Assembly (NCBI GenBank): GCA_015065935.1
Contig: SVPI01000005.1
Coordinates: 1-64,000, forward strand
Reading direction: 5' to 3'
From: Oscillospiraceae bacterium
Lineage (GTDB): Bacteria > Bacillota > Clostridia > Oscillospirales > Acutalibacteraceae
Length of the DNA stretch: 64,000 bases
Every line of letters starts with the position of its first letter. Within the stretch, counting starts at the first letter, position 1. The position numbers were made by a program, and so were the translations under genes. The notes beneath the pieces were generated by a model. That model searched no databases. It saw only the letters and a program-made list of their open reading frames with translations, and had not been told where the DNA came from. This document shows positions 1 to 64,000 of the stretch, piece after piece.

Positions 1-111
1 TGCGATGAAGATAACAAGATATTTTATGCAAAAGATGGCAAGTTATACTATAGACAAAACGATAGTTTGGTATCTGACATTTTGTATTTTGATCATGATT
101 TTGAAAATTAA
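1..111 (+). CDS. C-terminal end of an unidentified protein (partial)
   Basis: The window opens inside a reading frame of 36 codons ending in TAA at 109-111. The visible tail contains KIFYAKDGKLYYRQNDS, with alternating aromatic and polar residues. This resembles the repeats of beta-propeller-like extracytoplasmic clostridial proteins, but the fragment is too short to assign. The family suggestion is a weak inference. Confidence 0.45.
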   Translation, partial: CDEDNKIFYAKDGKLYYRQNDSLVSDILYFDHDFEN

Positions 112-156
112 AGAAAATCAGGTTTTTCGACCGGTTCCATTTTGAGTGTCGGTTCC

Positions 157-192
157 AAAAATCCCGAATGCGAAAGCGTTCGGGATTTTACT
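157..192 (+). terminator. Intrinsic terminator behind the partial first gene
   Basis: The arm at 157-171 pairs with 176-189 (one G-U) around a GAAA loop and is followed by a short T-rich stretch. The same left arm could also pair perfectly with 228-242, so two alternative hairpins are possible. Confidence 0.7.
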
Positions 193-194
193 TT

Positions 195-286
195 TTCACT
201 ATTCACTTTTCACTCTTCACTAAACTCGCATTCGGGATTTTTTGAAAGTATTAGGTAAGAGTGAATAGTGAAGCGTGAAGAGTGAA
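195..286. repeat. Two inverted arrays of four 7-bp repeats
   Basis: Positions 195-222 hold four tandem heptads of the form TTCACTN. Positions 259-286 hold four heptads of the opposite orientation (GAGTGAA, TAGTGAA, GCGTGAA, GAGTGAA). The arrays can pair imperfectly around a 36-nt spacer that contains another copy of the GCATTCGGGATTTT terminator arm (228-241). No reading frame is present. It looks like a small REP or minisatellite element; its function is unknown. Confidence 0.6.
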
Positions 287-292
287 GAGGTA

Positions 293-321
293 TTGCCCCT
301 CCACCGCTTTTATGCTATAAT
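293..321 (+). promoter_or_regulatory. Sigma-A-type promoter of the RDD gene
   Basis: TTGCCC (293-298) and TATAAT (316-321) are separated by 17 nt, and the -10 box carries an extended TG motif (TGCTATAAT). It lies 20 nt before the start codon. Confidence 0.6.
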
Positions 322-341
322 ACACCCAAGGAGATGATTTA

Positions 342-737
342 ATGAATAACAATGTGCGAGTTCGAAGAATTATTGCTTGGATTATAGATTGGAATTTATC
401 GGGATTACCTTGTTTGTTATATACGACCATATTTATGGATATGTTTAAGCAACCTTCATTTCAAAACATTGGTTACATATTGATTCTTATGCTGTTAGTA
501 TTTCTTTATCCGATTACTTTTGTTTTTAGAGATGTGATTTTTAAAGGCCGCAGTATTGGAAAGCGTATTTTTGGGCTGTATGTTTTGGATAAAAACACGA
601 ATGAACCTGCATCTATTAAACAGAGAATAATTAGAAATTTATTTTTCTTAATTTATCCCATTGACGGTATTATTTTGATTGCTACTAAAGAATCAATAGG
701 AGATAAGGCAGTTAATACAATAGTTGTAAAAAAATAA
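342..737 (+). CDS. RDD family membrane protein
   Basis: Small integral membrane protein of 131 residues. The N-terminal RRIIAWIIDW segment carries the Arg and Asp positions that define the RDD family. Two or three hydrophobic segments follow, and a GRSIGKRIFGL loop is typical of the family between helices. RDD proteins are usually of unknown function; some are proposed ion or solute transporters. The start ATG is set by AAGGAGATG at 329-337. The gene stands alone between its own promoter and the terminator at 787. The family call is good, the role unknown. Confidence 0.75.
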   Translation: MNNNVRVRRIIAWIIDWNLSGLPCLLYTTIFMDMFKQPSFQNIGYILILMLLVFLYPITFVFRDVIFKGRSIGKRIFGLYVLDKNTNEPASIKQRIIRNLFFLIYPIDGIILIATKESIGDKAVNTIVVKK

Positions 738-786
738 TTCGGTTTTCAGAGCCCTTTGATTCGTGTCATTAAGTTCAAACTACCCA

Positions 787-818
787 AAAAATCTCGTTCT
801 AAAGAACGAGATTTTTTT
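787..818 (+). terminator. Intrinsic terminator of the RDD gene
   Basis: A perfect 14-bp stem (787-800 with 803-816), with a T run in and after the 3' arm. Confidence 0.8.
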
Positions 819-852
819 ATTTTAAGTTTATATCAAAATTTGGTTTTATTAT

Positions 853-891
853 ACCTTCTGTTTTAGGAAATAATAATCAAAAACGGAAGGT
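853..891 (+). promoter_or_regulatory. Hairpin covering the RBS of the Rieske oxidoreductase gene
   Basis: The arm at 853-864 pairs with 880-891 over 12 bp (one G-U) around a 15-nt loop. The 3' arm contains the GGAAGG Shine-Dalgarno for the ATG at 898, so the folded mRNA would hide the ribosome binding site. Confidence 0.5.
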
Positions 892-897
892 GAAAAA

Positions 898-2199
898 ATG
901 ACAAATTCAGTTTGGAGCGAGTTTTTAAAACGGCCGAAATTCGAGTCGCTGAACGGCGATATTAAAACCGATGTGCTGATAGTCGGCGGCGGAATCGCAG
1001 GTCTGCTTTGCGCTTATCGCCTTAAAAATGCGGGTGTAGACTGCGTTTTAATTGAGGCGGATAAAATCTGCTCAGGTATTACAAAAAACACCACAGCTAA
1101 AATAACTCTACAACATGGGTTAATTTACGATAAGCTTACTAAAACACTGGGAAAAGAGGCGGCAGAGCTCTATTATAAAGCAAATAAAACTGCTTTAAAA
1201 GAGTATATAAACTTATCAAAAATAATTGATTGTGATTTTGAAGAAAAAACCTCTTTTGTTTACAGCGCAACAAAACTTAAAGAAATTGAAAGGGAAGAAC
1301 GGGCACTAAACGAAATTGGTTGCCCTGCATTTTTAACCGAAGAAACTGAGTTACCGTTTAATAATATCTTAGCAGTTGGAGTGGGGAAGCAGGCGCAGTT
1401 TCATCCTTTGAAATTTTGTTTTGCGATAGCAAAGGATTTAAAAATTTTTGAAAATACAAAGGCACTTGAATTTGGTAAAAATTATGTTTTAACAAATAGG
1501 GGAAGAGTTTATTTTAAAAAGATTATTATTGCAACTCATTTTCCAATAATTAACAAGCACGGTTTTTATTTTGCCAAGCTTTATCAGCACCGTTCCTATG
1601 TTTTAGCTCTTGAAAATGCGCCTAAAATTAACGCAATGTATGTTGATGAAGATTTGAAAGGACTGTCTTTCAGAAGCTATAATGACCTGTTACTCCTTGG
1701 CGGCGGAAGTCACAGAACAGGAAAAGTTGGCGGCGGTTGGAGAGAGCTCAAGCAATTTGCACAGGAAAATTTTAAGGATGCAAAGGTTAAAAATAACTGG
1801 GCAACACAGGACTGTATGAGCCTTGATGGACTGCCGTATATCGGTCAATATTCAAAAAACACACCGAATATGTTTACGGCGACAGGCTTTAATAAATGGG
1901 GAATGACCACGGCAATGGTGGCGGCCGCGGTTTTATGCGATTTGGTACAGGAAAAGAAAAATGAGTTTGCGGATTTGTTTTCGCCTTCGCGAAGTATTCT
2001 AAAGCCACAGCTTGCAATTAACCTAAGCGAATCTTTAATTGGCGTTTTAAACCCGAAAACACCACGTTGTCCACATCTCGGTTGTGCCCTAAAATACAAC
2101 CGTTTTGAACACTCATGGGACTGCGCCTGCCACGGTTCAAGGTTTACAAAAGATGGAAAACTTATTGACAACCCTGCAACCGATGATATAAAATTATAA
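898..2199 (+). CDS. FAD-dependent oxidoreductase with C-terminal Rieske [2Fe-2S] domain
   Basis: Protein of 433 residues. The N-terminal DAO-type domain has the dinucleotide-binding motif VLIVGGGIAGLLCAYRL at about residues 26-42, then the acidic strand end LIEAD. The DAO fold runs to about residue 350 (GLPYIGQYS, ATGFNKWGM). The C-terminus is a Rieske cluster site: CPHLGC at about residue 391 and CACHGS about 19 residues later supply the two Cys and two His ligands. This layout matches the Bacillus YhfW type of uncharacterised oxidoreductases, though it is shorter, ending soon after the second ligand pair. Substrate unknown. It is probably co-transcribed with the alkyltransferase gene 22 nt downstream. 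The RBS lies in a hairpin. Confidence 0.85.
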   Translation: MTNSVWSEFLKRPKFESLNGDIKTDVLIVGGGIAGLLCAYRLKNAGVDCVLIEADKICSGITKNTTAKITLQHGLIYDKLTKTLGKEAAELYYKANKTALKEYINLSKIIDCDFEEKTSFVYSATKLKEIEREERALNEIGCPAFLTEETELPFNNILAVGVGKQAQFHPLKFCFAIAKDLKIFENTKALEFGKNYVLTNRGRVYFKKIIIATHFPIINKHGFYFAKLYQHRSYVLALENAPKINAMYVDEDLKGLSFRSYNDLLLLGGGSHRTGKVGGGWRELKQFAQENFKDAKVKNNWATQDCMSLDGLPYIGQYSKNTPNMFTATGFNKWGMTTAMVAAAVLCDLVQEKKNEFADLFSPSRSILKPQLAINLSESLIGVLNPKTPRCPHLGCALKYNRFEHSWDCACHGSRFTKDGKLIDNPATDDIKL

Positions 2200-2221
2200 A
2201 ATAAGAAAAATCGGTGATTTA

Positions 2222-2542
2222 ATGAGCGTTTTTGATAAAATTTATAATGTTGTTTCTAAAATTCCAAAGGGTAGTGTTGCAACCTATGGTCAGGTGGCGC
2301 TTCTTGCGGGAAATCCCAGGTGGGCAAGGGTTGTGGGATACGCGCTTCATAATAATCCTGCGCCCGGTGTTATTCCTTGCCACAGGGTTGTAAACCGCCT
2401 TGGGAGAACGGCTAAAACCTTTGCTTTTGGCGGTGATACTGTACAAAGGCAGCTGCTTGAAAGCGAAGGCGTTATTTTTGAAAAAGACGGCAGCATTGAT
2501 TTAAAAAAATATAGATGGAAACCAAATTTAAACAAGGATTAG
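2222..2542 (+). CDS. MGMT-like DNA alkyltransferase, C-terminal domain only
   Basis: Protein of 106 residues that consists only of the DNA-binding and active-site domain of O6-methylguanine-DNA methyltransferases. The helix-turn-helix segment (GSVATYGQVALLAG), the RVVGYAL stretch and the active-site motif IPCHRV are present. The reactive cysteine is retained, unlike in alkyltransferase-like proteins that carry Trp there. The N-terminal domain of Ada or Ogt is missing, as in many short clostridial homologues. It may repair or flag alkylated guanine. It lies 3 nt before the DMT transporter gene, so the two are probably co-transcribed. Confidence 0.8.
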   Translation: MSVFDKIYNVVSKIPKGSVATYGQVALLAGNPRWARVVGYALHNNPAPGVIPCHRVVNRLGRTAKTFAFGGDTVQRQLLESEGVIFEKDGSIDLKKYRWKPNLNKD

Positions 2543-2545
2543 AAA

Positions 2546-3451
2546 ATGATTAAGAATAAACAAATAATTTTAGCCACAATTTGCTCGCTTGTTGCCCAAG
2601 TGATTTTCGGATTTAGCTTTATGTTTACAAAAATTGCCCTGGACTTTGCCTCTCCGCTTACCCTTATTGCGGATAGGTACATAGTAGCTTTTTTGGGACT
2701 TACAGTGGCACTGCTCTTTACAAAAACAAAAATCCGCTTTAACAAAAACATTTGGAAGCTTATTTTAATGGCGGTTTTTCAGCCGTTTCTATATTTTATT
2801 TTTGAAAGCTACGGCATTAAACTTACAACAAGCGCATTTTCTTCTATAATGATTTCTCTCATTCCCGTTGTTGCAATGGTTAGCGGAATTTTTATTTTAA
2901 AAGAAGTGCCATCAATTTTACAATATGTTTTTACTCTGCTTTCCATTGGCGGCGTTGTTGTTATGGCCCTTGCAGGAAATGCCGACGGAACCGTTACACT
3001 TGGAGGCATTTTGCTTCTTTTAGGCGCGGTGTTATCGGCGGTTGGTTATAACATTATGAGCCGAAAAATTTCAAGCGAGTTTACACCATTTGAGCGCACT
3101 TATGCTATGAGTGTTATCGGTTTAATTTCATTTGTTTCTATCGCTTTTATTGAGAATATTAAGGCACCGCTGGAAATTTTCACACCCTTTTTAAATCCTG
3201 CATACCTTTGGTCAATTTTGTATCTTGGCATTGCATCATCAGTTATTGCGTTTTTCCTGCTAAACTATGCAAACACCCATTTACCCATTGCCAAAACAAC
3301 CGTTTTTTCCAACGTTACAACGGTTGTATCGGTTATGGCCGGAATTATATTCCTAAACGAAAAGCTCTCTTTTGAGGTTGTTATTTCAACAGTTATGATA
3401 GTTGTCGGCGTATGCGGTGTTCAGTTGCTCGCTGTTAAAAATAAAGAATAA
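2546..3451 (+). CDS. DMT superfamily transporter (EamA family)
   Basis: Protein of 301 residues with about ten hydrophobic helices in two homologous halves, the organisation of EamA/RhaT-type drug or metabolite exporters. Features typical of the family are the SFMFTKIALDFASP segment in helix 1 and 2, PVVAMVSGIFILKE at the end of the first half and the equivalent TTVVSVMAGIIFLNEKLS in the second. It acts in the cytoplasmic membrane; the substrate cannot be read from sequence. It is the last gene before the terminator at 3465. Confidence 0.8.
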   Translation: MIKNKQIILATICSLVAQVIFGFSFMFTKIALDFASPLTLIADRYIVAFLGLTVALLFTKTKIRFNKNIWKLILMAVFQPFLYFIFESYGIKLTTSAFSSIMISLIPVVAMVSGIFILKEVPSILQYVFTLLSIGGVVVMALAGNADGTVTLGGILLLLGAVLSAVGYNIMSRKISSEFTPFERTYAMSVIGLISFVSIAFIENIKAPLEIFTPFLNPAYLWSILYLGIASSVIAFFLLNYANTHLPIAKTTVFSNVTTVVSVMAGIIFLNEKLSFEVVISTVMIVVGVCGVQLLAVKNKE

Positions 3452-3464
3452 GCAATTTATTAAA

Positions 3465-3490
3465 AAAGCCCTACGTTTGTAGGGCTTTAA
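3465..3490. terminator. Bidirectional terminator between convergent genes
   Basis: A perfect 10-bp stem (3465-3474 with 3479-3488) around GTTT, with A and T runs on both sides. It serves the DMT transporter gene on the plus strand and the AraC gene on the minus strand. Confidence 0.8.
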
Positions 3491-4335
3491 ATATTTATTT
3501 TGCTATACTTTTTTGGGGAGACACCTTTATATTTTTTGAAAATTTTTGAAAAGTAGCTTATATCATTAAAGCCGTTATCAAGGGCGGCCTCTGTAACGGT
3601 AAAGCCTGCCTCCAAAAGGGAGTGTGCCGCATTTTCAACCCTCAATCTATTTATATAATCAATGGGGGTAATGTTGGTGAACTCCTTAAAGAAACGACAA
3701 AAATATTTTTCGTTCATTCCTACTTTTTTGCTTAAAGTCGAAAGGGTAAGGGGCTCGCGGTAATGTTCCTCAATAAAATCAATAATATCGGCTATTTTGG
3801 CAAGCTGATGCTCATATCTTGTGTTTTTGATTTTCTTGATGTAACCACCAGAATAAAGCGCTCTTATTAGATTAAAAGCCTCTGCGTAAAAATCCAGTGC
3901 GGCAAATTCGTTGCCATTATCAAAAGCGGAAAAAAGACGGTCAACTATTTTTTCAACTTCCTTGTTTTTCCCGGTTTTAAAAAATTCGGAAAAAGAAATT
4001 TTACGGCACATTATCGGTTCAATAAATTTATAAATGGCATCACTTTTTCTGCGGCAAAGCATAGCTAAATCAAAAACGGCATAGCTAAAAATACAGTTTT
4101 CCGGCGTTCCGCTGTGAAGGGAGCCCGATTCAATAAATGCGATATCTCCTGCATCCATTCTATAGCTTCGCTGGTCAATAGAGAGATGAAGAACGCCGCT
4201 TTCTACCCGCAGAATTTCAAATTCCTTGTGCCAGTGGGGCATCATAACAAAATCAGGGTCCTTCATAACTCTACATTCAATGGGAAAATCGCTTGTACCA
4301 AAAATTTTCTTTTCATTAAGTTCTGAATATTGCAT
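3487..4335 (-). CDS. AraC family regulator, probable regulator of fucI
   Basis: Protein of 282 residues. The N-terminal half is an AraC-type cupin sensing domain (MPHWHKEFEILRV near residue 32, the motif of small-sugar sensors). The C-terminal about 100 residues hold two helix-turn-helix motifs: PLTLSTLSKKVGMNEKYFCR, and GFNDISYFSKIFKKYKG with the AraC signature. It is transcribed away from fucI with a 103-nt shared intergenic region, so control of fucI by fucose or a related sugar is the natural inference. The ligand is not shown by the sequence. Confidence 0.85.
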   Translation of the reverse strand: MQYSELNEKKIFGTSDFPIECRVMKDPDFVMMPHWHKEFEILRVESGVLHLSIDQRSYRMDAGDIAFIESGSLHSGTPENCIFSYAVFDLAMLCRRKSDAIYKFIEPIMCRKISFSEFFKTGKNKEVEKIVDRLFSAFDNGNEFAALDFYAEAFNLIRALYSGGYIKKIKNTRYEHQLAKIADIIDFIEEHYREPLTLSTLSKKVGMNEKYFCRFFKEFTNITPIDYINRLRVENAAHSLLEAGFTVTEAALDNGFNDISYFSKIFKKYKGVSPKKYSKINI

Positions 4336-4373
4336 ATCTACCTCAATGTAACTTTTGTCATAGTTTTAATACC

Positions 4374-4408
4374 TATATCACTAGTATTTTAACACAAACA
4401 GTGATATA
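4374..4408. promoter_or_regulatory. Inverted repeat at the fucI promoter, candidate AraC operator
   Basis: TATATCACT (4374-4382) and AGTGATATA (4400-4408) form a perfect 9-bp inverted repeat with a 17-nt gap. The right half overlaps the -10 box TATAAT at 4405-4410, and no good -35 box is present 17 nt upstream. That fits a promoter controlled by the divergent AraC protein. Confidence 0.5.
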
Positions 4409-4438
4409 ATACAATAAAAACATTGTGGAGGTATTTTT

Positions 4439-6244
4439 ATGGCACAAAATAGATATGTAGGCGATTATCCTGTTATTGGCATTCGCCCCTTGGTTGATGG
4501 CCGCCGCGGCCCCTTAAAGCTTCGTGAAAGCCTTGAGGACCAGGTTTGGGCACTTGCAAATGCAGCAAAAAAGCTTTTTGAGGAAAATCTTTTCTATTCA
4601 AACGGCGAACCTGTTAAGGTTGTTATGGCTGATACAACAATCGGTCGTGTTCCCGAAACAGCCGCCTGTGCAGACAAGTTCAAAAAAGAAGGCGTAAGCA
4701 TTACTCTTTCTGTTACACCTTGCTGGTGCTACGGCTCCGAAACAATGGATATGGACCCAAATACAATTAAGGGTGTTTGGGGCTTTAACGGAACCGAGCG
4801 TCCCGGTGCTGTTTATCTTGCTGCAGTTCTTGCCGCCCACGCTCAAAAGGGCCTTCCTGCATTTGGTATTTATGGTCACGAGGTTCAGGATAAGAGCATG
4901 GTTGATACCATTCCTGAGGATGTTAAGGAAAAGCTTTTGCGCTTTGGCCGTGCAGCAGTTGCCTGTGCTACAATGCGCGGTAAATCTTATCTCCAAATTG
5001 GTTCTCAGTGTATGGGAATCGGCGGTTCTATTATTGACCAGGATTTCATTGAGGATTATCTCGGAATGCGTGTTGAATCGGTTGACGAGGTTGAAATTCT
5101 CCGCCGCATGGAAGAGGGTATTTATGATAAAGAGGAATATGAAAGAGCACTTGCTTGGAGGAAAGAGCACTGCAAAGAGGGAAGAGATAATAACCCCGCA
5201 TCTGTTAAATTCTCTGATGCACAAAAGGAAAAACAGTGGGAATTCACCGTTAAAATGTACTGCATAATTAAAGACCTTATGGCAGGTAACGATAAGCTTC
5301 CTGCTGAATTTAAAGAGGAAATGGCAGGTCATAATGCTATTGCAGGCGGCTTCCAGGGTCAGCGCCAATGGACCGACCATTGGCCAAACTGTGACTATCC
5401 TGAGGCACTTTTAAGCTCTACCTTTGACCATAATGGCGCCCGTGAGCCCTTTACCCTTGCAACCGAAAACGATGTTTTAAACGGCCTTGGTATGCTGTTT
5501 ATGCGCCTGCTTACCCACCGTGCACAAATTTTTGCCGATGTTAGAACCTACTGGTCTCCCGAAGCTACAAAGCGCGTAACAGGTTATGATTTTAAAGGAA
5601 AGGCAAAGGAAAACGGCGGTATTATTCACCTACTTAATTCCGGTGCCGCTTGCCTTGATGCAACCGGTGTTTGCACCGATGAAAACGGCAACGCTGTTAT
5701 GAAAAAATGGTGGGAAGTTACCGAAGAAGATATTGAAAAAATGACCGAGGCTACTCGTTGGTGTGAGGCAGGCTTTGACAACTTCCGCGGCGGCGGCTTC
5801 TCCAGCAGTTATACAACAAGAGCTGAATTCCCCGCAACGATGATAAGACTTAACCTTGTTAAGGGTCTTGGCCCCGTGCTCCAAATTGCTGAGGGCTGGA
5901 CAGTTCATCTGCCTGAGGATGTAAGTGATGCTCTTATGGAGCGCACCGACCCCACCTGGCCCTGCACCTGGTTTGTTCCTCGTTGCGATGGCAAAGAGGG
6001 AAGCCCCTTTAAAACAGCTTATGATGTTATGAATAATTGGGGTGCTAATCACGGCGCAATTTCTTATGGCCATATTGGTGCCGACCTTATCACAATGTGT
6101 TCTATGCTTCGTATTCCCGTTTGTATGCACAATGTTAGCGAGGATGACATTTTCCGTCCCGCTGTTTGGAATGCATTTGGTATGGATAAGGAAGGCCAGG
6201 ATTACAGAGCCTGCGCCACCTACGGTCCCTTGTTTAAGAAATAA
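4439..6244 (+). CDS. fucI: L-fucose isomerase
   Basis: Protein of 601 residues matching the length of FucI (about 590). It interconverts L-fucose and L-fuculose, the first step of cytoplasmic fucose catabolism, with a Mn2+ cofactor. Recognised segments include [12 protein letters not shown] at the N-terminus, [30 protein letters not shown] and [10 protein letters not shown]. The metal and catalytic regions are [25 protein letters not shown] and NWGANHG. The C-terminus [11 protein letters not shown] is also typical. GGAGG precedes the ATG. No fuculokinase or aldolase gene is nearby, so the rest of the pathway must be elsewhere. Codons are those of a well-expressed gene. Confidence 0.96.
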
Positions 6245-6252
6245 TTATTTTT

Positions 6253-6285
6253 GCCCGAGGGTTTTAAAACCTTCGGGCTTATCTT
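6253..6285 (+). terminator. Intrinsic terminator of fucI
   Basis: A 13-bp stem with one mismatch or wobble (6253-6265 with 6266-6278, closing over the central TTTTAAAA), followed by a T-rich tail. Confidence 0.7.
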
Positions 6286-6368
6286 TTGCTAATTTTGCTT
6301 GTATTTTATTATTTTTTGTTATATAATAAATTAAATATATAAACTTGCGGCAGATAGGAATATGATTT

Positions 6369-7046
6369 ATGCTATTTGATATTATTAATTCGGGCGGTAA
6401 AATTGATTTTATAACCCTAATTGTACAGGCCTTATCTTCGCTTGCGGTAATTTTCTTAACCCTGCCGGTTCACGAATTCGCCCACGCATTCACTGCTACA
6501 AAGCTTGGTGACCCAACCCCTCGCTATACGGGCAGGCTTACCCTTAATCCCTTAAAACACATTGACTATTTAGGAGCCGCTTCAATAATTCTTTTTGGCT
6601 TCGGTTGGGCAAAGCCTGTTCAGGTTAACACAAGATATTTCAAAAACCCAAAAAGGGATATGGCAATTACAGCGGTTGCAGGCCCTGTTTCAAATTTGGT
6701 TGTTTGTTTTATAAGTATTTTTATTGCAACGCTGATTACCGAAATTTTTCCGTTTTCCGATGTGGCGTTTTATATAGGCGTTTTTCTTATTAACATCGGA
6801 TATATTAATGTTTACCTCGCGGTGTTTAACCTTATTCCTATTCCACCATTCGATGGATCAAGGCTCTTGTCGGCATTTTTGCCATATAAGTATTATTACG
6901 CATTAATGCGCTATGAAAATTATTTACGGTACGGCGTTTTAATTCTTTGTTGGACAGGTGTTTTATCCCGTCCGCTTTCGGTTGTTTCGGGTGCTGTTTA
7001 CAATGCTATCGTAGCGGCAGCAACATTTATTTTTAAATTCTTTTAA
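6369..7046 (+). CDS. Site-2 protease family (M50B) membrane metallopeptidase
   Basis: Protein of 225 residues, a polytopic membrane protein. The zinc motif HEFAH lies in the first helix (about residues 36-40). The second metal region is NLIPIPPFDGSRLL near residue 155, where NxxPxxxxDG is the family motif. GPVSNL is also conserved. It belongs to the short M50B proteins found next to scpA in many Firmicutes; the substrate is unknown. It heads a run of closely spaced genes (scpA starts 14 nt after it), with a weak GATAGGAAT RBS. Confidence 0.88.
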   Translation: MLFDIINSGGKIDFITLIVQALSSLAVIFLTLPVHEFAHAFTATKLGDPTPRYTGRLTLNPLKHIDYLGAASIILFGFGWAKPVQVNTRYFKNPKRDMAITAVAGPVSNLVVCFISIFIATLITEIFPFSDVAFYIGVFLINIGYINVYLAVFNLIPIPPFDGSRLLSAFLPYKYYYALMRYENYLRYGVLILCWTGVLSRPLSVVSGAVYNAIVAAATFIFKFF

Positions 7047-7060
7047 GTTTGGGGTATGTT

Positions 7061-7765
7061 ATGGAGACTGTTTTACAGTACAAACTAGAGCAGTTTGAAG
7101 GGCCACTTGACCTGCTGCTTACTTTAATTTCAAAAAACAAACTTAATATTTATGATATTGAGATAGCGGTGCTTGTGGACCAATATCTTGAGCAGATTAA
7201 AGCTTTCAAAGATTCTGACATTGACATTGCCAGTGATTTCCTTGAAATGGCTTCAAGGCTGATTTATATTAAAACAGTCAGCCTGCTACCGAAACACGAG
7301 GAGGCAGAACAGCTTAGGGATGAGCTTGTTGGTGAACTGCTTGAATATAAGGTTTGCAAGGAGATGGCGGCAAAATTTGCTACTATGACCGAGGGCTTCG
7401 ATACCTTTGTTAGAACGCCCACAGAGGCACCGGTTGATAAAACCTATATTTTAAACCACGAATCAAAGATTCTTTTTGATTATTATATGGCGGCTGTCGG
7501 TCGTGGAATGAGAAGGCTGCCGCCCTCTACCGAGCCTTTTAAAAAGATTGTGGCTAGGAAAATTGTTTCGGTTTCCTCGAAGGTTGTGTCTGTTATGAAG
7601 CGACTATTTAGAGGTGGCCCCCAAAGGCTTTCAAGTTTATATAAGAGTGTTAAAAGTCGCTCTGAGCTTGTTGCAACCTTTTTAGCAGTTTTAGAGCTTT
7701 GTAAAGCAAACAGAGTTACCGTTTCCGATGACACAGAAGATGCAAAAATTGAACTGAACAGGTGA
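7061..7765 (+). CDS. scpA: Segregation and condensation protein A (kleisin)
   Basis: ScpA of 234 residues, the kleisin subunit that bridges SMC heads and binds ScpB dimers to compact and separate chromosomes. The N-terminal YKLEQFEGPLDLLLTLI block is the family hallmark, followed by the conserved DFLEMASRLIYIKT. The C-terminal winged helix ends in FLAVLELCKANRVTV. I use the ATG at 7061, which has GGGG 6 nt upstream and puts the family start (METVLQYKLEQFEGP) at the terminus; an in-frame TTG at 7049 would add four residues. scpB follows after 4 nt. Confidence 0.94.
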   Translation: METVLQYKLEQFEGPLDLLLTLISKNKLNIYDIEIAVLVDQYLEQIKAFKDSDIDIASDFLEMASRLIYIKTVSLLPKHEEAEQLRDELVGELLEYKVCKEMAAKFATMTEGFDTFVRTPTEAPVDKTYILNHESKILFDYYMAAVGRGMRRLPPSTEPFKKIVARKIVSVSSKVVSVMKRLFRGGPQRLSSLYKSVKSRSELVATFLAVLELCKANRVTVSDDTEDAKIELNR

Positions 7766-7769
7766 AAAA

Positions 7770-8366
7770 ATGAGTGTTAATTTAGTTAGTGCCCTTGAAG
7801 CCGTGCTTTTTGTTGGCGGTGAGCCAATGTCAATGGACAAGCTTTGCCAAATTTTCGATATAACTCCTGAGGAGTTAAATGTGCTGGCAGAACACCTTGA
7901 AAAAAAGTTAAGTGATAACGATTCGGGTGTTAAGCTTGTAACGCTGGATAATGCTTATCAGCTTATAACAAAAACCGAGTACGCCGATTATATTAAAAAG
8001 GCTTTTGAAATTAAAAGGAAAACACCGCTTTCCCAGGCAGGCTTTGAGGTTTTAGCGGTTGTTGCCTACAACCAGCCTGTAACTCGCGCCTTTATTGAGC
8101 AGGTTCGCGGTGTTGACTGTTCCGGTGCAATTTACACCCTTATGGAACGCGGCCTTGTTGAAGAAAGAGGACGCCTTGATTTACCCGGCAAACCCCTGCT
8201 TTACGGAACCACCAAAAACTTTTTAAGGTGTTTTTCCCTTCGTGATTTAAGTGATTTGCCCCCGCTTCCAAAAAATGAACTTCAAAATGCATATCCAACC
8301 GATTTAGCCGAACAATTAAACATTGACGGCACATTAACCGAAGCAGAAGGGGAAGATGGAGAGTGA
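7770..8366 (+). CDS. scpB: Segregation and condensation protein B
   Basis: ScpB of 198 residues, made of two winged-helix domains. It forms dimers that bind ScpA in the SMC complex. Recognised motifs are LEAVLFVGGEPMSMDKLC at the start, TPLSQAGFEVLAVVAYNQPVTR in the middle and LPGKPLLYGTT toward the end, all strongly conserved. The RBS is AGGTGA. The stop overlaps the GTG start of the next gene, which suggests translational coupling. Confidence 0.95.
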   Translation: MSVNLVSALEAVLFVGGEPMSMDKLCQIFDITPEELNVLAEHLEKKLSDNDSGVKLVTLDNAYQLITKTEYADYIKKAFEIKRKTPLSQAGFEVLAVVAYNQPVTRAFIEQVRGVDCSGAIYTLMERGLVEERGRLDLPGKPLLYGTTKNFLRCFSLRDLSDLPPLPKNELQNAYPTDLAEQLNIDGTLTEAEGEDGE

Positions 8367-8953
8367 TTCCACTCCTGATAATTTTGGGCATTGTTTTTAT
8401 AATTTTGCTTTTACTTTTAATTCCTGTTTCTTTTTCCCTAAGCTTTAATGAGAATTTTGATTACACGCTTAAATATGGACTAATTAAAATTCCATTAGAA
8501 TCAAAAAAGACAAAAACGGATAAAAAGCAGGAAAAAAAGGAAAATTATTTTAAAAAGCTTTTTAGAGAAAAAGGCTTCGAGGCGGCTTTTAGCGAACTTT
8601 GTTTTTATGCAAAAATCTTTTTAGAAAAGATTTTCTACCTCTTAAAGAAAATAAAATTTAAAATTTTTAATCTTAAAATCAGCGTTGGTGGGGCAGATGC
8701 CGCCAAAACAGCAATTAGCTATGGGGTTATTTCTTCGGCGGTTTATTATGTTCTGGGTTTTCTTGATTCTAATGTTAACCTTAAAATCAAAGAAATTGAT
8801 ATTTCCTCAAACTTTAATTCGCGTGCCACCAAGGCGGAATTTAATTTAAAAGCTTCGCTTAGGCCAATCTACGCCATTTTAGCAGCATTTGCGCTAGTTA
8901 AAATTATTTTAGAAATTAAAAATAAGGAGTTAATTAACAATGAGCGACAGTAA
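8363..8953 (+). CDS. DUF2953 domain-containing protein
   Basis: Protein of 196 residues with one N-terminal hydrophobic helix (PLLIILGIVFIILLLLLI), a lysine-rich linker at about residues 45-75 and a soluble C-terminal part. The layout and the position directly before ytfJ match the DUF2953 proteins of sporulating Firmicutes; their function is not known. It starts with GTG inside the end of scpB and overlaps ytfJ by 14 nt, so it belongs to the same operon. A role tied to spore formation is inferred from the neighbour only. Confidence 0.7.
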   Translation: MIPLLIILGIVFIILLLLLIPVSFSLSFNENFDYTLKYGLIKIPLESKKTKTDKKQEKKENYFKKLFREKGFEAAFSELCFYAKIFLEKIFYLLKKIKFKIFNLKISVGGADAAKTAISYGVISSAVYYVLGFLDSNVNLKIKEIDISSNFNSRATKAEFNLKASLRPIYAILAAFALVKIILEIKNKELINNERQ

Positions 8954-9308
8954 CATTAAAAGCATTATGGATTCAACAATGAATAATCTCCACGCAATGG
9001 TTGATGCCGATACAATTGTTGGAAGTCCCATAACCGTTGGTGATATCACCTTAATCCCTGTTTCGAAGGTTGCTTTCGGTCTTGCAACAGGCGGTTCTGA
9101 TTTTCCCAGCAAAAATCAGCAAGGTCTTTTTGGCGGCGGTGGCGGCGCAGGTGTTACTATTACACCTATTGCTTTTATGGCTATTACCGGCTCAACCGTT
9201 AAAATGTTGCCTATTTATAACGAGATAACATCTATTGAAAAGGCAATTGATATGGCTCCCGAGATTCTTGAAAAGGCTAAAGAGCTTTTTAAAAAAGAGG
9301 ATAAATAA
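8940..9308 (+). CDS. ytfJ: Sporulation protein YtfJ (GerW family)
   Basis: Protein of 122 residues. The GerW/YtfJ family is recognised from AMVDADTIVGSPITVGD, the TLIPVSKVAFGLATGG segment, the glycine-rich GLFGGGGGAGVTITPIAF loop and the conserved ending region. In Bacillus the protein is made in the forespore and is needed for lysozyme-dependent germination. It overlaps the DUF2953 gene, an arrangement common in spore formers. Identification is firm; the biochemical role is not established. Confidence 0.92.
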   Translation: MSDSNIKSIMDSTMNNLHAMVDADTIVGSPITVGDITLIPVSKVAFGLATGGSDFPSKNQQGLFGGGGGAGVTITPIAFMAITGSTVKMLPIYNEITSIEKAIDMAPEILEKAKELFKKEDK

Positions 9309-9326
9309 TCAAAACTGTATAAATTC

Positions 9327-9361
9327 AAATTCACCCTCATATAAATTTTGAGGGTGAATTT
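9327..9361 (+). promoter_or_regulatory. Hairpin covering the RBS of the D,D-carboxypeptidase gene
   Basis: A perfect 13-bp stem (9327-9339 with 9349-9361) with a 9-nt loop. Its 3' arm contains GAGGGTG (9350-9356), the RBS for the GTG at 9363. It may terminate ytfJ transcripts, block translation of the next gene, or both. Confidence 0.55.
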
Positions 9362-9362
9362 T

Positions 9363-10481
9363 GTGAAAAAAACAATATTTTTCATTTTATTTTGCTTTTT
9401 ATTTTCTTTTAATGTGGGTGCAAACCCAAGTGTTTCGGCAAGATCTGCAGTGCTGATAAACGGCACAACAGGTGAGGTTATTTTTAGCAAAAACCAAAGC
9501 GAACAACTGCCAATGGCAAGCACAACAAAAATTATGACAGCACTCTTACTTGCTGAAGAAAACACACCGCAAAAACAGGTTACAGTTACAAAACAAATGG
9601 TTACGGTTGAGGGCTCCTCAATGGGGTTGCTACCGGGGGATACCGTGTCCTATAACGACCTGCTTTACGGTCTGCTACTAGCTTCGGGTAACGATGCCGC
9701 TAACAGTGTAGCCTACCTTCTTGGGGGCAGCCTTGAAGGCTTTGCAAAGTTAATGAACTTAAAGGCAAAGCAGTTAGGTCTTTTACATACTAATTTTGTT
9801 ACACCTTCAGGTCTTGATAATGAAAATCACTATACAACTGCCTACGATTTAGCAAGGCTTGCGCAATATGCCATGAAAAATGAGGCTTTTTACACTGCCG
9901 CATCCTCAAAAAATGCCGTTCTGAATTACGGAAATCCGCCTTACCGCAGACAACTTACAAATCACAATAAATTGCTTAATTTGTATGATGGTGCAGTAGG
10001 TGTTAAAACAGGCTTTACCAAAAAATCAGGCAGGTGCCTTGTTAGTGCGGCAAGGCGAAATAACGAATATCTTATTGCGGTAACCCTTAGTGCACCAAAT
10101 GATTGGCAGGACCACAAAGCAATGCTTGATTTTGGATTTGAGGCTTTTGTTGATAAGACTTTCGATTTTAAAGAACAAACCATTAACGTTCCTGTGGTTT
10201 CGGGAGAAATTGACCGCGTTACCGTAAATATCCCCAGCCTTACGGTCGCTGTTGCCAATGAGAAAAATTCCGATTTTAGCACTGAATGCCTTGTTCCGAA
10301 ATTTCTTTATGCACCTCTTAAAGAAGGGGATATAGTTGGGCAAGTAGTTTTAAAATACAAAGATGAAGTTATTAAATCTGAAAATTTAATTTGCGAAAAG
10401 GAAATTAAAATTAAAATTGAGAAAAAAACATTTTTAGACAGCTTTTTTCAAATATTTTTATTGCTTATAAAACAAATTTAG
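9363..10481 (+). CDS. D-alanyl-D-alanine carboxypeptidase (DacF/PBP5 type)
   Basis: Protein of 372 residues with an N-terminal signal peptide (KKTIFFILFCFLFSFNVGA). It trims the terminal D-Ala from peptidoglycan stem peptides outside the membrane. The S11 peptidase motifs are all visible: MASTTKIMTA (SxxK), SGNDAANS (SxN) and VGVKTGFTKKSG (KTG). The PBP5 C-terminal beta domain follows, then a hydrophobic tail (FLDSFFQIFLLLIKQI) that could anchor it in the membrane. The GTG at 9363 is preferred over the TTG at 9348 because of GAGGGTG spacing and the signal peptide. In spore formers this position often belongs to DacF. Confidence 0.92.
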   Translation: MKKTIFFILFCFLFSFNVGANPSVSARSAVLINGTTGEVIFSKNQSEQLPMASTTKIMTALLLAEENTPQKQVTVTKQMVTVEGSSMGLLPGDTVSYNDLLYGLLLASGNDAANSVAYLLGGSLEGFAKLMNLKAKQLGLLHTNFVTPSGLDNENHYTTAYDLARLAQYAMKNEAFYTAASSKNAVLNYGNPPYRRQLTNHNKLLNLYDGAVGVKTGFTKKSGRCLVSAARRNNEYLIAVTLSAPNDWQDHKAMLDFGFEAFVDKTFDFKEQTINVPVVSGEIDRVTVNIPSLTVAVANEKNSDFSTECLVPKFLYAPLKEGDIVGQVVLKYKDEVIKSENLICEKEIKIKIEKKTFLDSFFQIFLLLIKQI

Positions 10482-10490
10482 GAGTTAAAA

Positions 10491-11234
10491 ATGCAAACAA
10501 AAAGGATTAGAATTCAAAAGCATCTTTCTCAGTGTGGTATTGCTTCAAGACGCCGTGCTGAAGAGCTTATAATGCAGGGCAAGGTTAAGGTTAACGGCAG
10601 GGTTGCACAAATTGGTGATTCGGTTGACCCAAAGCGTGATAAGGTTTCGGTTTCGGGCAAGAACGTTGTTGCTGTTAATGAAAAAAGATACATTATGCTT
10701 TATAAACCACGCGGTTTTGTTACAACAATGCACGATGAAAAAGACCGCAAGTGTGTTAATGACCTTGTTCGCGATGTTGGAGTTACTGTTTTTCCTGTTG
10801 GCAGACTTGATAAAAACTCCGAGGGTCTTTTACTGCTTACAAACGATGGTGAATTTGCAAACCATTTAACCCATCCTTCAAGCCACGTTAACAAAACCTA
10901 CCGTGTTACGGTTGGCGGTGCTGTTAATGATGAACAAATTGATAAAATGGCAACCGGTATTATGTTAGATTCAAAGCTAACCCTGCCGTGTGATGTTTAT
11001 GTAATTGAGCGCAAGGCCGATAGAACAGTGCTTATTTTTACAATTCACGAGGGAAGAAACCGCCAAATCAGAAGAATGTGTGAGGCAGTAGGACTCAGTG
11101 TTCTTAGGCTTAAGCGTACCGAAATTGCAGGTGTAAAGCTTGGAATGCTTCCTCAAGGTAAGTGGCGCGATTTAAACGAGAGGGAGCTTAAACGCCTTAA
11201 TGCTATTTCTGCTTCAAAGGGGGAGAGCAAATGA
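10491..11234 (+). CDS. rluB: Pseudouridine synthase, RsuA/RluB family
   Basis: Protein of 247 residues. The N-terminal S4 RNA-binding domain (IRIQKHLSQCGIASRRRAEELI) is followed by the catalytic domain with the family motif VGRLDKNSEGLLLLTNDG, whose Asp is the catalytic residue, and HEGRNRQIRRMCEAVG. By family it converts uridine to pseudouridine in rRNA, most likely 23S helix 93 (RluB). RsuA and RluE specificities cannot be excluded by eye, but the position after scpB and dac is the usual rluB position in Firmicutes. The stop overlaps the next gene by 4 nt. Confidence 0.88.
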   Translation: MQTKRIRIQKHLSQCGIASRRRAEELIMQGKVKVNGRVAQIGDSVDPKRDKVSVSGKNVVAVNEKRYIMLYKPRGFVTTMHDEKDRKCVNDLVRDVGVTVFPVGRLDKNSEGLLLLTNDGEFANHLTHPSSHVNKTYRVTVGGAVNDEQIDKMATGIMLDSKLTLPCDVYVIERKADRTVLIFTIHEGRNRQIRRMCEAVGLSVLRLKRTEIAGVKLGMLPQGKWRDLNERELKRLNAISASKGESK

Positions 11235-11605
11235 TTAAGGTTGTTCAGATTGATAGCTATGAAGAAACAAAAATCGCTTTTAATTTAAAAGGAATTGAAT
11301 TTGGCCCTTTTCATTTTTGTTCGGCGGTTTTTGATGGCGATGAAAAAATCGGAGAATGCTTTTATAAGTATGATAATGACAGCGTTATAATAAAAGATAT
11401 TTTCCCAAAGGGCGATTTACTGCTTGTTGATGGTATCCTTCGCAGTGTGTTTTTTGTTGCATCAAACAAGGGGATAGAAAATGCTTTTTATGAAAATGAA
11501 GAGTTTGAGCCCATTTATGAAAAACTGGGATTTTTACTTAATAAGGATTCTAAAAGCTTGAAGCTTAAAAAGATTTTTGAGGCCTGCTCGGGCTGTAAAA
11601 ACTAA
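11231..11605 (+). CDS. Small GNAT-like protein of unknown function
   Basis: Protein of 124 residues, translationally coupled to rluB (ATGA overlap). The strand pattern, with LLLVDGILRSVFFVASNKGI in the middle and FEPIYEKLGFLL toward the end, looks like a shortened GNAT acetyltransferase fold, where the last motif (YEKLGF) resembles motif B. The acetyl-CoA loop is not convincing. The C-terminus carries two cysteines (CSGCKN). I cannot assign a substrate, and the GNAT suggestion is tentative. Confidence 0.55.
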   Translation: MIKVVQIDSYEETKIAFNLKGIEFGPFHFCSAVFDGDEKIGECFYKYDNDSVIIKDIFPKGDLLLVDGILRSVFFVASNKGIENAFYENEEFEPIYEKLGFLLNKDSKSLKLKKIFEACSGCKN

Positions 11606-11620
11606 TTAAATAAAAAATGC

Positions 11621-11649
11621 TTGCAAATTATAAGCTTTTATGTTATTAT
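11621..11649 (+). promoter_or_regulatory. Sigma-A-type promoter of secG
   Basis: TTGCAA (11621-11626) and TATTAT (11644-11649) with a 17-nt spacer, 35 nt before the secG start. Confidence 0.55.
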
Positions 11650-11683
11650 AACTGTTGTGTAAAATTTTTGGAGGTCATTTAAT

Positions 11684-11932
11684 ATGAATGCTTTACAAAT
11701 TATTGTTGGTGCCATTGTTCTTATTTTGGCAGTTTTAATTATTTTGGTTATTCTTTTACAGCAGGGTCGTCGTTCAGGCGTTAATGGTGCAATTTCCGGC
11801 GCAGCCGATACCTTCCTTTCTAAAAACAAGGCTCGTCATCTCGATGCAGTTCTTCCTCGCTGGACTAAGTATCTTGCAATTGCATTTTTTGTTTTGGTTA
11901 TTCTTGCAAATGTTCTTGTTGCGGTATTATAA
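11684..11932 (+). CDS. secG: Preprotein translocase subunit SecG
   Basis: Protein of 82 residues with two transmembrane helices (about residues 2-22 and 61-81). The conserved loop between them (LLQQGRRSGVNGAISGAADTF) is typical of SecG, the accessory subunit of the SecYEG channel. The RBS is GGAGG. It is monocistronic, between its own promoter and a strong terminator. Confidence 0.93.
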   Translation: MNALQIIVGAIVLILAVLIILVILLQQGRRSGVNGAISGAADTFLSKNKARHLDAVLPRWTKYLAIAFFVLVILANVLVAVL

Positions 11933-11945
11933 AATTTAAAAAAGC

Positions 11946-11980
11946 AAACAGCCGTACCATTTATGGTACGGCTGTTTTTG
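11946..11980 (+). terminator. Intrinsic terminator of secG
   Basis: A perfect stem of up to 15 bp (11946-11960 with 11963-11977) ending in TTTTT. Confidence 0.88.
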
Positions 11981-12026
11981 TATTATAAAGATAAACTCGG
12001 CATAAACATTAGTAAGAGGTGTTTTT

Positions 12027-12287
12027 ATGCAGGTTTTTATAACGGTTTTAGCTATAATTCTTACAATATATTGTTTTATATATCTTTTTTTACTTTTTAA
12101 ACTTAAAAATCCCTTTAAAAATTTAATAATTAATGCTATTATAGGTATAGTGGCACTTTTAATTATTTATTTAATACGTAATGTTTCAGGCTTTTTTATT
12201 CCTATTAACCAGTGGACTGTTTTGGCTAGCGCAGCGGGAGGCCTGCCTGCTGTGTGTGGTATTTTGGTAATACGAATTTTACTTTAG
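12027..12287 (+). CDS. bofA: Pro-sigma-K processing inhibitor BofA family protein
   Basis: Protein of 86 residues with three hydrophobic segments. The C-terminal part, SGFFIPINQWTVLASAAGGLP followed by a last hydrophobic helix, fits the BofA pattern (conserved Asn, then a Gly-x-Pro-Gly-like turn), although the turn here reads GGLPAV. In Bacillus, BofA holds the SpoIVFB protease inactive until engulfment signals arrive. No spoIVFB is in this window apart from the distant M50 protein at 6369. The family call is probable. Its stop overlaps the RBS of addB. Confidence 0.65.
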   Translation: MQVFITVLAIILTIYCFIYLFLLFKLKNPFKNLIINAIIGIVALLIIYLIRNVSGFFIPINQWTVLASAAGGLPAVCGILVIRILL

Positions 12288-12297
12288 GAGGGTTACT

Positions 12298-15200
12298 TTG
12301 CTTAATTTTATTCTTGGACGCGCAGCAACCGGTAAAACCTATGAAATAATGCAAAGACTTAAAAAAGATGTTTTAGACGGCAAGGATGTTGTTTTGCTTG
12401 TCCCCGAGCAATTTAGCTTTGAGAGCGAAAGGGAAGTTTTACACACCCTTGGTGATAACTCATCAACGCTTGTTAGCGTTCTAAATTTCACACGAATGTG
12501 TGATGAGGTTAATCGCTTAGCGGGTGGTAACGCCTTTTCTGTTATGAGCGAGTGTGATAAAATTGTCACCATGCGAACAACGCTTAATACTGTTCGGGAC
12601 GAGCTTGTATTATGGAAAAAATATTATAACTCTGCTAGATTTGCTAAGGTAATGCTGGGCGCTATTGATGAGTTAAAAGCCTGCGCAATAAGTGCCGAGG
12701 ATATTTATGCACTGAGCGCCCCTACTGCGCTGAGTGCAAAGCTTAACGACTTATTTAAAATTTATTCTACCTACGATGCGCTTATTAGCAACCGTTTTAT
12801 TGACCCTTCGGACAAGCTTACACATCTTTACACAAAACTTGCCGATTTTCGTTATTTTGAGGGCAAAGAGGTTTATATCGATTCCTTTAAGGAATTCTCA
12901 GGTCAGCAATATAAAATTTTAGAGCGTATTTTTTCGCAGTGCAACAATGTAACTGTTTCTTTACTTTCAAATGGAGACTTCAGCGATAAGCCTGATAATT
13001 TCTTAGGACTTAAAAAATTACATAAAAATTTAGAAAGAATTGCAAAAAAGTTTGGTGTTAAAATTAGTGAGCCCACAATTTTAAACGATGGAAAATATAA
13101 TTCGGCAGAACTAAAAACCCTTGAACAGCTTTTGGCAGGTGAAAAGGTTTCATTTGAAGGCGAAACCAAGGATATTACAATTTTTAACGCTTCATCGGTT
13201 TACAGTGAGGCTGATTTTGTTATGCGAACAATTCGCCGCTTAACACGCGAAGAGGGGTATAGATACCGGGATTTTGTTGTTATTGCGCGAGACACCGCAG
13301 CTTATGAAAAAGCAATGCTTAGTGCGGCAAGAAAAAACAAGGTAAGCTGCTTTTATGATAAAAGGCAGTCAATTTCGCAAAACCCAATTTGCGTTATGAC
13401 CCTTGCAGCTCTAAAGGCAGCGCAAAGAATATCAACAAAGGAAATTCTTACTTTTCTTAAAAGTGACCTTGCAACCCTTAGCTTTGATGAAATTTCCGAA
13501 CTTGAAAATTATTGCTTTATTTGGAATATTGACAGTGCTTTATGGCACGATGACTGGACTATGAATCCAAATGGTCTTGAGCAAAACGAACTGTGTGAAA
13601 AAACCGAAAAACAGCTTGAACATTTAAATATTCTGAGAAAAAAGGCTCTTGAGCCAATTTTAGAGCTTAAAAAATCCATTGGAGGCACTGCAAAGCAGTA
13701 TTGCACGGCAATTTTCAAATTAATTAAGGATTGTCACTGTGAAGAGAAACTTAAAGCACTTTATAATAACTTAATAGAGGAAGGCAGTGTAGATGAAGCA
13801 GACGTTTTGCGACAAGGCTATGACTGCTTTATTGGCGTTCTCGAAAGTGTGGTTAAATGTCTCGGAGAAAGGCCGGTTTCTTTTCAGGATTTTTATGACA
13901 CGCTTTGTGTTGCTATAGAGGCCTCAAGCGTTGGCACAATTCCGCAAATGCTTGACCAGATTACTTTTGGCGCCGCTGAGCGCATAAGACCTTCAAGACC
14001 TAAAATTGCCTTTGTTGTAGGAATGAATCTTGGCGTTTTTCCCGCAACAATTGCTCAGCACGGAATTTTTGCCCCTTATGAACGTAGTCAGCTTATTGAT
14101 TTAGGCCTCGATTTAGGCAACGACCTTGTAGGCCTTTCAGCAAAGGAAAACCTACTGGTTTATTCCTCAATTTGTTGTGCCTCGGATAAGGTGTTTATTT
14201 CCTATCTTTCGGGTGCTGCGGCAGGCGATAATGATTCTCCTGCGGCGGTTATTAAACGCGTTAAAAATTGTTTTTCCGGCACCGTTACGTTAAGCGAAAA
14301 GGACACGGCATTTCATGATAATCTGCCCGAAACATTAAACTGTGCTGCCGAAAACTTTGCAGTTAATTTTAATGCCGAAAACGGTATTACTGATGTTTAT
14401 TATGAGGCAGCAAATAAAAATCCTGAACTAGATGGCAGATTAAAGTCGGTTGTATTAATTAAAAACGAAGGGGAATACACCCTAGACAGTGAGTCTGCTC
14501 AAAAGCTTTTTGGTGATAAAATTAACCTTTCGCCATCGGCCTTTGAAAAATATCAAACCTGTCCTTTTTCTTTCTTTTGCAATTATGGTTTGCGGCTTTC
14601 TACCCTTAAAACGGCCTCCTTTGACCCGCTTCAAAGAGGTACTATAGTTCATTATGTGCTGGAAAACTTTGTTAAACAGCACGGCAATGAGTTACACACA
14701 CTAAGCTTTGAGGATTGCCAAAAAGCAGTAGATGAGCTTTTAAAGGACTATCTTTTAAAGGTTCCCGGCTATTTCCAGTCTGTTTCTGCAAGAAATGAGT
14801 TTATAATTAGTACCATTGCAACCTCTCTTTATGCAGTTGTTTGGCAGCTAACCTGCGAACTTGCACAGTCGGGTTTTGTGCCTAAAAAGTGCGAATTCGT
14901 TATTGGCCTTGAAAACCCTGATATACCTGCAACGGAAATTAAGGTTGATGATAAAACCAGCGTTAATTTGCGTGGAAAAATTGACCGTGTTGATGTTTGG
15001 AACGGCTATGTGCGAATTGTCGATTATAAGTCAGATGCAAAGGTGTTCAGGCTTTCAGAGGTTGTTTGCGGACTTAATATGCAAATGCTAATTTACCTTT
15101 ATGCGCTACTACTTAGCGAAAATGAGGAGTATTCAAACCTTAAAGTGGGGGGAGTGCTTTATATGCCTTCCAGCACTGATTTAGAGGAAAGCTCCCTTGC

Positions 15201-15570
15201 AATGAACGGACTTATTTTGGAAAATGAAGAACTGATTACTGCAATGGATAAGGAAAAAAGCGGTCAGTTTATTCCCGAATACAAATTCACAAAGACAGGC
15301 AAGCTGACAAAAGCATCATCCTTTGCAGGCAGAGAAACCTTTGATGCAATTTTTAATCACATAACACAGATGATGAAAAAAACAGGTGCCGCCATTCAAA
15401 ACGGAGAGATTTCGGTATCTCCCACCGACAGCCTCTCACACAATGCTTGTGATTATTGCGATTTTTACGGAATTTGCCACATTGAAAACAGTCCCCATAA
15501 AAAGGTTCAAAAATTAACTAACGATGAGGCTGTAGCACTTATGGAAGGAAGTGACAAAAATGGCATTTAA
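12298..15570 (+). CDS. addB: ATP-dependent helicase/deoxyribonuclease subunit B
   Basis: Protein of 1090 residues, close to the usual AddB length. With AddA it forms the RecBCD-like complex that resects double-strand breaks up to Chi. The N-terminal ATP site is LGRAATGKTYE. The C-terminal nuclease domain has IVDYKSD, and cysteines for the Fe-S cluster are placed as expected: TCPFSFFC around residue 752 and CDYCDFYGIC near the C-terminus. Translation starts at TTG with AGGAGGG directly upstream. addA begins within its last codons. Confidence 0.94.
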   Translation: MLNFILGRAATGKTYEIMQRLKKDVLDGKDVVLLVPEQFSFESEREVLHTLGDNSSTLVSVLNFTRMCDEVNRLAGGNAFSVMSECDKIVTMRTTLNTVRDELVLWKKYYNSARFAKVMLGAIDELKACAISAEDIYALSAPTALSAKLNDLFKIYSTYDALISNRFIDPSDKLTHLYTKLADFRYFEGKEVYIDSFKEFSGQQYKILERIFSQCNNVTVSLLSNGDFSDKPDNFLGLKKLHKNLERIAKKFGVKISEPTILNDGKYNSAELKTLEQLLAGEKVSFEGETKDITIFNASSVYSEADFVMRTIRRLTREEGYRYRDFVVIARDTAAYEKAMLSAARKNKVSCFYDKRQSISQNPICVMTLAALKAAQRISTKEILTFLKSDLATLSFDEISELENYCFIWNIDSALWHDDWTMNPNGLEQNELCEKTEKQLEHLNILRKKALEPILELKKSIGGTAKQYCTAIFKLIKDCHCEEKLKALYNNLIEEGSVDEADVLRQGYDCFIGVLESVVKCLGERPVSFQDFYDTLCVAIEASSVGTIPQMLDQITFGAAERIRPSRPKIAFVVGMNLGVFPATIAQHGIFAPYERSQLIDLGLDLGNDLVGLSAKENLLVYSSICCASDKVFISYLSGAAAGDNDSPAAVIKRVKNCFSGTVTLSEKDTAFHDNLPETLNCAAENFAVNFNAENGITDVYYEAANKNPELDGRLKSVVLIKNEGEYTLDSESAQKLFGDKINLSPSAFEKYQTCPFSFFCNYGLRLSTLKTASFDPLQRGTIVHYVLENFVKQHGNELHTLSFEDCQKAVDELLKDYLLKVPGYFQSVSARNEFIISTIATSLYAVVWQLTCELAQSGFVPKKCEFVIGLENPDIPATEIKVDDKTSVNLRGKIDRVDVWNGYVRIVDYKSDAKVFRLSEVVCGLNMQMLIYLYALLLSENEEYSNLKVGGVLYMPSSTDLEESSLAMNGLILENEELITAMDKEKSGQFIPEYKFTKTGKLTKASSFAGRETFDAIFNHITQMMKKTGAAIQNGEISVSPTDSLSHNACDYCDFYGICHIENSPHKKVQKLTNDEAVALMEGSDKNGI

Positions 15571-18500
15571 CCCAACTAGAGCCCAAAAGGCCGCAATAGA
15601 GGCCAAGGGCAATGTACTTGTCAGCGCTGCGGCGGGTTCGGGCAAAACTGCCGTTTTAACCGAACGCGTTGCTTCACATATCGCCGACCTTGAAAATCCA
15701 ATAAGTGCTGATAGAATTCTCGTTGTAACCTTTACAAAGGCAGCAGCTGCCGAAATGCGCTCTCGTATTGAGGCAAAGCTTAACGAGCGCCTCCAGCAAA
15801 ATCCTGATAATATGCATTTAATTAGGCAAATGCTGCTTTTTCCAAGTGCAAAAATTTGCACTATTGACTCGTTTTGTATTGAGCTTGTTCGTGAGAATTT
15901 TGATAAGCTGGGTGTTAATCCTGATTTTAAAATTGTTGAGGAAAATGCCCTTAATACAATTAAAAATCAGGCTATTACCGAGATTTTTGAGGAGCAGTTT
16001 GCATCGAAAAACGCTGAGTTTCTAAGGCTGCTTCGGGTTGTTGGCTCAAGATATGATGATAGCACCCTTGCTTCCTATATAAGAAAAATTCAAGAATTCA
16101 CCTCAAAACTTCCAAATCCTAACGAGTGGTTAAAGACCGCCGCTGAGCAGAGCAATTTTGAGCTTAACGGCGAAAAATGGCGCGACCTTGCATTTGAAAC
16201 TGCGGCACAGCAGATAAAGCTTGTTATTGAAAAATCAAACACTGCACTTGAGCTTTTAGAGCAGTTTCCACAGTTTGAGGATACCTTTAAACCGCTGTTT
16301 TTAGAGCCCAAAATTTATGCCCAACAATTTTTAAGGGATATTGCCGATAAAAATTGGAACGCGCTGTACTTTGGTGTTTCATCAGCCGCATTCACAAGAA
16401 TGTCTAATAAAAAAATTCCTGATGATTGTCACGGAATTGTTATTGGTAAGAGGCTTCGCAAAGAATGTATTGAAATAATCAAAAAACTTAATGATACATT
16501 TTTTGACTTATGGGAAAATATTGCCGAAAACAATAAAATGCTTTACCCGCTTATAAAAAAGCTGGTGGAACTTGTTATTTCATATAATAAGCTTATTAAT
16601 AAAAAGCTAGATGAGCGCAATATTTTAACCTTCTACCGAACCGAACAGCTCGCCTTTCAGCTTTTGTGCCGTTATGAAAACGGCGAGCTTAAGGTTAATG
16701 ATTTTGCGAAGGAATATATTAATAGCTTTGATGAAATTCTTGTTGATGAATATCAGGATACTAACCCTTTACAGGATATGCTGTTTTGTGTTTTGTCAAA
16801 CAATGAAGAGCGCCTGTTTTTGGTTGGTGATGTTAAGCAAAGTATTTATGGTTTTAGAGGTGCTAATCCATCAAACTTCCTAGATAAGAAAAAAAGATAT
16901 GTACCTTTTGATAATCAGGAAGCAGCGGTTTCAAAGAAAATTATTCTTGGAAATAATTTCAGAAGTCGCAGTGAAATTTGTGATTTTATCAATTTTTTCT
17001 TTTCCGCTTTTATGACCAAAGAAAATGGCGAAATTGATTATGGCGATGAAGAAAGGCTTTATCCCGAAGCCAAATTTCCTGAGGCTTTAATTTCACCGGT
17101 TGAGGTTGGAATTATAGAAAACGAAAGTGAAAGTGCAGCAGAGGCTGAGGCGGATTATATTGCCGATTCTATTATTAAAACAATGAATGGCGGCAAGTGT
17201 ATTAGAGATGAAGATAATCCAAGTGAACTACGCCATGCAAGGTTTTCCGATTTTGCTGTTTTGCTTCGGGCCACAAGTAAAAATGCTCCGCTTTACGCCG
17301 CACAGCTTGAGAAAAGGGGAATACCCGTTTGTCTGGGTGCAGACCTTTTCTTTAAAAGCCGCGAGGTACAGTTTATTTTATCCCTATTAAGCGTTGTTGA
17401 TAACCCAACAAAGGAGGTTAATTTAGCAACCGTTTTGCTTTCGGGATTTTTCGGCTTTACTGCAGATGATTTGGCACTTATAAAGGCTAATGATAAGTAT
17501 AAAAATCTTTATGCAGGAGTAATATCTGCCGCAGATGCCGGCAACGAAAAATGTGCGCGCTGTGTTCACAAATTAATGCAGTACCGAAGAAAATTCACCA
17601 CAATGAAAATTTCGGATTTCATTGATTATGTTTATGAAGATTTAGGGCTGCTTAGTGCAGTTTGTTGTCTTGAAAACGGAATTAAGAGAAGGGATAATCT
17701 CCTTTTAATTCTGGAATTTGCCGGCGTTTATGAGGAAAATGAGGGCAAAAGCGTTACAGGCTTTTTAAAATTCCTTGAAGGCATTGATGAGAACAAACTT
17801 AAAAGCGGCTTTGAGGCTGATGAAAACAGTGTTAAAATCATTTCAATTCATCATTCAAAGGGCCTACAGTTTCCTGTTTGTTATTTTGCGGGTTGCAGTG
17901 AAAAATTCAATACAAGTGATTTTTCATCATATCTACTGCTGGATGAAGAATTGTATTTTTCTTTTAAATTCTTTGACCCGCAGTCAAAAAGAAAGCTTTC
18001 AACAATTCAGCGCCAAATTCTTATTTCTAAAGCTCGGCAAAAACAGCTTGAGGAGGAACTGCGCCTTGCATATGTTGCAATGACCCGAGCCCAGGACAAG
18101 CTTGTTTTGCTGATTTCCGGTGAAAAGCTTAAGGAAAAGATTAAAGAAATTTCTGTGGTGCTTTATTCAAAAGGAAATACTGTTGATGGTGAAATTTTCA
18201 AAAATGCCGTTTGTTATACCGATTGGTTTTTACCTGCAGTTTTAACTCATTATTCATCAAACGAACTTAAAACAATTTCGGGTGCCGACGGTTTACTTGA
18301 TAAAATGCCAAATCCTTTTAAAATTAACTTTGTATTTTCAAATGATATTTTTAAGTCCGATATTAAGCATGTTGAATGTGAAAAAGCCAAACTCAACAAA
18401 GAACAAATTAATTGTGCTGCAGATAAACTTTTAGATAATTTAAAATTTGTTTATCCTTACGAGGAGATTTTGGGCATTGCCTCTAAGGCATCGGTTTCGC

Positions 18501-19081
18501 AACTTGCCCACGCGGCTGAAAAAGATACCTACGCGTTTAAAACCACACCAAACTTTGTATCGAAAGGTGGCATAAGTGCGGCACAAAGGGGCACATTTAC
18601 TCACCGAGTTATGCAGTTTTTAGATTTTAAAAAGGCACAAACAAGTTTAAACGATGAGCTTGACCGCCTTGTCGAATGGCAGTTTTTCAGTGAGGATGAC
18701 ATTAATTTAGTTGACCGCGAAAAGGTCAGCAAATTCCTTTCCAGTGAACTTTGCAAAAGAATTATTGCATCAAACTTTATAAGAAAAGAAATGCGATTTT
18801 TAACCGAAAGACCCGCTTCGGAAATCTCACCTGAGCTTTCCTCAAAATTTGCCGATGAAAACATTGTTATTCAGGGTGCGGTTGACTGCCTTTTTGAGGA
18901 GAACGGCGAAATTGTCGTTGTCGATTTTAAAACCGACCGTGTGTCAAGTGAAAAATTGCTAGCCGACACTTATAGAGAACAATTAAAAATTTATGCGGGC
19001 GCCTGTGAAAAGATTTTTTCAAAGCCTGTAAAAGAAATTTTGCTTTACTCCTTCCATTTAGGTAAGGAAATTAAATTGTAA
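15560..19081 (+). CDS. addA: ATP-dependent helicase/nuclease subunit A
   Basis: Protein of 1173 residues, the UvrD-like helicase-nuclease partner of AddB. Visible motifs: Q-like NPTRAQKAAIEAKGN, Walker A SAAAGSGKTA, DEYQDTNPLQ (motif II), VGDVKQSIYGFRGANP (motif III), HHSKGLQFPVCY (motif V region) and AYVAMTRAQDKL (motif VI). The C-terminal nuclease has VVDFKTDR. The ATG at 15560 has GGAAGGAA at a good distance; a GTG at 15551 would sit on top of that RBS. It overlaps addB by 11 nt. Confidence 0.95.
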   Translation: MAFNPTRAQKAAIEAKGNVLVSAAAGSGKTAVLTERVASHIADLENPISADRILVVTFTKAAAAEMRSRIEAKLNERLQQNPDNMHLIRQMLLFPSAKICTIDSFCIELVRENFDKLGVNPDFKIVEENALNTIKNQAITEIFEEQFASKNAEFLRLLRVVGSRYDDSTLASYIRKIQEFTSKLPNPNEWLKTAAEQSNFELNGEKWRDLAFETAAQQIKLVIEKSNTALELLEQFPQFEDTFKPLFLEPKIYAQQFLRDIADKNWNALYFGVSSAAFTRMSNKKIPDDCHGIVIGKRLRKECIEIIKKLNDTFFDLWENIAENNKMLYPLIKKLVELVISYNKLINKKLDERNILTFYRTEQLAFQLLCRYENGELKVNDFAKEYINSFDEILVDEYQDTNPLQDMLFCVLSNNEERLFLVGDVKQSIYGFRGANPSNFLDKKKRYVPFDNQEAAVSKKIILGNNFRSRSEICDFINFFFSAFMTKENGEIDYGDEERLYPEAKFPEALISPVEVGIIENESESAAEAEADYIADSIIKTMNGGKCIRDEDNPSELRHARFSDFAVLLRATSKNAPLYAAQLEKRGIPVCLGADLFFKSREVQFILSLLSVVDNPTKEVNLATVLLSGFFGFTADDLALIKANDKYKNLYAGVISAADAGNEKCARCVHKLMQYRRKFTTMKISDFIDYVYEDLGLLSAVCCLENGIKRRDNLLLILEFAGVYEENEGKSVTGFLKFLEGIDENKLKSGFEADENSVKIISIHHSKGLQFPVCYFAGCSEKFNTSDFSSYLLLDEELYFSFKFFDPQSKRKLSTIQRQILISKARQKQLEEELRLAYVAMTRAQDKLVLLISGEKLKEKIKEISVVLYSKGNTVDGEIFKNAVCYTDWFLPAVLTHYSSNELKTISGADGLLDKMPNPFKINFVFSNDIFKSDIKHVECEKAKLNKEQINCAADKLLDNLKFVYPYEEILGIASKASVSQLAHAAEKDTYAFKTTPNFVSKGGISAAQRGTFTHRVMQFLDFKKAQTSLNDELDRLVEWQFFSEDDINLVDREKVSKFLSSELCKRIIASNFIRKEMRFLTERPASEISPELSSKFADENIVIQGAVDCLFEENGEIVVVDFKTDRVSSEKLLADTYREQLKIYAGACEKIFSKPVKEILLYSFHLGKEIKL

Positions 19082-19083
19082 AA

Positions 19084-19116
19084 AAAATAAATCTCCTTCG
19101 GGAGATTTATTTTTTT
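19084..19116. terminator. Bidirectional terminator, addA and spoVFB
   Basis: A perfect 13-bp stem (19084-19096 with 19101-19113) capped by a TTCG tetraloop, with A and T runs outside. It lies between the convergent addA and spoVFB genes. Confidence 0.9.
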
Positions 19117-19682
19117 AATATTGGCTGAATTTGTTCACCATTAAGAGCATATTTAATTGTTTCTTTTAAAAGAGAAAAATCGCTTATTAGCGAGTTGTGT
19201 TTATTAGTAGGGTCATCCTGAGCAAAAGGAACAAAGTAAATGTTTTTTGTATTTAACAAAAGACCGATATTTTTAGCGCTGGCGGCCAAAGCATCGTTGG
19301 TTGCTATTGCTAAAACAACAGGTTTTTTGTTTCTAAGGTGTGCTTTTACCGCCATAGTTACACTTGTATCTGTTATTCCGTTTGCTATTTTTGCCAAAGT
19401 GTTTCCTGTACAAGGGCAAACGACCAAAATATCAAAAAGCTTTTTAGGGCCTATTGGTTCTGCGGTGACAACACTGTTAATAATTTTATTTTGGCAAATT
19501 TCGGTTACATCTTTTTTTAGGTCTTCGCAGTTATAAAATCTTGTATCGCTGTTATAAACAATTTCTGACATTATCGGTGTAATATTGTGCCCGTCTGACT
19601 TTAACCCTTTAAGGGTGTTTACTGAGTTTTTAAGGGTGCAAAACGAGCCACACATAGCATAGCCTAAATTAAGTTGACTCAT
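19107..19682 (-). CDS. spoVFB: Dipicolinate synthase subunit B
   Basis: Protein of 191 residues of the flavoprotein-like SpoVFB family. Together with SpoVFA it converts 4-hydroxy-tetrahydrodipicolinate to dipicolinic acid in the mother cell; DPA with Ca2+ fills the spore core. Recognised by LGYAMCGSFCTLKN at the start, PIGPKKLFDILVVCPCTGNTLAKIANGITD in the middle (read in pieces) and NIYFVPFAQDDP near the end. The gene follows spoVFA by 25 nt in the usual order. The stop lies inside the shared terminator. Confidence 0.94.
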   Translation of the reverse strand: MSQLNLGYAMCGSFCTLKNSVNTLKGLKSDGHNITPIMSEIVYNSDTRFYNCEDLKKDVTEICQNKIINSVVTAEPIGPKKLFDILVVCPCTGNTLAKIANGITDTSVTMAVKAHLRNKKPVVLAIATNDALAASAKNIGLLLNTKNIYFVPFAQDDPTNKHNSLISDFSLLKETIKYALNGEQIQPILKK

Positions 19683-19707
19683 AGTTTCAAATCACTTTCT
19701 AGTGGGA

Positions 19708-20517
19708 TTAAGATAGGTTTTCGTTAATTATTCTTTTAATTGTTTTTCCTAAAATTTCACCCGCTGTTTTTGCGGCGATTTTTCCCGGCAGGGCAGGGGC
19801 GTAAATATATTCCTTTTCTCCTAAAATAACGGCTTGTTTATCTATTCCAAATGGTGCACTGCTAAGTTCTAAAAACAGGCAGCTGTCTTTACATTCATCA
19901 ATGTGTTCTTTGTTAATAATCGGATAGGGAACAGTGTTGATAATAATATCAAAATCTTTAAGGTGACCTAGCAAATCACCTGTATTAAGATATCTAAAGC
20001 CAAAGGCCTCGATATGAGAAAAATCAAGGCTTTTTCGTGCTGAAACGGTAATTTGCGCACCGAACGATGAAAGTCTTTGGGATAAAATTTTACCGATTTT
20101 TCCGTTTCCAATTATTAAAATTTTACTTTGCCAAAGGGTGAAATCTGTGGCTTCAATAAGTATTTTAACGGCACCTTCGGCTGTGGGAATTGCATTTAAA
20201 AAAGCAAATTCATTGTCTTCGTTTAAGTCAATTAAAAGCTTGTGATTTGGCTTAAAGTTACAGGTGATTAATAATTGGTTTTCACTAAGATTTTTTGTGA
20301 CTTTTTCAAGTGAGATTTTTTCACTTATAAGCGGTGAATTCAGGTGAACACCGTCCCGCGTTGTGGGTATTGGCAAAATAACGGCACAATAGTTAGATAG
20401 GTCAATCGCTTTTGGAGGTGTGTCAATAAATTCATCGCAAATAAAATGATGATTTCTTAAAAAATCCACGGCAATTTTTTGCCTTTTATCACCGCCGAGA
20501 AAAAGTAATTTTTTCAA
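19708..20517 (-). CDS. spoVFA: Dipicolinate synthase subunit A
   Basis: Protein of 269 residues, slightly shorter than the Bacillus protein (about 297). It is the Rossmann-fold dehydrogenase-like subunit of dipicolinate synthase: the NAD(P) motif ILIIGNGKIGKILSQRL lies around residues 131-147. FLGGDKRQ at the start and PALPGKIAAKTAGEIL near the end are family motifs. The start is TTG with AGGAAGA upstream. Many Clostridium species lack spoVF and use EtfA instead, so its presence is a useful trait of this organism. Confidence 0.93.
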   Translation of the reverse strand: MKKLLFLGGDKRQKIAVDFLRNHHFICDEFIDTPPKAIDLSNYCAVILPIPTTRDGVHLNSPLISEKISLEKVTKNLSENQLLITCNFKPNHKLLIDLNEDNEFAFLNAIPTAEGAVKILIEATDFTLWQSKILIIGNGKIGKILSQRLSSFGAQITVSARKSLDFSHIEAFGFRYLNTGDLLGHLKDFDIIINTVPYPIINKEHIDECKDSCLFLELSSAPFGIDKQAVILGEKEYIYAPALPGKIAAKTAGEILGKTIKRIINENLS

Positions 20518-20544
20518 GTTAATCTTCCTAAATTTAAAAATAAA

Positions 20545-20590
20545 ATACCGCCATAAAAGCAGTTTTCACTAACATTCTATGGCGGTGTAT
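20545..20590 (-). terminator. Intrinsic terminator of cca
   Basis: On the minus strand an 8-bp GC-rich stem (CCGCCATA with TATGGCGG) with a long loop is followed by a T-rich tail. It separates cca from the spoVF genes. Confidence 0.7.
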
Positions 20591-20591
20591 C

Positions 20592-21755
20592 TTATTTTGT
20601 CACTTGTTCTATTAGAATATTTTTGTCGTTAAACTCAGGGTGTTTGATAACAAGGGTTAAAAGGTTTTCTAGGACTAATTTAATTTGTTTATCTTTAATA
20701 CCGAGCTTTAATAAATCATCTCCGTTAATTTTTAATTGCGAAAGGCTATATGGCTCGCCTGTGCATTCGATTTCTTTTAAAGACTCTGTTATTGTATTTG
20801 TGTCATTGAATTTTGAAATTATTTGTAGATAAATTTCAAAATCGCTTTTTGTAATTGTTCTTAAAACTTGTTTAATTTCGACCTTGTTAGCGGGTATTTT
20901 GTTTTTTAACAGTGCGCAAACATTTTCACATGACCTTGCAAAAGCCTTTGATAAACGCAAATTTTGCGCGATTTCGAGGACGCTTAGGTTATTTATAAAA
21001 CAATAGTAAGCAAAGCGAGGGATAGGGTCGGCTTTTAATAGCTCTAGGTTTTCAAAAACGGTATGGTCTTTTTTAATTCCAAGAAAGGCAAGGCAATTTG
21101 TTTTAATGAGCGGAGCAATGTCGGCAGGGTTTTGCGAACACAGCGTTTTTATGAATTCGTCTCTGATTCTTTCGCGGCTTATTTTGCATAAATTATTAGA
21201 AAGTTTAAGCGCCTGCTCAAAGGTATTTTTTTCGGCACTAAATCCAAGCTGTGCACTAAAACGGAAAAGGCGAAGAATGCGAAGAGCATCTTCGCTAAAC
21301 CTTTTATAAGGCTCGCCAACAGTACGCAAGGTTTTTTTGTTTAAATCATTTAAACCGCCAAAGGGGTCTTTAAAACCTTTTTCATCACAAAAAGCCATTG
21401 CATTAACGGTAAAATCACGGCGGGATAAATCCTCCTCAATAGTTTTAACAAAGGAAACTCTTTCGGGGTGGCGATTATCGGAATATGCCGTTTCACAGCG
21501 GAATGTTGTTATTTCGGTCCTTTCATTATTGTCGAAGATAACAGTTACTGTTCCGTGTTTAATACCTGTGGGAATAGTGTGGGGGAAAAGTTTAATAATC
21601 TCTTCAGGTGTGGCGGAGGTTGTAATATCATAGTCCTGTGGAATTTTATTTAATAGCATATCTCGGACACAACCGCCGACAATATAAGCCTCAAAACCTG
21701 CGTTATTTAGGGTTAAAAGAGCGTTGTTAATTTCTTTTGGTATGGAAAAGTTCAT
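20592..21755 (-). CDS. cca: CCA tRNA nucleotidyltransferase
   Basis: Protein of 387 residues, a class II nucleotidyltransferase that adds or repairs the CCA end of tRNAs. Motif A has YIVGGCVRDMLLNK followed by PQDYDITTSATPEEI with the two catalytic aspartates. Motif B/C is RRDFTVNAMAF, and motif D is RFSEDALRILRLFRFSAQLG. No C-terminal HD domain is seen. It is divergent from murC. The tRNA-Lys gene in this window already encodes CCA, so repair may be the main role for that tRNA. Confidence 0.94.
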   Translation of the reverse strand: MNFSIPKEINNALLTLNNAGFEAYIVGGCVRDMLLNKIPQDYDITTSATPEEIIKLFPHTIPTGIKHGTVTVIFDNNERTEITTFRCETAYSDNRHPERVSFVKTIEEDLSRRDFTVNAMAFCDEKGFKDPFGGLNDLNKKTLRTVGEPYKRFSEDALRILRLFRFSAQLGFSAEKNTFEQALKLSNNLCKISRERIRDEFIKTLCSQNPADIAPLIKTNCLAFLGIKKDHTVFENLELLKADPIPRFAYYCFINNLSVLEIAQNLRLSKAFARSCENVCALLKNKIPANKVEIKQVLRTITKSDFEIYLQIISKFNDTNTITESLKEIECTGEPYSLSQLKINGDDLLKLGIKDKQIKLVLENLLTLVIKHPEFNDKNILIEQVTK

Positions 21756-21806
21756 ATTTTCACCACTTTTTTATTAAAAACTGTTTATTTTTGGAAAGAA
21801 AAGTAA

Positions 21807-21812
21807 TATAAT
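21807..21812 (+). promoter_or_regulatory. Possible -10 box of murC
   Basis: TATAAT lies 31 nt before the murC ATG. No convincing -35 box is present at the normal distance (the hexamer 17 nt upstream is TTTATT). Confidence 0.35.
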
Positions 21813-21842
21813 AAGTTTAAACCAATTTAGGAGTTTTAGTTT

Positions 21843-23219
21843 ATGAAGACATTGCGTCAAGAAGATAAAATCATTGAAAATGTTAGAAAGGTTCATATGA
21901 TTGGAATCGGCGGCTCAGGAATGTGCCCGCTTGCAGAAATTTTGCACAGCAAAGGCTATATTTTAACCGGTTCCGATAATAACGAGAGTGACCCGCTTAA
22001 AAGGGTAAAAAAACTTGGCGTTAAGGTTTCAATGGGGCACTGTGCCGAAAACGTGCACGGCTGTGAGCTTGTGGTTTATTCGGCTGCAATTAGTAAGGAT
22101 AACCCCGAACTTGTTGAAGCACAGCGACTTGGCATTCCTACTATGGAACGCTCACTGCTTCTTGGCGCCTTAACCAGGAAATATGATAACGTTATTGGCG
22201 TTAGCGGTACACACGGTAAAACCACCGTTACCTCTATGATAACACAAATTTTATATTTAAACAAGATGGACCCTTCAGCGGTTATTGGAGGAAAACTTCC
22301 TATAATCAATTCTAATGGTATTGCGGGAAACTCCGATATACTTGTTTGCGAGGCCTGTGAGTTTGTTAATACATTTTTACAAATGTCTCCGGATATAACC
22401 GTTCTTTTAAACGTTGATAATGACCACCTTGATTTCTTTAAAACAATGGAAAATCTTGTTGCATCCTTTTCAAAGTTTATCGGTATGTCAAAGCTTGCCT
22501 TTGTTAATGGGGATGATGAGCTTGTTTTAAAGGCTACCAAGGGAATTTCGGCTGAAATTGTTAAATTTGGATTTAGTGATAATAATAAGTACAGCGCTAA
22601 AAATATTGTTCCTAAAAAATATGGATTTTCCTTTACTGCAGTTAAAGAGGGTAATGAGATAATTGAAATTGACCTCGCTGTGCCGGGAAGACACAATGTT
22701 CTAAATGCTCTTGCCGCTTTTGCAGTTTGCGATTATCTCGGTGTTCCCGCGGAGGGAATTAAAGAAGCTCTCGAATGTTTCCACGGAGCAGGTCGCCGAT
22801 TTGAGTTTTTGGGCGAGATGGGCGGGTTTGTTTTAGCTGATGATTATGCCCATCATCCAACCGAAATCACTGCAACACTTTCTGCCGCAAAGGCACTAAA
22901 TTATAAGCGCGTTGTTGCTGTTTTCCAGCCATTCACATTTTCAAGAACAGCTCTTTTGCTTAACGAGTTTATTGAGGCACTTTCTATTGCCGATGAGGTT
23001 GTTTTAACTCCCATTATGGGCTCAAGAGAGGTTAACACCTTTGGTGTCAGCTCCGAACAGATTGCCGAAAAACTGCCAAATTGCATTATTCTTAACACCT
23101 TTGAGGAAATTTGCGATTATATTTGCAAAACTGCAGGGGAAGGCGATTTGGTTATCACAATGGGTGGTGGCGATATTTATAAAGCGGCTCATCTTATTGA
23201 ACAAAAACTCAAAAAATAA
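21843..23219 (+). CDS. murC: UDP-N-acetylmuramate--L-alanine ligase
   Basis: Protein of 458 residues. It adds L-alanine to UDP-MurNAc, the first amino acid of the peptidoglycan stem peptide, using ATP in the cytoplasm. Motifs: the Rossmann loop MIGIGGSGMCPLAEIL near residue 20, the ATP site GVSGTHGKTTVTSMI near residue 119, VLLNVDNDHLDFF, the GRHNVLNALAAF segment and DDYAHHPTEI, which is diagnostic of MurC. RBS AGGAG. It stands apart from other mur genes. Confidence 0.96.
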   Translation: MKTLRQEDKIIENVRKVHMIGIGGSGMCPLAEILHSKGYILTGSDNNESDPLKRVKKLGVKVSMGHCAENVHGCELVVYSAAISKDNPELVEAQRLGIPTMERSLLLGALTRKYDNVIGVSGTHGKTTVTSMITQILYLNKMDPSAVIGGKLPIINSNGIAGNSDILVCEACEFVNTFLQMSPDITVLLNVDNDHLDFFKTMENLVASFSKFIGMSKLAFVNGDDELVLKATKGISAEIVKFGFSDNNKYSAKNIVPKKYGFSFTAVKEGNEIIEIDLAVPGRHNVLNALAAFAVCDYLGVPAEGIKEALECFHGAGRRFEFLGEMGGFVLADDYAHHPTEITATLSAAKALNYKRVVAVFQPFTFSRTALLLNEFIEALSIADEVVLTPIMGSREVNTFGVSSEQIAEKLPNCIILNTFEEICDYICKTAGEGDLVITMGGGDIYKAAHLIEQKLKK

Positions 23220-23269
23220 ACTGAGCGTGCCTTGATATTTGTCATTTTCATAAAAAAGCAATTTTTTGC

Positions 23270-23298
23270 TTGACAAGTGTGAGTATAATTGATATAAT
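23270..23298 (+). promoter_or_regulatory. Consensus promoter of the tRNA-Lys gene
   Basis: TTGACA (23270-23275), 17-nt spacer, TATAAT (23293-23298): an exact sigma-A consensus, 17 nt before the mature tRNA 5' end. Confidence 0.85.
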
Positions 23299-23315
23299 AT
23301 CAAGGTCGCAAAAAT

Positions 23316-23391
23316 GATCCATTAGCTCAGTCGGCAGAGCACTTGACTTTTAATCAAGGTGTCCGGAGTTCGAATCTCCGATGGATCACCA
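23316..23391 (+). tRNA. tRNA-Lys (anticodon UUU)
   Basis: A complete 76-nt cloverleaf. The 7-bp acceptor stem is GATCCAT with ATGGATC, the D-arm starts TAGCTCAG, the anticodon stem CTTGA/TCAAG encloses CTTTTAA with anticodon TTT, and the T-arm is CCGGAGTTCGAATCTCCG. Discriminator A and a genomically encoded CCA end the gene at 23391. Confidence 0.97.
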
Positions 23392-23394
23392 AGA

Positions 23395-23423
23395 AAAAGA
23401 ACGCTGTTAAGCGTTCTTTTTTA
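23395..23423 (+). terminator. Intrinsic terminator directly behind tRNA-Lys
   Basis: A perfect 11-bp stem (23395-23405 with 23410-23420), loop GTTA, then T residues. It starts 4 nt after the tRNA CCA end. A near-identical copy occurs at 23592-23618. Confidence 0.88.
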
Positions 23424-23591
23424 TTTTTATAAAAAAAGAGATTTGAACTCCGGTGGAGTTCGTCGAAGCAGCCCTGAATGCGCGACAGCATTTAGGGACT
23501 GTGAAGTCGCGAGCAGTGAAGATTTTTCGCAACCATTCGGAATGGTCGAAAAATCAAACAGCGCAGGGTATCTCCGATGGATCACCAAAGA

Positions 23592-23618
23592 AAAAGAACG
23601 CTTTAAGCGTTCTTTTTT
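23592..23618 (+). terminator. Second copy of the tRNA-Lys terminator
   Basis: An 11-bp stem (23592-23602 with 23606-23616) followed by T residues. It differs from the first copy only in the loop. Confidence 0.8.
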
Positions 23619-23667
23619 ATATACAAAAAAATGCACAAAATGTTAAGCAAAAAACGTTTTTTTGATG

Positions 23668-23673
23668 TATAAT
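23668..23673 (+). promoter_or_regulatory. -10 box of the SDR/fucosidase operon
   Basis: TATAAT 23 nt before the start codon of the SDR gene; the -35 region (AAGCAA, 17 nt upstream) is weak. Confidence 0.4.
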
Positions 23674-23696
23674 GATTAAAAAAGGAGGAATTAACA

Positions 23697-24401
23697 ATGA
23701 AAAAAATTGTTGTTATTACAGGTGCGACAAGCGGTTATGGACTGGCTACGGCAAAGAAATTTAAAGAAAACGGAGATATAGTTATTATCGCTTCTCGTAA
23801 CAGGGAAAAGGTTGAAAAAACATGCAGAGAAAACGGATTTGACTTGGGAATAACTACCGACGTAACAAATTATAATGATTGGGAGATTTTAAAAGAAATG
23901 GTTGTTAAAAAGTATGGAAAAGTAGATGTGCTTGTTAACAACGCAGGTGGCGGAGTTAAAATTGCCGAAACGGTAAAACAAGAAAAGTCAGATATTGATA
24001 AAGCAATATCTTTAAATTTAAACAGTATAATTTACGGTTGTAAGGTTTTTGGTGAAGTTATGAAGAACCAAAGAGATGGAATGGTTATAAATATTTCTTC
24101 TGTTTGCGCGAAACACCGTTGGGCCGGATGGTCGGTTTATGCAGCTGCCAAAGCAGGAGTTCTTAATTTCACAAAGGGGTTTTATGTTGAAATGAGGCCA
24201 TTCGGAGTAAGAGCAACTTGCATAATTCCGGCCGCTGCAAGCACCGATTTTCAAAAAAATGCAGGCATCGGTGAAGAGAACCAAACATTAACCGCGGAAG
24301 ATATTGCAAACGCGGTTTTTTACGTTGCAAATATGCCAAAAGGCGCAGTTGTGGAGGAAATGACTATTTGGGGAATTTCTCAAGAAGTTCAACCATTATA
24401 A
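23697..24401 (+). CDS. SDR family NAD(P)-dependent oxidoreductase
   Basis: Protein of 234 residues, a classical short-chain dehydrogenase. The cofactor loop is TGATSGYGLATAKKF, the NNAG motif is NNAGGGV at about residue 81, and the catalytic Ser, Tyr and Lys are in NISSVCAKH and YAAAKAGVLNF. It resembles clan members such as YdfG-type enzymes, but the substrate cannot be read from sequence. It is the first gene of a four-gene run with an AraC-type regulator, an FAD oxidoreductase and a fucosidase. RBS GGAGG. Confidence 0.85.
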   Translation: MKKIVVITGATSGYGLATAKKFKENGDIVIIASRNREKVEKTCRENGFDLGITTDVTNYNDWEILKEMVVKKYGKVDVLVNNAGGGVKIAETVKQEKSDIDKAISLNLNSIIYGCKVFGEVMKNQRDGMVINISSVCAKHRWAGWSVYAAAKAGVLNFTKGFYVEMRPFGVRATCIIPAAASTDFQKNAGIGEENQTLTAEDIANAVFYVANMPKGAVVEEMTIWGISQEVQPL

Positions 24402-24416
24402 ATTAAGGTGATATTA

Positions 24417-25232
24417 ATGTATTTTTTTGAAGATGTTATCGAAGAAATTGAGAAGAATATATTGAATGATATTGATATTGATGTTTTGGCGAAAAAATCC
24501 AATATGTCGGTTTATGAGTTCAGAAGAATTTTCTCTTTTCTTGCCAAAATTCCCGTTAGCGAATATATAAGAAAAAGAAGACTGTCCTTGGCGGCTTTGG
24601 AAATGATAGAAAAGAAAAGCAGTGTTACGGAGATTGCTTTGAAATACGGTTATGATTCAGCATCATCTTTTAGTCGTGCTTTCAAGGAGTTCCACGGTGT
24701 TGTGCCAAGCGAAATTAATGAAGCAAAAACAAAATTTAAAATGATTTCAAAAATAAAAAACGAAATTATTACTTCGGGCGGTACTTTGATCGATTATAAG
24801 GTGTTCAAAAAAGAAGAATTTACCTTAAGCGGTGTTTCTTTTGAATCACAGTTAAGCGATACTGAATGTTGTGAGGATGCTTGGAACGCTTTTTACACTG
24901 ATGAAAAATCAAGTGATTTAATTAATAATAACGAAAACATTTTTGTTGTATATACTAACGATGACGACAGTGTTCGTTGCTTTTTTGGAAACAAAGATTT
25001 TTGCTGCGAAGAAAAGTTAACCGTTCCCGCATCGTTTTGGGTCAGTTTAACCGTTAACAACACTGATGATGAATATATTAATCAAATTTACAACAAAATT
25101 TTGGGCGAATGGTTAATATCATCAGGTTATAAAAGAAATCCTGCTTTACCAAACATTGAAGTTTTTCCAAGTGATATGAGTGATGAAAATTTTTCCTGGG
25201 AAATATGGATTCCTATAATTAAGGAGAGATAA
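24417..25232 (+). CDS. AraC-type HTH regulator with GyrI-like effector domain
   Basis: Protein of 271 residues with the reverse domain order of most AraC proteins. The DNA-binding domain is N-terminal (about residues 5-103; second helix-turn-helix in ALKYGYDSASSFSRAFKEFHG), and a GyrI-like small-molecule-binding domain follows, as in Rob-type regulators. The ATG at 24417 is chosen because AAGGTG precedes it by 6 nt; an in-frame GTG at 24408 lies within that RBS. It sits inside the operon it presumably controls. Ligand unknown. Confidence 0.83.
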   Translation: MYFFEDVIEEIEKNILNDIDIDVLAKKSNMSVYEFRRIFSFLAKIPVSEYIRKRRLSLAALEMIEKKSSVTEIALKYGYDSASSFSRAFKEFHGVVPSEINEAKTKFKMISKIKNEIITSGGTLIDYKVFKKEEFTLSGVSFESQLSDTECCEDAWNAFYTDEKSSDLINNNENIFVVYTNDDDSVRCFFGNKDFCCEEKLTVPASFWVSLTVNNTDDEYINQIYNKILGEWLISSGYKRNPALPNIEVFPSDMSDENFSWEIWIPIIKER

Positions 25233-25235
25233 GTT

Positions 25236-26591
25236 TTGAAACGAATAACCACGGACGTTTGTGTTTTGGGCGCGGGTGCGGCCGGTTGTGGCGTTGTTTA
25301 TAAGCTTATAAAAAACGGTGTTAACACTGTAGCTGTTGATAAAAATGCTGATTTTGGCGGAACTATGGTTTTTTGCGGTGTAGATGGTTGGGAGCCAGGT
25401 GTCACTTTTAATGGTTTACACAATGTGCTGTATGAAGGATTGGAACAAATAGAAAACGGGTGTCACGTTGTTGAAACGGTACCGGGGTGTAATTTTTTTA
25501 TTAAAGACAATGGCTTTAATTGGCAAAACACTTCGTTTGAAAAGTATCCTTGGGGTCTTTCGGTGCCCACGGGTAAGAATTATGATGACACCCTGAAAAG
25601 ATGTAAATCATTACGCAAAGGTGATACGTTTTGCCGTTTTCAATTTGACGGCAGTGCCATGAAAATAGCTATTAATAATGCTTTTATGCCATTCAAAGAA
25701 AACTTAAAAACGTTTTTTAATTATAATTTTGAGTCGGTTAAAAAAAGTAATGATAAAATTGATTCAATAGTCATAAAGAGTAAAAACGACTCGGTAGAAA
25801 TTTCCGCCAAATATTTTGTGGACTGTACAGGTGATATCGTTCTTGCAAGGAAATGTGGTTGCGATTATTCGTTTGGTAATGACAGTAAAGAGGATTATAA
25901 CGAGCCGTGTGCAAAAGATTCTAACGATATGGTAAATGGAGTTACTTTTGTTTTCAGAATCAAAAAATCGAACGATGTAAACCATGTCGACAAATTGCCA
26001 GAATGGGTTAAAAGTGTTGATTTGAAAAAATGGAAAGAAAACAAACTAAAGCAGTGTGTATCATGTTTTTGCCAATATCCAAATGGAGATTACAATATTA
26101 ATATGCTACCAACAATAGAAGGAAATGAGTTTTTCAAGTTGGGCGAAAATGCTGAAAAAATCGGCAAAGCAAGAGTGCTTTTATATTGGGAGTTTTTACA
26201 AAAAGAAAAAGGCCTTAAAGGATTTGAATTAGTTAAAATATTTGAATCGGGTATTAGAGAAAGTTATCGATTAAAAGGGAAATACGTTTTGACTGAAAAT
26301 GATATAAGGCGAGGCTATCCAAATATAAAAAGCGAAAAAATTGTCGCCTTAGCAGATCATGCGCTTGACGTTCACGGAAACGACGGAATGTGCAAAGAAT
26401 TGGACAAGCCTTATAAAATCCCCATAGAATGCTCAATGGTTAACGAGTTTGAAAATTTATTTGTTGCTTGCAGGGGCGCATCATTTTCACATATTGCCAG
26501 CGCAAGTGTAAGGTTAACAAGAACAATGATTTCTTTTGGCGAAGGTGTGGGAGAATATCTTTTGGAAAAAATAAAAGGGAAGAGAGACTAA
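25236..26591 (+). CDS. FAD-dependent oxidoreductase (FAD_oxidored type)
   Basis: Protein of 451 residues. The N-terminal FAD site is VCVLGAGAAGCGVVYKLI; the conserved FVDCTGDIVLARKCGC block (about residue 190) and the C-terminal RGASFSHIASASVRLTRTM are typical of the FAD_oxidored family, whose members often stand beside glycoside hydrolases. Substrate unknown. It starts at TTG with an AGGAGAG RBS and is separated from the fucosidase by a single nucleotide, so the two should be made together. A role in processing a fucosylated compound is inference from this linkage. Confidence 0.8.
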   Translation: MKRITTDVCVLGAGAAGCGVVYKLIKNGVNTVAVDKNADFGGTMVFCGVDGWEPGVTFNGLHNVLYEGLEQIENGCHVVETVPGCNFFIKDNGFNWQNTSFEKYPWGLSVPTGKNYDDTLKRCKSLRKGDTFCRFQFDGSAMKIAINNAFMPFKENLKTFFNYNFESVKKSNDKIDSIVIKSKNDSVEISAKYFVDCTGDIVLARKCGCDYSFGNDSKEDYNEPCAKDSNDMVNGVTFVFRIKKSNDVNHVDKLPEWVKSVDLKKWKENKLKQCVSCFCQYPNGDYNINMLPTIEGNEFFKLGENAEKIGKARVLLYWEFLQKEKGLKGFELVKIFESGIRESYRLKGKYVLTENDIRRGYPNIKSEKIVALADHALDVHGNDGMCKELDKPYKIPIECSMVNEFENLFVACRGASFSHIASASVRLTRTMISFGEGVGEYLLEKIKGKRD

Positions 26592-26592
26592 A

Positions 26593-27567
26593 ATGAAAGA
26601 AGAACACGTTTGGTTTAAAAATGCAGGTTTTGGTATTATGTTGCATTTCGGACTATATTCAGTTTTGGGTGGTGAATGGAAAGGTAAAAGGATGGGTAAA
26701 ACCATAGGTGAATGGATACAACCTTATTTTAAAATTCCAAATAGTGAATATCATAAATTGACACAGGTTTTTAACCCGATTTTTTTTGATGCAGAAGAAT
26801 GGGTCAAACTTGCCAAAAACGCCGGAATGAACTATTTTGTTATAACTGCAAAACATCACGAAGGATTTGCACTTTTTAAGTCAAAAGTAAGTGATTTTTC
26901 AAGTGTTGATGCAACTCCTTGCAAACGTGATATTATTTCCGAGTGCTCGATAGCTTGCAAAAAGTATGGAATGAAATTCGGCTTATATTATTCACAGGCG
27001 CTTGATTGGAGTCATCCAGACGGCGGCGGATTTACTGCGCCGGAACTAAATGTTGAAAATATGTCGTGGACAAATAATTGGGATTTCCCTGATGCCGATA
27101 AAAAAGATTACAGCAGGTGTTACGAGGAAAAAATCAAACCGCAAGTCATTGAACTTTTAACAAACTACGGCGAGGTTTCGTTAATATGGTTTGACACACC
27201 TTATGATATAACGGAGGAACAAGCAACAGAGCTTTACAACCTTGTTAAAAAGTATCAACCTAACTGTTTGGTTAATTCGAGAATAAGCGGGGAAATCAAA
27301 CCGGATTATTATTCGGCGGGCGACAATGAAATCCCCAATGACGCAAAGACGGTATTGTATGAATCACCGGCAACGCTTAATGACACTTGGGGATATAAAA
27401 CTTATGATGAAAATTGGAAAGATGCAAAATTGGTATTAAAAACAAAAAAACATCTTAATGATTTAGGAATAAATTATCTTTTGAATATCGGACCCGATTA
27501 TCTGGGCAGAATGCCCGCTCCCGCTATGGAAATATTAAAAGAATTGGCAAAAACAAAAGGACTGTGA
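26593..27567 (+). CDS. Alpha-L-fucosidase (GH29), cytoplasmic and short
   Basis: Protein of 324 residues without a signal peptide. GH29 retaining fucosidases release terminal L-fucose. The family motif TAKHHEGFALF is at about residue 86, followed by KYGMKFGLYYSQALDW. The nucleophile aspartate is expected in LIWFDTP near residue 203, and NSRISGE comes later. It is shorter than typical GH29 enzymes (often 400-500) because it ends with the catalytic barrel. Being intracellular, it would act on imported fucosylated oligosaccharides or glycosides. Released fucose could enter the fucI pathway encoded at 4439. Confidence 0.87.
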   Translation: MKEEHVWFKNAGFGIMLHFGLYSVLGGEWKGKRMGKTIGEWIQPYFKIPNSEYHKLTQVFNPIFFDAEEWVKLAKNAGMNYFVITAKHHEGFALFKSKVSDFSSVDATPCKRDIISECSIACKKYGMKFGLYYSQALDWSHPDGGGFTAPELNVENMSWTNNWDFPDADKKDYSRCYEEKIKPQVIELLTNYGEVSLIWFDTPYDITEEQATELYNLVKKYQPNCLVNSRISGEIKPDYYSAGDNEIPNDAKTVLYESPATLNDTWGYKTYDENWKDAKLVLKTKKHLNDLGINYLLNIGPDYLGRMPAPAMEILKELAKTKGL

Positions 27568-27586
27568 AATTCACAGTCCTTTTTTA
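27555..27586. terminator. Terminator of the fucosidase operon
   Basis: A perfect 14-bp stem (27555-27568 with 27570-27583; in practice an AATT-type loop) followed by T residues. The fucosidase stop codon lies in the 5' arm. It may also serve the convergent SDR gene. Confidence 0.85.
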
Positions 27587-27589
27587 GTG

Positions 27590-28324
27590 TTAGATTACAT
27601 ATCCGCCGTTTTGGCCGATAACCTGACCTGTAATATAATCGGCAGAATCGGAAGCTAAAAAGAAGCAAAGCTGGGCTACCTCATCGGCTGTGCCCATTCT
27701 TCCAAGGGGAACATCGTTTACAAAATCGGCTAAATCCTCAACCGAGATTTCAGCGTTCATTGAGGTGTCAATAATTCCGGGGGCTATTGCATTAACGGTA
27801 ACTCCACTTGGAGCAACCTCCTTTGCAAGAGCCTTTGTAAGACCGATAACACCCGCTTTTGCGGCGGAATAGTGAACCTCACAGGAGGCGCCTGTAACAC
27901 CCCACATTGAAGAAATGTTTATAATTTTACCACTCTTATTCTTAATCATTTCGGGAAGTGCTGCCTGACAGCAATTAAAAACGCCCTTTAAGTTTACATT
28001 CATCATTTCATCCCAATCAAACTCGCTAATATCTGTAAATAGGGAAGAGCGGGAGATACCTGCATTGTTAATTAAAATATCAACAGAGCCAAAACGATAA
28101 ATCGCTTCCTTAATCATTAAATCAACTTCCAGCTTATTTGCAACGTTTGCCTTGTAAGCTATTACGTTATGGCCTTGTTCGCAAAGTGATTTTTGAAGTA
28201 GCAGGGCGGCGGCTGCCGAATTATTATAGTTTAAAACAACGTTATAACCTTTTTGTGCGAAAAGAATTGCTGTTGCGGCGCCGATACCTTTTGAAGCGCC
28301 TGTTATTATGACAGTTTTGCTCAT
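27590..28324 (-). CDS. FabG-like SDR, possible EF-P 5-aminopentanone reductase
   Basis: Protein of 244 residues, a classical SDR with TGASKGIGAATAILF, NNAGISRSSLF and catalytic NISSMWGVTG, YSAAKAGVIGLTKA; the C-terminus ITGQVIGQNGGYVI is FabG-like. Stand-alone Firmicutes homologues with this MWG motif are often named YmfI-type reductases that act on modified elongation factor P, which fits its place outside any fatty acid operon. A 3-oxoacyl-ACP reductase or other ketoreductase role is also possible. The SDR assignment is firm; the specific role is moderate at best. Confidence 0.8.
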   Translation of the reverse strand: MSKTVIITGASKGIGAATAILFAQKGYNVVLNYNNSAAAALLLQKSLCEQGHNVIAYKANVANKLEVDLMIKEAIYRFGSVDILINNAGISRSSLFTDISEFDWDEMMNVNLKGVFNCCQAALPEMIKNKSGKIINISSMWGVTGASCEVHYSAAKAGVIGLTKALAKEVAPSGVTVNAIAPGIIDTSMNAEISVEDLADFVNDVPLGRMGTADEVAQLCFFLASDSADYITGQVIGQNGGYVI

Positions 28325-28354
28325 TTTATTTTCCCCTTTAAAATTTATAAATTC

Positions 28355-28382
28355 ATTATATCATAAAAAAATTTTTTGTAAA
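28355..28382 (-). promoter_or_regulatory. Promoter of the FabG-like SDR gene
   Basis: Minus strand: TTTACA (28382-28377), 16-nt spacer, TATAAT (28360-28355), 31 nt before the start codon. Confidence 0.55.
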
Positions 28383-28435
28383 CAAAAACAATAAATTGTG
28401 TATCAAAAAGGGGAGGATGACATATATATTGTGTG

Positions 28436-28458
28436 GTTTACATAAATAGTTTACATAA
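28436..28458. repeat. Direct repeat GTTTACATAA upstream of the small transcript
   Basis: Two exact 10-bp copies (28436-28445 and 28449-28458) spaced 13 bp apart, just before a consensus -35 box at 28483. A related GGTTACATAATAT occurs at 28589-28601. They may be binding sites of a regulator. Confidence 0.4.
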
Positions 28459-28482
28459 TATATTTTTGATAAAAATTTTCAG

Positions 28483-28511
28483 TTGACATAATTCAAAAAG
28501 TGTTGTATAAC
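28483..28511 (+). promoter_or_regulatory. Strong promoter of a putative small transcript
   Basis: TTGACA (28483-28488), 17-nt spacer, TATAAC (28506-28511). Transcription would begin near 28518, only about 20 nt before a terminator hairpin. Confidence 0.6.
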
Positions 28512-28517
28512 TTATTA

Positions 28518-28577
28518 TATAAGTTAGGTTCCAGCGCAATTGCAACTTTAAAATTTATAAGGTTGCAATGTTTTTTT
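28518..28577 (+). ncRNA. Candidate 60-nt small RNA or attenuator
   Basis: The segment between the promoter at 28483 and the T7 run at 28571-28577 has no reading frame and ends in a 12-bp hairpin (28539-28550 with 28558-28569, one G-U). It fits either a very short stand-alone RNA or an attenuated leader of spoIIM, 160 nt downstream. No known RNA family is recognised. Confidence 0.45.
28539..28577 (+). terminator. Intrinsic terminator in the spoIIM upstream region
   Basis: A 12-bp stem (28539-28550 with 28558-28569), loop of 7 nt, followed by TTTTTTT. Confidence 0.75.
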
Positions 28578-28735
28578 CGCCCTTTTAAGGTTACATAATA
28601 TTCCGAAAAAACTATATGTTGTGTTTTATTTTTGAAAAAATTAAAATTTAATCAATATATTGTTCGCATGTAATATCTTGTCCTAAAGCAGCATATTTAT
28701 TATCAAAGAAATTTACATTTCGGAGGTAATAAATT
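28578..28735. other. AT-rich remainder of the spoIIM upstream region
   Basis: No reading frame, tRNA or clear hairpin. A sporulation sigma-factor promoter for spoIIM could lie here, but I cannot place one with confidence. CGGAGG at 28721-28726 is the spoIIM RBS. Confidence 0.4.
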
Positions 28736-29365
28736 GTGCGAGGTTCAAGAGTTTTATCCTTAAATGGAGTGAAGGCTGTTAACTTTTTAAAGGAAAACGG
28801 TTCACTCATTTTTTTAACCTTAATTTTTGTTTTAGGCGTGCTTTCAGGAGCGCTTTTTTTCGAAAAACAAATCGCTGTGGCTGACTATGCCAAAAACCAA
28901 TTCACCAACTTTTTAACGTTAAGGCAAGAGGGAACTTTCTTTTCGATTTTCTTTGCTTCGTTAATTAACCTGCTAATTTATTTTGGCGCGGTTTTTATTT
29001 CAGGAACATCGGTTGTAGGAAACATAGTTTCACCCTTTGTTCTTTTGTGGTTTGGCTTTAATTTCGGCACGCTTTCCACACATCTTTATGGTGGATATGC
29101 CCTTAAAGGTATTGCATTCAGTGCTATAATTTTAATCCCTGCCAGTGCAATTTTTGCACTAATATTAGTTTTTTGTTCAAGAGAAGCAATGAGATTTTCA
29201 CTGCTGCTTACAAAGCTTTTTACACCACAGGGTGTGAATGCCAGCGTTTTTGAAAACTTTAAAAGTTACTGTATAAAATTCCTTTATTATCTTATATTTG
29301 TGTTCTTGTCGGCAACTGTTGATTCACTTTTATCAACATTCTTTATTAAATTTTTTGATTTTTAG
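28736..29365 (+). CDS. spoIIM: Stage II sporulation protein M
   Basis: Protein of 209 residues with about five transmembrane helices. SpoIIM works with SpoIID and SpoIIP as the membrane part of the machine that thins septal peptidoglycan and drives engulfment. Family features are the first helix with LIFVLGVLSGALFFEK, the FFASLINLLIYFGAVFISG block and the LLWFGFNFGTLSTHLYGGYALKG loop. The start is GTG with CGGAGG upstream. xerD follows within 20 nt, an arrangement common in Clostridia. Confidence 0.88.
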   Translation: MRGSRVLSLNGVKAVNFLKENGSLIFLTLIFVLGVLSGALFFEKQIAVADYAKNQFTNFLTLRQEGTFFSIFFASLINLLIYFGAVFISGTSVVGNIVSPFVLLWFGFNFGTLSTHLYGGYALKGIAFSAIILIPASAIFALILVFCSREAMRFSLLLTKLFTPQGVNASVFENFKSYCIKFLYYLIFVFLSATVDSLLSTFFIKFFDF

Positions 29366-29383
29366 ATTTTGGAGGTGGAAAAC

Positions 29384-30271
29384 TTGAAGGATTACATTTT
29401 GGAATTTGAGTCTTTTCTTAAGTATGAAAAGGCTTCCTCTAATAATACCTTACAATCTTATTTACGCGATGTAACTCAGTTTTCTGCCTACTGTAAGCTT
29501 AATTCCATTGAAGATGTTTCCAAAGTTACCTCTAAAAAACTTAATGAATACTTTGATTATCTACATTCAACCGGTCGTAGCGATGCAACCGTTTCGAGAA
29601 ATGTAGCATCGCTCAGATGCTATTATAAATTCCTCGTAAAAAAGGAAATTTGTTCAGTTAACCCTGTTAGTGATGTTAAGCAAAAAGCAGCCACCAAGAA
29701 AATTCCTGAAATTTTAACCAATAAAGAGGTTCTGCTTTTGCTTGAACAGCCCAAGGGTTCCGACTATAAATCCATTAGAGATAAGGCAATGCTTGAGTTG
29801 CTTTATGCTACAGGCATTAAGGTTTCGGAGCTTATTGACCTTAATTTAACAGATATTAACCGTCAAATTGGCGTTTTACACCTTCACACAGGAAAGAGCG
29901 AGAGAGTAATTCCTATTTACCCCGAAGCACTTAGAGTTTTAAATCGTTACATTAATGAGGCTAGAAGTGTTATTATCTCGGAAAACAGCGAGGACAAGCT
30001 GTTTACAAATATGAACGGCTCACCAATGTCAAGACAGGGCTTTTGGAAAATAATTAAGCATTATGCAGAACTTGCTAAAATTGATAAAGACATAACCCCA
30101 CACACCTTGCGCCATTCTTTTGCGGCCCATTTACTTGAAAATGGTGCGGAACTTAAAGACATTAAAGAAATGCTCGGTCATTCGGATATATCTTCAACAC
30201 AAATCTACGTGCAAATGATGAAGCAAAAATATGCTCAGGCATATAAGCGTTTTCATCCTATGGCAAGATAA
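29384..30271 (+). CDS. xerD: Tyrosine recombinase XerD-like, with Lys at the first catalytic Arg
   Basis: Protein of 295 residues with an N-terminal SAM-like core-binding domain and a C-terminal catalytic domain. Xer recombinases resolve chromosome dimers at dif. The catalytic Lys (TGKSERVIP), HTLRHSF (His, Arg), LGHSDISST (His) and the nucleophile Tyr (TQIYVQM) are present. The first Arg, expected in ATGxRVSEL, is replaced by Lys at residue 146 (ATGIKVSEL; codon AAG, 29819-29821). The TTG at 29384 has GGAGG 8 nt upstream; a TTG at 29369 would lie before that RBS. Length and position after spoIIM favour a housekeeping Xer protein, not a phage integrase. Confidence 0.85.
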   Translation: MKDYILEFESFLKYEKASSNNTLQSYLRDVTQFSAYCKLNSIEDVSKVTSKKLNEYFDYLHSTGRSDATVSRNVASLRCYYKFLVKKEICSVNPVSDVKQKAATKKIPEILTNKEVLLLLEQPKGSDYKSIRDKAMLELLYATGIKVSELIDLNLTDINRQIGVLHLHTGKSERVIPIYPEALRVLNRYINEARSVIISENSEDKLFTNMNGSPMSRQGFWKIIKHYAELAKIDKDITPHTLRHSFAAHLLENGAELKDIKEMLGHSDISSTQIYVQMMKQKYAQAYKRFHPMAR

Positions 30272-30303
30272 AAAACTCTGTTTGGCTCAAAACAGAGTTT
30301 TTT
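30271..30303 (+). terminator. Intrinsic terminator of spoIIM-xerD
   Basis: A perfect 13-bp stem (30271-30283 with 30290-30302) with loop GGCTCA and a T run. Confidence 0.85.
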
Positions 30304-30322
30304 AAATTTACGGAGGCAAAAA

Positions 30323-31735
30323 ATGTTAAATTTAAAACCGGAACAGCAAAGACGTTTTTTTGAAATTTTCTATAAGCTTTGTTCAATTCCACACGGCTCG
30401 GGCAACACAAAAGCCATAAGCGATTTTTGTGCTGAGTTTGCAAAAGACAATGGGCTTTATGTTTTTCAAGATGAGCTTAACAACATTGTAATTAAAAAGC
30501 CTGCAACAAAGGGTTATGAGGCGCACGAGCCTATAATTTTGCAGGGACACCTTGATATGGTATGTGAAAAAGAGTTGGACTGTAAAATAGATTTTGAAAA
30601 AGATGGATTAGAAATTTTTGTTGACGGTGATTATATCACCGCAAATGGCACAACCCTTGGCGGTGATGATGGAATTGCGGTTGCAATGGTTCTTGCCATT
30701 CTTGAGGATAAAAAACTTTCACACCCCGAAATTGAGGCAGTATTTACAACCGATGAGGAAACCGGTATGTATGGTGCCGATGGCCTTGATACAAGTTTGC
30801 TTAACGGCAAAATGTTTATTAACATTGATTCAGAAAACGAAGGTGTTTTCACCGTTAGTTGTGCAGGCGGTGCAAGGGCACAAATTAATCTACCGTTAAT
30901 TTCACAGGAAAATAACTTTTCGGCTTATGAAATCACGGTTGATGGTCTTTTAGGCGGCCATTCAGGAGTAGAAATCGATAAAGGTAGAATAAATGCGAAT
31001 ATTCTTTTAGGCGAAATTCTTAACAGCTTCACCTTTAATTATTTAATTTCCGAAATTAGTGGTGGTCTTAAGGATAACGCAATTCCAAGAAGCGCAAGAT
31101 GCATTATTTGCAGTAATGAAAATCCCAAAGAGGCAATAAACAACTTTGTAAATAATTTTAGTTTTGAAAATGATAATAAGCCACAGGTTACTGTGAAGGA
31201 AATCAGTTGCAATAAATGCTTTTCAAAGGAAAGTTCACTGCTTATTGTTTATTTTCTAAACAATGTGCCAAATGGTATTCAAAAAATGAGCAGCGATATT
31301 AAGGGACTTGTTCAAACCTCTCTTAATTTAGGAATTTTAAACACCAAAGGAAATAAACTTGAGGCATCCTTTGCGGTTCGTAGCTCGGTTAACAGTGAAA
31401 GAAATCAACTGATTGAAACACTAAAATCTTTTGCCGATGATTTAGGTGGTAGCGTTTCAACCTATGGTTATTATCCCGCATGGGAGTATAAAAAGGATTC
31501 AAAACTACGCCAGGTTATGTGCGATACCTACAAAAAGCTTTATAACGCCGAGGCTACGGTTGAAGCAATCCACGCAGGACTTGAATGTGGTTTGTTTGGT
31601 GAAAAAATTAAGGGGCTTGATGCGGTTTCCATTGGTCCAAATATGTGCGATATTCACACACCCGGCGAAAAACTCAGCATCTCTTCTTCAATAAGGGTTT
31701 ATGAGTTTTTGTGTGAAGTTTTAAAAAATTTGTAA
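30323..31735 (+). CDS. pepD: Aminoacyl-histidine dipeptidase (M20, PepD)
   Basis: Protein of 470 residues of the M20C family. It hydrolyses Xaa-His and related dipeptides in the cytoplasm with two metal ions. The metal-site motifs are LQGHLDMVCEK (His and Asp), GGDDGIAVAMVLAIL (bridging Asp), TTDEETGMYGADGL (catalytic Glu-Glu) and the late His in EKLSISSS-preceding DIHTPGE. The dimerisation domain lies in between. RBS CGGAGG. It opens a peptide-utilisation block that continues to pepT. Confidence 0.92.
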   Translation: MLNLKPEQQRRFFEIFYKLCSIPHGSGNTKAISDFCAEFAKDNGLYVFQDELNNIVIKKPATKGYEAHEPIILQGHLDMVCEKELDCKIDFEKDGLEIFVDGDYITANGTTLGGDDGIAVAMVLAILEDKKLSHPEIEAVFTTDEETGMYGADGLDTSLLNGKMFINIDSENEGVFTVSCAGGARAQINLPLISQENNFSAYEITVDGLLGGHSGVEIDKGRINANILLGEILNSFTFNYLISEISGGLKDNAIPRSARCIICSNENPKEAINNFVNNFSFENDNKPQVTVKEISCNKCFSKESSLLIVYFLNNVPNGIQKMSSDIKGLVQTSLNLGILNTKGNKLEASFAVRSSVNSERNQLIETLKSFADDLGGSVSTYGYYPAWEYKKDSKLRQVMCDTYKKLYNAEATVEAIHAGLECGLFGEKIKGLDAVSIGPNMCDIHTPGEKLSISSSIRVYEFLCEVLKNL

Positions 31736-31748
31736 TTGAGGTGCTTTT

Positions 31749-32819
31749 ATGTTTGAAGAAAGAGTTAATAAAATTGGTTTAAGTCTTGATAAAAATGAAG
31801 CGCTACTTGTTATGAGCGGTGCTAACAGGCTTTATTTTACAGGTTTTCATTCAAGTGCAGGTATGGTGCTTATCACAAAAAACGGCGGTAGTTTTTATAT
31901 TGATTTCCGTTATTTTGAAAAGGCAAAAAACACGGTTGATTCCTGCGAGGTTCTTTTATCAGAGAGAACCTTTAAAGAAATTTCCGATTCTTTAAAGAAG
32001 CAGGGTATTGATACCTTATATCTTGAAACTGCTTCAATCAGTATTTCGCAGTTCAAGGACATTAAAGAGGCACTTGGCGGCATAGAAATTTCATCAAGTG
32101 ATAAATTTGATAAAATGATTGAAGAAATGCGCAGTGTTAAAACCACCGCCGAGGTTGAGCTTATTAAAAAAGCTCAAAAGCTTACCGATGACACCTTCGA
32201 TTACATCCTTGACCGCATTAAAGTTGGCAGAAGCGAAAAGGAAATTATGCTTGATATGGAGTTCTTTATGCGCTTAAAGGGAAGTGAAGGGGTTTCCTTC
32301 GATTTTATAGTTGTTTCGGGTAAAAATTCATCCCTGCCACACGGTGTGCCAACCGATAAATTAATTGAAAACGGCGATTTTCTCACAATGGATTTTGGCG
32401 CTGTTGTTTCTGGTTATCATTCCGATATGACAAGAACTGTTGCCGTAGGAAATGTTACTGATGAGCAAATTAAGGTTTATGACACAGTTTTAAAGGCACA
32501 AAATGAAGCACTTAAGGCTATTAAACCGGGTGTTGTATGCAAGGATATCGATAAGGTTGCACGCGATATTATTTATGGCGCAGGTTATGAGGGTTGTTTT
32601 GGCCATGGTCTTGGCCACAGCGTGGGAATTGAGATTCACGAAAATCCTAATTTCAACACCCGCTGCGATAAAATTTTAAAGCAGGGAACTATTATGACGG
32701 TTGAACCCGGAATTTATATCGAGAATAAGTTCGGTGTGAGAATTGAGGATATGGTGTATGTAACCACGGACGGAATTTTAAATTTAACAAAGAGCAAAAA
32801 GGAATTAATTACACTTTAG
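31749..32819 (+). CDS. Xaa-Pro peptidase (M24 family)
   Basis: Protein of 356 residues with the pita-bread fold of M24 peptidases; the N-terminal creatinase-like domain ends near residue 125. The five metal ligands are visible: LTMDFGAVVSGYHSDMTRT (two Asp), GHGLGHSVGIEIHENP (His) and MTVEPGIYIENKFGVRIED (two Glu). It removes N-terminal residues preceding proline from peptides. It follows pepD by 13 nt and precedes the opp operon, fitting peptide breakdown after uptake. Confidence 0.92.
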   Translation: MFEERVNKIGLSLDKNEALLVMSGANRLYFTGFHSSAGMVLITKNGGSFYIDFRYFEKAKNTVDSCEVLLSERTFKEISDSLKKQGIDTLYLETASISISQFKDIKEALGGIEISSSDKFDKMIEEMRSVKTTAEVELIKKAQKLTDDTFDYILDRIKVGRSEKEIMLDMEFFMRLKGSEGVSFDFIVVSGKNSSLPHGVPTDKLIENGDFLTMDFGAVVSGYHSDMTRTVAVGNVTDEQIKVYDTVLKAQNEALKAIKPGVVCKDIDKVARDIIYGAGYEGCFGHGLGHSVGIEIHENPNFNTRCDKILKQGTIMTVEPGIYIENKFGVRIEDMVYVTTDGILNLTKSKKELITL

Positions 32820-32846
32820 CACACTAACATAATTGATATTTTTCGA

Positions 32847-32875
32847 TTGACATTGTCACGTTTTTAATGTATAAT
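32847..32875 (+). promoter_or_regulatory. Consensus promoter of the opp operon
   Basis: TTGACA (32847-32852), 17-nt spacer, TATAAT (32870-32875): an exact consensus, with about 110 nt of untranslated leader before oppB. No known riboswitch structure is recognised in the leader. Confidence 0.8.
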
Positions 32876-32992
32876 ATTTTGTACTATATTTTATATATAA
32901 GTTGCTTACAAGTTTTTTTAACTTTTCATGTGTCTTGTTTGCACTTAAGGCCCATTTGTTTTTTTGGTCAAAAATTTAAGGAGTGAAAAAAA

Positions 32993-33919
32993 TTGAATTC
33001 CAAAACAGCGCTGTATATTGTTAAGCGTATTTTGCTTGCAATTTTAACAGTTTTTCTTGTTATTACAATCACGTTTTTTGTAATGCATGCGGTTCCCGGT
33101 GGACCATTTACAAGTGAAAAGGCTGTTACCCCTGCCGTTCAGGAGGCGCTTGAAAAGAAATATGGTCTTGATAAACCTCTTTTTGAGCAGTACATTACCT
33201 ATCTTGGCGATGCCGTAACACTTGATTTCGGTCCTTCTATTAAAATGCGTGGTCGTGATGTTATCGACATTATCGGAGATGGACTTAAAACCTCTGCAAA
33301 GCTTGGCCTTTTTGCCGCAGGCATTGCACTTGTTCTCGGTGTAGTGCTCGGTGCAATTGCCGCACTTAATCGAAATAAGCTTATTGACCGTATTATAATG
33401 GTTTTCACAACTGCCTTCGTTTCAATGCCATCGTTTATAATGGGCTCGCTACTGCTGATTTTGTTTTGTATAACGCTACAATGGCTGCCTGCTAACGGAA
33501 GCACATCTGCAGGTCTTATCCTACCTGTTGTTACACTATCGCTCTCTCCGCTTTCAAACATCACTCGTTTAACTCGTTCTTCAATGCTTGATGTTCTCGG
33601 TCAAGATTACATTAGAACAGCAAGAGCAAAGGGTGTTTCAAAAACAAAAATCATTTTTGGCCATGCGCTTAAAAATGCTCTCATTCCTGTTATCACTTAT
33701 TTCGGTCCCATGCTTGCTTACATTGTAACCGGTTCGCTGGTTGTTGAGCAGATTTTTGCCGTTCCCGGCATCGGTGATAAGTTTGTTAACTCTATTACCA
33801 ATCGTGACTATCCATTAATTATGGGAACAACCATTGTTTTAGCCGTGTTCATCGTTATTATGAACCTTATAAGTGATATTTTATACAAAGTTGTTGACCC
33901 GCGTATTAATCTTGAATAA
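32993..33919 (+). CDS. oppB: Oligopeptide ABC transporter permease OppB
   Basis: Protein of 308 residues with six transmembrane helices and the OppB-type N-terminus (VKRILLAILTVFLVITITFF, MHAVPGGPFTSEKA). The EAA loop that contacts the ATPases is RTARAKGVSKTKIIFGHALKN. The C-terminus DPRIN is typical. It pairs with OppC to form the membrane channel. Translation starts at TTG after AAGGAG. First gene of oppB-C-D-F-A, behind a consensus promoter. Confidence 0.93.
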   Translation: MNSKTALYIVKRILLAILTVFLVITITFFVMHAVPGGPFTSEKAVTPAVQEALEKKYGLDKPLFEQYITYLGDAVTLDFGPSIKMRGRDVIDIIGDGLKTSAKLGLFAAGIALVLGVVLGAIAALNRNKLIDRIIMVFTTAFVSMPSFIMGSLLLILFCITLQWLPANGSTSAGLILPVVTLSLSPLSNITRLTRSSMLDVLGQDYIRTARAKGVSKTKIIFGHALKNALIPVITYFGPMLAYIVTGSLVVEQIFAVPGIGDKFVNSITNRDYPLIMGTTIVLAVFIVIMNLISDILYKVVDPRINLE

Positions 33920-33976
33920 TTGTCTTGGACAAATGTATGTTTAGGTTAATTTCTTTTGTATGTTAGGAGAATCAAA

Positions 33977-35038
33977 ATGAAGAAAAAACCTTTTAGTCTT
34001 CACATTAATGTAGATTCATTTTTACCTGCAAGCAGTGAAGAAAAAGAGTATATGATAAAAATGCGTCCTTCAACCACATTCTTTAAAGACGGTGTTAGAC
34101 GCTTACTTAAAAACAAAGTTGCTACAGTCAGCTTCATTCTTATTGTAATTATCACACTTTCCTGTATTTTTATCCCTATGTTCTGGCCTTATGAGTATGA
34201 TGACCAGCTGGGTGTAAAACTTGGCCAGCCTGTTGATGATACCTATGCAAACCTTCAACCCTTTGAGTATGGTGCAACAGAACAGGAAAAGATTGAGGCA
34301 GGGGAGAGCGTGTTTCCCCATATCTTCGGAACCGACTCACACGGTCGTGACTATTTCATTCGTATTGTTTACGGAACAAGAATATCCCTTCTTGTTGGCT
34401 TCTTTGCAAGTATAATCGTTTTGCTTATTGGTATGACCGTTGGCTCAATTGCGGGCTACTACGGCGGTAAGGTTGATATTGTAATAATGAGAATTGTTGA
34501 TATTATTTACTCCTTACCCGATATGCTTATGGTTATTTTGCTGGCGGCAGCCCTTAACCAGTCAGGCTTAAATAAACTGATTGAAGGAACAGTTTTTGAA
34601 AAAATCGGTTCGAATATTATCAGCTTATTTATCGTTTTTGCGCTTCTTTATTGGGTTTCAATGTCCCGCCTTATTCGTGGACAAATTTTATCCCTTCGCG
34701 AACAGGAATATGTTTTAGCAGCCCGCGCAAGCGGTGCTAAAGGCGGCAGAATCATTAAGAAGCACTTAATGCCCAACTGCATTGGTGTTGTTATTGTTTC
34801 AACTGCTCTTCAAATTCCCAGTGCAATTTTCACCGAGAGTTATCTTTCATTCCTTGGCCTTGGCGTTAACGCTCCTATGCCTTCTCTCGGTTCCTTAGCA
34901 TCAGATGCTTTAAACGGTATCCATTCTTATCCTTACCGTTTAATTATTCCTGCAATTGTTATTTCACTTATCGTTTTATCACTTAACCTTTTCGGTGACG
35001 GTCTTCGTGACGCGTTTGACCCGAAACTCAATAGCTAA
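33977..35038 (+). CDS. oppC: Oligopeptide ABC transporter permease OppC
   Basis: Protein of 353 residues. A cytoplasmic N-terminal extension of about 45 residues precedes the first helix, as in OppC. The periplasmic-side motif HIFGTDSHGRDYFIRIVYGTR (read in part) and the EAA loop LAARASGAKGGRIIKKHLMPN are diagnostic; the C-terminus reads LFGDGLRDAFDPKL. I place the start at the ATG at 33977, preceded by AGGAGA; a TTG at 33956 lies before this RBS. The ATPase genes follow. Confidence 0.93.
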   Translation: MKKKPFSLHINVDSFLPASSEEKEYMIKMRPSTTFFKDGVRRLLKNKVATVSFILIVIITLSCIFIPMFWPYEYDDQLGVKLGQPVDDTYANLQPFEYGATEQEKIEAGESVFPHIFGTDSHGRDYFIRIVYGTRISLLVGFFASIIVLLIGMTVGSIAGYYGGKVDIVIMRIVDIIYSLPDMLMVILLAAALNQSGLNKLIEGTVFEKIGSNIISLFIVFALLYWVSMSRLIRGQILSLREQEYVLAARASGAKGGRIIKKHLMPNCIGVVIVSTALQIPSAIFTESYLSFLGLGVNAPMPSLGSLASDALNGIHSYPYRLIIPAIVISLIVLSLNLFGDGLRDAFDPKLNS

Positions 35039-35056
35039 AGGAGGACACTGAATTTC

Positions 35057-36082
35057 ATGGCATTACTTGAAGTAAACAATCTCCATACCTCCTTTACTAT
35101 CGACGCCGGCGAGGTTTTGGCGGTGAACGGAATTTCATATTTCCTTGAAAAAGGCAAGGTTCTCGGTATTGTTGGCGAGTCGGGCTCAGGTAAATCTGTT
35201 TCGGCCTACTCAATTATGCAAATTCTTGCCGCCAACGGTAGAATTACCGATGGTTCAATTAAATATAACGGTCAGGAACTGGTTGGCGCAGGTGAATCGG
35301 TTATGAAAACCATTCGCGGCAACAAAATTTCAATAATTTTCCAGGACCCTATGACCTCACTTAACCCCACCTATACAATTGGTCATCAGTTAATGGAAGC
35401 AATTTTGCTTCACACAAACCGCAATAAAAAACAGGCTTATGAGCGTGCTGTTGAAATGCTTCGCCTTGTTAACGTTAACGAGCCTGAAAAGCGTATGAAG
35501 CAGTACCCTCACGAGTTTTCAGGCGGTATGCGCCAGCGTGTTGTTATTGCAATGGCACTTGCCTGCGAGCCTGACATTCTTATTGCTGATGAGCCTACAA
35601 CCGCTCTTGATGTTACAATACAGGCACAAATTCTTGAACTTATGAAGTCCCTGCAAAAGGAACTTGGTATGGCAATTATTATGATTACCCATGACCTTGG
35701 CGTTGTAGCACAGCTTTGTGATGAGGTTGTTGTTATGTACGCAGGCTCAATTTGTGAGCAGGGAACAGTTGAAGAAATTTTCTACAACCCCAAACACGAG
35801 TACACAAAGGGTCTTTTACGCTCAATTCCTACAGCCGATAACAACGGCCAAAAGCTAGAGCCTATTACAGGTACTCCAATTGACCTTTTAAATATGCCTA
35901 AAGGCTGTCCCTTTGCACCGCGTTGCGAAAAAGCTATGAAAATTTGTATCAGAGAAGCTGCACAGCCTATGGATATTAACGAAAACCACAGGGCAACCTG
36001 CTGGATGAACGTTAAAGAGGCCGTTGAAAAGGGCGAAATTGTACTTGATAATACCACAGAGGAGGAAAATGGTAATGAGTGA
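35057..36082 (+). CDS. oppD: Oligopeptide ABC transporter ATPase OppD
   Basis: Protein of 341 residues. ATPase motifs: Walker [10 protein letters not shown]-loop [10 protein letters not shown], signature FSGGMRQR, Walker [13 protein letters not shown] and the switch His in ITHDLG. The C-terminal oligopeptide extension holds the cysteine pattern [15 protein letters not shown] with a later Cys, which in some Opp/Dpp ATPases binds an Fe-S cluster. It energises uptake together with OppF, whose gene overlaps its end by 8 nt. Confidence 0.94.
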
Positions 36083-37073
36083 ACAAAACAAAACTCCTCT
36101 CGTTGAAGTCAAAAATCTAAAACAGTATTTTGATATCAACGTTGGTCTTTTTAAGACAAAACCCTTAAAGGCTGTTGATGATGTTTCCTTTGCTATTAAT
36201 CGCCGCGAAACATTAGGTCTTGTTGGTGAATCCGGTTGTGGTAAAACAACCGTTGGCCGTACAATTCTTAATCTTTATAAACCTACTGCCGGCGAAATTT
36301 GGTATGATGGTAAGCTTATAAAAACCAAGCAGGATTTAAACGAATTCCGCAAAAAGGCTACAATGGTTTTCCAGGATCCATATTCATCACTTAACCCCAG
36401 AATGACCATTGCCGATATTATTGGTGAGCCGCTGGATATTCATGATATTTATGATAAATCTAAGCAGGGAAGAGCCGAGCGCCAGGAAAGAATACTCCAG
36501 CTTATGGATTATGTTGGTCTTAACAGTGAACACGCTGCTCGTTATGCTCACGAGTTTTCAGGTGGTCAAAGGCAGAGAATCGGTATTGCCCGCGCTCTTG
36601 CTTTAAATCCCGAATTCATTGTTTGCGATGAGCCCGTTTCTGCTCTTGACGTTTCAATTCAGGCTCAGGTTATCAATATGTTCCAAGAACTTCAGGAAGA
36701 GCTTGGTCTCACATATTTATTTATAGCACACGACCTGCTTGTTGTTCGCCATATTAGTGACCGCATTGCAGTTATGTATTTAGGAAAGATTGTTGAACTT
36801 GCCGATGCCGATGAAATTTATGAGCATCCGCTTCATCCTTATTCAAAGGCGCTTATGTCTGCAGTTCCCGTGCCCGACCCCAAAATTGCAAAGGCAAACG
36901 AGAGAATCACCCTTGTTGGCGATATTCCAAGTCCTTTAAATGCTCCTTCGGGCTGTCCTTTCCGCACACGTTGCCCCTACGCAACCGAAAGATGCGCACT
37001 TGAAATGCCTGAATTTAAAGAAGTTTCAAAGGGCCACTTCGTTGCCTGCCACAATATGGCAGAAATTAACTAA
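36075..37073 (+). CDS. oppF: Oligopeptide ABC transporter ATPase OppF
   Basis: Protein of 332 residues. Motifs: Walker [10 protein letters not shown]-loop [10 protein letters not shown], signature FSGGQRQR, Walker [13 protein letters not shown], switch IAHDLL. The C-terminal cysteine pattern [15 protein letters not shown] matches that of OppD. I choose the ATG at 36075 because GGAGG at 36061 is about 9 nt upstream; longer in-frame starts lie inside oppD. It is followed by an intercistronic hairpin and then oppA. Confidence 0.94.
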
Positions 37074-37085
37074 TTTTGGTTTTAA

Positions 37086-37125
37086 TTGTTGTAAATGTTG
37101 TGAGTGCCAACGTTGTTTACAACAA
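37086..37125 (+). promoter_or_regulatory. Intercistronic hairpin between oppF and oppA
   Basis: A 10-bp perfect stem (37086-37095 with 37116-37125) plus a small inner stem; it is not followed by a T run, so it is not a clear terminator. Such hairpins often stabilise the mRNA upstream or downstream, which would allow excess binding protein. Confidence 0.5.
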
Positions 37126-37161
37126 ATTTAAACATAAATTTCTTTTGAGAGGAATGATCTT

Positions 37162-38913
37162 ATGAAAAGAATTCTCGCATTAGTTTTAGCTATCGTTATG
37201 TTGTTTGGTTTGACAGCTTGCGGCGGTTCTAAAAAATCCGACGTTCCTACCCTTGATTACCTTTACAACACAAGTGATAGCCACAAGGCTATTGGTGAAT
37301 ACCTCCAGTCTGCTCTTGCACAGGTAGGTATCACAATGACCCTTAAAAACCAAGAATGGAACACATTCTTAAACACCCGTAAAAACGGCGACTATTTCGT
37401 AGCTCGTAATGGTTGGCTTGCTGACTACAATGACCCGATCTGCTTCCTTGATATGTGGACCTCTAACTCCGGTAACAACGATGTTCAGTTCGGTAAAGGC
37501 GCTCATAAAGACCTTAAAATGTACAGCATCGACCTTACCAAGTTCGGCGGCGCTAAAGTAGAGAACGGCACTTGGGCTGAGACATATGATGTTCTTATCT
37601 CCAAGATTAAGGCTACTACCGATGCTGCTGCTCGTTACGAAATGATGCACATGGCAGAAGATATGCTTATGGCTACCGGTTGTATCGTTCCCCTTTACTA
37701 CTACACCGACCTTTATATGATCGATGATTCCGTAGAGGGCTTCTATTCCAACCCCCTTGGCTACAAGTATATGATGTACACTAAGGTTAACGGCAAAACC
37801 GATAATTTAAACGTTTGCCTTGCTTCTGAGCCTGACACTCTTGACCCCGCTCTCAACTCTGCAGTTGACGGTGCAACCATGATTACTCACCTCTTCTCCG
37901 GCCTTGCAAAATGGGCTGAAGTTGATGGCAAGCTCACCATCGTTGCTGATGCTGCTAAAGAGCTCGTTAAGGGCGTTACAAACGCTGACGGCACTGTTAC
38001 CTACACCTACACTCTCCGCGATGGCCTTAAGTGGTCCAATGGCGATGAGTTAAAGGCTTCTGATTTCGTTAACGCTTGGAAACGTGCTGCTTCTGAGGCT
38101 CTTGGTGCTGACTACGGCTACATGTTCGAAGTTGTTAAGGGCTATCCTAACGACCTCGCAGCTACTGCTGATGATGCCGCTAAGACCATCACCATCACCA
38201 TCAACAATGCAATCTCTTACTGGGATGAGCTTCTTGCTTTCCCCACCTATTTCCCTGTACACTCTTCTGCATACAATAACGAGAAGTGGGCTACCGAGCC
38301 TGCAACCTACATCTGCAACGGTGCATATGTAATTGATTCTTGGACTCACGACAGCGTTATTACCTTAAAGAAGAATGACAAGTTCATCGACAAAGCTTCC
38401 ATCACAATGGAAAAAATCAACTGCCACCTCTCTGACGATGCTAACAACATGCTTGCTAACTTCAAGAAGGGCGACTGGCTCTTAATCGATGATGTTCCTA
38501 CAAATGAAATTGCAACTCTTAAGAAAGATTATCCCAACGAATTTGTAATTGCCGGTCAAATCGGTACTTACTATGTTTGCTGGAACGTAAACGCTGATTT
38601 ACTTCCCGGCTCAAGCCTTAAAGGCGTTGAGAAGGAAAAGGCACAGCAAGAAATCCGTAACGCTATCGGCCTTCTTTACGACCGTAACTACATCGTAGAA
38701 AAGGTTGCTCAGGGCGGACAGCTTCCTGCTTCTTCCTTCGTTGCTATGGGTATGACCGATGCTGACGGTAATGAGTTCTACAAGAACGCTAACAAGGCAG
38801 CAGGCAACTCCTACGTTGGTTACTTCGACACTTCTGCTTCTGCATACTCTGCAAACGTAGAAAAGGCTGTTGAAGTTCTTAAGAAATACTACGACATTAA
38901 AGTTGCTGACTAA
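37162..38913 (+). CDS. oppA: Oligopeptide-binding lipoprotein OppA, apparently circularly permuted
   Basis: Protein of 583 residues with a lipoprotein signal peptide (lipobox LTAC, Cys20). It captures peptides for OppBCDF. The order of parts is unusual. Residues 28-212 match what is normally the C-terminal part of OppA (LYNTSDSHK, NQEWNTFLNTR, ARNGWLADYNDP, IVPLYYYT, near-C-terminal MYTK). Residues 214-583 match the normal N-terminal part (LASEPDTLDPALNS, YTLRDGLKWSNGDELKASDFVNAWKR, TNGAY-like ICNGAYVIDSW) and stop where the C-terminal part would normally begin. The frame is open throughout and codon use is uniform and strongly biased (TAC, AAC, GAC, TTC), as in a highly expressed gene. It lies in the usual place after oppF. 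Confidence 0.9.
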   Translation: MKRILALVLAIVMLFGLTACGGSKKSDVPTLDYLYNTSDSHKAIGEYLQSALAQVGITMTLKNQEWNTFLNTRKNGDYFVARNGWLADYNDPICFLDMWTSNSGNNDVQFGKGAHKDLKMYSIDLTKFGGAKVENGTWAETYDVLISKIKATTDAAARYEMMHMAEDMLMATGCIVPLYYYTDLYMIDDSVEGFYSNPLGYKYMMYTKVNGKTDNLNVCLASEPDTLDPALNSAVDGATMITHLFSGLAKWAEVDGKLTIVADAAKELVKGVTNADGTVTYTYTLRDGLKWSNGDELKASDFVNAWKRAASEALGADYGYMFEVVKGYPNDLAATADDAAKTITITINNAISYWDELLAFPTYFPVHSSAYNNEKWATEPATYICNGAYVIDSWTHDSVITLKKNDKFIDKASITMEKINCHLSDDANNMLANFKKGDWLLIDDVPTNEIATLKKDYPNEFVIAGQIGTYYVCWNVNADLLPGSSLKGVEKEKAQQEIRNAIGLLYDRNYIVEKVAQGGQLPASSFVAMGMTDADGNEFYKNANKAAGNSYVGYFDTSASAYSANVEKAVEVLKKYYDIKVAD

Positions 38914-38983
38914 TTTTATTAGTTAAACTTATTTCGTAAAAATTTTTAAAAGTCTTATGAATAGCACTCAATAAGGCTATAAT

Positions 38984-39028
38984 GAGCCCGAAATCTGAGC
39001 AATAGCTCAGGTTTTGGGCTCTTTTTTC
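38984..39028 (+). terminator. Intrinsic terminator of the opp operon
   Basis: A long stem of GAGCCC-rich arms (38984-39000 with 39005-39021, a few wobbles) followed by a T run. Confidence 0.8.
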
Positions 39029-39056
39029 TTGATAAATAATTCTTATGTGTTAAAAT
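39029..39056 (+). promoter_or_regulatory. Possible promoter of pepT
   Basis: TTGATA (39029-39034), 16-nt spacer, TAAAAT (39051-39056), immediately behind the opp terminator. Confidence 0.45.
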
Positions 39057-39087
39057 ATAAATATAACATTTGAAAGAAGGCAGTAAA

Positions 39088-40293
39088 ATGACCAATGTTG
39101 TAAGGCGTTTTTTAAAATACGTTTCCTTTGATACCTGCTCTGACGAAAACAGCGAAACTGTTCCATCTACCGAAAGGCAAAGAAGGCTCGGCGAATATTT
39201 AGTTAGGGAATTGTCTGATTTAGGCATGGAAAACGCTCATATTGATGAAAAGGGCTATGTTTATGCTTTTTTGCCCGCTACAAAGGGTGTAAATGCTGAA
39301 AATATTGGTTTTATTGCTCATATGGATACTTCGCCCGATGCAAGCGGAAAGGACGTTAAACCGCAAATTATCGCGTATTCCGGCGGTGATATTACTTTAA
39401 GTGAAACCGTGAGTATTAAAGAAAAGGAATTTGAAAATCTTAAAAAATATATCGGTCAGGATTTAATTGTAACCGATGGAACAACTCTGCTTGGCGCAGA
39501 TGATAAAGCGGGTATTGCAGAAATCATTTCTGCCTGCGAATTCTTAATTAAAAATCCTCAAATCCCACACGGTAGAATTTCGGTTTGCTTTACTCCCGAT
39601 GAGGAAATTGGCCGCGGTGCCGATTATTTTGATGTGCAAAAATTCGGCGCAAAATGGGCTTACACCGTTGACGGCGGAGAGCTAGGAGAGATTGAATACG
39701 AAAACTTCAACGCCGCAAATGCTAGAGTAACGGTAAATGGTGTTAATATTCACCCAGGCTCTGCAAAAAATAAAATGAAAAACGCTATTTTGCTAGCTAA
39801 CGAATTCGTTAATTTACTGCCGCCTTTCGAAACGCCTGCACATACCGAAGGCTATGAGGGGTTTTTCCATGTTTGCGATTTTTTAGGCAATGAAACTAAA
39901 ACCGAGGTAACCCTTATAATTCGCGACCACGATAGAGAAAAATTCGAAGCTAAAAAAGAATTTTTAAAAGATGTAATTCATTTCCTTAATTTAAAGCACG
40001 GTGAAAAAACCTTCTCATTACTTATGAAGGACAGCTATTATAATATGAAGGAAAAAATTCTTCCATATATGCACATAGTTAATGATGCAGAAAGCGCAAT
40101 GAAAAGGGTAGGGGTAACGCCAAAAATTGTGGCAATCCGCGGTGGCACCGATGGCGCCAGACTATCCTTTATGGGCCTGCCTTGTCCTAACCTTTCAACA
40201 GGCGGTGAAAATTTCCATAGTGTTCACGAATTCATTTCGGTTCAGTCTATGGAAAAGATGGTTGAAGTTATAGTTGAACTTATGAAAAAATAA
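39088..40293 (+). CDS. pepT: Peptidase T (tripeptide aminopeptidase)
   Basis: Protein of 401 residues, M20B family, a two-zinc exopeptidase that removes the N-terminal residue from tripeptides in the cytoplasm. Motifs: FIAHMDTSPDASGKDVKP, TTLLGADDKAGIAEI, FTPDEEIGRGADYFD, the dimerisation segment NIHPGSAKNKMKNA, IRGGTDGARLSFMGLP and CPNLSTGGENFHS. The ATG at 39088 has GAAGG upstream; a TTG at 39070 would add six residues. With pepD and the Xaa-Pro peptidase it completes the peptide-utilisation block. Confidence 0.95.
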   Translation: MTNVVRRFLKYVSFDTCSDENSETVPSTERQRRLGEYLVRELSDLGMENAHIDEKGYVYAFLPATKGVNAENIGFIAHMDTSPDASGKDVKPQIIAYSGGDITLSETVSIKEKEFENLKKYIGQDLIVTDGTTLLGADDKAGIAEIISACEFLIKNPQIPHGRISVCFTPDEEIGRGADYFDVQKFGAKWAYTVDGGELGEIEYENFNAANARVTVNGVNIHPGSAKNKMKNAILLANEFVNLLPPFETPAHTEGYEGFFHVCDFLGNETKTEVTLIIRDHDREKFEAKKEFLKDVIHFLNLKHGEKTFSLLMKDSYYNMKEKILPYMHIVNDAESAMKRVGVTPKIVAIRGGTDGARLSFMGLPCPNLSTGGENFHSVHEFISVQSMEKMVEVIVELMKK

Positions 40294-40321
40294 AAAAAGC
40301 ACTCGAAAGAGTGCTTTTTTA
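40292..40321. terminator. Bidirectional terminator, pepT and small lipoprotein gene
   Basis: A perfect 12-bp stem (40293-40304 with 40309-40320), GAAA tetraloop, A run on one side and T run on the other. Confidence 0.88.
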
Positions 40322-40654
40322 TGGTTTACAGGTTTTACATGGCTCGTAGCCATCACTGATAAGAAGCTCACGGTTATAAGATTTATAAAGGTTTTCATCT
40401 TTAATGCTTTTTGCCCAACGGCAGGTTGAAATGTGAAATTTTTTGGTGTTTTTGTTGGCAAAATACTGAATATTGAATTTGCTTTCGGAATTTGACTCTC
40501 CGCGATTTAGATAACCATTGACCGTAGTAGCCGTTTCGGCATCGGGTAAAATTACACTAACGGTGCTTTGGCTGCTTGTACTGCTGGCCTGTGAACTGCA
40601 ACCACAAAAAACAATGGCGATTAAGAAAGTTAAAATTAAAAGTTTTCGCACCAA
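40319..40654 (-). CDS. Small lipoprotein with Ada-like Cys/His motif
   Basis: Protein of 111 residues. An N-terminal lipoprotein signal (LIAIVFCGCSS) is followed by a Ser/Thr-rich linker. The last 45 residues read FANKNTKKFHISTCRWAKS, then GYEPCKTCKP. This His-x-x-x-Cys ... Cys-x-x-Cys arrangement is found in Ada-type zinc-binding domains attached to secreted nucleases and other surface proteins. Here it stands alone, without a nuclease. It is presumably anchored outside the membrane and may bind metal; the function is unknown. Confidence 0.65.
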   Translation of the reverse strand: MVRKLLILTFLIAIVFCGCSSQASSTSSQSTVSVILPDAETATTVNGYLNRGESNSESKFNIQYFANKNTKKFHISTCRWAKSIKDENLYKSYNRELLISDGYEPCKTCKP

Positions 40655-40768
40655 AATACCACCTAAAAAATTATAATTAAATTTTATAACTTTTCCATGG
40701 AAAAATCAACCCTTGAAAAAGAGATAATAAAACTGTAAAATATAATAAAAACACAGGAGGTAATAAGC

Positions 40769-42586
40769 ATGAATGAAAAAGCAAGAATTTTAAAAGATAA
40801 AGCTAACACTCTGCCTACAACCCCAGGTGTTTATATAATGAAAAACAATAAAAATGAAATTATTTACATTGGCAAGGCAAAATCCTTAAAAAATCGTGTT
40901 ACACAGTATTTTGGTAGCGACACAAACCACACCGAAAAGGTGCGGAAAATGGTTCAGAATGTTGAAACCTTTGATTTTATTCTTTGCGACAGCGAATTTG
41001 AGGCATTTTTACTGGAAAATTCCTTAATAAAACAAAATCAGCCAAAATATAATATACTTTTGAAGGATGATAAGGGTTACCACTATATTAAAATTACCAA
41101 TGAAAAATGGAAAAAAATAATCGCTGTAAAACAGGTTACCGATGATGGTGAATATATTGGTCCATATAACTCAGGTAGCATTGTGCGTGAGACCGTTGAG
41201 GCGGCTCAAAAGATTTATAAACTACCTACCTGTAACCGTTCCTTTGATAAGTTTTCAAAGCCTTGTTTAAATTATCATATTGGGCTGTGCGATGCACCGT
41301 GTAGGGGCAATATTAGCCTTTCTGATTATCTTAAAAATATAAACCAAGCTATTAGTTTCATTAAAAAAGGCGGCGCTTTTGATGATGAAATTAAAACAAT
41401 GCGCAAGAAAATGGATGAGGCAGCAGAAAATCTTGATTTTGAATATGCTGCAAAGCTTCGCGATAGAATTGCGGCTATTGAAAAGGTTGGTCAACGTCAA
41501 AAGGTTATTGCATCTACTTATTTAAACCAGGATATTGTTGCATCGGCCGCGGCTGATGGTAAAATTTGTGTTCAGGTTTTACGTTTTAAAAACGGACACA
41601 TTTTTGATGAGGAACATTTTATTTTTGATTATGATGGAGCTGATAAAAGCGAGTTGTATTATGAGTTTATTCGACAGTTTTATAATACAAACCGCGATTT
41701 AACTCCAAGAATTGTTGTAGATTTTGAGGTTTTAGATGCTGAAATTTTAGAAAGATGGCTTTCTGATAAATTTGGAAAAAATGTTTCAATTGTTAAGCCT
41801 AAAATCGGCGAACAACTGAAACTTGTGGGAATGTGTCAAACAAATGCCGCGCAGAACCTTTCTAATTTAATCGAAAGAGATGGCCGCGAAACCTCAGCGC
41901 TAAGTGAACTGGGCGAACTTCTTTCAATTCCTGCACCAAAACACATTGAGGCATATGATATTTCTAACTTTTCCGGCAGTAACAATGTTGCCGCAATGGT
42001 TGTTTTTGTTAATGGCAGACCTAAAAAGGATTTGTATCGAAGATTTAAAATTAAATCTTTTGTAGGTCAGGATGATTACCGTTCAATGGCTGAGGTAATT
42101 GATAGGCGCCTTAATGAGTTCGAAAATGGCGCTGATATTGCTTTTAATACCTTACCTGACCTTATTCTGCTTGATGGCGCTGAAGGCCAAATTAACGCAG
42201 TTTTACCAATTTTAAAGGCGCATAATATAAACGTACCGATTTTTGGTATGGTTAAGGACAGTAAACACCGCACACGTGCTATTGCGGCAACCGGCGGCGA
42301 TATTGCTATCAAACCTACACGAAAGGTCTATACCCTTATAACAAATATTCAGGATGAGGTTCACCGTTTTGCTATTTCCTACAACCGAAATGCTATGAAA
42401 AAAGCAATGCTAAGCAGTGAACTGCTGGAAATTGAAGGCGTAGGGAAGGGAAGAGCCAAACTTTTACTAACGCATTTTAAATCAATGAAAAAAATTAGAG
42501 AAGCAACTGTTGATGAATTGTGTGCTGTTTCCGGAATTAATACTGCTACCGCAAAAAATATTTTTGATTTTTACAATAAAAAATAA
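40769..42586 (+). CDS. uvrC: Excinuclease ABC subunit C
   Basis: Protein of 605 residues, full length. UvrC makes both incisions around lesions bound by UvrA2B. The N-terminal GIY-YIG domain starts PTTPGVYIMKNNKNEIIYIGKAKSLKNR (read in pieces). The cysteine-containing segment LNYHIGLCDAPC, the UVR motif (AAKLRDRIAAIE), the RNase H-like C-terminal nuclease (ISNFSGSNNVAAMVV, DLILLDGAEGQI, DSKHRTRAI) and a terminal (HhH)2 region (LLEIEGVGKGRAKLLLTHF) all appear. RBS AGGAGG. Probably monocistronic. Confidence 0.96.
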   Translation: MNEKARILKDKANTLPTTPGVYIMKNNKNEIIYIGKAKSLKNRVTQYFGSDTNHTEKVRKMVQNVETFDFILCDSEFEAFLLENSLIKQNQPKYNILLKDDKGYHYIKITNEKWKKIIAVKQVTDDGEYIGPYNSGSIVRETVEAAQKIYKLPTCNRSFDKFSKPCLNYHIGLCDAPCRGNISLSDYLKNINQAISFIKKGGAFDDEIKTMRKKMDEAAENLDFEYAAKLRDRIAAIEKVGQRQKVIASTYLNQDIVASAAADGKICVQVLRFKNGHIFDEEHFIFDYDGADKSELYYEFIRQFYNTNRDLTPRIVVDFEVLDAEILERWLSDKFGKNVSIVKPKIGEQLKLVGMCQTNAAQNLSNLIERDGRETSALSELGELLSIPAPKHIEAYDISNFSGSNNVAAMVVFVNGRPKKDLYRRFKIKSFVGQDDYRSMAEVIDRRLNEFENGADIAFNTLPDLILLDGAEGQINAVLPILKAHNINVPIFGMVKDSKHRTRAIAATGGDIAIKPTRKVYTLITNIQDEVHRFAISYNRNAMKKAMLSSELLEIEGVGKGRAKLLLTHFKSMKKIREATVDELCAVSGINTATAKNIFDFYNKK

Positions 42587-42612
42587 GGAGGAAAATTCCT
42601 CCTTATTTTTTT
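42579..42612. terminator. Bidirectional terminator, uvrC and recombinase gene
   Basis: A perfect stem of about 13 bp containing AAGGAGG and CCTCCTT arms, with A and T runs at the two sides. Confidence 0.88.
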
Positions 42613-43651
42613 ATTTATCTCGAAGTTTTACAACATTTCGAGAATTTATGAGACTTTCTTCATCGGTTGTAACATAGTGATTTTTGGTTGTATTAACGCT
42701 TGTGTGACCGAGTGCGCGTGCTACAAGATAAATATCACCGGTGTTTTGATAAAGCTCGGTACCGTAGGTTTTACGCAGTTTGTGCGGTGTAATAATCTTT
42801 GAAACACCAATGGCTTTGGCGTATTTTTTAATCATATCTTCAATTGACTGAACGCAAATTCTGGTTTTTTGAATTGATAAAAACAGTGCATCTGCCGATT
42901 CATCGTTTGCAGGGATAATTTCTTTTCGCTGGAGCAAATAGCGCTGTAAAGCCTCAATAACTTCATCCCCCATAGCGATATATTGATATTTGCCGCCTTT
43001 GCGATAAACGCTTATAAGGCAACGGTCGAAATCTAAATCTCGAATATTTAAACCAACACACTCTGAAACACGAATTCCGGTGCCTAAAAGCAGGGTTGCA
43101 ATGGCTAAATCGCGAATTTTTGTAGTTTCAAGATACTTTTGTTGGCGCGGAGTAAAGGCTGAACAGCCAAATTCAATAGCATTTAAAAAACGTGCGACCT
43201 CATCGGGAGATAAACGAATAATACGATTATCCTTATCAGGTTTTGGCTTTTTAACCTTATCACAGGGGTTTCCAACAATTAAATCGTTGCGATAAAGATA
43301 ATCAAAAAATGAGCTTAAAGCTGAGAGTTTTCGGGCAATTCCTGAACGGTGGTTCATATTTTCTTTATCATACTGCAGATAATCGGTGTATTCTTCAATA
43401 TCACGTGCTGTGACCGATTGCATTACCTCAATTGGAATTTCTTTTAAAGATTTATCCAAGAGATTTGGAATGGCTGCCTTGAGCCACTCAAAAAAGCGCC
43501 TAAGGTCGTAAGCATAGGAAAGGCGAGTTCTTGTGGTTGTATCGGTTTTTCTGGAAATAAAATAGTCACCAACATAGATAGGTAGCTCAGATAAGATTTC
43601 CTTAATTTTGAGCATATTATTTCTGTCAAGCTCGTCTTGATATGAGTTCAT
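42611..43651 (-). CDS. Second tyrosine recombinase (XerC/integrase type)
   Basis: Protein of 346 residues. A core-binding domain comes first (LSYAYDLRRFFEWLKAA, HRSGIARKLSALSSFFDYLYR). The catalytic domain carries the full set: TGIRVSECVGL (Arg), RKGGKYQ (Lys), HKLRKTYGTEL (His, Arg), LGHTSVNTT (His) and NHYV (Tyr). It is longer than XerC/D (about 300) mostly at the N-terminus. No attachment site, excisionase or phage gene is near, and flanks are core genes, so a housekeeping role is as likely as a mobile origin. It is read from a consensus promoter about 265 nt upstream. Confidence 0.85.
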   Translation of the reverse strand: MNSYQDELDRNNMLKIKEILSELPIYVGDYFISRKTDTTTRTRLSYAYDLRRFFEWLKAAIPNLLDKSLKEIPIEVMQSVTARDIEEYTDYLQYDKENMNHRSGIARKLSALSSFFDYLYRNDLIVGNPCDKVKKPKPDKDNRIIRLSPDEVARFLNAIEFGCSAFTPRQQKYLETTKIRDLAIATLLLGTGIRVSECVGLNIRDLDFDRCLISVYRKGGKYQYIAMGDEVIEALQRYLLQRKEIIPANDESADALFLSIQKTRICVQSIEDMIKKYAKAIGVSKIITPHKLRKTYGTELYQNTGDIYLVARALGHTSVNTTKNHYVTTDEESLINSRNVVKLRDK

Positions 43652-44017
43652 AGCAAAACCTCCATCGAATAGAAATTTTTAAAATGATGTAAGTACTTAT
43701 AGAAAAAAACTGAGAGGATGAGATTTTTTGATTTTCAGCATTTTTTTGCAAAAGCAGACATTAATAATAAAAAAATAATTAATAAAAGGTAATAAAATAA
43801 AAAAAATAAAACTTTAATTCGAAAAGAAAAATATTTTAAATAATAAAATTAAAATAAAAAATCTATAAAATCATATAAAACCAAAATCCAATAAAATGTA
43901 CTGTTTACGAGCTAATTATACCATATATCCCTCTTTTTGTCAATAACTTTTGGAAAAACATACATTTATCCAAGAGATACAAGAAGCGAGTGCCCCCTTC
44001 TTTTAAGTATAAAAATA
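43652..44017 (-). other. Very AT-rich leader and gap upstream of the second recombinase
   Basis: No credible gene. On the minus strand a consensus promoter (43915-43943) is followed by about 260 nt of extremely T-rich sequence before the recombinase start. No clear terminator or known RNA structure is seen inside. Positions 43944-44017 also show nothing I can name. Confidence 0.5.
43915..43943 (-). promoter_or_regulatory. Consensus promoter of the second recombinase gene
   Basis: Minus strand: TTGACA (43943-43938), 17-nt spacer, TATAAT (43920-43915): exact consensus. Confidence 0.75.
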
Positions 44018-44048
44018 AAAAAAGACACCAAAATTTGGTGTCTTTTAA
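44018..44048 (-). terminator. Intrinsic terminator of glgB
   Basis: A perfect 13-bp stem (44020-44032 with 44034-44046; in practice a small AT loop) followed on the minus strand by a T run. Confidence 0.82.
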
Positions 44049-44064
44049 TTTTGTACTGAATACG

Positions 44065-46059
44065 TTATTTAATTTTCTTAAGCACAACGGCTGTTCTTGA
44101 TGGTAAATATAAATTAAATCCAATTCTTTCATCGCCGATTTTTTTAGCGGTGTATATATAATTTTCATCAACTCTGTTAAATCCACCGAAATTTTCATTA
44201 TCGGTTGATAATAAAACACTATACTCCCCTGCCGAGTCGACAGGAATAAAATAATCGGTGTAGGAATTTGATGGACTAAAGTTGAAAGCAAAAACTAAAT
44301 CGCCTTTTGTGAAAATTATTACCTTATCATCGTTATGAATCCATTTATCAACGGCTTTTTTTGTTAAAATACGTTCTTTTTTAAGGAATTTAATCATTTT
44401 ATGGTCAAATTCCAGCAAAAATGAGTATTTTAGGTCTTTATTGTCAGCAAGGCTCCACTGCCTGCGGCAATAATGGTAGCTCCAACCGTTGCCCTCACGT
44501 GGGAAATCAATCCATTCGGGGTGGCCAAACTCGTTGCCCATAAAATTAAGATAACCCTCTCCTCCAAGTGATGCAGTGATAAGCCGTATCATTTTATGGA
44601 GAGCAATTCCACGGTCGATAATGTGAGAATGGCTATTTTTAGCCATTTTATCATACATTTCGGCATCGCAAAGGCGGAAAATTATTGTTTTATCGCCTAC
44701 TAATGCCTGGTCATGTGATTCACAGTAACCGATATTTTTTTCTTTGGGTCTTCTGGAGTTTAGTTCATACCAAAGCTTGTACATATCCCAATTTTCATCG
44801 GAATATTCCTTTATAAGTTTAATAAATAAATCGGGCACACCCATTGAAAGTCGGTAATTAAAGCCAATGCCGCCTTCCTCAATTTTAATGCACATACCGG
44901 GCATTCCCGACATATCCTCAGCAACGGTAATTGCTTTTGGATTAATTTCGTGAATAAGTTCATTTGCAAGCTGTAAATAGGTTACGGCTTCGGTATCGGT
45001 GTTCATTGAAAAATACATATCATAATTTGTGAAAGCACTGCCAAGCCCGTGGTCGTGGTAAAGCATTGAGGTTACGCCATCAAAACGGAAACCATCAAAA
45101 TGGAAAACCTCCATCCAATATTTAAGATTGGATAAAAGAAAATGTAAAACCTCGTTTTTATTATAATTAAACAACTTTGTTCCCCAGGCACTGTGTTCAC
45201 CGCGAGCACCTTCGTGGAAATATTGATGTTGAGTTCCATCAAAACGGTTTAAACCCTCGTTAGTATTAGGGCAAGCGTGTGAATGTACAACATCAAGTAA
45301 AACGGTAATTCCCATTTTATGTGCGGTATTAATTAAATTTTTAAGGTCGTGTGCGGTGCCGTATTTTGATGAAGGCGCAAAGAAGTTTGTAACCTGGTAG
45401 CCGAATGATGCATAATAAGGGTGTTCCATAACAGCCATAATTTGTATTGTGTTATAGCCGTTTTTCTTAATCCTTTTAAGAATATTTTCGGTAAAATAAT
45501 TGTATGACGCAATGCCGTAATCTTCCCCCGACATACCAATATGGCATTCATAAATAAACGGTGTTGTGCAGGGTTTGAATCCGATATCGGTCCAGGAAAA
45601 GTTATCAAATAAGGCATCATCAATTTCGGCGCACCAAAGGTGTGTTTCTTTATCCTGTACAACTCTTGTTGCGTAAGAAGGAATTCTGCGCAGGGTTTCG
45701 CCGCCGTGGATTACAATAGCTTGTATTTTATCACCGATTTTAAGGGCATCTTTACCCTTTAAATATACCTCAAAAACGCCGTTTTCAAGGCGATTCATTT
45801 GTAGAGCGTAAATATCCCAGGAATTAAAATCGCCTGTGAAATACATTTTCTCAGCGCCAGGTGCCCATTCGCGATAAACCCATCCGTTTTCGGTTTTATG
45901 AATACCAAAATAGTGGTGAGCGTTGGCAAAATCACTTAAATTTTTGTGTGAATTTTTAAGGAGTTCTTCCCTTTTCTTTTTAAAAAGTTCCATTCTAAGC
46001 GCAATATCCATTTCATAAGGCGCCAAATATGGGTCATATTTTAAAAGTTTGTATTTCAA
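44065..46059 (-). CDS. glgB: 1,4-alpha-glucan branching enzyme
   Basis: Protein of 664 residues of the GH13_8 type. It creates alpha-1,6 branches in glycogen. An N-terminal CBM48 domain (WVYREWAPGAEKMYFTGDFNSW, read in part) precedes the GH13 barrel: DVVHSHA, GFRFDGVTSML (nucleophile Asp), VAEDMSG (acid Glu) and CESHDQ (third Asp). The TTG at 46059 is chosen because AAAGGAA precedes it and the predicted transcription start is near 46084; an ATG at 46080 would be almost leaderless, and the ORF extension to 46110 lies upstream of that start. No other glycogen gene is beside it. Confidence 0.92.
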   Translation of the reverse strand: MKYKLLKYDPYLAPYEMDIALRMELFKKKREELLKNSHKNLSDFANAHHYFGIHKTENGWVYREWAPGAEKMYFTGDFNSWDIYALQMNRLENGVFEVYLKGKDALKIGDKIQAIVIHGGETLRRIPSYATRVVQDKETHLWCAEIDDALFDNFSWTDIGFKPCTTPFIYECHIGMSGEDYGIASYNYFTENILKRIKKNGYNTIQIMAVMEHPYYASFGYQVTNFFAPSSKYGTAHDLKNLINTAHKMGITVLLDVVHSHACPNTNEGLNRFDGTQHQYFHEGARGEHSAWGTKLFNYNKNEVLHFLLSNLKYWMEVFHFDGFRFDGVTSMLYHDHGLGSAFTNYDMYFSMNTDTEAVTYLQLANELIHEINPKAITVAEDMSGMPGMCIKIEEGGIGFNYRLSMGVPDLFIKLIKEYSDENWDMYKLWYELNSRRPKEKNIGYCESHDQALVGDKTIIFRLCDAEMYDKMAKNSHSHIIDRGIALHKMIRLITASLGGEGYLNFMGNEFGHPEWIDFPREGNGWSYHYCRRQWSLADNKDLKYSFLLEFDHKMIKFLKKERILTKKAVDKWIHNDDKVIIFTKGDLVFAFNFSPSNSYTDYFIPVDSAGEYSVLLSTDNENFGGFNRVDENYIYTAKKIGDERIGFNLYLPSRTAVVLKKIK

Positions 46060-46090
46060 AGCGGCGTTCCTTTCTATCATCTTTTTATTA

Positions 46091-46119
46091 ATATTAACAC
46101 AAAAAAGCATTTTTTACAA
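46091..46119 (-). promoter_or_regulatory. Promoter of glgB
   Basis: Minus strand: TTGTAA (46119-46114), 17-nt spacer, TAATAT (46096-46091). Confidence 0.5.
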
Positions 46120-46126
46120 TAAATAT

Positions 46127-46160
46127 TAAAAAACAGGGTTAAAGCGTTAACTTTAACCCC
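46127..46160 (-). terminator. Intrinsic terminator of spoIVA
   Basis: A 9-bp stem (GGGTTAAAG 46136-46144 with CTTTAACCC 46151-46159), followed on the minus strand by a T run. Confidence 0.8.
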
Positions 46161-46166
46161 AATTTT

Positions 46167-47645
46167 TTATAAAATTATGCATACTAAACCATTGCAGCCT
46201 TCATTTATAACCCGCTCTATTGTTTCCTGAACCCGCATTCTGGCATCTGCCGGCATTCGGGATAGCTTTGTGTGCAGACCCTCATTTACAAGCTCGTGAA
46301 GGGATTTACCAAAAATGTTGGAATCCCAAATTTTAACAGGATTTTCCTCAAATTCGCTAAGCAGGTACATTACCAAATCCTCACTCTGCTTTTCGCTGCC
46401 AACAATTGGACTAACCTCGGTAGTAATATTTGCCTTCATAAGGTGAATTGAAGGCGCCGAGGCTTTAAGTCTAACACCGTAACGTCCCCCCTGCTTCATT
46501 ATTTCGGGCTCTTCCAGGGTCAGTTCATCAATTGAGGGCATAACAATGCCGTAACCTGTTGCCTCAACCTCATCGAGAGCGTTTTTATAACGTGCAAATT
46601 CACGATTCATTTTGGCAAGGTGAGCTATATTTTCAATAAGTTCGTACTCGTTATTAATTTCTAATCCGCTTAATTCTTTAATAATTTGGTAAAGTAATTC
46701 CGGTTTTAGTGAGATTTTTATACAAATTTTTCCCTTCCCTAAGTCAATGTCATCAATACCAATGAAATTGACATTTTCATTTTCTTTAAAGGACAATAGG
46801 AAACTTGAAATTTCTCTGATTTTTTTAACTGAAGCGATACCGTTTTTTATACAGTTAAAAATTGCATTTTTTAACTGATGACCATTTTCCAAACCATTGA
46901 CCCATTTTGGATAGTCAAGGAAAATTTCTTTTATTGGAAATTCGTAAAGAATCTCCCCTAAAATGCTACGAATGTCGCTATCGTTAAGTTCTAAACAGTT
47001 AACTGCAATAACAGGAACCTTGTATTTTTCTTTAAGTTCATTAGCTAAATTTTGCGCTTCCTCAGAGTTTGGGTAGGTGCAGTTTAAGAGTACTGCAAAG
47101 GGTTTTTCAATGGCAACGAGCTCATTAATTACCCTTTCCTCTGCCTCGGCATATTCACTGCGCGGAATATCGCTGATACTGCCATCTGTCGTTATAACGA
47201 GGCCAATAGTTGAATGCTCGGTAATAACCTTTTTTGTGCCGATTTCGGCAGCCATATTAAAAGGAACAGGCTCCTCAAACCAAGGCGTCATTACCATTCG
47301 CGGCTTATCTTCTTCAATGTAACCGAGTGCGCTTGGAACTATGTATCCTACACAATCAATTAATCTAACGTTAAAATTTGAGTTTTCATCAACATTAATT
47401 TTCACAGCATTTTCAGGGACAAATTTTGGCTCGGTTGTCATTATTGTGCGCCCTGAGGAAGACTGCGGAAGCTCATCGGTTGCTCGTTCCCTTTCAAATT
47501 CTGCATCAATTTTAGGTAAAACAAGTTGGTTCATAAAACGCTTGATAAAAGTAGATTTTCCTGTTCTTACAGGACCAACAACCCCAAGATATATATCGCC
47601 TTTTGTTCTTAAAGCAATATCCTTATAAATGCTTGTATTATTCAT
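46167..47645 (-). CDS. spoIVA: Stage IV sporulation protein A
   Basis: Protein of 492 residues, the usual SpoIVA length. It is a mother-cell ATPase that polymerises on the forespore surface as the base of the spore coat. The N-terminal TRAFAC-like domain has the Walker A loop GPVRTGKSTFIKRF, then SSSGRTIMTTEPKFVPENAV and the DCVGY segment. The middle and C-terminal domains end with the conserved tail ERVINEGCNGLVCIIL. RBS GGAGG. It would be expected under SigE, whose gene is at 52243; I could not place a convincing SigE promoter. Confidence 0.96.
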   Translation of the reverse strand: MNNTSIYKDIALRTKGDIYLGVVGPVRTGKSTFIKRFMNQLVLPKIDAEFERERATDELPQSSSGRTIMTTEPKFVPENAVKINVDENSNFNVRLIDCVGYIVPSALGYIEEDKPRMVMTPWFEEPVPFNMAAEIGTKKVITEHSTIGLVITTDGSISDIPRSEYAEAEERVINELVAIEKPFAVLLNCTYPNSEEAQNLANELKEKYKVPVIAVNCLELNDSDIRSILGEILYEFPIKEIFLDYPKWVNGLENGHQLKNAIFNCIKNGIASVKKIREISSFLLSFKENENVNFIGIDDIDLGKGKICIKISLKPELLYQIIKELSGLEINNEYELIENIAHLAKMNREFARYKNALDEVEATGYGIVMPSIDELTLEEPEIMKQGGRYGVRLKASAPSIHLMKANITTEVSPIVGSEKQSEDLVMYLLSEFEENPVKIWDSNIFGKSLHELVNEGLHTKLSRMPADARMRVQETIERVINEGCNGLVCIIL

Positions 47646-47716
47646 AGCCTTGTTTCCTCCGTTTAAGACATTCTTTATAACAAGTTATGAAAATGGCGTT
47701 TTAATTATGATAAAAG

Positions 47717-47745
47717 TTGAAAAAATATGAAAAATAAACTATAAT
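47717..47745 (+). promoter_or_regulatory. Promoter of the two-component/HtrA operon
   Basis: TTGAAA (47717-47722), 17-nt spacer, TATAAT (47740-47745). Confidence 0.6.
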
Positions 47746-47760
47746 TAGATAATAATTAAC

Positions 47761-47776
47761 ACTTTATTAATAAAGT
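47761..47776. promoter_or_regulatory. Perfect 16-bp palindrome in the leader of the response regulator gene
   Basis: ACTTTATTAATAAAGT, centred about 24 nt after the -10 box. It could be an operator or a weak RNA hairpin. Confidence 0.35.
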
Positions 47777-47831
47777 TTTCGAATTTCTATTTTAAAATTA
47801 AGTTGTAACAAATTTTCGGAGGTATATTATA

Positions 47832-48518
47832 ATGGATAACACAAAAATCCTTGTTGTTGATGATGACGAAAATATTTGCGAACTACTTTGCCTCTATCTT
47901 AAAAAAGAAAATTTCACAACAATTGTGGCGAATGATGGCGAGCAGGCCGTTAACCTTTTCGAAAAACATTCACCCGATTTAATTTTGCTGGATGTTATGC
48001 TACCAAAGCTTGATGGTTGGCAGGTTTGCCGTGAAATTAGAAAGAAATCTGATACCCCTATTATAATGCTCACCGCAAAGGGAGAAACTTTTGATAAAAT
48101 TTTGGGTCTTGAGCTTGGTGCTGATGATTATATTTCAAAGCCCTTTGACACAAAAGAGGTTATTGCCAGAATTAAGGCAGTGCTTAGAAGAAGTGATAAG
48201 AAAAATTCATCTGCTGAACAAAAGGTAACCTTTGATAATCTTGTTATTAATCTGACTAACTATGAGCTTATTGTTAAGGGTATTCAGATTGATACTCCGC
48301 CGAAGGAGCTTGAACTTATTTTCCGCCTTGCAAGTAATCCGAACCGTGTTTACACTAGGGACCAGCTTTTGGATGAGGTTTGGGGATTTGATTATTATGG
48401 CGATTCAAGAACGGTTGACGTTCACGTTAAAAGGCTTAGAGAAAAACTTGAGGGTGCCTCAACCGAATGGTCTTTAAAAACCGTTTGGGGCGTTGGTTAT
48501 AAATTCGAAACAAAATAA
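47832..48518 (+). CDS. Response regulator, OmpR/PhoB family
   Basis: Protein of 228 residues. The receiver domain has the acidic pocket (VDDDENI), the phosphoacceptor in LLDVMLPKLDGW, the Thr in IIMLTAKGE and the Lys in YISKPFD. A C-terminal winged-helix domain follows (PPKELELIFRLASNPNRVYTR, RTVDVHVKRLREKLE). It should bind DNA when phosphorylated by the kinase encoded 9 nt downstream. A palindrome in its own leader may be a target. Confidence 0.93.
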   Translation: MDNTKILVVDDDENICELLCLYLKKENFTTIVANDGEQAVNLFEKHSPDLILLDVMLPKLDGWQVCREIRKKSDTPIIMLTAKGETFDKILGLELGADDYISKPFDTKEVIARIKAVLRRSDKKNSSAEQKVTFDNLVINLTNYELIVKGIQIDTPPKELELIFRLASNPNRVYTRDQLLDEVWGFDYYGDSRTVDVHVKRLREKLEGASTEWSLKTVWGVGYKFETK

Positions 48519-48527
48519 AAGGTATTT

Positions 48528-49976
48528 ATGAAATCAAAACTTTTTAAAAAATATTTTCTTACAACCTCGCTTATAATATTGTTTTCGGTTACCTTTATGC
48601 TTCTTATTTTAAGCGTTGCGGTTACAAATTATTTAGCGGTAGATAAATATCGTCTGCTTGAGGATAATTGTACATCGGTTTCAAAAATTGCGGTTTCCGA
48701 TGCTAATTCACCCTCTTTTGAGCGCAATGTTTATAATGTTGCGCAGGTTTTAAGCAGTGTGTCGGATGTTGAAATTTATGTTACCGATACAAAGGGCAAA
48801 ATCCTTGTTTGCACCTGTAACACCTGGGCTACAGAAGGTCACTGTGAACACACAATGACCGGTGTTCCAAAAGAAATCTTTTCAAAAATATTAAGTGAAG
48901 GTTATAAACAAACAGGAAATTTAGGCGGCTTTTTTAATGAGGTTTATTATATAGTTGGTAAACCTATAACAGCTCCCGACGGAACTGCCATTGGCACGGT
49001 TATTTCGGCTTCAACGGCAAAATCTTTAAAAGAGCTATTTAAGGTTTTCTTTCAGCTGTTCCTCGTTTCCACCCTTATTCCCATTATCTTTATGTTCTTT
49101 GCGGTTTACGCTATGATTTACAGGTGGTATAAACCCCTTAAAATGATGTCAAGCGCCGCCCGCAGTATGGCGAAGGGTGATTTTTCAAAGCGGATACCAA
49201 TTATGAGTGATGATGAAATTGGTGAGCTTTCCTCTGCATTTAACCAAATGACCGATTCTTTAACCCAGCTTGAGGGAATGCGCCGCAGCTTTATTGCTAA
49301 TGTTTCTCATGAGCTTAAAACCCCTATGACAACAATAGGTGGTTTTATCGATGGAATTATTGACGGCACTATTGAAAAGGAAAAACAAGTATACTATTTA
49401 GAGATAGTTTCAAATGAGGTTAAGCGCCTTTCCCGCCTTGTGCAGTCAATGCTCAGCCTTTCAAAACTTGAATCGGGCGAAAATAAAATTAATCCATCAG
49501 AATTTGATGCCTATGATGTCTTATGTAATATCGTTATTAGCTTTGAGCAACAAATCAATGATAAAAATATTGATATAATTGGTCTTGGGGACCTTCTTCC
49601 TATTACGGTTGTTGCCGATAAAGACCTAATCTATCAGGTGTTTTATAATTTAATTGATAATGCTATAAAATTTACGAATGTTGGCGGTGCTATTAAGTTT
49701 ACCCTTAAGGAAAAGGATACATCACTAATTTTTTCAATTGAAAACACCGGTGAAGGCATTAACCCAGAGGATTTGCCCCATATTTTTGAGAGATTTTATA
49801 AAACCGACAGGTCACGTTCGGTACGTAAAGACAGCACAGGACTAGGGCTATACCTTGCAAAAACAATTGTTAATTTGCATAACGGTGATATTATTGCGCG
49901 AAGTATTCAAAATAAAAGCACCTTATTTACCCTTGCAATTCCAAAAAAATATTCCACAAACCAAGGAGAGCTATAA
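48528..49976 (+). CDS. Sensor histidine kinase
   Basis: Protein of 482 residues. Helix 1 (about residues 9-30) and helix 2 (about 168-190) flank an extracytoplasmic domain with the unusual Cys/His cluster VCTCNTWATEGHCEHT. A HAMP domain, the dimerisation box FIANVSHELKTPMTTIGG (phospho-His) and a HATPase domain follow, with NLIDNAIKF, ENTGEGINPEDLPHIFERFYK (read in part) and TGLGLYLAK. Signal unknown; cysteines outside the membrane might bind metal or sense redox state. The stop overlaps the HtrA start by 1 nt. Confidence 0.93.
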   Translation: MKSKLFKKYFLTTSLIILFSVTFMLLILSVAVTNYLAVDKYRLLEDNCTSVSKIAVSDANSPSFERNVYNVAQVLSSVSDVEIYVTDTKGKILVCTCNTWATEGHCEHTMTGVPKEIFSKILSEGYKQTGNLGGFFNEVYYIVGKPITAPDGTAIGTVISASTAKSLKELFKVFFQLFLVSTLIPIIFMFFAVYAMIYRWYKPLKMMSSAARSMAKGDFSKRIPIMSDDEIGELSSAFNQMTDSLTQLEGMRRSFIANVSHELKTPMTTIGGFIDGIIDGTIEKEKQVYYLEIVSNEVKRLSRLVQSMLSLSKLESGENKINPSEFDAYDVLCNIVISFEQQINDKNIDIIGLGDLLPITVVADKDLIYQVFYNLIDNAIKFTNVGGAIKFTLKEKDTSLIFSIENTGEGINPEDLPHIFERFYKTDRSRSVRKDSTGLGLYLAKTIVNLHNGDIIARSIQNKSTLFTLAIPKKYSTNQGEL

Positions 49977-51319
49977 TGGAAAATAACAACTTTTTTAGTG
50001 ACATTGAAATTGAAGAAACCGAGCAGTCGGTTCTGGATAAAGACTCGGAAAATAACATTCCTGAGGAATTAGATAGTGCAAATATTATGCCTGTTAAAGA
50101 GCCTTTTGATGATGAAAAGAACAGTACCGATGTTCCTATAACACTCCCCCCTGCCGTAAAGGAGCCTAAAAAAACTCTTGATAAAGGTTTTAAAGCTTTT
50201 GTGATAATTTTGGCCGTTGCTGTTTTGGTTTCAGCCTGTTCGGTAGGTGGTTATTTCTTAGGCAGAAACTCGGTGTTTAGAGGAAACTCTAATATTGTTC
50301 TTGATTTGGAAACCAAGCCTAAGGACACCGATGAATACAGTGCCGCACAGGTTTACAGCATTGTAAATAAATCGGTAGTAGGCATTGTGGTTTATAATGA
50401 GGAGGGCGCTTCGGCATCGGCAAGTGGTGTTGTTTATTCTGAGGATGGATACATCATAACAAATGACCACATTTATGCCTCAATTCCTGCACCAAAATTT
50501 AAAATTTACACCTTTGATGGTTCGGAATATGACGCTAAATATGTTGCAGGCGATAACAGAAGTGACCTGGCTATTTTAAAAATTGATTCCAAGGGCTTCT
50601 ACCCTGCCGTTTTTGGAAACTCGCAAGAACTCTTAATTGGTGAAAATGTTGTTGCAATCGGTCGCCCAAGCACTGCACAAACAGAGTCAAGCATTACAAC
50701 AGGAATTGTTTCACTAACTGAGCGTAGGCTGGCAATTACCAGCAGCTATTCCACCAAATTCATTCAAACAAACGCTGCAATTAATCCCGGCAGTTCGGGC
50801 GGTGCCCTTGTTAATATGTACGGTCAGGTTATTGGTATTACCTCTTCAAAGGTTGCTACAACCGATTATGAGGGCGTAGGCTTTGCAATTCCTACAACCG
50901 AGGTTAAAAAGGTTGTTGATTCCTTAATTCAAAGCGGTGAAGTTTCATATCGCGCTAAAATTGGTATTTCTTATTATGCCGTTGATTCAGTAACTGCCGA
51001 AATTAATAAATTTTCTGTAACCGGGCTTTATGTAGATTCGGTGACCACCGATAGTAAGTTTTACGGAAAACTGGCAAAGGGCGATATTATTACCCATCTA
51101 AACGGTAATCCAATTGACAGTGATACCGATGTTTTGAACTATATTGATAGCGCAAAGCCCGGTGATACAGTCACCTTTTCGGTGGTTACTGCTAAGGGAA
51201 ACAATAAAACCGTTTCAGGCGAACTTATTAAGGCTGAAACCGTTTCAAGCTATACCACCGCCAAAAGCGATAATACCTCTTCATCAAATTCTCAATTTGA
51301 TTTCCCCTTTGGTGATTAA
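49976..51319 (+). CDS. HtrA-like serine protease (S1C) with PDZ domain
   Basis: Protein of 447 residues. A cytoplasmic acidic N-terminus of about 70 residues is followed by one membrane helix (AFVIILAVAVLVSACSVGGYF) and an extracellular trypsin-like domain. The catalytic triad is His in IITNDHIYA (about residue 165), Asp in NRSDLAILKID and Ser in NPGSSGGALVN. A C-terminal PDZ domain follows (GLYVDSVT, LAKGDIITHLNG). It degrades or refolds damaged exported proteins. Being in one operon with the two-component system suggests an envelope-stress circuit, which is inference. Confidence 0.92.
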   Translation: MENNNFFSDIEIEETEQSVLDKDSENNIPEELDSANIMPVKEPFDDEKNSTDVPITLPPAVKEPKKTLDKGFKAFVIILAVAVLVSACSVGGYFLGRNSVFRGNSNIVLDLETKPKDTDEYSAAQVYSIVNKSVVGIVVYNEEGASASASGVVYSEDGYIITNDHIYASIPAPKFKIYTFDGSEYDAKYVAGDNRSDLAILKIDSKGFYPAVFGNSQELLIGENVVAIGRPSTAQTESSITTGIVSLTERRLAITSSYSTKFIQTNAAINPGSSGGALVNMYGQVIGITSSKVATTDYEGVGFAIPTTEVKKVVDSLIQSGEVSYRAKIGISYYAVDSVTAEINKFSVTGLYVDSVTTDSKFYGKLAKGDIITHLNGNPIDSDTDVLNYIDSAKPGDTVTFSVVTAKGNNKTVSGELIKAETVSSYTTAKSDNTSSSNSQFDFPFGD

Positions 51320-51339
51320 ATTTTAATTTACGTAATTAA

Positions 51340-51373
51340 TTCGACAAAATTTTTAGAACATTGGTGTTATAAT
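51340..51373 (+). promoter_or_regulatory. Probable Spo0A-controlled promoter of spoIIGA-sigE
   Basis: TTCGACA (51340-51346) is an exact reverse-orientation Spo0A box (TGTCGAA). It overlaps a -35-like TCGACA placed 21 nt before TATAAT (51368-51373). The long spacer and the overlapping 0A box resemble the Bacillus spoIIG promoter. Confidence 0.6.
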
Positions 51374-51391
51374 TCTACCGGAGTGAGTTTA

Positions 51392-52246
51392 ATGGTAGTT
51401 TACGCCGATGTTCTTATTTTTTTGAATACTATTGTAAATTATTATATAGTTGCGCTAACGGCTAAGGTGTGCAAGGTTAATAAAAAATGGTATAGATATG
51501 TTTTTGCGGCCTTTGCAGGGGCACTGTTTTCTCTATACATATTTCTACCTAAGTTAAATTTTATTTTAGAGGTAATTGTTAAATTAGTCTGCAGCTTTGC
51601 TGTGGTTTTGGTTGGCTTTGGGTTTGAAAATATTAAAAAATTCGCTCGCAGAAGCGTTATTTTTTATCTCATAAGTTTTCTCTATGCAGGCCTAATGCTG
51701 GCATTTTGGAGTATTTTTAAGCCTACTGGAATGGTTATTCACAATTCGGTGGTTTATTTTAATATTTCACCACTTATTTTAATTGTTCTTTCTGCTATTT
51801 TTTATGTTGTATTAGTGATTTTTAAAAGAATTTATTCTCACAAAATAAATAATACAGCCTGCTGTGAAATTGAAATATATTGCGAAGGAAAAAGCGCTAG
51901 AATTTCTGCCATTATTGACACTGGTCATTCGGTTGGAGATTTATTTTCCGATTCCGAAATTATATTTGTCAGTGAAAACAAGGCAAAAAGGCTCTTTTCG
52001 GTTACCAACCCGCTTTTTTTAGATGAAAAAATGAAAAAGCGATACCGTGCAATCCCCTGCAAAACAGTTGACGGTACCGCAATTTTAGATGCTTTTCGTT
52101 GTGATAAGGCGATAGTTTTAACTGAAAATAAAAGTTACGAGTGCCCTTCCCCAATTATTGCAATTTCAAAGCACATAAATTCCTTCGATTATTCAGCAAT
52201 AATTAGTCCTGAAATTTTAGAGGCAGATAAGGAGAAAACACGATGA
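51392..52246 (+). CDS. spoIIGA: Sigma-E processing peptidase SpoIIGA
   Basis: Protein of 284 residues. About five N-terminal membrane helices (to about residue 150) are followed by a cytoplasmic aspartic-protease-like domain with the catalytic [12 protein letters not shown] motif. It cleaves the pro-peptide of SigE in the mother cell after a signal from the forespore. The ATG at 51392 is preferred, with GGAG 8 nt upstream; a GTG at 51383 would overlap that RBS. sigE follows with an ATGA overlap. Confidence 0.93.
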
Positions 52247-52944
52247 AATTTTTTAAAAAAATAAGGCTTTTTGCCTCTAAAATTTTGGGAATTGGTGAGA
52301 TTCATTACATAAACGGACCGGAAACCCTGCCTGCTCCCCTTTCCCCTGCTGAGGAAGCCGAGCTTTTGCTTAAATATACAACACACCGAGAATATGTAAG
52401 AAACGAACTAATTACCCATAATTTAAGGCTTGTTGTTTACATTGCACGGAAATTTGAGGTTAACGGTGCAACAATTGAGGATTTGATTTCAATTGGCACA
52501 ATAGGACTTATAAAGGCAGTCAATACCTTTTGTCCTGAGAAAAACATAAAGCTTGCCACCTATGCCTCTCGCTGTATTGAAAATGAAATTTTAATGTACC
52601 TTAGGAAAAGCTCATCTCAAAAGAATGAAATCTCAATTGATGAGCCATTAAATGTTGATTGGGATGGCAACGAACTGCTTATTTCCGACATTCTCGGAAG
52701 CGAAATTGATGATGTCGGAAAAGAAATTGAACTAGAAGATGAAAGAAAAATTTTAAATTCTCTTGTTAAAGGTCTTAATGAGCGGGAAAGAAAAATTATG
52801 GAAATGCGATTTGGCCTTTCAGGTTATAATGAGTATACCCAAAAAGAGGTTGCCGACTATTTGGGCATATCACAGTCTTATATATCAAGACTTGAAAAAA
52901 GAATTATACAAAAGCTAAAAAAACAGCTGGAAAAGGTGTTTTAA
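52243..52944 (+). CDS. sigE: Sporulation sigma factor SigE (pro-form)
   Basis: Protein of 233 residues, the early mother-cell sigma factor. A pro-sequence of about 20-30 residues ([19 protein letters not shown]) precedes region 2, with [16 protein letters not shown] and [16 protein letters not shown]. Region 4 contains [15 protein letters not shown] and the helix-turn-helix [22 protein letters not shown]. Made inactive and cleaved by SpoIIGA. The last 4 nt overlap the convergent amidase gene and no terminator is seen between the two. Confidence 0.96.
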
Positions 52945-53483
52945 GGCGTTTTAAACTCAACACCAAGATAATCTGCAACCGAGGCCACAGTGTTTGCTGC
53001 TATAGCTTCTATGTTGTTTTTAATCCAGTTCGCATCCTCACTGTTATCGTGAAAAGCGTATTCAATTAAAATTGCGGGCGCCTTGGTTCGCGCTACTTCG
53101 CCAAGTGAAGTTGTGGGAATTGTGGTAACAAGTGCAGGTATCGGATAAATAAGTTTAAGGTTATTCGCAAAAATATCGGCTGCCCTTTTGCCGTTTTGGC
53201 TGTAGGGGTAATAATAAACCTGGCTTCCCCTAACTGAACCTGCAGCGTTTGGACCGACAGCATTTGAATGAAGCGCTAAATGTAAATCGTAATTACCGTT
53301 GTTTGATGCAGCTATTGAAGAGGCCGCGGTCATCTGCGGGGTGTTACGAACATAATTTATACCGCTGGCATTAAGGTATGGAACCATTGCATCGGCAATT
53401 AAATTCATATATTGTTCCTCGGTGCCTCCGTTAACATAGCTGTTAAATTCCTGTGTTGATGGACTTAAATAAATTGTTGGCAT
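52941..53483 (-). CDS. N-acetylmuramoyl-L-alanine amidase (Amidase_3)
   Basis: Protein of 180 residues consisting only of an Amidase_3 catalytic domain: [20 protein letters not shown] at the N-terminus, the zinc region [11 protein letters not shown], the [13 protein letters not shown] segment and the late [12 protein letters not shown] with the catalytic Glu. It would cut the amide bond between MurNAc and L-Ala. No signal peptide or membrane helix is present, so it may act on spore or mother-cell wall after lysis or leave by another route. The RBS lies in a terminator-like hairpin. Confidence 0.88.
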
Positions 53484-53486
53484 AAA

Positions 53487-53527
53487 AAAACTCCCTTCAA
53501 TTCAAGATATGAACTAAAGGGAGTTTT
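53487..53527 (-). terminator. Terminator-like hairpin covering the amidase RBS
   Basis: CTCCCTT (53491-53497) pairs with AAGGGAG (53517-53523), extended by A and T on both sides, with a 19-nt loop and a T run on the minus strand. On that strand the 3' arm contains the AAGGGAG RBS of the amidase, 8 nt before its ATG. Confidence 0.65.
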
Positions 53528-53533
53528 AATTAT

Positions 53534-54082
53534 TTATTTTTTTAGGTCAAATTCTTCCACTAAATTTTCAACGGTTGATGAAAACCAGCAGTAAAGTGCC
53601 TCGCCAAGTTCCTGATAAACAGGGTCGCCATCGTGCGAACAAAGCATAGCAAAGGTTTGTCCGATACGGCGTTCAACATCTCCACCGCGCCTGAAGGCGA
53701 GGTAATAAAATGAGAAGGCACCTGTGTCGGATGAGGTGTCGTAAAGTGTACCCGAAAGCTTACTTACAGAATCAATAAAGCTTTTTTGGGCAATGCCTGC
53801 AACCGCTTCGCTTTTACAAAACTGTTCTAAAGCGACCGATGTAGTAAATGAAAGAAGAATTCGCCTTTGCAGTGCCATTTGAGAATCAAATTCATCATTG
53901 GCTATGGAAAAATCGTTGTTATCGGCGCAAAATTTATTTGCAACCCTTTCCCCTAACTTTTTAGCACGGAGTGAATCGGTATGGCTTACGATTTCTTCCG
54001 AAGCGTTTTCGGTAACTTTATTCTTTTTAATATCGCCTGAGGGTTTGCTTCCTGCGATTTTAATATCGCTATCAAAGTCCAT
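53534..54082 (-). CDS. Unknown protein between the rpoD region and the amidase
   Basis: Protein of 182 residues that I do not recognise. The first 50 residues are charged and probably disordered. The rest appears helical, with a notable Cys (KFCADNN, EQFCKSE, MLCSHDG, LYCWFSS) in several helices. No signal peptide or membrane helix. A helical bundle is the only structural suggestion I can make. It follows the TSCPD gene by 33 nt and ends at the hairpin before the amidase. Confidence 0.7.
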   Translation of the reverse strand: MDFDSDIKIAGSKPSGDIKKNKVTENASEEIVSHTDSLRAKKLGERVANKFCADNNDFSIANDEFDSQMALQRRILLSFTTSVALEQFCKSEAVAGIAQKSFIDSVSKLSGTLYDTSSDTGAFSFYYLAFRRGGDVERRIGQTFAMLCSHDGDPVYQELGEALYCWFSSTVENLVEEFDLKK

Positions 54083-54115
54083 TTTGATTCACCCTTTCTA
54101 AAAAAATTGTTAAAA

Positions 54116-54367
54116 TTATAGACCTGCTTTATATTGTTTTAATGCTTCGGCAAGCTGTGCAGGACAAGAGGTGCTTTTAAAGCCGCAACGAATGTTTTGA
54201 AGCTTTTCAATTACTTCATCAACAGTTAGGCCTTTTACAAGAGCTGAAATGCCCTGGAGGTTGCCGTTACAACCGCCAACATATTTAACATTTTCTAAAA
54301 CGCCGTTCTCAATTTCAATCTCAATACTACGAGAACAAACGCCATTTGTTATATATGTAAATTTCAC
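54116..54367 (-). CDS. TSCPD domain protein (TIGR03905 type)
   Basis: Protein of 83 residues. The family motif TSCPAQLAEAL is near the C-terminus, with GGCNGNLQGISALVKG in the middle and two further cysteines (GVCSRS, IRCGFKS). The same module is found at the C-terminus of class II ribonucleotide reductases, where it helps bind metal. Stand-alone copies are common in Clostridia and uncharacterised. It follows rpoD by 21 nt. Confidence 0.88.
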   Translation of the reverse strand: MKFTYITNGVCSRSIEIEIENGVLENVKYVGGCNGNLQGISALVKGLTVDEVIEKLQNIRCGFKSTSCPAQLAEALKQYKAGL

Positions 54368-54388
54368 TTAATATATTCCCCCAAAAGT

Positions 54389-55447
54389 TTATCTTTCCTT
54401 AAATTTGTTACTGCGAACAGGGTGGCGAAGCTTGCGAAGTGCCTTTGCCTCAATTTGGCGAATGCGCTCACGGGTAACGTTAAATTCAATGCCAACCTCT
54501 TCAAGTGTGTGGCAACGGCCATCTTTAAGACCAAAACGCAGGCGAATAACAGCCTCCTCACGAGGAGTAAGGGTTTTTAAAACGCTGTTAATATCTTCGT
54601 TGGTAATGGTTTTAAGGGCGGCATCATCGGGAGCAAGTGCTTCTTCATCACGGATAAAGTCCATAAGGCGGCTATCCTCCTCAGGACCGATGGGTGTTTC
54701 CATAGAAACAGGCTCTTGAGCAACACGCATAATTTCGCGAACGCGCTCAACAGGTAAATCCATTTTTTCGGCAATAAGCTCTTCGCCGGGCTCGTAGCCG
54801 TTTTCGTGGAGAAGCTGGCTTTGGATTTTCTTTAAACGGTTAATGGTTTCAACCATGTGAACAGGAATACGAATAGTTCTTGCCTGGTCGGCAATTGCGC
54901 GGGTAATGGCTTGTCTAATCCACCAGGTTGCGTAGGTTGAAAACTTAAAGCCCTTGGTGTGGTCGAACTTATCAACTGCTTTAATAAGACCAACATTGCC
55001 TTCCTGAATTAAATCAAGGAAATACATACCTCTGCCAACATATTTTTTAGCAATGCTTACAACAAGGCGAAGGTTAGCTTCGGTTAGGCGCTGTTTTGCC
55101 TTTTCATCGCCATCGGCAATTTTAACGGCAAGCTCGATTTCTTCTTCGGAAGAAAGAAGCGGAACGCGACCGATTTCACGAAGATAAACCTTAACAGGGT
55201 CATCAAGCGAAATGTTATCAAAGGTAAGGTCATCGTCGATTTTTTCAACATCCATTTCCTCGAGCTTGAGCTCGTCCTCAGTAGGCTCGGCTTCAAAATC
55301 AAGCTCTAAAATGGGTGGTTCGGCAAATAGCTCATTTAAATCCTCGGGTGCATTATCAATGTCATCAAGAGTTGATTCGGTGATAGCACCATTTTCCTCA
55401 TTTTCCTGCTCTTCAGCAACAAAATTTTGTGTGTTTTTTTCTTCCAT
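54389..55447 (-). CDS. rpoD: Primary sigma factor RpoD (SigA)
   Basis: Protein of 352 residues. An acidic N-terminal part is followed by region 1.2 ([18 protein letters not shown]), region 2 ([51 protein letters not shown] in pieces), region 3 and region 4 ([46 protein letters not shown] in pieces). Lacks the long region 1.1 of proteobacterial sigma 70. The ATG at 55447 has GGGAG 9 nt upstream; the longer frame to 55510 overlaps dnaG and is rejected. It directs the TTGACA/TATAAT promoters seen here. Confidence 0.96.
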
Positions 55448-55451
55448 ACCC

Positions 55452-57221
55452 TTATTCTCCCTTGCTTTTTTTATCTGCCAATTCTTTGAGCATTTGTGCC
55501 CAATCCTCAACAGACATATCCTTTAAATTTGATTGTGATTTTTTATCGGCTTCTTCATCAATAACGCGAATACAGTCGTTAATTAATGCCGTTACATTTT
55601 CCGAAGTGCCGATGCTGTTTTGAAGTGTTACAAGATAACCCATTTCAGTGGGTGAAAAGCCATCTCCCAAAACCGAGAAATCAACCTCAATATGCTGATT
55701 GTTACAGTCAATAATTCTACTGTAAATCAGTTTTGTTAAATCGGTAGAAAACTTATCCGGTGGTAGTTTTTCGGTAACCGAATTTATGTAATTTGGGTGC
55801 TTTAGTAAAATAGAAATAATCTTTTCCTCGGCTGAACACGAGCGCATATTTTCTCTTTTTTGAGGGTTCGGGTCGTTACGGCTGAATTTTGGCGAGATTA
55901 TATCGGAAAATTCCTTCTTTTGTTCCTTTTTCTTTCTATTTTTACGGTTTTCGTTAATAGAATTTAAAATTGTTTCCTTTGAAACACCGTATTTTGCCGA
56001 AAGCTTGCCGGCATAAAAGTCAACCGAAATGTTATCATCGCTTTCAGCCAGTGTTTGGGTTGCCTCTTTTAAATATTTAATGCGGCTTTCATCATCGTTT
56101 AAATCAATTTTTTCTGCAGCGATTAAAAGGCGATAATCCATTTCGCCAACAGCCGATTCTAAAAGCTGGTTAAATTTTGCCGCACCGTTCTTTAGAATAA
56201 ACTCATCGGGGTCTTTTCCATCGGGAATTGACAAAATTTTCATATTAAGACCCGAATTCTTTGCGGTTTCAAGTGAACGAAGAACAGCCTTTTGCCCTGC
56301 TGCATCGCTGTCAAGGGCTAAAACAACCTCTTTTGTATAACGACTTAAAAGTTTAACCTGTTCGGTTGTAAGTGCCGTTCCAAAAAGAGCAATGGCATTT
56401 GTAAAGCCTGCTTGGTGGAGGGAAACGGCATCCATATTACCTTCCACCAAAATTACCCGCTCTTCACAGTGGTTTTTAGCAAAGTTCATTCCAAAAAGGT
56501 TAAGACTTTTTTTATAAACCAGTGTATCAGATGTGTTAACATATTTTGCGCTTTCGGTATCGTCCGGGCGGCGTCTGCCACTAAAAGCAATAACATTGCC
56601 TCTAAGGTCAATAAGCGGGAACATTATTCTGTTCCTAAAACGGTCATAATAGGTTCCTTTTTGACTTTTTGAAGCAACATTAGCAAGGACCATATCCTCA
56701 TCATTAAAGCCCTTACGGCGCAAATAATTGCACAGCATTGACCAATCATCAGGCGCGACACCAAGACCAAAATGCTTAATTGTTGCAATGGAAAGACCGC
56801 GACCGGTTAAATAATTAAGCCCCCATTTTCCCTGCTCGCTCATTAAATAGGAGTGGAAAAATTTTGCAGCCTCCCTATTGATTTCTAAAATAATCTGTTT
56901 TTGCTTTGTTAGCGATGAATCATATGAGTTTTCCTCAATAATAATACCACTTTTTTCGGCAAGCAGTTTTACTGCCTCGATATAGTCGAGATTATTAATT
57001 AATTTTGTGAAGGTGAAAACATCGCCGCCTGCACCACAGCCAAAACAGTAAAAAGAGCCATTTTCGGGATAAACGGTAAACGAGGGGGTTTTTTCATTAT
57101 GAAAAGGACAAAGGCCAACAAGGTTTTTGCCGCGTCTTTTTAAATCAACATAAGGCGCAATAACCGATTCAATATCGTTTTTATATTTAATATCAAGTAT
57201 TGTTTCCTGCGGTATTGCCAC
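55452..57221 (-). CDS. dnaG: DNA primase
   Basis: Protein of 589 residues that makes RNA primers at the replication fork. The zinc-binding CHC2 domain is at the N-terminus ([22 protein letters not shown]). The catalytic core includes SGRRRPDD, the TOPRIM motif [17 protein letters not shown] and ALDSDAAG. The C-terminal helicase-binding domain is present but divergent. Translation starts at GTG with AGGAGGGG upstream. It lies between dgt and rpoD in the conserved macromolecular-synthesis operon. Confidence 0.96.
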
Positions 57222-57242
57222 TTATTTTCCCCTCCTTTTATT

Positions 57243-58244
57243 TTAATAGTTCCAAGATTTTGGTATGTAAATGTTTGAATAAGCCATAATTGCGAAATGG
57301 TCGGTCATACCTGCGATATAATCAACAACCGCTCTTTCAATGCCCTCACGCTGGGCAACAACCTTATATTCGTTATTAAGAATTTCCTTTGGATTATTGA
57401 TATAATGTTCAAAAAGCCCTTCAATAATTCCATCAACCTTGCTTTCTTCTGATTTTGCTTTAGGATTACGATAAACGCTTTCAAAAAGAAAATCGTGCAA
57501 GCGAACAAATTCCTCATTAATTTCGCCACTTAATTCAAGGTTATCGGCACCGCTTTTAACAAGGTCTGTAACCAGTGTGTTAATTCGTTTGGATTTTGTG
57601 TCTCCAAGAACCTTTACACTACCGGCAGGCAAATCACTTTCTTTAATAATTCCTGCTCTAACGGCATCATCAATGTCGTGGTTAATGTAGGCAATTCTAT
57701 CGGAAAGTCTTACAATTTTGCCTTCGGGGGTGCTTGCCCAGTCACCCCTTGTGTGGTGCAAAATACCATCAATAACTTCACTCGTTAGATTAAGACCCAC
57801 GCCGTTTTTTTCAAGAAATTTACAAACGCGAACACTTTGCTCAAAATGTGTAAACCCAAAGGTTGAAAGTTTATCAAGCGAGCGCTCGCCTGCATGACCA
57901 AAGGGTGTGTGACCCAAATCGTGGCCGAGTGCAATGGCCTCGGTTAAATCACCGTTTAACTGGAGTGCAGAAGAAATTGTTCTTGCAATTTGTGAAACCT
58001 CCAGCGTGTGGGTAAGGCGTGTACGATAATGGTCAGATTCAGGGGATAAAAACACCTGTGTTTTATGCTTTAGGCGGCGGAATGCCTTTGAATGAATAAT
58101 TCGGTCACGGTCTCGCTGAAAAGCCGTTCTAAGCTCACATTCGGGCTCATAAACCTCTCGCCCCTTAGATTCCTTACTAAGGGTGGCAAATGGGGATAAA
58201 AACAATTTTTCATTGTTTTCGTTAATTGTTCTGATATTATCCAT
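57243..58244 (-). CDS. dgt: Deoxyguanosinetriphosphate triphosphohydrolase-like protein
   Basis: Protein of 333 residues of the HD superfamily. It splits dNTPs into the deoxynucleoside and triphosphate, limiting nucleotide pools. The HD metal motif is complete: RLTHTLEVSQIARTI (His), LGHDLGHTPFGHAGE (His-Asp) and a late Asp in LSDRIAYINHDIDDA. The N-terminus (RTAFQRDRDRIIHSKAFRRLKHKTQVF in pieces) is typical. Its place directly before dnaG is the usual one in Clostridia. Specificity for dGTP is assumed from the family. Confidence 0.92.
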   Translation of the reverse strand: MDNIRTINENNEKLFLSPFATLSKESKGREVYEPECELRTAFQRDRDRIIHSKAFRRLKHKTQVFLSPESDHYRTRLTHTLEVSQIARTISSALQLNGDLTEAIALGHDLGHTPFGHAGERSLDKLSTFGFTHFEQSVRVCKFLEKNGVGLNLTSEVIDGILHHTRGDWASTPEGKIVRLSDRIAYINHDIDDAVRAGIIKESDLPAGSVKVLGDTKSKRINTLVTDLVKSGADNLELSGEINEEFVRLHDFLFESVYRNPKAKSEESKVDGIIEGLFEHYINNPKEILNNEYKVVAQREGIERAVVDYIAGMTDHFAIMAYSNIYIPKSWNY

Positions 58245-58303
58245 ATTATTACCCCCTATAACACCGTTTAATTAATATATACGCCATTTTTTACCTATAA
58301 ACT

Positions 58304-58924
58304 TTATTTTTTTACAAAAAATAGTTCTTTTTCGTAATTTAATGTGATTTTTCCGGAAAAAGTTTCGGTTATTTTATCTTTTAAGCCTTCAAAAGAGTTA
58401 AATGGAACAATTATTTCAAGATTAACGCGGTCCTCAAACTCACTGTTTTTAATGGTTACATCGTTTGAATAAAGCAATCGTTCAATAAGTTGATATTGCT
58501 GATAATCACAGGAAATTTTGCAAAGGTATCCCCTTTTCATCTCTACAACCTTAGCGTTTTCTATTGCCTGTTTTGCCGATGCCGAATATGCCCTTACAAG
58601 GCCGCCGGTGCCCAGCAATACTCCACCAAAATAACGAGTTACGGTTATAATTACATTAAATAAATCAGCGCCTGTAATAAGGTCCAAAACAGGCTTGCCT
58701 GATGTTCCGTGTGGTTCACCATCATCACTTGCTTTAACCGTGCCATCAAGTAATCGGTAGGCGCTTACAACGTGGCGGGCATCCCAATATTTGCTTTTTT
58801 GCTCAGCAACAATTTTTGCGGCTTCTTCTTGGGTTTCACAGTGAAAAAGCTCGGCAATAAAAACCGAACGCTTTTCCTCGTACCTTCCCTCGCTTTGCTC
58901 AAAAACAGTTTGATAATCCTTCAT
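58304..58924 (-). CDS. YigZ family protein (UPF0029/IMPACT)
   Basis: Protein of 206 residues. The N-terminal UPF0029 domain carries YWDARHVVSAYRL, DDGEPHGTSGKPVL and ITVTRYFGGVLLGTGGLVRAY, all conserved in YigZ. A ferredoxin-like C-terminal domain follows (DVTIKNSEFEDRVNLEIIVP). Distant relatives in eukaryotes (IMPACT) affect translation; the bacterial role is unclear. The ATG at 58924 has GAGGTT upstream, which rejects the longer frame to 58954. Confidence 0.92.
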   Translation of the reverse strand: MKDYQTVFEQSEGRYEEKRSVFIAELFHCETQEEAAKIVAEQKSKYWDARHVVSAYRLLDGTVKASDDGEPHGTSGKPVLDLITGADLFNVIITVTRYFGGVLLGTGGLVRAYSASAKQAIENAKVVEMKRGYLCKISCDYQQYQLIERLLYSNDVTIKNSEFEDRVNLEIIVPFNSFEGLKDKITETFSGKITLNYEKELFFVKK

Positions 58925-58933
58925 AATAACCTC

Positions 58934-58971
58934 GAAAAATAAAACCGCAATCACCCAAAGGATAACTGCGG
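58934..58971 (-). terminator. Intrinsic terminator of rpmE
   Basis: On the minus strand a stem CCGCAGTTATCC with GGTGATTGCGG (58945-58971) is followed by a T-rich run. Confidence 0.82.
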
Positions 58972-58983
58972 AATTAATTTATA

Positions 58984-59187
58984 CTACTTATCTAAACCGA
59001 AACGCTTCTTAAATCTATCTACACGTCCACCGGTGTCTACCAACTTCTGCTTACCGGTAAAGAACGGATGACATTTTGAACAAATATCCAAACGAATATC
59101 CTTTTTAGTTGAACGTGTTTCAAACTCCGCACCACAAGCACATCTGATAGTAGTCTTTTCGTATGACGGATGAATTCCTTCTTTCAT
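58984..59187 (-). CDS. rpmE: 50S ribosomal protein L31
   Basis: Protein of 67 residues ([16 protein letters not shown] at the start). The four zinc cysteines, CAC near the N-terminus and [10 protein letters not shown] later, mark the zinc-containing form of L31; zinc-free paralogues that replace it under zinc limitation are not in this window. The ATG at 59187 is taken, with GGGG 8 nt upstream; an ATG one codon earlier is possible. It has its own terminator. Confidence 0.95.
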
Positions 59188-59313
59188 CATTGTCACCCCT
59201 TTCAAATACTCGATAACGGCTATTATAATATCATAACTTTGAAGAAAATGCAAGTGTTTTTTTCAAAAAAAGTATTATTAAAGCAATTTTGTAACATTTG
59301 GCGGCATAAATGC

Positions 59314-59342
59314 TTGAAAAAGCAGTGCTATAAAGTTATAAT
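59314..59342 (+). promoter_or_regulatory. Promoter of mtaB
   Basis: TTGAAA (59314-59319), 17-nt spacer, TATAAT (59337-59342), 31 nt before the start codon. Confidence 0.65.
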
Positions 59343-59373
59343 ATACATAAATTTTTGATAATTGAGGTCGATT

Positions 59374-60663
59374 ATGACATTTAAATTTTACACACTCGGT
59401 TGCAAGGTTAATCAATACGAAACCCAAGCTATGCGTGAATTACTGATTTCAAACGGTTTTATTGCCGCAAATGATAATGAATCACCTGATGTTTTCATTG
59501 TTAACTCCTGCACGGTTACTGCCGAAAGCGATAGAAAAACAAGGCAGACAGTAAGAAAATTTAAGAACAAGTTTCCAAATGCTATAATGGTTCTTACCGG
59601 CTGTATGCCACAGGCCTTTAAAAATGAAGCCGAGGAACTGCAAGATGCAGATATTATCATCGGCAACACCTCGCACCCTTCCCTGCCTTCTAAAATTTTA
59701 GAATTTGCTAAAACCGGAAAAAGAATTGTTGAGGTTCTCCCCCACGAAAAAAATGAGAAAATTTGTGAGCTTAAAATCAGTGATTTTGAAGAGCGAACCC
59801 GCGCCTTTTTAAAAATACAGGATGGCTGTGAACGCTACTGTACCTATTGTACCATTCCGGCCGCCCGCGGCTTTGTGCGTTCAAAAACAATTGAAACCAT
59901 TAAGCAGGAGGTTAATAATCTTGCCGAAAAAGGCTTTAAGGAAATCGTTCTTGTTGGAATTAATCTTTCTGCCTTTGGCAAGGATACAGGCTTTAATCTT
60001 TGCGATGCCGTTGATGCCGTTTGTGAAAATGTGAAAATTAAACGTGTTCGGCTCGGCTCTTTAGAGCCTGACCACATTAGCGATGAAATGCTCAGCCGCT
60101 TTAAAAGACAGGATAAGTTTTGCCCCCAGTTTCACCTTTCGCTGCAGTCGGGCTCGGATGCAACACTCAAAAGAATGAATAGACATTACGATTCTGCTTT
60201 TTACGCCGAACTTGTCGGCAGAATAAGAAAAGTTTTTGATAATCCATCCATCACAACCGACATAATGGTTGGATTCCCTGGCGAAACCGACGAAGAATTT
60301 GAAAAAAGTCTTATTTTTGCCAAGAAAATCAACTTTGCAAAAGCGCACGTTTTTTCTTATTCAAGGAGAAAAGGCACTTTCGCCGATAAAATGCCAAATC
60401 AAATATCAAATGCGGTCAAATCCAACCGCAGCGGACTAATGATTAAAGCAACATCAGAGTGTGCAACAAACTTTTTAAATGAACAAATAGGAAAGGTCTT
60501 CCCTGTCCTTTTTGAAACTTTTGATGGCGAATACTTTTTAGGCCACACACCAAACTATACCTGCGTTAAAACCAAAAATGCGGTAAATTGCGGCGATATT
60601 GTGCCTGTTGAGATAACCGAAGTTTTAAATACGGAATGTGTCTTGGGGATTGTTCAAAAGTGA
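59374..60663 (+). CDS. mtaB: tRNA t6A37 methylthiotransferase MtaB
   Basis: Protein of 429 residues. MtaB is a radical SAM enzyme that adds a methylthio group to t6A37 in tRNAs reading ANN codons. The N-terminal cluster domain has three Cys (LGCKVNQYET, NSCTVTAESDRKTRQ, LTGCMPQ). The radical SAM motif is CERYCTYCTIP, then RGFVRSKT, LGSLEPDH and QSGSDATLKRMNRHY. A C-terminal TRAM domain binds RNA. The ATG at 59374 has GAGGT upstream; the in-frame TTG at 59362 overlaps it. The tRNA-Lys(UUU) in this window is a known type of substrate. Confidence 0.93.
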   Translation: MTFKFYTLGCKVNQYETQAMRELLISNGFIAANDNESPDVFIVNSCTVTAESDRKTRQTVRKFKNKFPNAIMVLTGCMPQAFKNEAEELQDADIIIGNTSHPSLPSKILEFAKTGKRIVEVLPHEKNEKICELKISDFEERTRAFLKIQDGCERYCTYCTIPAARGFVRSKTIETIKQEVNNLAEKGFKEIVLVGINLSAFGKDTGFNLCDAVDAVCENVKIKRVRLGSLEPDHISDEMLSRFKRQDKFCPQFHLSLQSGSDATLKRMNRHYDSAFYAELVGRIRKVFDNPSITTDIMVGFPGETDEEFEKSLIFAKKINFAKAHVFSYSRRKGTFADKMPNQISNAVKSNRSGLMIKATSECATNFLNEQIGKVFPVLFETFDGEYFLGHTPNYTCVKTKNAVNCGDIVPVEITEVLNTECVLGIVQK

Positions 60664-60672
60664 GGTGATAAA

Positions 60673-61575
60673 ATGAAACTTGCAACAACCATTGGAGATG
60701 TTTCGCAGTTTGTCGATACCTTTGAAGAAGCAGTTCGTTTTTACAAAGACACCGGCTTTAAACATTTGGATTTTAATTTTTTAAATGTTTCTGAAAATCA
60801 GAAAAAGCAATTTTTGAGTGAAAATTGGAAAGAATGCATCATTAATGCGAAAACTGCCGCAGACGAATTGGGGTTTGATTTTGTTCAAGCCCATGCACCA
60901 ACCTGTATAATGCGCGGACCCGAAATGAAAAAAAGTATTGAAATAATGCTCCGTTGCATTGAAACTTGTGGAATTTTAAAAATTGAAAATTTGGTCATTC
61001 ATTCTGGTTGCTATGCCGAATTTAAATATCCTGAAGGTAAAAATGAAAATCACAAGGCCAACGAAGCCTTTTTGCGGGCGCTTATTCCCACATTGGAAAA
61101 ATTTAATGTTAATATTCTTTTCGAAAATACAACTGCAAAACATATTGACGGCTGCTACTTCCCGATTACCGGAGATGACTTGAACGATTTTGTCAGTTTT
61201 ATGAATCATCCGAATTTCGGCACCGTTTGGGATGTTGGCCATGCGCATTTGGACAACCTTAACCACAAAGACGAAATCGTTAAAATGAAAAACACCCTTC
61301 GCGGTGTTCATATTCACGACAATTTTGCAACAAAAGATTTACACTTGGCACCTTTTATGGGAACAGTTGATTTTGAAAATGTCATTGAAGGATTATTAAA
61401 TATTGATTATTCGGGATACTTCACCTTTGAAACAGACGGATTTTTTGATTTTAAAATTTTAGGTTATGAGGAAAAACGAATACCCCAATTTATCGAACTG
61501 AAAAAAGATTCTCTTAAATTACTTTACAAAATCGGCAAAGCCTTGCTTTCAAAACACAACATATTTGACGAATAA
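60673..61575 (+). CDS. Sugar phosphate isomerase/epimerase-like TIM-barrel protein
   Basis: Protein of 300 residues of the xylose isomerase-like AP endonuclease 2 superfamily. Metal-site segments along the barrel: LVIHSGC, NILFENTTAKH (Glu), GTVWDVGHAHLD (Asp and His), VHIHDNF and FTFETDG (Glu). Members isomerise or epimerise sugars or inositols, but the substrate cannot be told by eye. It follows mtaB by 9 nt and ends at a strong terminator. No sugar kinase or transporter adjoins it. Confidence 0.82.
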   Translation: MKLATTIGDVSQFVDTFEEAVRFYKDTGFKHLDFNFLNVSENQKKQFLSENWKECIINAKTAADELGFDFVQAHAPTCIMRGPEMKKSIEIMLRCIETCGILKIENLVIHSGCYAEFKYPEGKNENHKANEAFLRALIPTLEKFNVNILFENTTAKHIDGCYFPITGDDLNDFVSFMNHPNFGTVWDVGHAHLDNLNHKDEIVKMKNTLRGVHIHDNFATKDLHLAPFMGTVDFENVIEGLLNIDYSGYFTFETDGFFDFKILGYEEKRIPQFIELKKDSLKLLYKIGKALLSKHNIFDE

Positions 61576-61606
61576 GAAAAAGCGTCCTAGAAGGACGCTT
61601 TTTCTA
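61575..61606. terminator. Bidirectional terminator, isomerase and radical SAM genes
   Basis: A perfect 14-bp stem (61575-61588 with 61592-61605) with loop AGA. The minus-strand stop codon lies inside it. Confidence 0.88.
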
Positions 61607-62480
61607 TGCCATCAAGATTAAAATCGGGAATATATTTCGCGTCGGAACTTGTTCTTTTTTGAGTATAAACGTGTGATAATTTTTTATCCGAAACGTAATT
61701 TAAAACTTTATCATATTCCCTTTTTGTGATTTGTCGGTTAATGGTTTTATATTCTTCCGCCTTATACATTGGCACATATTGCGACATTATGCTCAAAATT
61801 GCGTTGGGCGTGTTTTCTTTAAACCAGTCGATAACTTTAATAGCATCGTTCGTGTGTTGCGGTAGAATTAAATGTCGCACAATTAAACCCTTTTGCAAAA
61901 TACCGTTTTCATCAAAAATAGGTTCATTTTGCAGTTCATAAGCCGCTTTAATGGCATTAAAAGCAAAATCGGTGTAATTATCACATTTTGAATATTTAAA
62001 AGCGGTTTCGTTATTTATGTATTTTAAGTCCATTAGATAAACATCAAAAATACCCTTTTTAATGTTTTCCGGCAAATCATAGCCACCGCTGTTATAAACA
62101 AGCGGAATTTTAGGCTTGTAAATGTTAAGTGCCTGTTCAATTGCCCAAAAATAATGTGTAGGGTTTACAAGGTTAATATTATGAGCGCCCGATGCTTCAA
62201 TTTCCCTGAAAATTTCAGCTAAACGCTGTGTCGAAACCCGTTTCCCGAAGTTTTCCTGAGAAATATTATAGTTTTGGCAAAAAACACATTTTAAACTACA
62301 GCCGGAAAAGAATAATGTTCCCGAACCTTTGGTGCCGCTTATGCAGGGCTCCTCCCAATTGTGAAGAGAAACCTTGGCAATTTTGGGTAAAAGTGCGCTT
62401 TTACAAATGCCGCCAATGTTTTCACTTTCACTTCTTAAAGCGTTACATTGTCTCGGGCAGTTGTTGCACCTTATTTGCAT
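61587..62480 (-). CDS. Radical SAM protein, PflX-like (COG1313 type)
   Basis: Protein of 297 residues. The N-terminus has an extra cysteine motif CNNCPRQCNA plus a later GGICKS. The radical SAM motif is SGCSLKCVFCQNYNIS, preceded by GSGTLFFSG. NPTHYFWAI and the LMDLKYINNE region are typical of the PflX-type relatives of pyruvate formate-lyase activase. Substrate unknown; no glycyl radical enzyme is adjacent. The ATG at 62480 has GGTGG upstream and overlaps the exonuclease gene by 38 nt; the longer frame to 62513 is less likely. Confidence 0.85.
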   Translation of the reverse strand: MQIRCNNCPRQCNALRSESENIGGICKSALLPKIAKVSLHNWEEPCISGTKGSGTLFFSGCSLKCVFCQNYNISQENFGKRVSTQRLAEIFREIEASGAHNINLVNPTHYFWAIEQALNIYKPKIPLVYNSGGYDLPENIKKGIFDVYLMDLKYINNETAFKYSKCDNYTDFAFNAIKAAYELQNEPIFDENGILQKGLIVRHLILPQHTNDAIKVIDWFKENTPNAILSIMSQYVPMYKAEEYKTINRQITKREYDKVLNYVSDKKLSHVYTQKRTSSDAKYIPDFNLDGIEKASF

Positions 62481-63342
62481 TGCTGTTTTCCACCTTTTTA
62501 TATTCCGTAACACGTTTTTTAACCTGAACGTTATCGTAATTCTTTTTAAAAGAAACTCTGCCTACAAAGCGTTTTTTGCAGTTTTTGCAGTAAAATGTGG
62601 CAATAAACCAACGGTTTTTGTATTTCCAAGAGGTAATGCGCTTAGCATCAACACCGCAGACATCGCAGGAAAATTTTAAATCTTCTTTTTTAATCTCTCT
62701 ATCCTTAATACTGGTAAGGTGATGGGGCTTGTAGGTTAAGCGGCGGTAAAACTCCTTTGAAGAAGCATCTCTAATATAGGTTTCAAAAAGCGCCTTATCA
62801 TAGGTGCACTTTAAAAGCTGAGCTGCAAGAATACTGTCATCCTTAGCTGTGTGTAAATCAAGCCCTTCATAAGAAACAGACAGCATTTGTGAGGCATTTG
62901 CCAGTGAAATTTGAGAGTTAATTTCGTGACCCTTAGACTTTAAAATATTTTGCACATATTTTTGTAAATCAACATAGTCCTTAATGTCAAACTGAATTTT
63001 ATTGTCTAAAAGGCAGCGTGTGTTTTCATAAATAGCAAATAAATCAGAGTTACTCCAGGTGAGAATTATTTTATCCTTCCCTGCCCAATTATTAAAAGCC
63101 TCAACGGCATTGTAAAGGGGCATACCTTCACTCATCATTTGCTTTGAAATACCGGTGAGCTCCACAAAGCGAGGGGTAAGTCTTTTTGAAATTGCAGATT
63201 TAACGATTTTTTGAAAGGTGTCAATGATATTTAAGTTTTCATCAAGCTTAACAGCGCCGATTTGAATTATTTGGTTAATAAATCGGTGTTCTTTCACAAA
63301 ATAAGCGCTGTCCCATTCAAGATCTAAAATAACAAAATTCAT
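62443..63342 (-). CDS. DEDDh-type 3'-5' exonuclease with zinc-ribbon tail
   Basis: Protein of 299 residues. The N-terminal exonuclease domain shows VILDLEWD (Asp-x-Glu), TPRFVELTGISKQMM, LTWSNSDLF and LHTAKDDSILAAQLL (His and last Asp), the DEDDh acidic set. A C-terminal zinc ribbon follows (SCDVCGVD and YCKNCKKRF), then a charged tail. The domain pair is common in Clostridia but uncharacterised; a role in DNA or RNA end processing is inferred. Its ATG shares one base with the typA stop codon. Confidence 0.82.
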   Translation of the reverse strand: MNFVILDLEWDSAYFVKEHRFINQIIQIGAVKLDENLNIIDTFQKIVKSAISKRLTPRFVELTGISKQMMSEGMPLYNAVEAFNNWAGKDKIILTWSNSDLFAIYENTRCLLDNKIQFDIKDYVDLQKYVQNILKSKGHEINSQISLANASQMLSVSYEGLDLHTAKDDSILAAQLLKCTYDKALFETYIRDASSKEFYRRLTYKPHHLTSIKDREIKKEDLKFSCDVCGVDAKRITSWKYKNRWFIATFYCKNCKKRFVGRVSFKKNYDNVQVKKRVTEYKKVENSNANKVQQLPETM

Positions 63343-64000
63343 TATTTTTTTCTTGCCTCTGCCTTCATTCTTAATTCTTTGTTCAAAATTAGTTTTCTAA
63401 GTCTTATGCTTGTGGGTGTAATTTCAACAAGCTCATCTTCCTTAATAAACTCAAGGGATTGCTCAAGGCTTAAAACAGAATGAGGAACAAGCCTTAAAGC
63501 ATCATCAGAGCCTGAGGCGCGGGTATTGGTTAACTGTTTTTTCTTGCAAACATTGCAAACAATATCCTCATTTTTGGGATTTTCGCCCACAATCATTCCC
63601 TCATAAACAGGAACACCGGGGCCAATAAAGAGCCTGCCGCGGCTTTGGGTGTTAAATAAGCCATAGCCTGTTGATTCTCCTGATTCGTGAACGACGATAG
63701 AGCCTGTTGCACGCTGGTCGATATCACCCTTATAAGGCTCATAGCCGTTAAACACATGGTTCATAATGCCGTTTCCGTTTGTGTCGGTTAAGAACTGTGA
63801 ACGGTAACCAAGAAGGCCTCGTGCAGGAATTAAAAATTCAAGGTGAGATGTGCCGCCCTCGCGGGTTCCCATATTTTTAATTTCGGCCTTTCTGGTGCCA
63901 AGGCGTTCCATAACAACGCCCACATAGGTTTCGGGGACCTCAATCATTAAAAGTTCAATAGGCTCAAGGAGAGTACCGCCCTCGTTCTTAAAGATAACGG
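63342..64000 (-). CDS. typA: GTPase TypA/BipA, C-terminal part (cut by window edge)
   Basis: The frame continues beyond position 64000; about 219 C-terminal residues are visible. TypA is an EF-G-like ribosome-associated GTPase needed in stress and for ribosome assembly. Present here: the fragment LEPIELLMIEVPETYVG, then GTSHLEFLIPARGLLGYRSQF (in pieces), NHVFNGYEPYKGDI and the C-terminal LTNTRASGSDDALRL, all highly conserved in TypA. The GTPase domain and start lie outside the window. Confidence 0.95.
   Translation of the reverse strand, partial: VIFKNEGGTLLEPIELLMIEVPETYVGVVMERLGTRKAEIKNMGTREGGTSHLEFLIPARGLLGYRSQFLTDTNGNGIMNHVFNGYEPYKGDIDQRATGSIVVHESGESTGYGLFNTQSRGRLFIGPGVPVYEGMIVGENPKNEDIVCNVCKKKQLTNTRASGSDDALRLVPHSVLSLEQSLEFIKEDELVEITPTSIRLRKLILNKELRMKAEARKK

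Follow-up and report, generated by a model that had tools for sequence, protein, structure and literature searches.

An intact tRNA-Lys gene is followed, in the 64,000-nt stretch of an Oscillospiraceae genome analyzed here (the window), by a strongly structured sequence and then by a second copy of its own 3' end, which raises the question of what kind of element lies behind this tRNA and how it came to be there. The host gene, tRNA-Lys(TTT), occupies positions 23316-23391 (all features of the locus are on the + strand) and was identified with ARAGORN and Rfam (RF00005, 71.4 bits). Its last 18 nt, ATCTCCGATGGATCACCA (23374-23391), and an intrinsic terminator recognized from its sequence (23397-23422) belong to a direct repeat, D1 (23374-23435 versus 23570-23631; 62 nt, 79%, ungapped, spacing 196), in which the 18 tRNA nucleotides are identical. 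The second ATCTCCGATGGATCACCA, including CCA, lies at 23570-23587 and a second intrinsic terminator at 23594-23618, also within D1, so that the duplication of tRNA end and terminator at a distance of 196 bp, described in a sequence-only reading of the window, is borne out. No gene is present between the repeats.

The interior of the unit also agrees with that reading, which had listed an inverted T-arm, GGAGTTCG, about 107 nt with hairpins, and then the exact 3' end with its terminator. The inverted copy of the T-arm (23438-23453; 15 of 16 nt against 23363-23378, inverted repeat I2), a feature of the family as well, contains the left strands of two helices, P0 (23438-23442) and P1 (23445-23451). 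P1 is completed by a copy of GGAGTTCG (23455-23462), which comprises the 5' strand of the T-stem and one T-loop half, and P0 by the start of the second 3' end (23570-23574). The structured, conserved core that is the hallmark of the family (23463-23569, 107 nt; 131.3 bits with our covariance model R1) includes hairpins P2 (23468-23502) and P3 (23521-23555, with an asymmetric bulge). The core is placed exactly between the copied T-loop halves (GGAGTTCG^core^ATCTCC) and its end abuts ATCTCCGATGGATCACCA, in line with the earlier proposal of a short non-coding element that interrupts the T-loop within a 3' half of a tRNA. As RNA, the fold of a 157-nt stretch surpassed those of 199 of 200 dinucleotide-shuffled sequences (z -3.3); folded as DNA, a 141-nt stretch beat 200 of 200 shuffles on either strand (z -3.9 and -4.2). 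The predicted DNA fold of the window copy comprises P1, P2 and P3 without P0, and that of locus L058 takes the four-helix form.

The insertion point would be the T-loop of tRNA-Lys (GGAGTTCG^AATCTCC, about 23365-23379). Judging from D1 and from the unit boundaries in genomes G000 and G001 and in other copies, the first ATCTCCGATGGATCACCA (23374-23391) was probably supplied by the inserted unit, and the second (23570-23587) is probably the original 3' end, now displaced, since other copies show two 3' ends with different terminators. No empty site was found for the window's own copy, and the sister locus in G001 is rearranged. At the matching tRNA-Lys locus of G001 (L012, G001:C123) the core is missing and an AbiU2-like HEPN gene begins directly behind GGAGTTCG.

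The element is not solitary. In the source genome a second copy lies behind tRNA-Arg, and relaxed searches found two more behind tRNA-Gln and tRNA-Glu. Model R1, built from seven copies, gave 60 matches in 20 of 250 genomes of the same family and 36 matches in 11 of 394 genomes of the order, which added three further families; a pattern scan of named genomes returned 42 MAG stretches, all of them from bacteria not in culture, which with few exceptions are labelled Clostridia, Oscillospiraceae or Ruminococcaceae, and many from ruminant and deer gut. The total of distinct copies found with the covariance model is 112 (uncultured gut Clostridia/Oscillospiraceae and related families), 105 of which, with E below 1e-10, form the aligned set. 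Viral contigs contained no match to the element pattern and phage and plasmid records none by blastn of single copies, and a phage or plasmid origin was rejected. In Rfam, tRNA alone exceeded the gathering threshold (weak sub-threshold sRNA matches reflect the tRNA and the terminators), and nothing recognizable as the present family was found in the freely accessible journal articles covered. The T-loop insertion units are a real family, apparently previously undescribed, and we regard the evidence for their anatomy as strong.

Wherever a tRNA was found near a copy, it was on the same strand as the element. An intact same-strand tRNA precedes 78 of the 112 copies (55 of them at 47-80 nt, the distance at which first copies lie) and directly follows another 6, and no tRNA was called near the remaining 28, several of which are at contig ends. 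The host genes comprise 16 isoacceptors and tRNA-Pro(TGG), i.e., at least 17 kinds of tRNA, and, for one copy (L092), tmRNA.

The arms of the element are tailored to the tRNA at which it resides. The tail behind the core agrees with its own tRNA in 8.56 of 12 nt on average (permutation mean 5.52, maximum 6.17; 5000 permutations), and in ten copies it is identical over 18 of 18 nt. The T-stem 5' strand agrees in 2.89 of 5 nt (permutation maximum 2.72), and the longest match between the left inverted copy and the 3' end of its own tRNA is 8.85 (permutation maximum 6.73). The cores group by genome (74 label changes versus 90 when shuffled, minimum 86) and less by tRNA (64 versus 70, minimum 64). 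In one genome the cores at tmRNA, Ser-GCT and Ser-TGA are nearly identical and their arms differ, a pattern that could have come about by gene conversion between cores or by an insertion that copies its target.

The boundaries of whole units are visible where related genomes differ. A sister class with the same layout and another core (L057:1249-1416 in G001, L029, L039 and L251) contains the inverted T-arm GGGGATTCGAACC and, in several members, a hairpin like AACAGTCCGGTGGACTGTT, and is polymorphic between G000 and G001: a 167-bp unit is present at TTCG^AATCCC of tRNA-Glu in G001 and absent from G000, with 104 of the next 113 bases past the insertion identical. At tRNA-Gln of G075 a unit of the mirror (5') type, with the 5' half of the tRNA copied in 56 of 56 nt, is absent in the congener G185; G075 also has one tRNA-Arg flanked by both types of unit, and in G185 a core at tRNA-Arg is reduced to its last bases. 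The terminator behind the displaced 3' end is unlike that of the intact tRNA in several cases (e.g., Glu L084 and Tyr L030) and alike in others; where the two differ, it seems more likely that the unit arrived with a 3' end and terminator of its own than that a local duplication took place. Among the copies examined we saw no case of a core inserted by itself into an otherwise unduplicated tRNA gene.

On balance, the element is probably a non-autonomous, site-specific insertion unit (a cassette) that targets the T-loop of tRNA and tmRNA genes and carries a folded recombination end, working like attC/attI. The common unit would consist of a replacement tRNA 3' end with its terminator, optional cargo, the inverted T-arm and the core of about 107 nt; its insertion at TTCG^AATCC would restore the tRNA and shift the old 3' end downstream, and the rarer mirror form would supply the 5' half. 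One strand may fold in such a way that the inverted T-arm pairs with both split T-arm halves and so rebuilds a duplex resembling a T-arm, from which the core protrudes at the point of crossover, and a site-specific recombinase would then join the folded site to an intact T-arm, as attC is joined to attI in integrons.

The substitutions in the core bear on such folding. Standard pairs make up 95.8% of paired cells in the 105 copies, with two-sided changes in 37 of 38 pairs (14 of 14 in P2 and 13 of 13 in P3), and the covariation score was 0.486, compared to 0.164 for shuffled and at most 0.083 for slid alignments (this alignment was fitted to the model). An independent MAFFT/RNAalifold run, in which 48 copies were aligned by sequence only and the structure was predicted afresh, gave double changes in 28 of 31 pairs. 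The P2 loop (CGCGAYAG in most copies) reads CGCGATAG or CGCGACAG in most of the copies; helix P0 is short and partly missing among copies (mean longest stem 4.4 versus 3.9 permuted). Related copies and conserved hairpins, whose joint absence would have spoken against the sequence-only reading, are both abundant.

Single-strand folding would be the reason for this covariation, and the pair statistics bear on the kind of strand. G:U accounts for 1.6% of core pairs (one G-U-rich pair left out; 2.7% with it) versus 7.5% in the stems of the tRNAs at the same loci, as would be expected of DNA. G:T exceeds A:C in the core helices by 49 to 14 (p=1e-5, in counts that ignore kinship), which suggests that it is the tRNA-sense strand that folds. 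These statistics are an argument and not proof, and we take them to reflect either folding of the tRNA-sense strand as DNA or an RNA of an unusual kind.

The latter possibility leads to the likeliest alternative, in which the element encodes a functional structured RNA with a regulatory or tRNA-interacting role, is placed behind tRNAs as its gene, and has arms that must pair with the tRNA next to it. The strong covariation, the conserved loop and linkers and the excess of G:T over A:C on the tRNA strand suit it, as do left flanks that can complement the tRNA 3' end (in L002, 15 of 15 nt for tRNA-Arg). Yet a terminator stands between the tRNA promoter and the 3'-type copies, G:U pairs are rare relative to tRNAs, the distribution is patchy (20 of the 250 family genomes), the units carry cargo and duplicated tRNA ends, and no Rfam family matched; we consider this reading unlikely, although the element may have an RNA role. 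The three origins that the sequence-only reading had offered fare accordingly: an integration trace and a tRNA-targeting repeat family are supported by the large family at tRNA and tmRNA T-loops and by the precise insertion differences among related species, whereas a structured RNA co-transcribed with the tRNA is not favored, given the intervening terminator, the few G:U pairs and the cassette-like arms and cargo.

A second alternative is that the copies are ordinary att scars left by conventional integrative elements that target tRNAs (ICEs, prophages), the core being a decaying att arm region. Integration into a tRNA normally duplicates the T-loop/3' end (PMC9897764). The units share with such elements and with satellites the insertion in the T-loop and a tRNA 3' end that is duplicated and restored, with a direct repeat of this end flanking the insert (18 nt in the window, and the ten copies with 18 of 18 nt), and upstream of one element, in G005, lie a Fic/Phd pair and an integrase that is a putative member of the unit. 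However, no cognate integrase was found in the element, the window unit having no gene between its repeats, and most units are gene-free and only about 190 bp long. Moreover, they share one covarying core, with arms fitted to at least 17 different tRNAs, they include mirror units that restore the 5' half, and nothing like them was present in viral contigs or phage records; compensatory changes in stems would be unexpected for an att arm bound as double strand or for a decaying scar. We regard this explanation as still less likely than a structured RNA.

Quite improbable, it seems, is a third alternative, insertion of nothing but the core into T-arms by a non-autonomous transposon of REP/IS200-like or retro type. 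The hairpin-rich, multi-copy, strand-oriented elements with their near-identical cores and different arms within one genome would fit it, but a core-only insertion does not account for a tRNA half that is duplicated together with a terminator of its own, Y1 transposase (PF01797) had no match in G000, G001, G306, G334 and G370, and reverse transcriptase (PF00078) had none in 9 of 12 element genomes. The same searches led us to reject a Y1/REP transposase as the mover and a retro-type mechanism, which the similarity of the left arm to a primer-binding site had brought to mind. Small mobile hairpin repeats such as REP/RAYT are likewise short, non-coding, folded and multi-copy; unlike them, the T-loop units are fixed to tRNA T-loops in one orientation, with no consistent Y1 transposase in the element genomes.

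For a cassette with a folded recombination end, the closest comparison is the integron, in which recombination of attC via a folded single strand is established (PMC2668188). Integron cassettes, too, accumulate in a single orientation behind a fixed site, their ends are imperfect hairpins with structure conserved more than sequence, and their cargo includes defense genes and small genes of unknown function. Arrays of the T-loop units grow in the same way, with second copies about 140-260 nt behind the tRNA and further ones, with cargo, at 326-1888 nt, all on the same strand. In contrast to integrons, the docking site is a tRNA or tmRNA T-loop and not attI, a genome has many such tRNA loci, one half of a tRNA is restored by the unit, and a 107-nt multi-helix core with T-arm-tailored arms takes the place of R/L boxes with GTTRRRY; the alignments show no conserved GTTRRRY box where the element ends, at (A)ATCC of the T-stem, but T-arm halves. 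A bare bulge would not require a P2 loop and linkers as conserved as these, which would equally fit an RNA or a site of protein binding. By analogy, we propose an integron-like mechanism with moderate confidence; membership in integrons is not claimed, given the rarity of G:U pairs and the negative result for an integron integrase.

The integron integrase model (TIGR02249) scored above its cut-off in none of 28 element genomes, some of them incomplete, and no recombinase linked to the element was found. In G185 (98% complete, with 7 copies of the element), G179 and G224, all 96-99% complete, the only tyrosine recombinases found were an XerD-like protein (about 300 aa) and an XerC-like protein (about 335-365 aa; about 350 aa in G185); their counterparts in the window are at 29369-30271 and at 42611-43651 (minus strand), respectively. 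These proteins may act on the element, or the enzyme may come from outside. Tentatively, the units may represent an undescribed form of gene-cassette capture, in which T-loops of tRNA and tmRNA dock many small arrays per genome and a non-IntI enzyme, possibly the host Xer, recombines a folded single-strand site that rebuilds the T-arm of the host tRNA, and thereby takes up and shuffles defense genes.

In bacteria, DNA integrates at few sites as commonly as at tRNA genes, and the integron serves as the textbook example of recombination via a folded DNA strand. The present, widespread family appears to combine both, with a tRNA-fitted site and defense cargo, and if this is true, gut Clostridia could collect genes at tRNA loci without elements the size of a phage or ICE. 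One example of cargo is a 5-kb restriction-modification/AIPR cassette at tRNA-Pro of G185, whose C5 DNA methylase and AIPR protein are encoded between tRNA-Pro and the element; it is bounded by CTGTCACCTCGACCA repeats, the element tail repeating the CTGTCACCTCGACCA of tRNA-Pro. In L091, an S23-like protein and a T5orf172 protein upstream of the element are putative cargo.

The S23/23S-rRNA-IVS protein (PF05635) was also considered as a mobilizer. It is encoded in 18 of 20 element genomes versus 100 of 230 others (p=7e-5), but its genes are mostly elsewhere with hairpin arrays of their own, and it was rejected as the mobilizer, the link being kept as an association only. Such genes lie behind tRNAs in L245, L249, L251 and L252, after arrays of short hairpins with ATGAAG-like spacers; L062 and L069 have similar arrays behind tRNAs, with ATATCATC spacers and without a PF05635 gene. 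At the tRNA-Tyr-type loci L010, L044, L062 and L065, cargo terminates in a common hairpin, TTGGCATCTAAAnnGTTCGtAAnAGCCAA, which contains GTTCG. In L091, imperfect direct repeats with GGGGTTCGAATTTGT (1-120 and 1540-1640) flank the S23 and HTH/T5orf172 gene pair and resemble a third kind of T-arm-like cassette end. Arrays of the T-loop units can be marked in genomes with covariance model R1.
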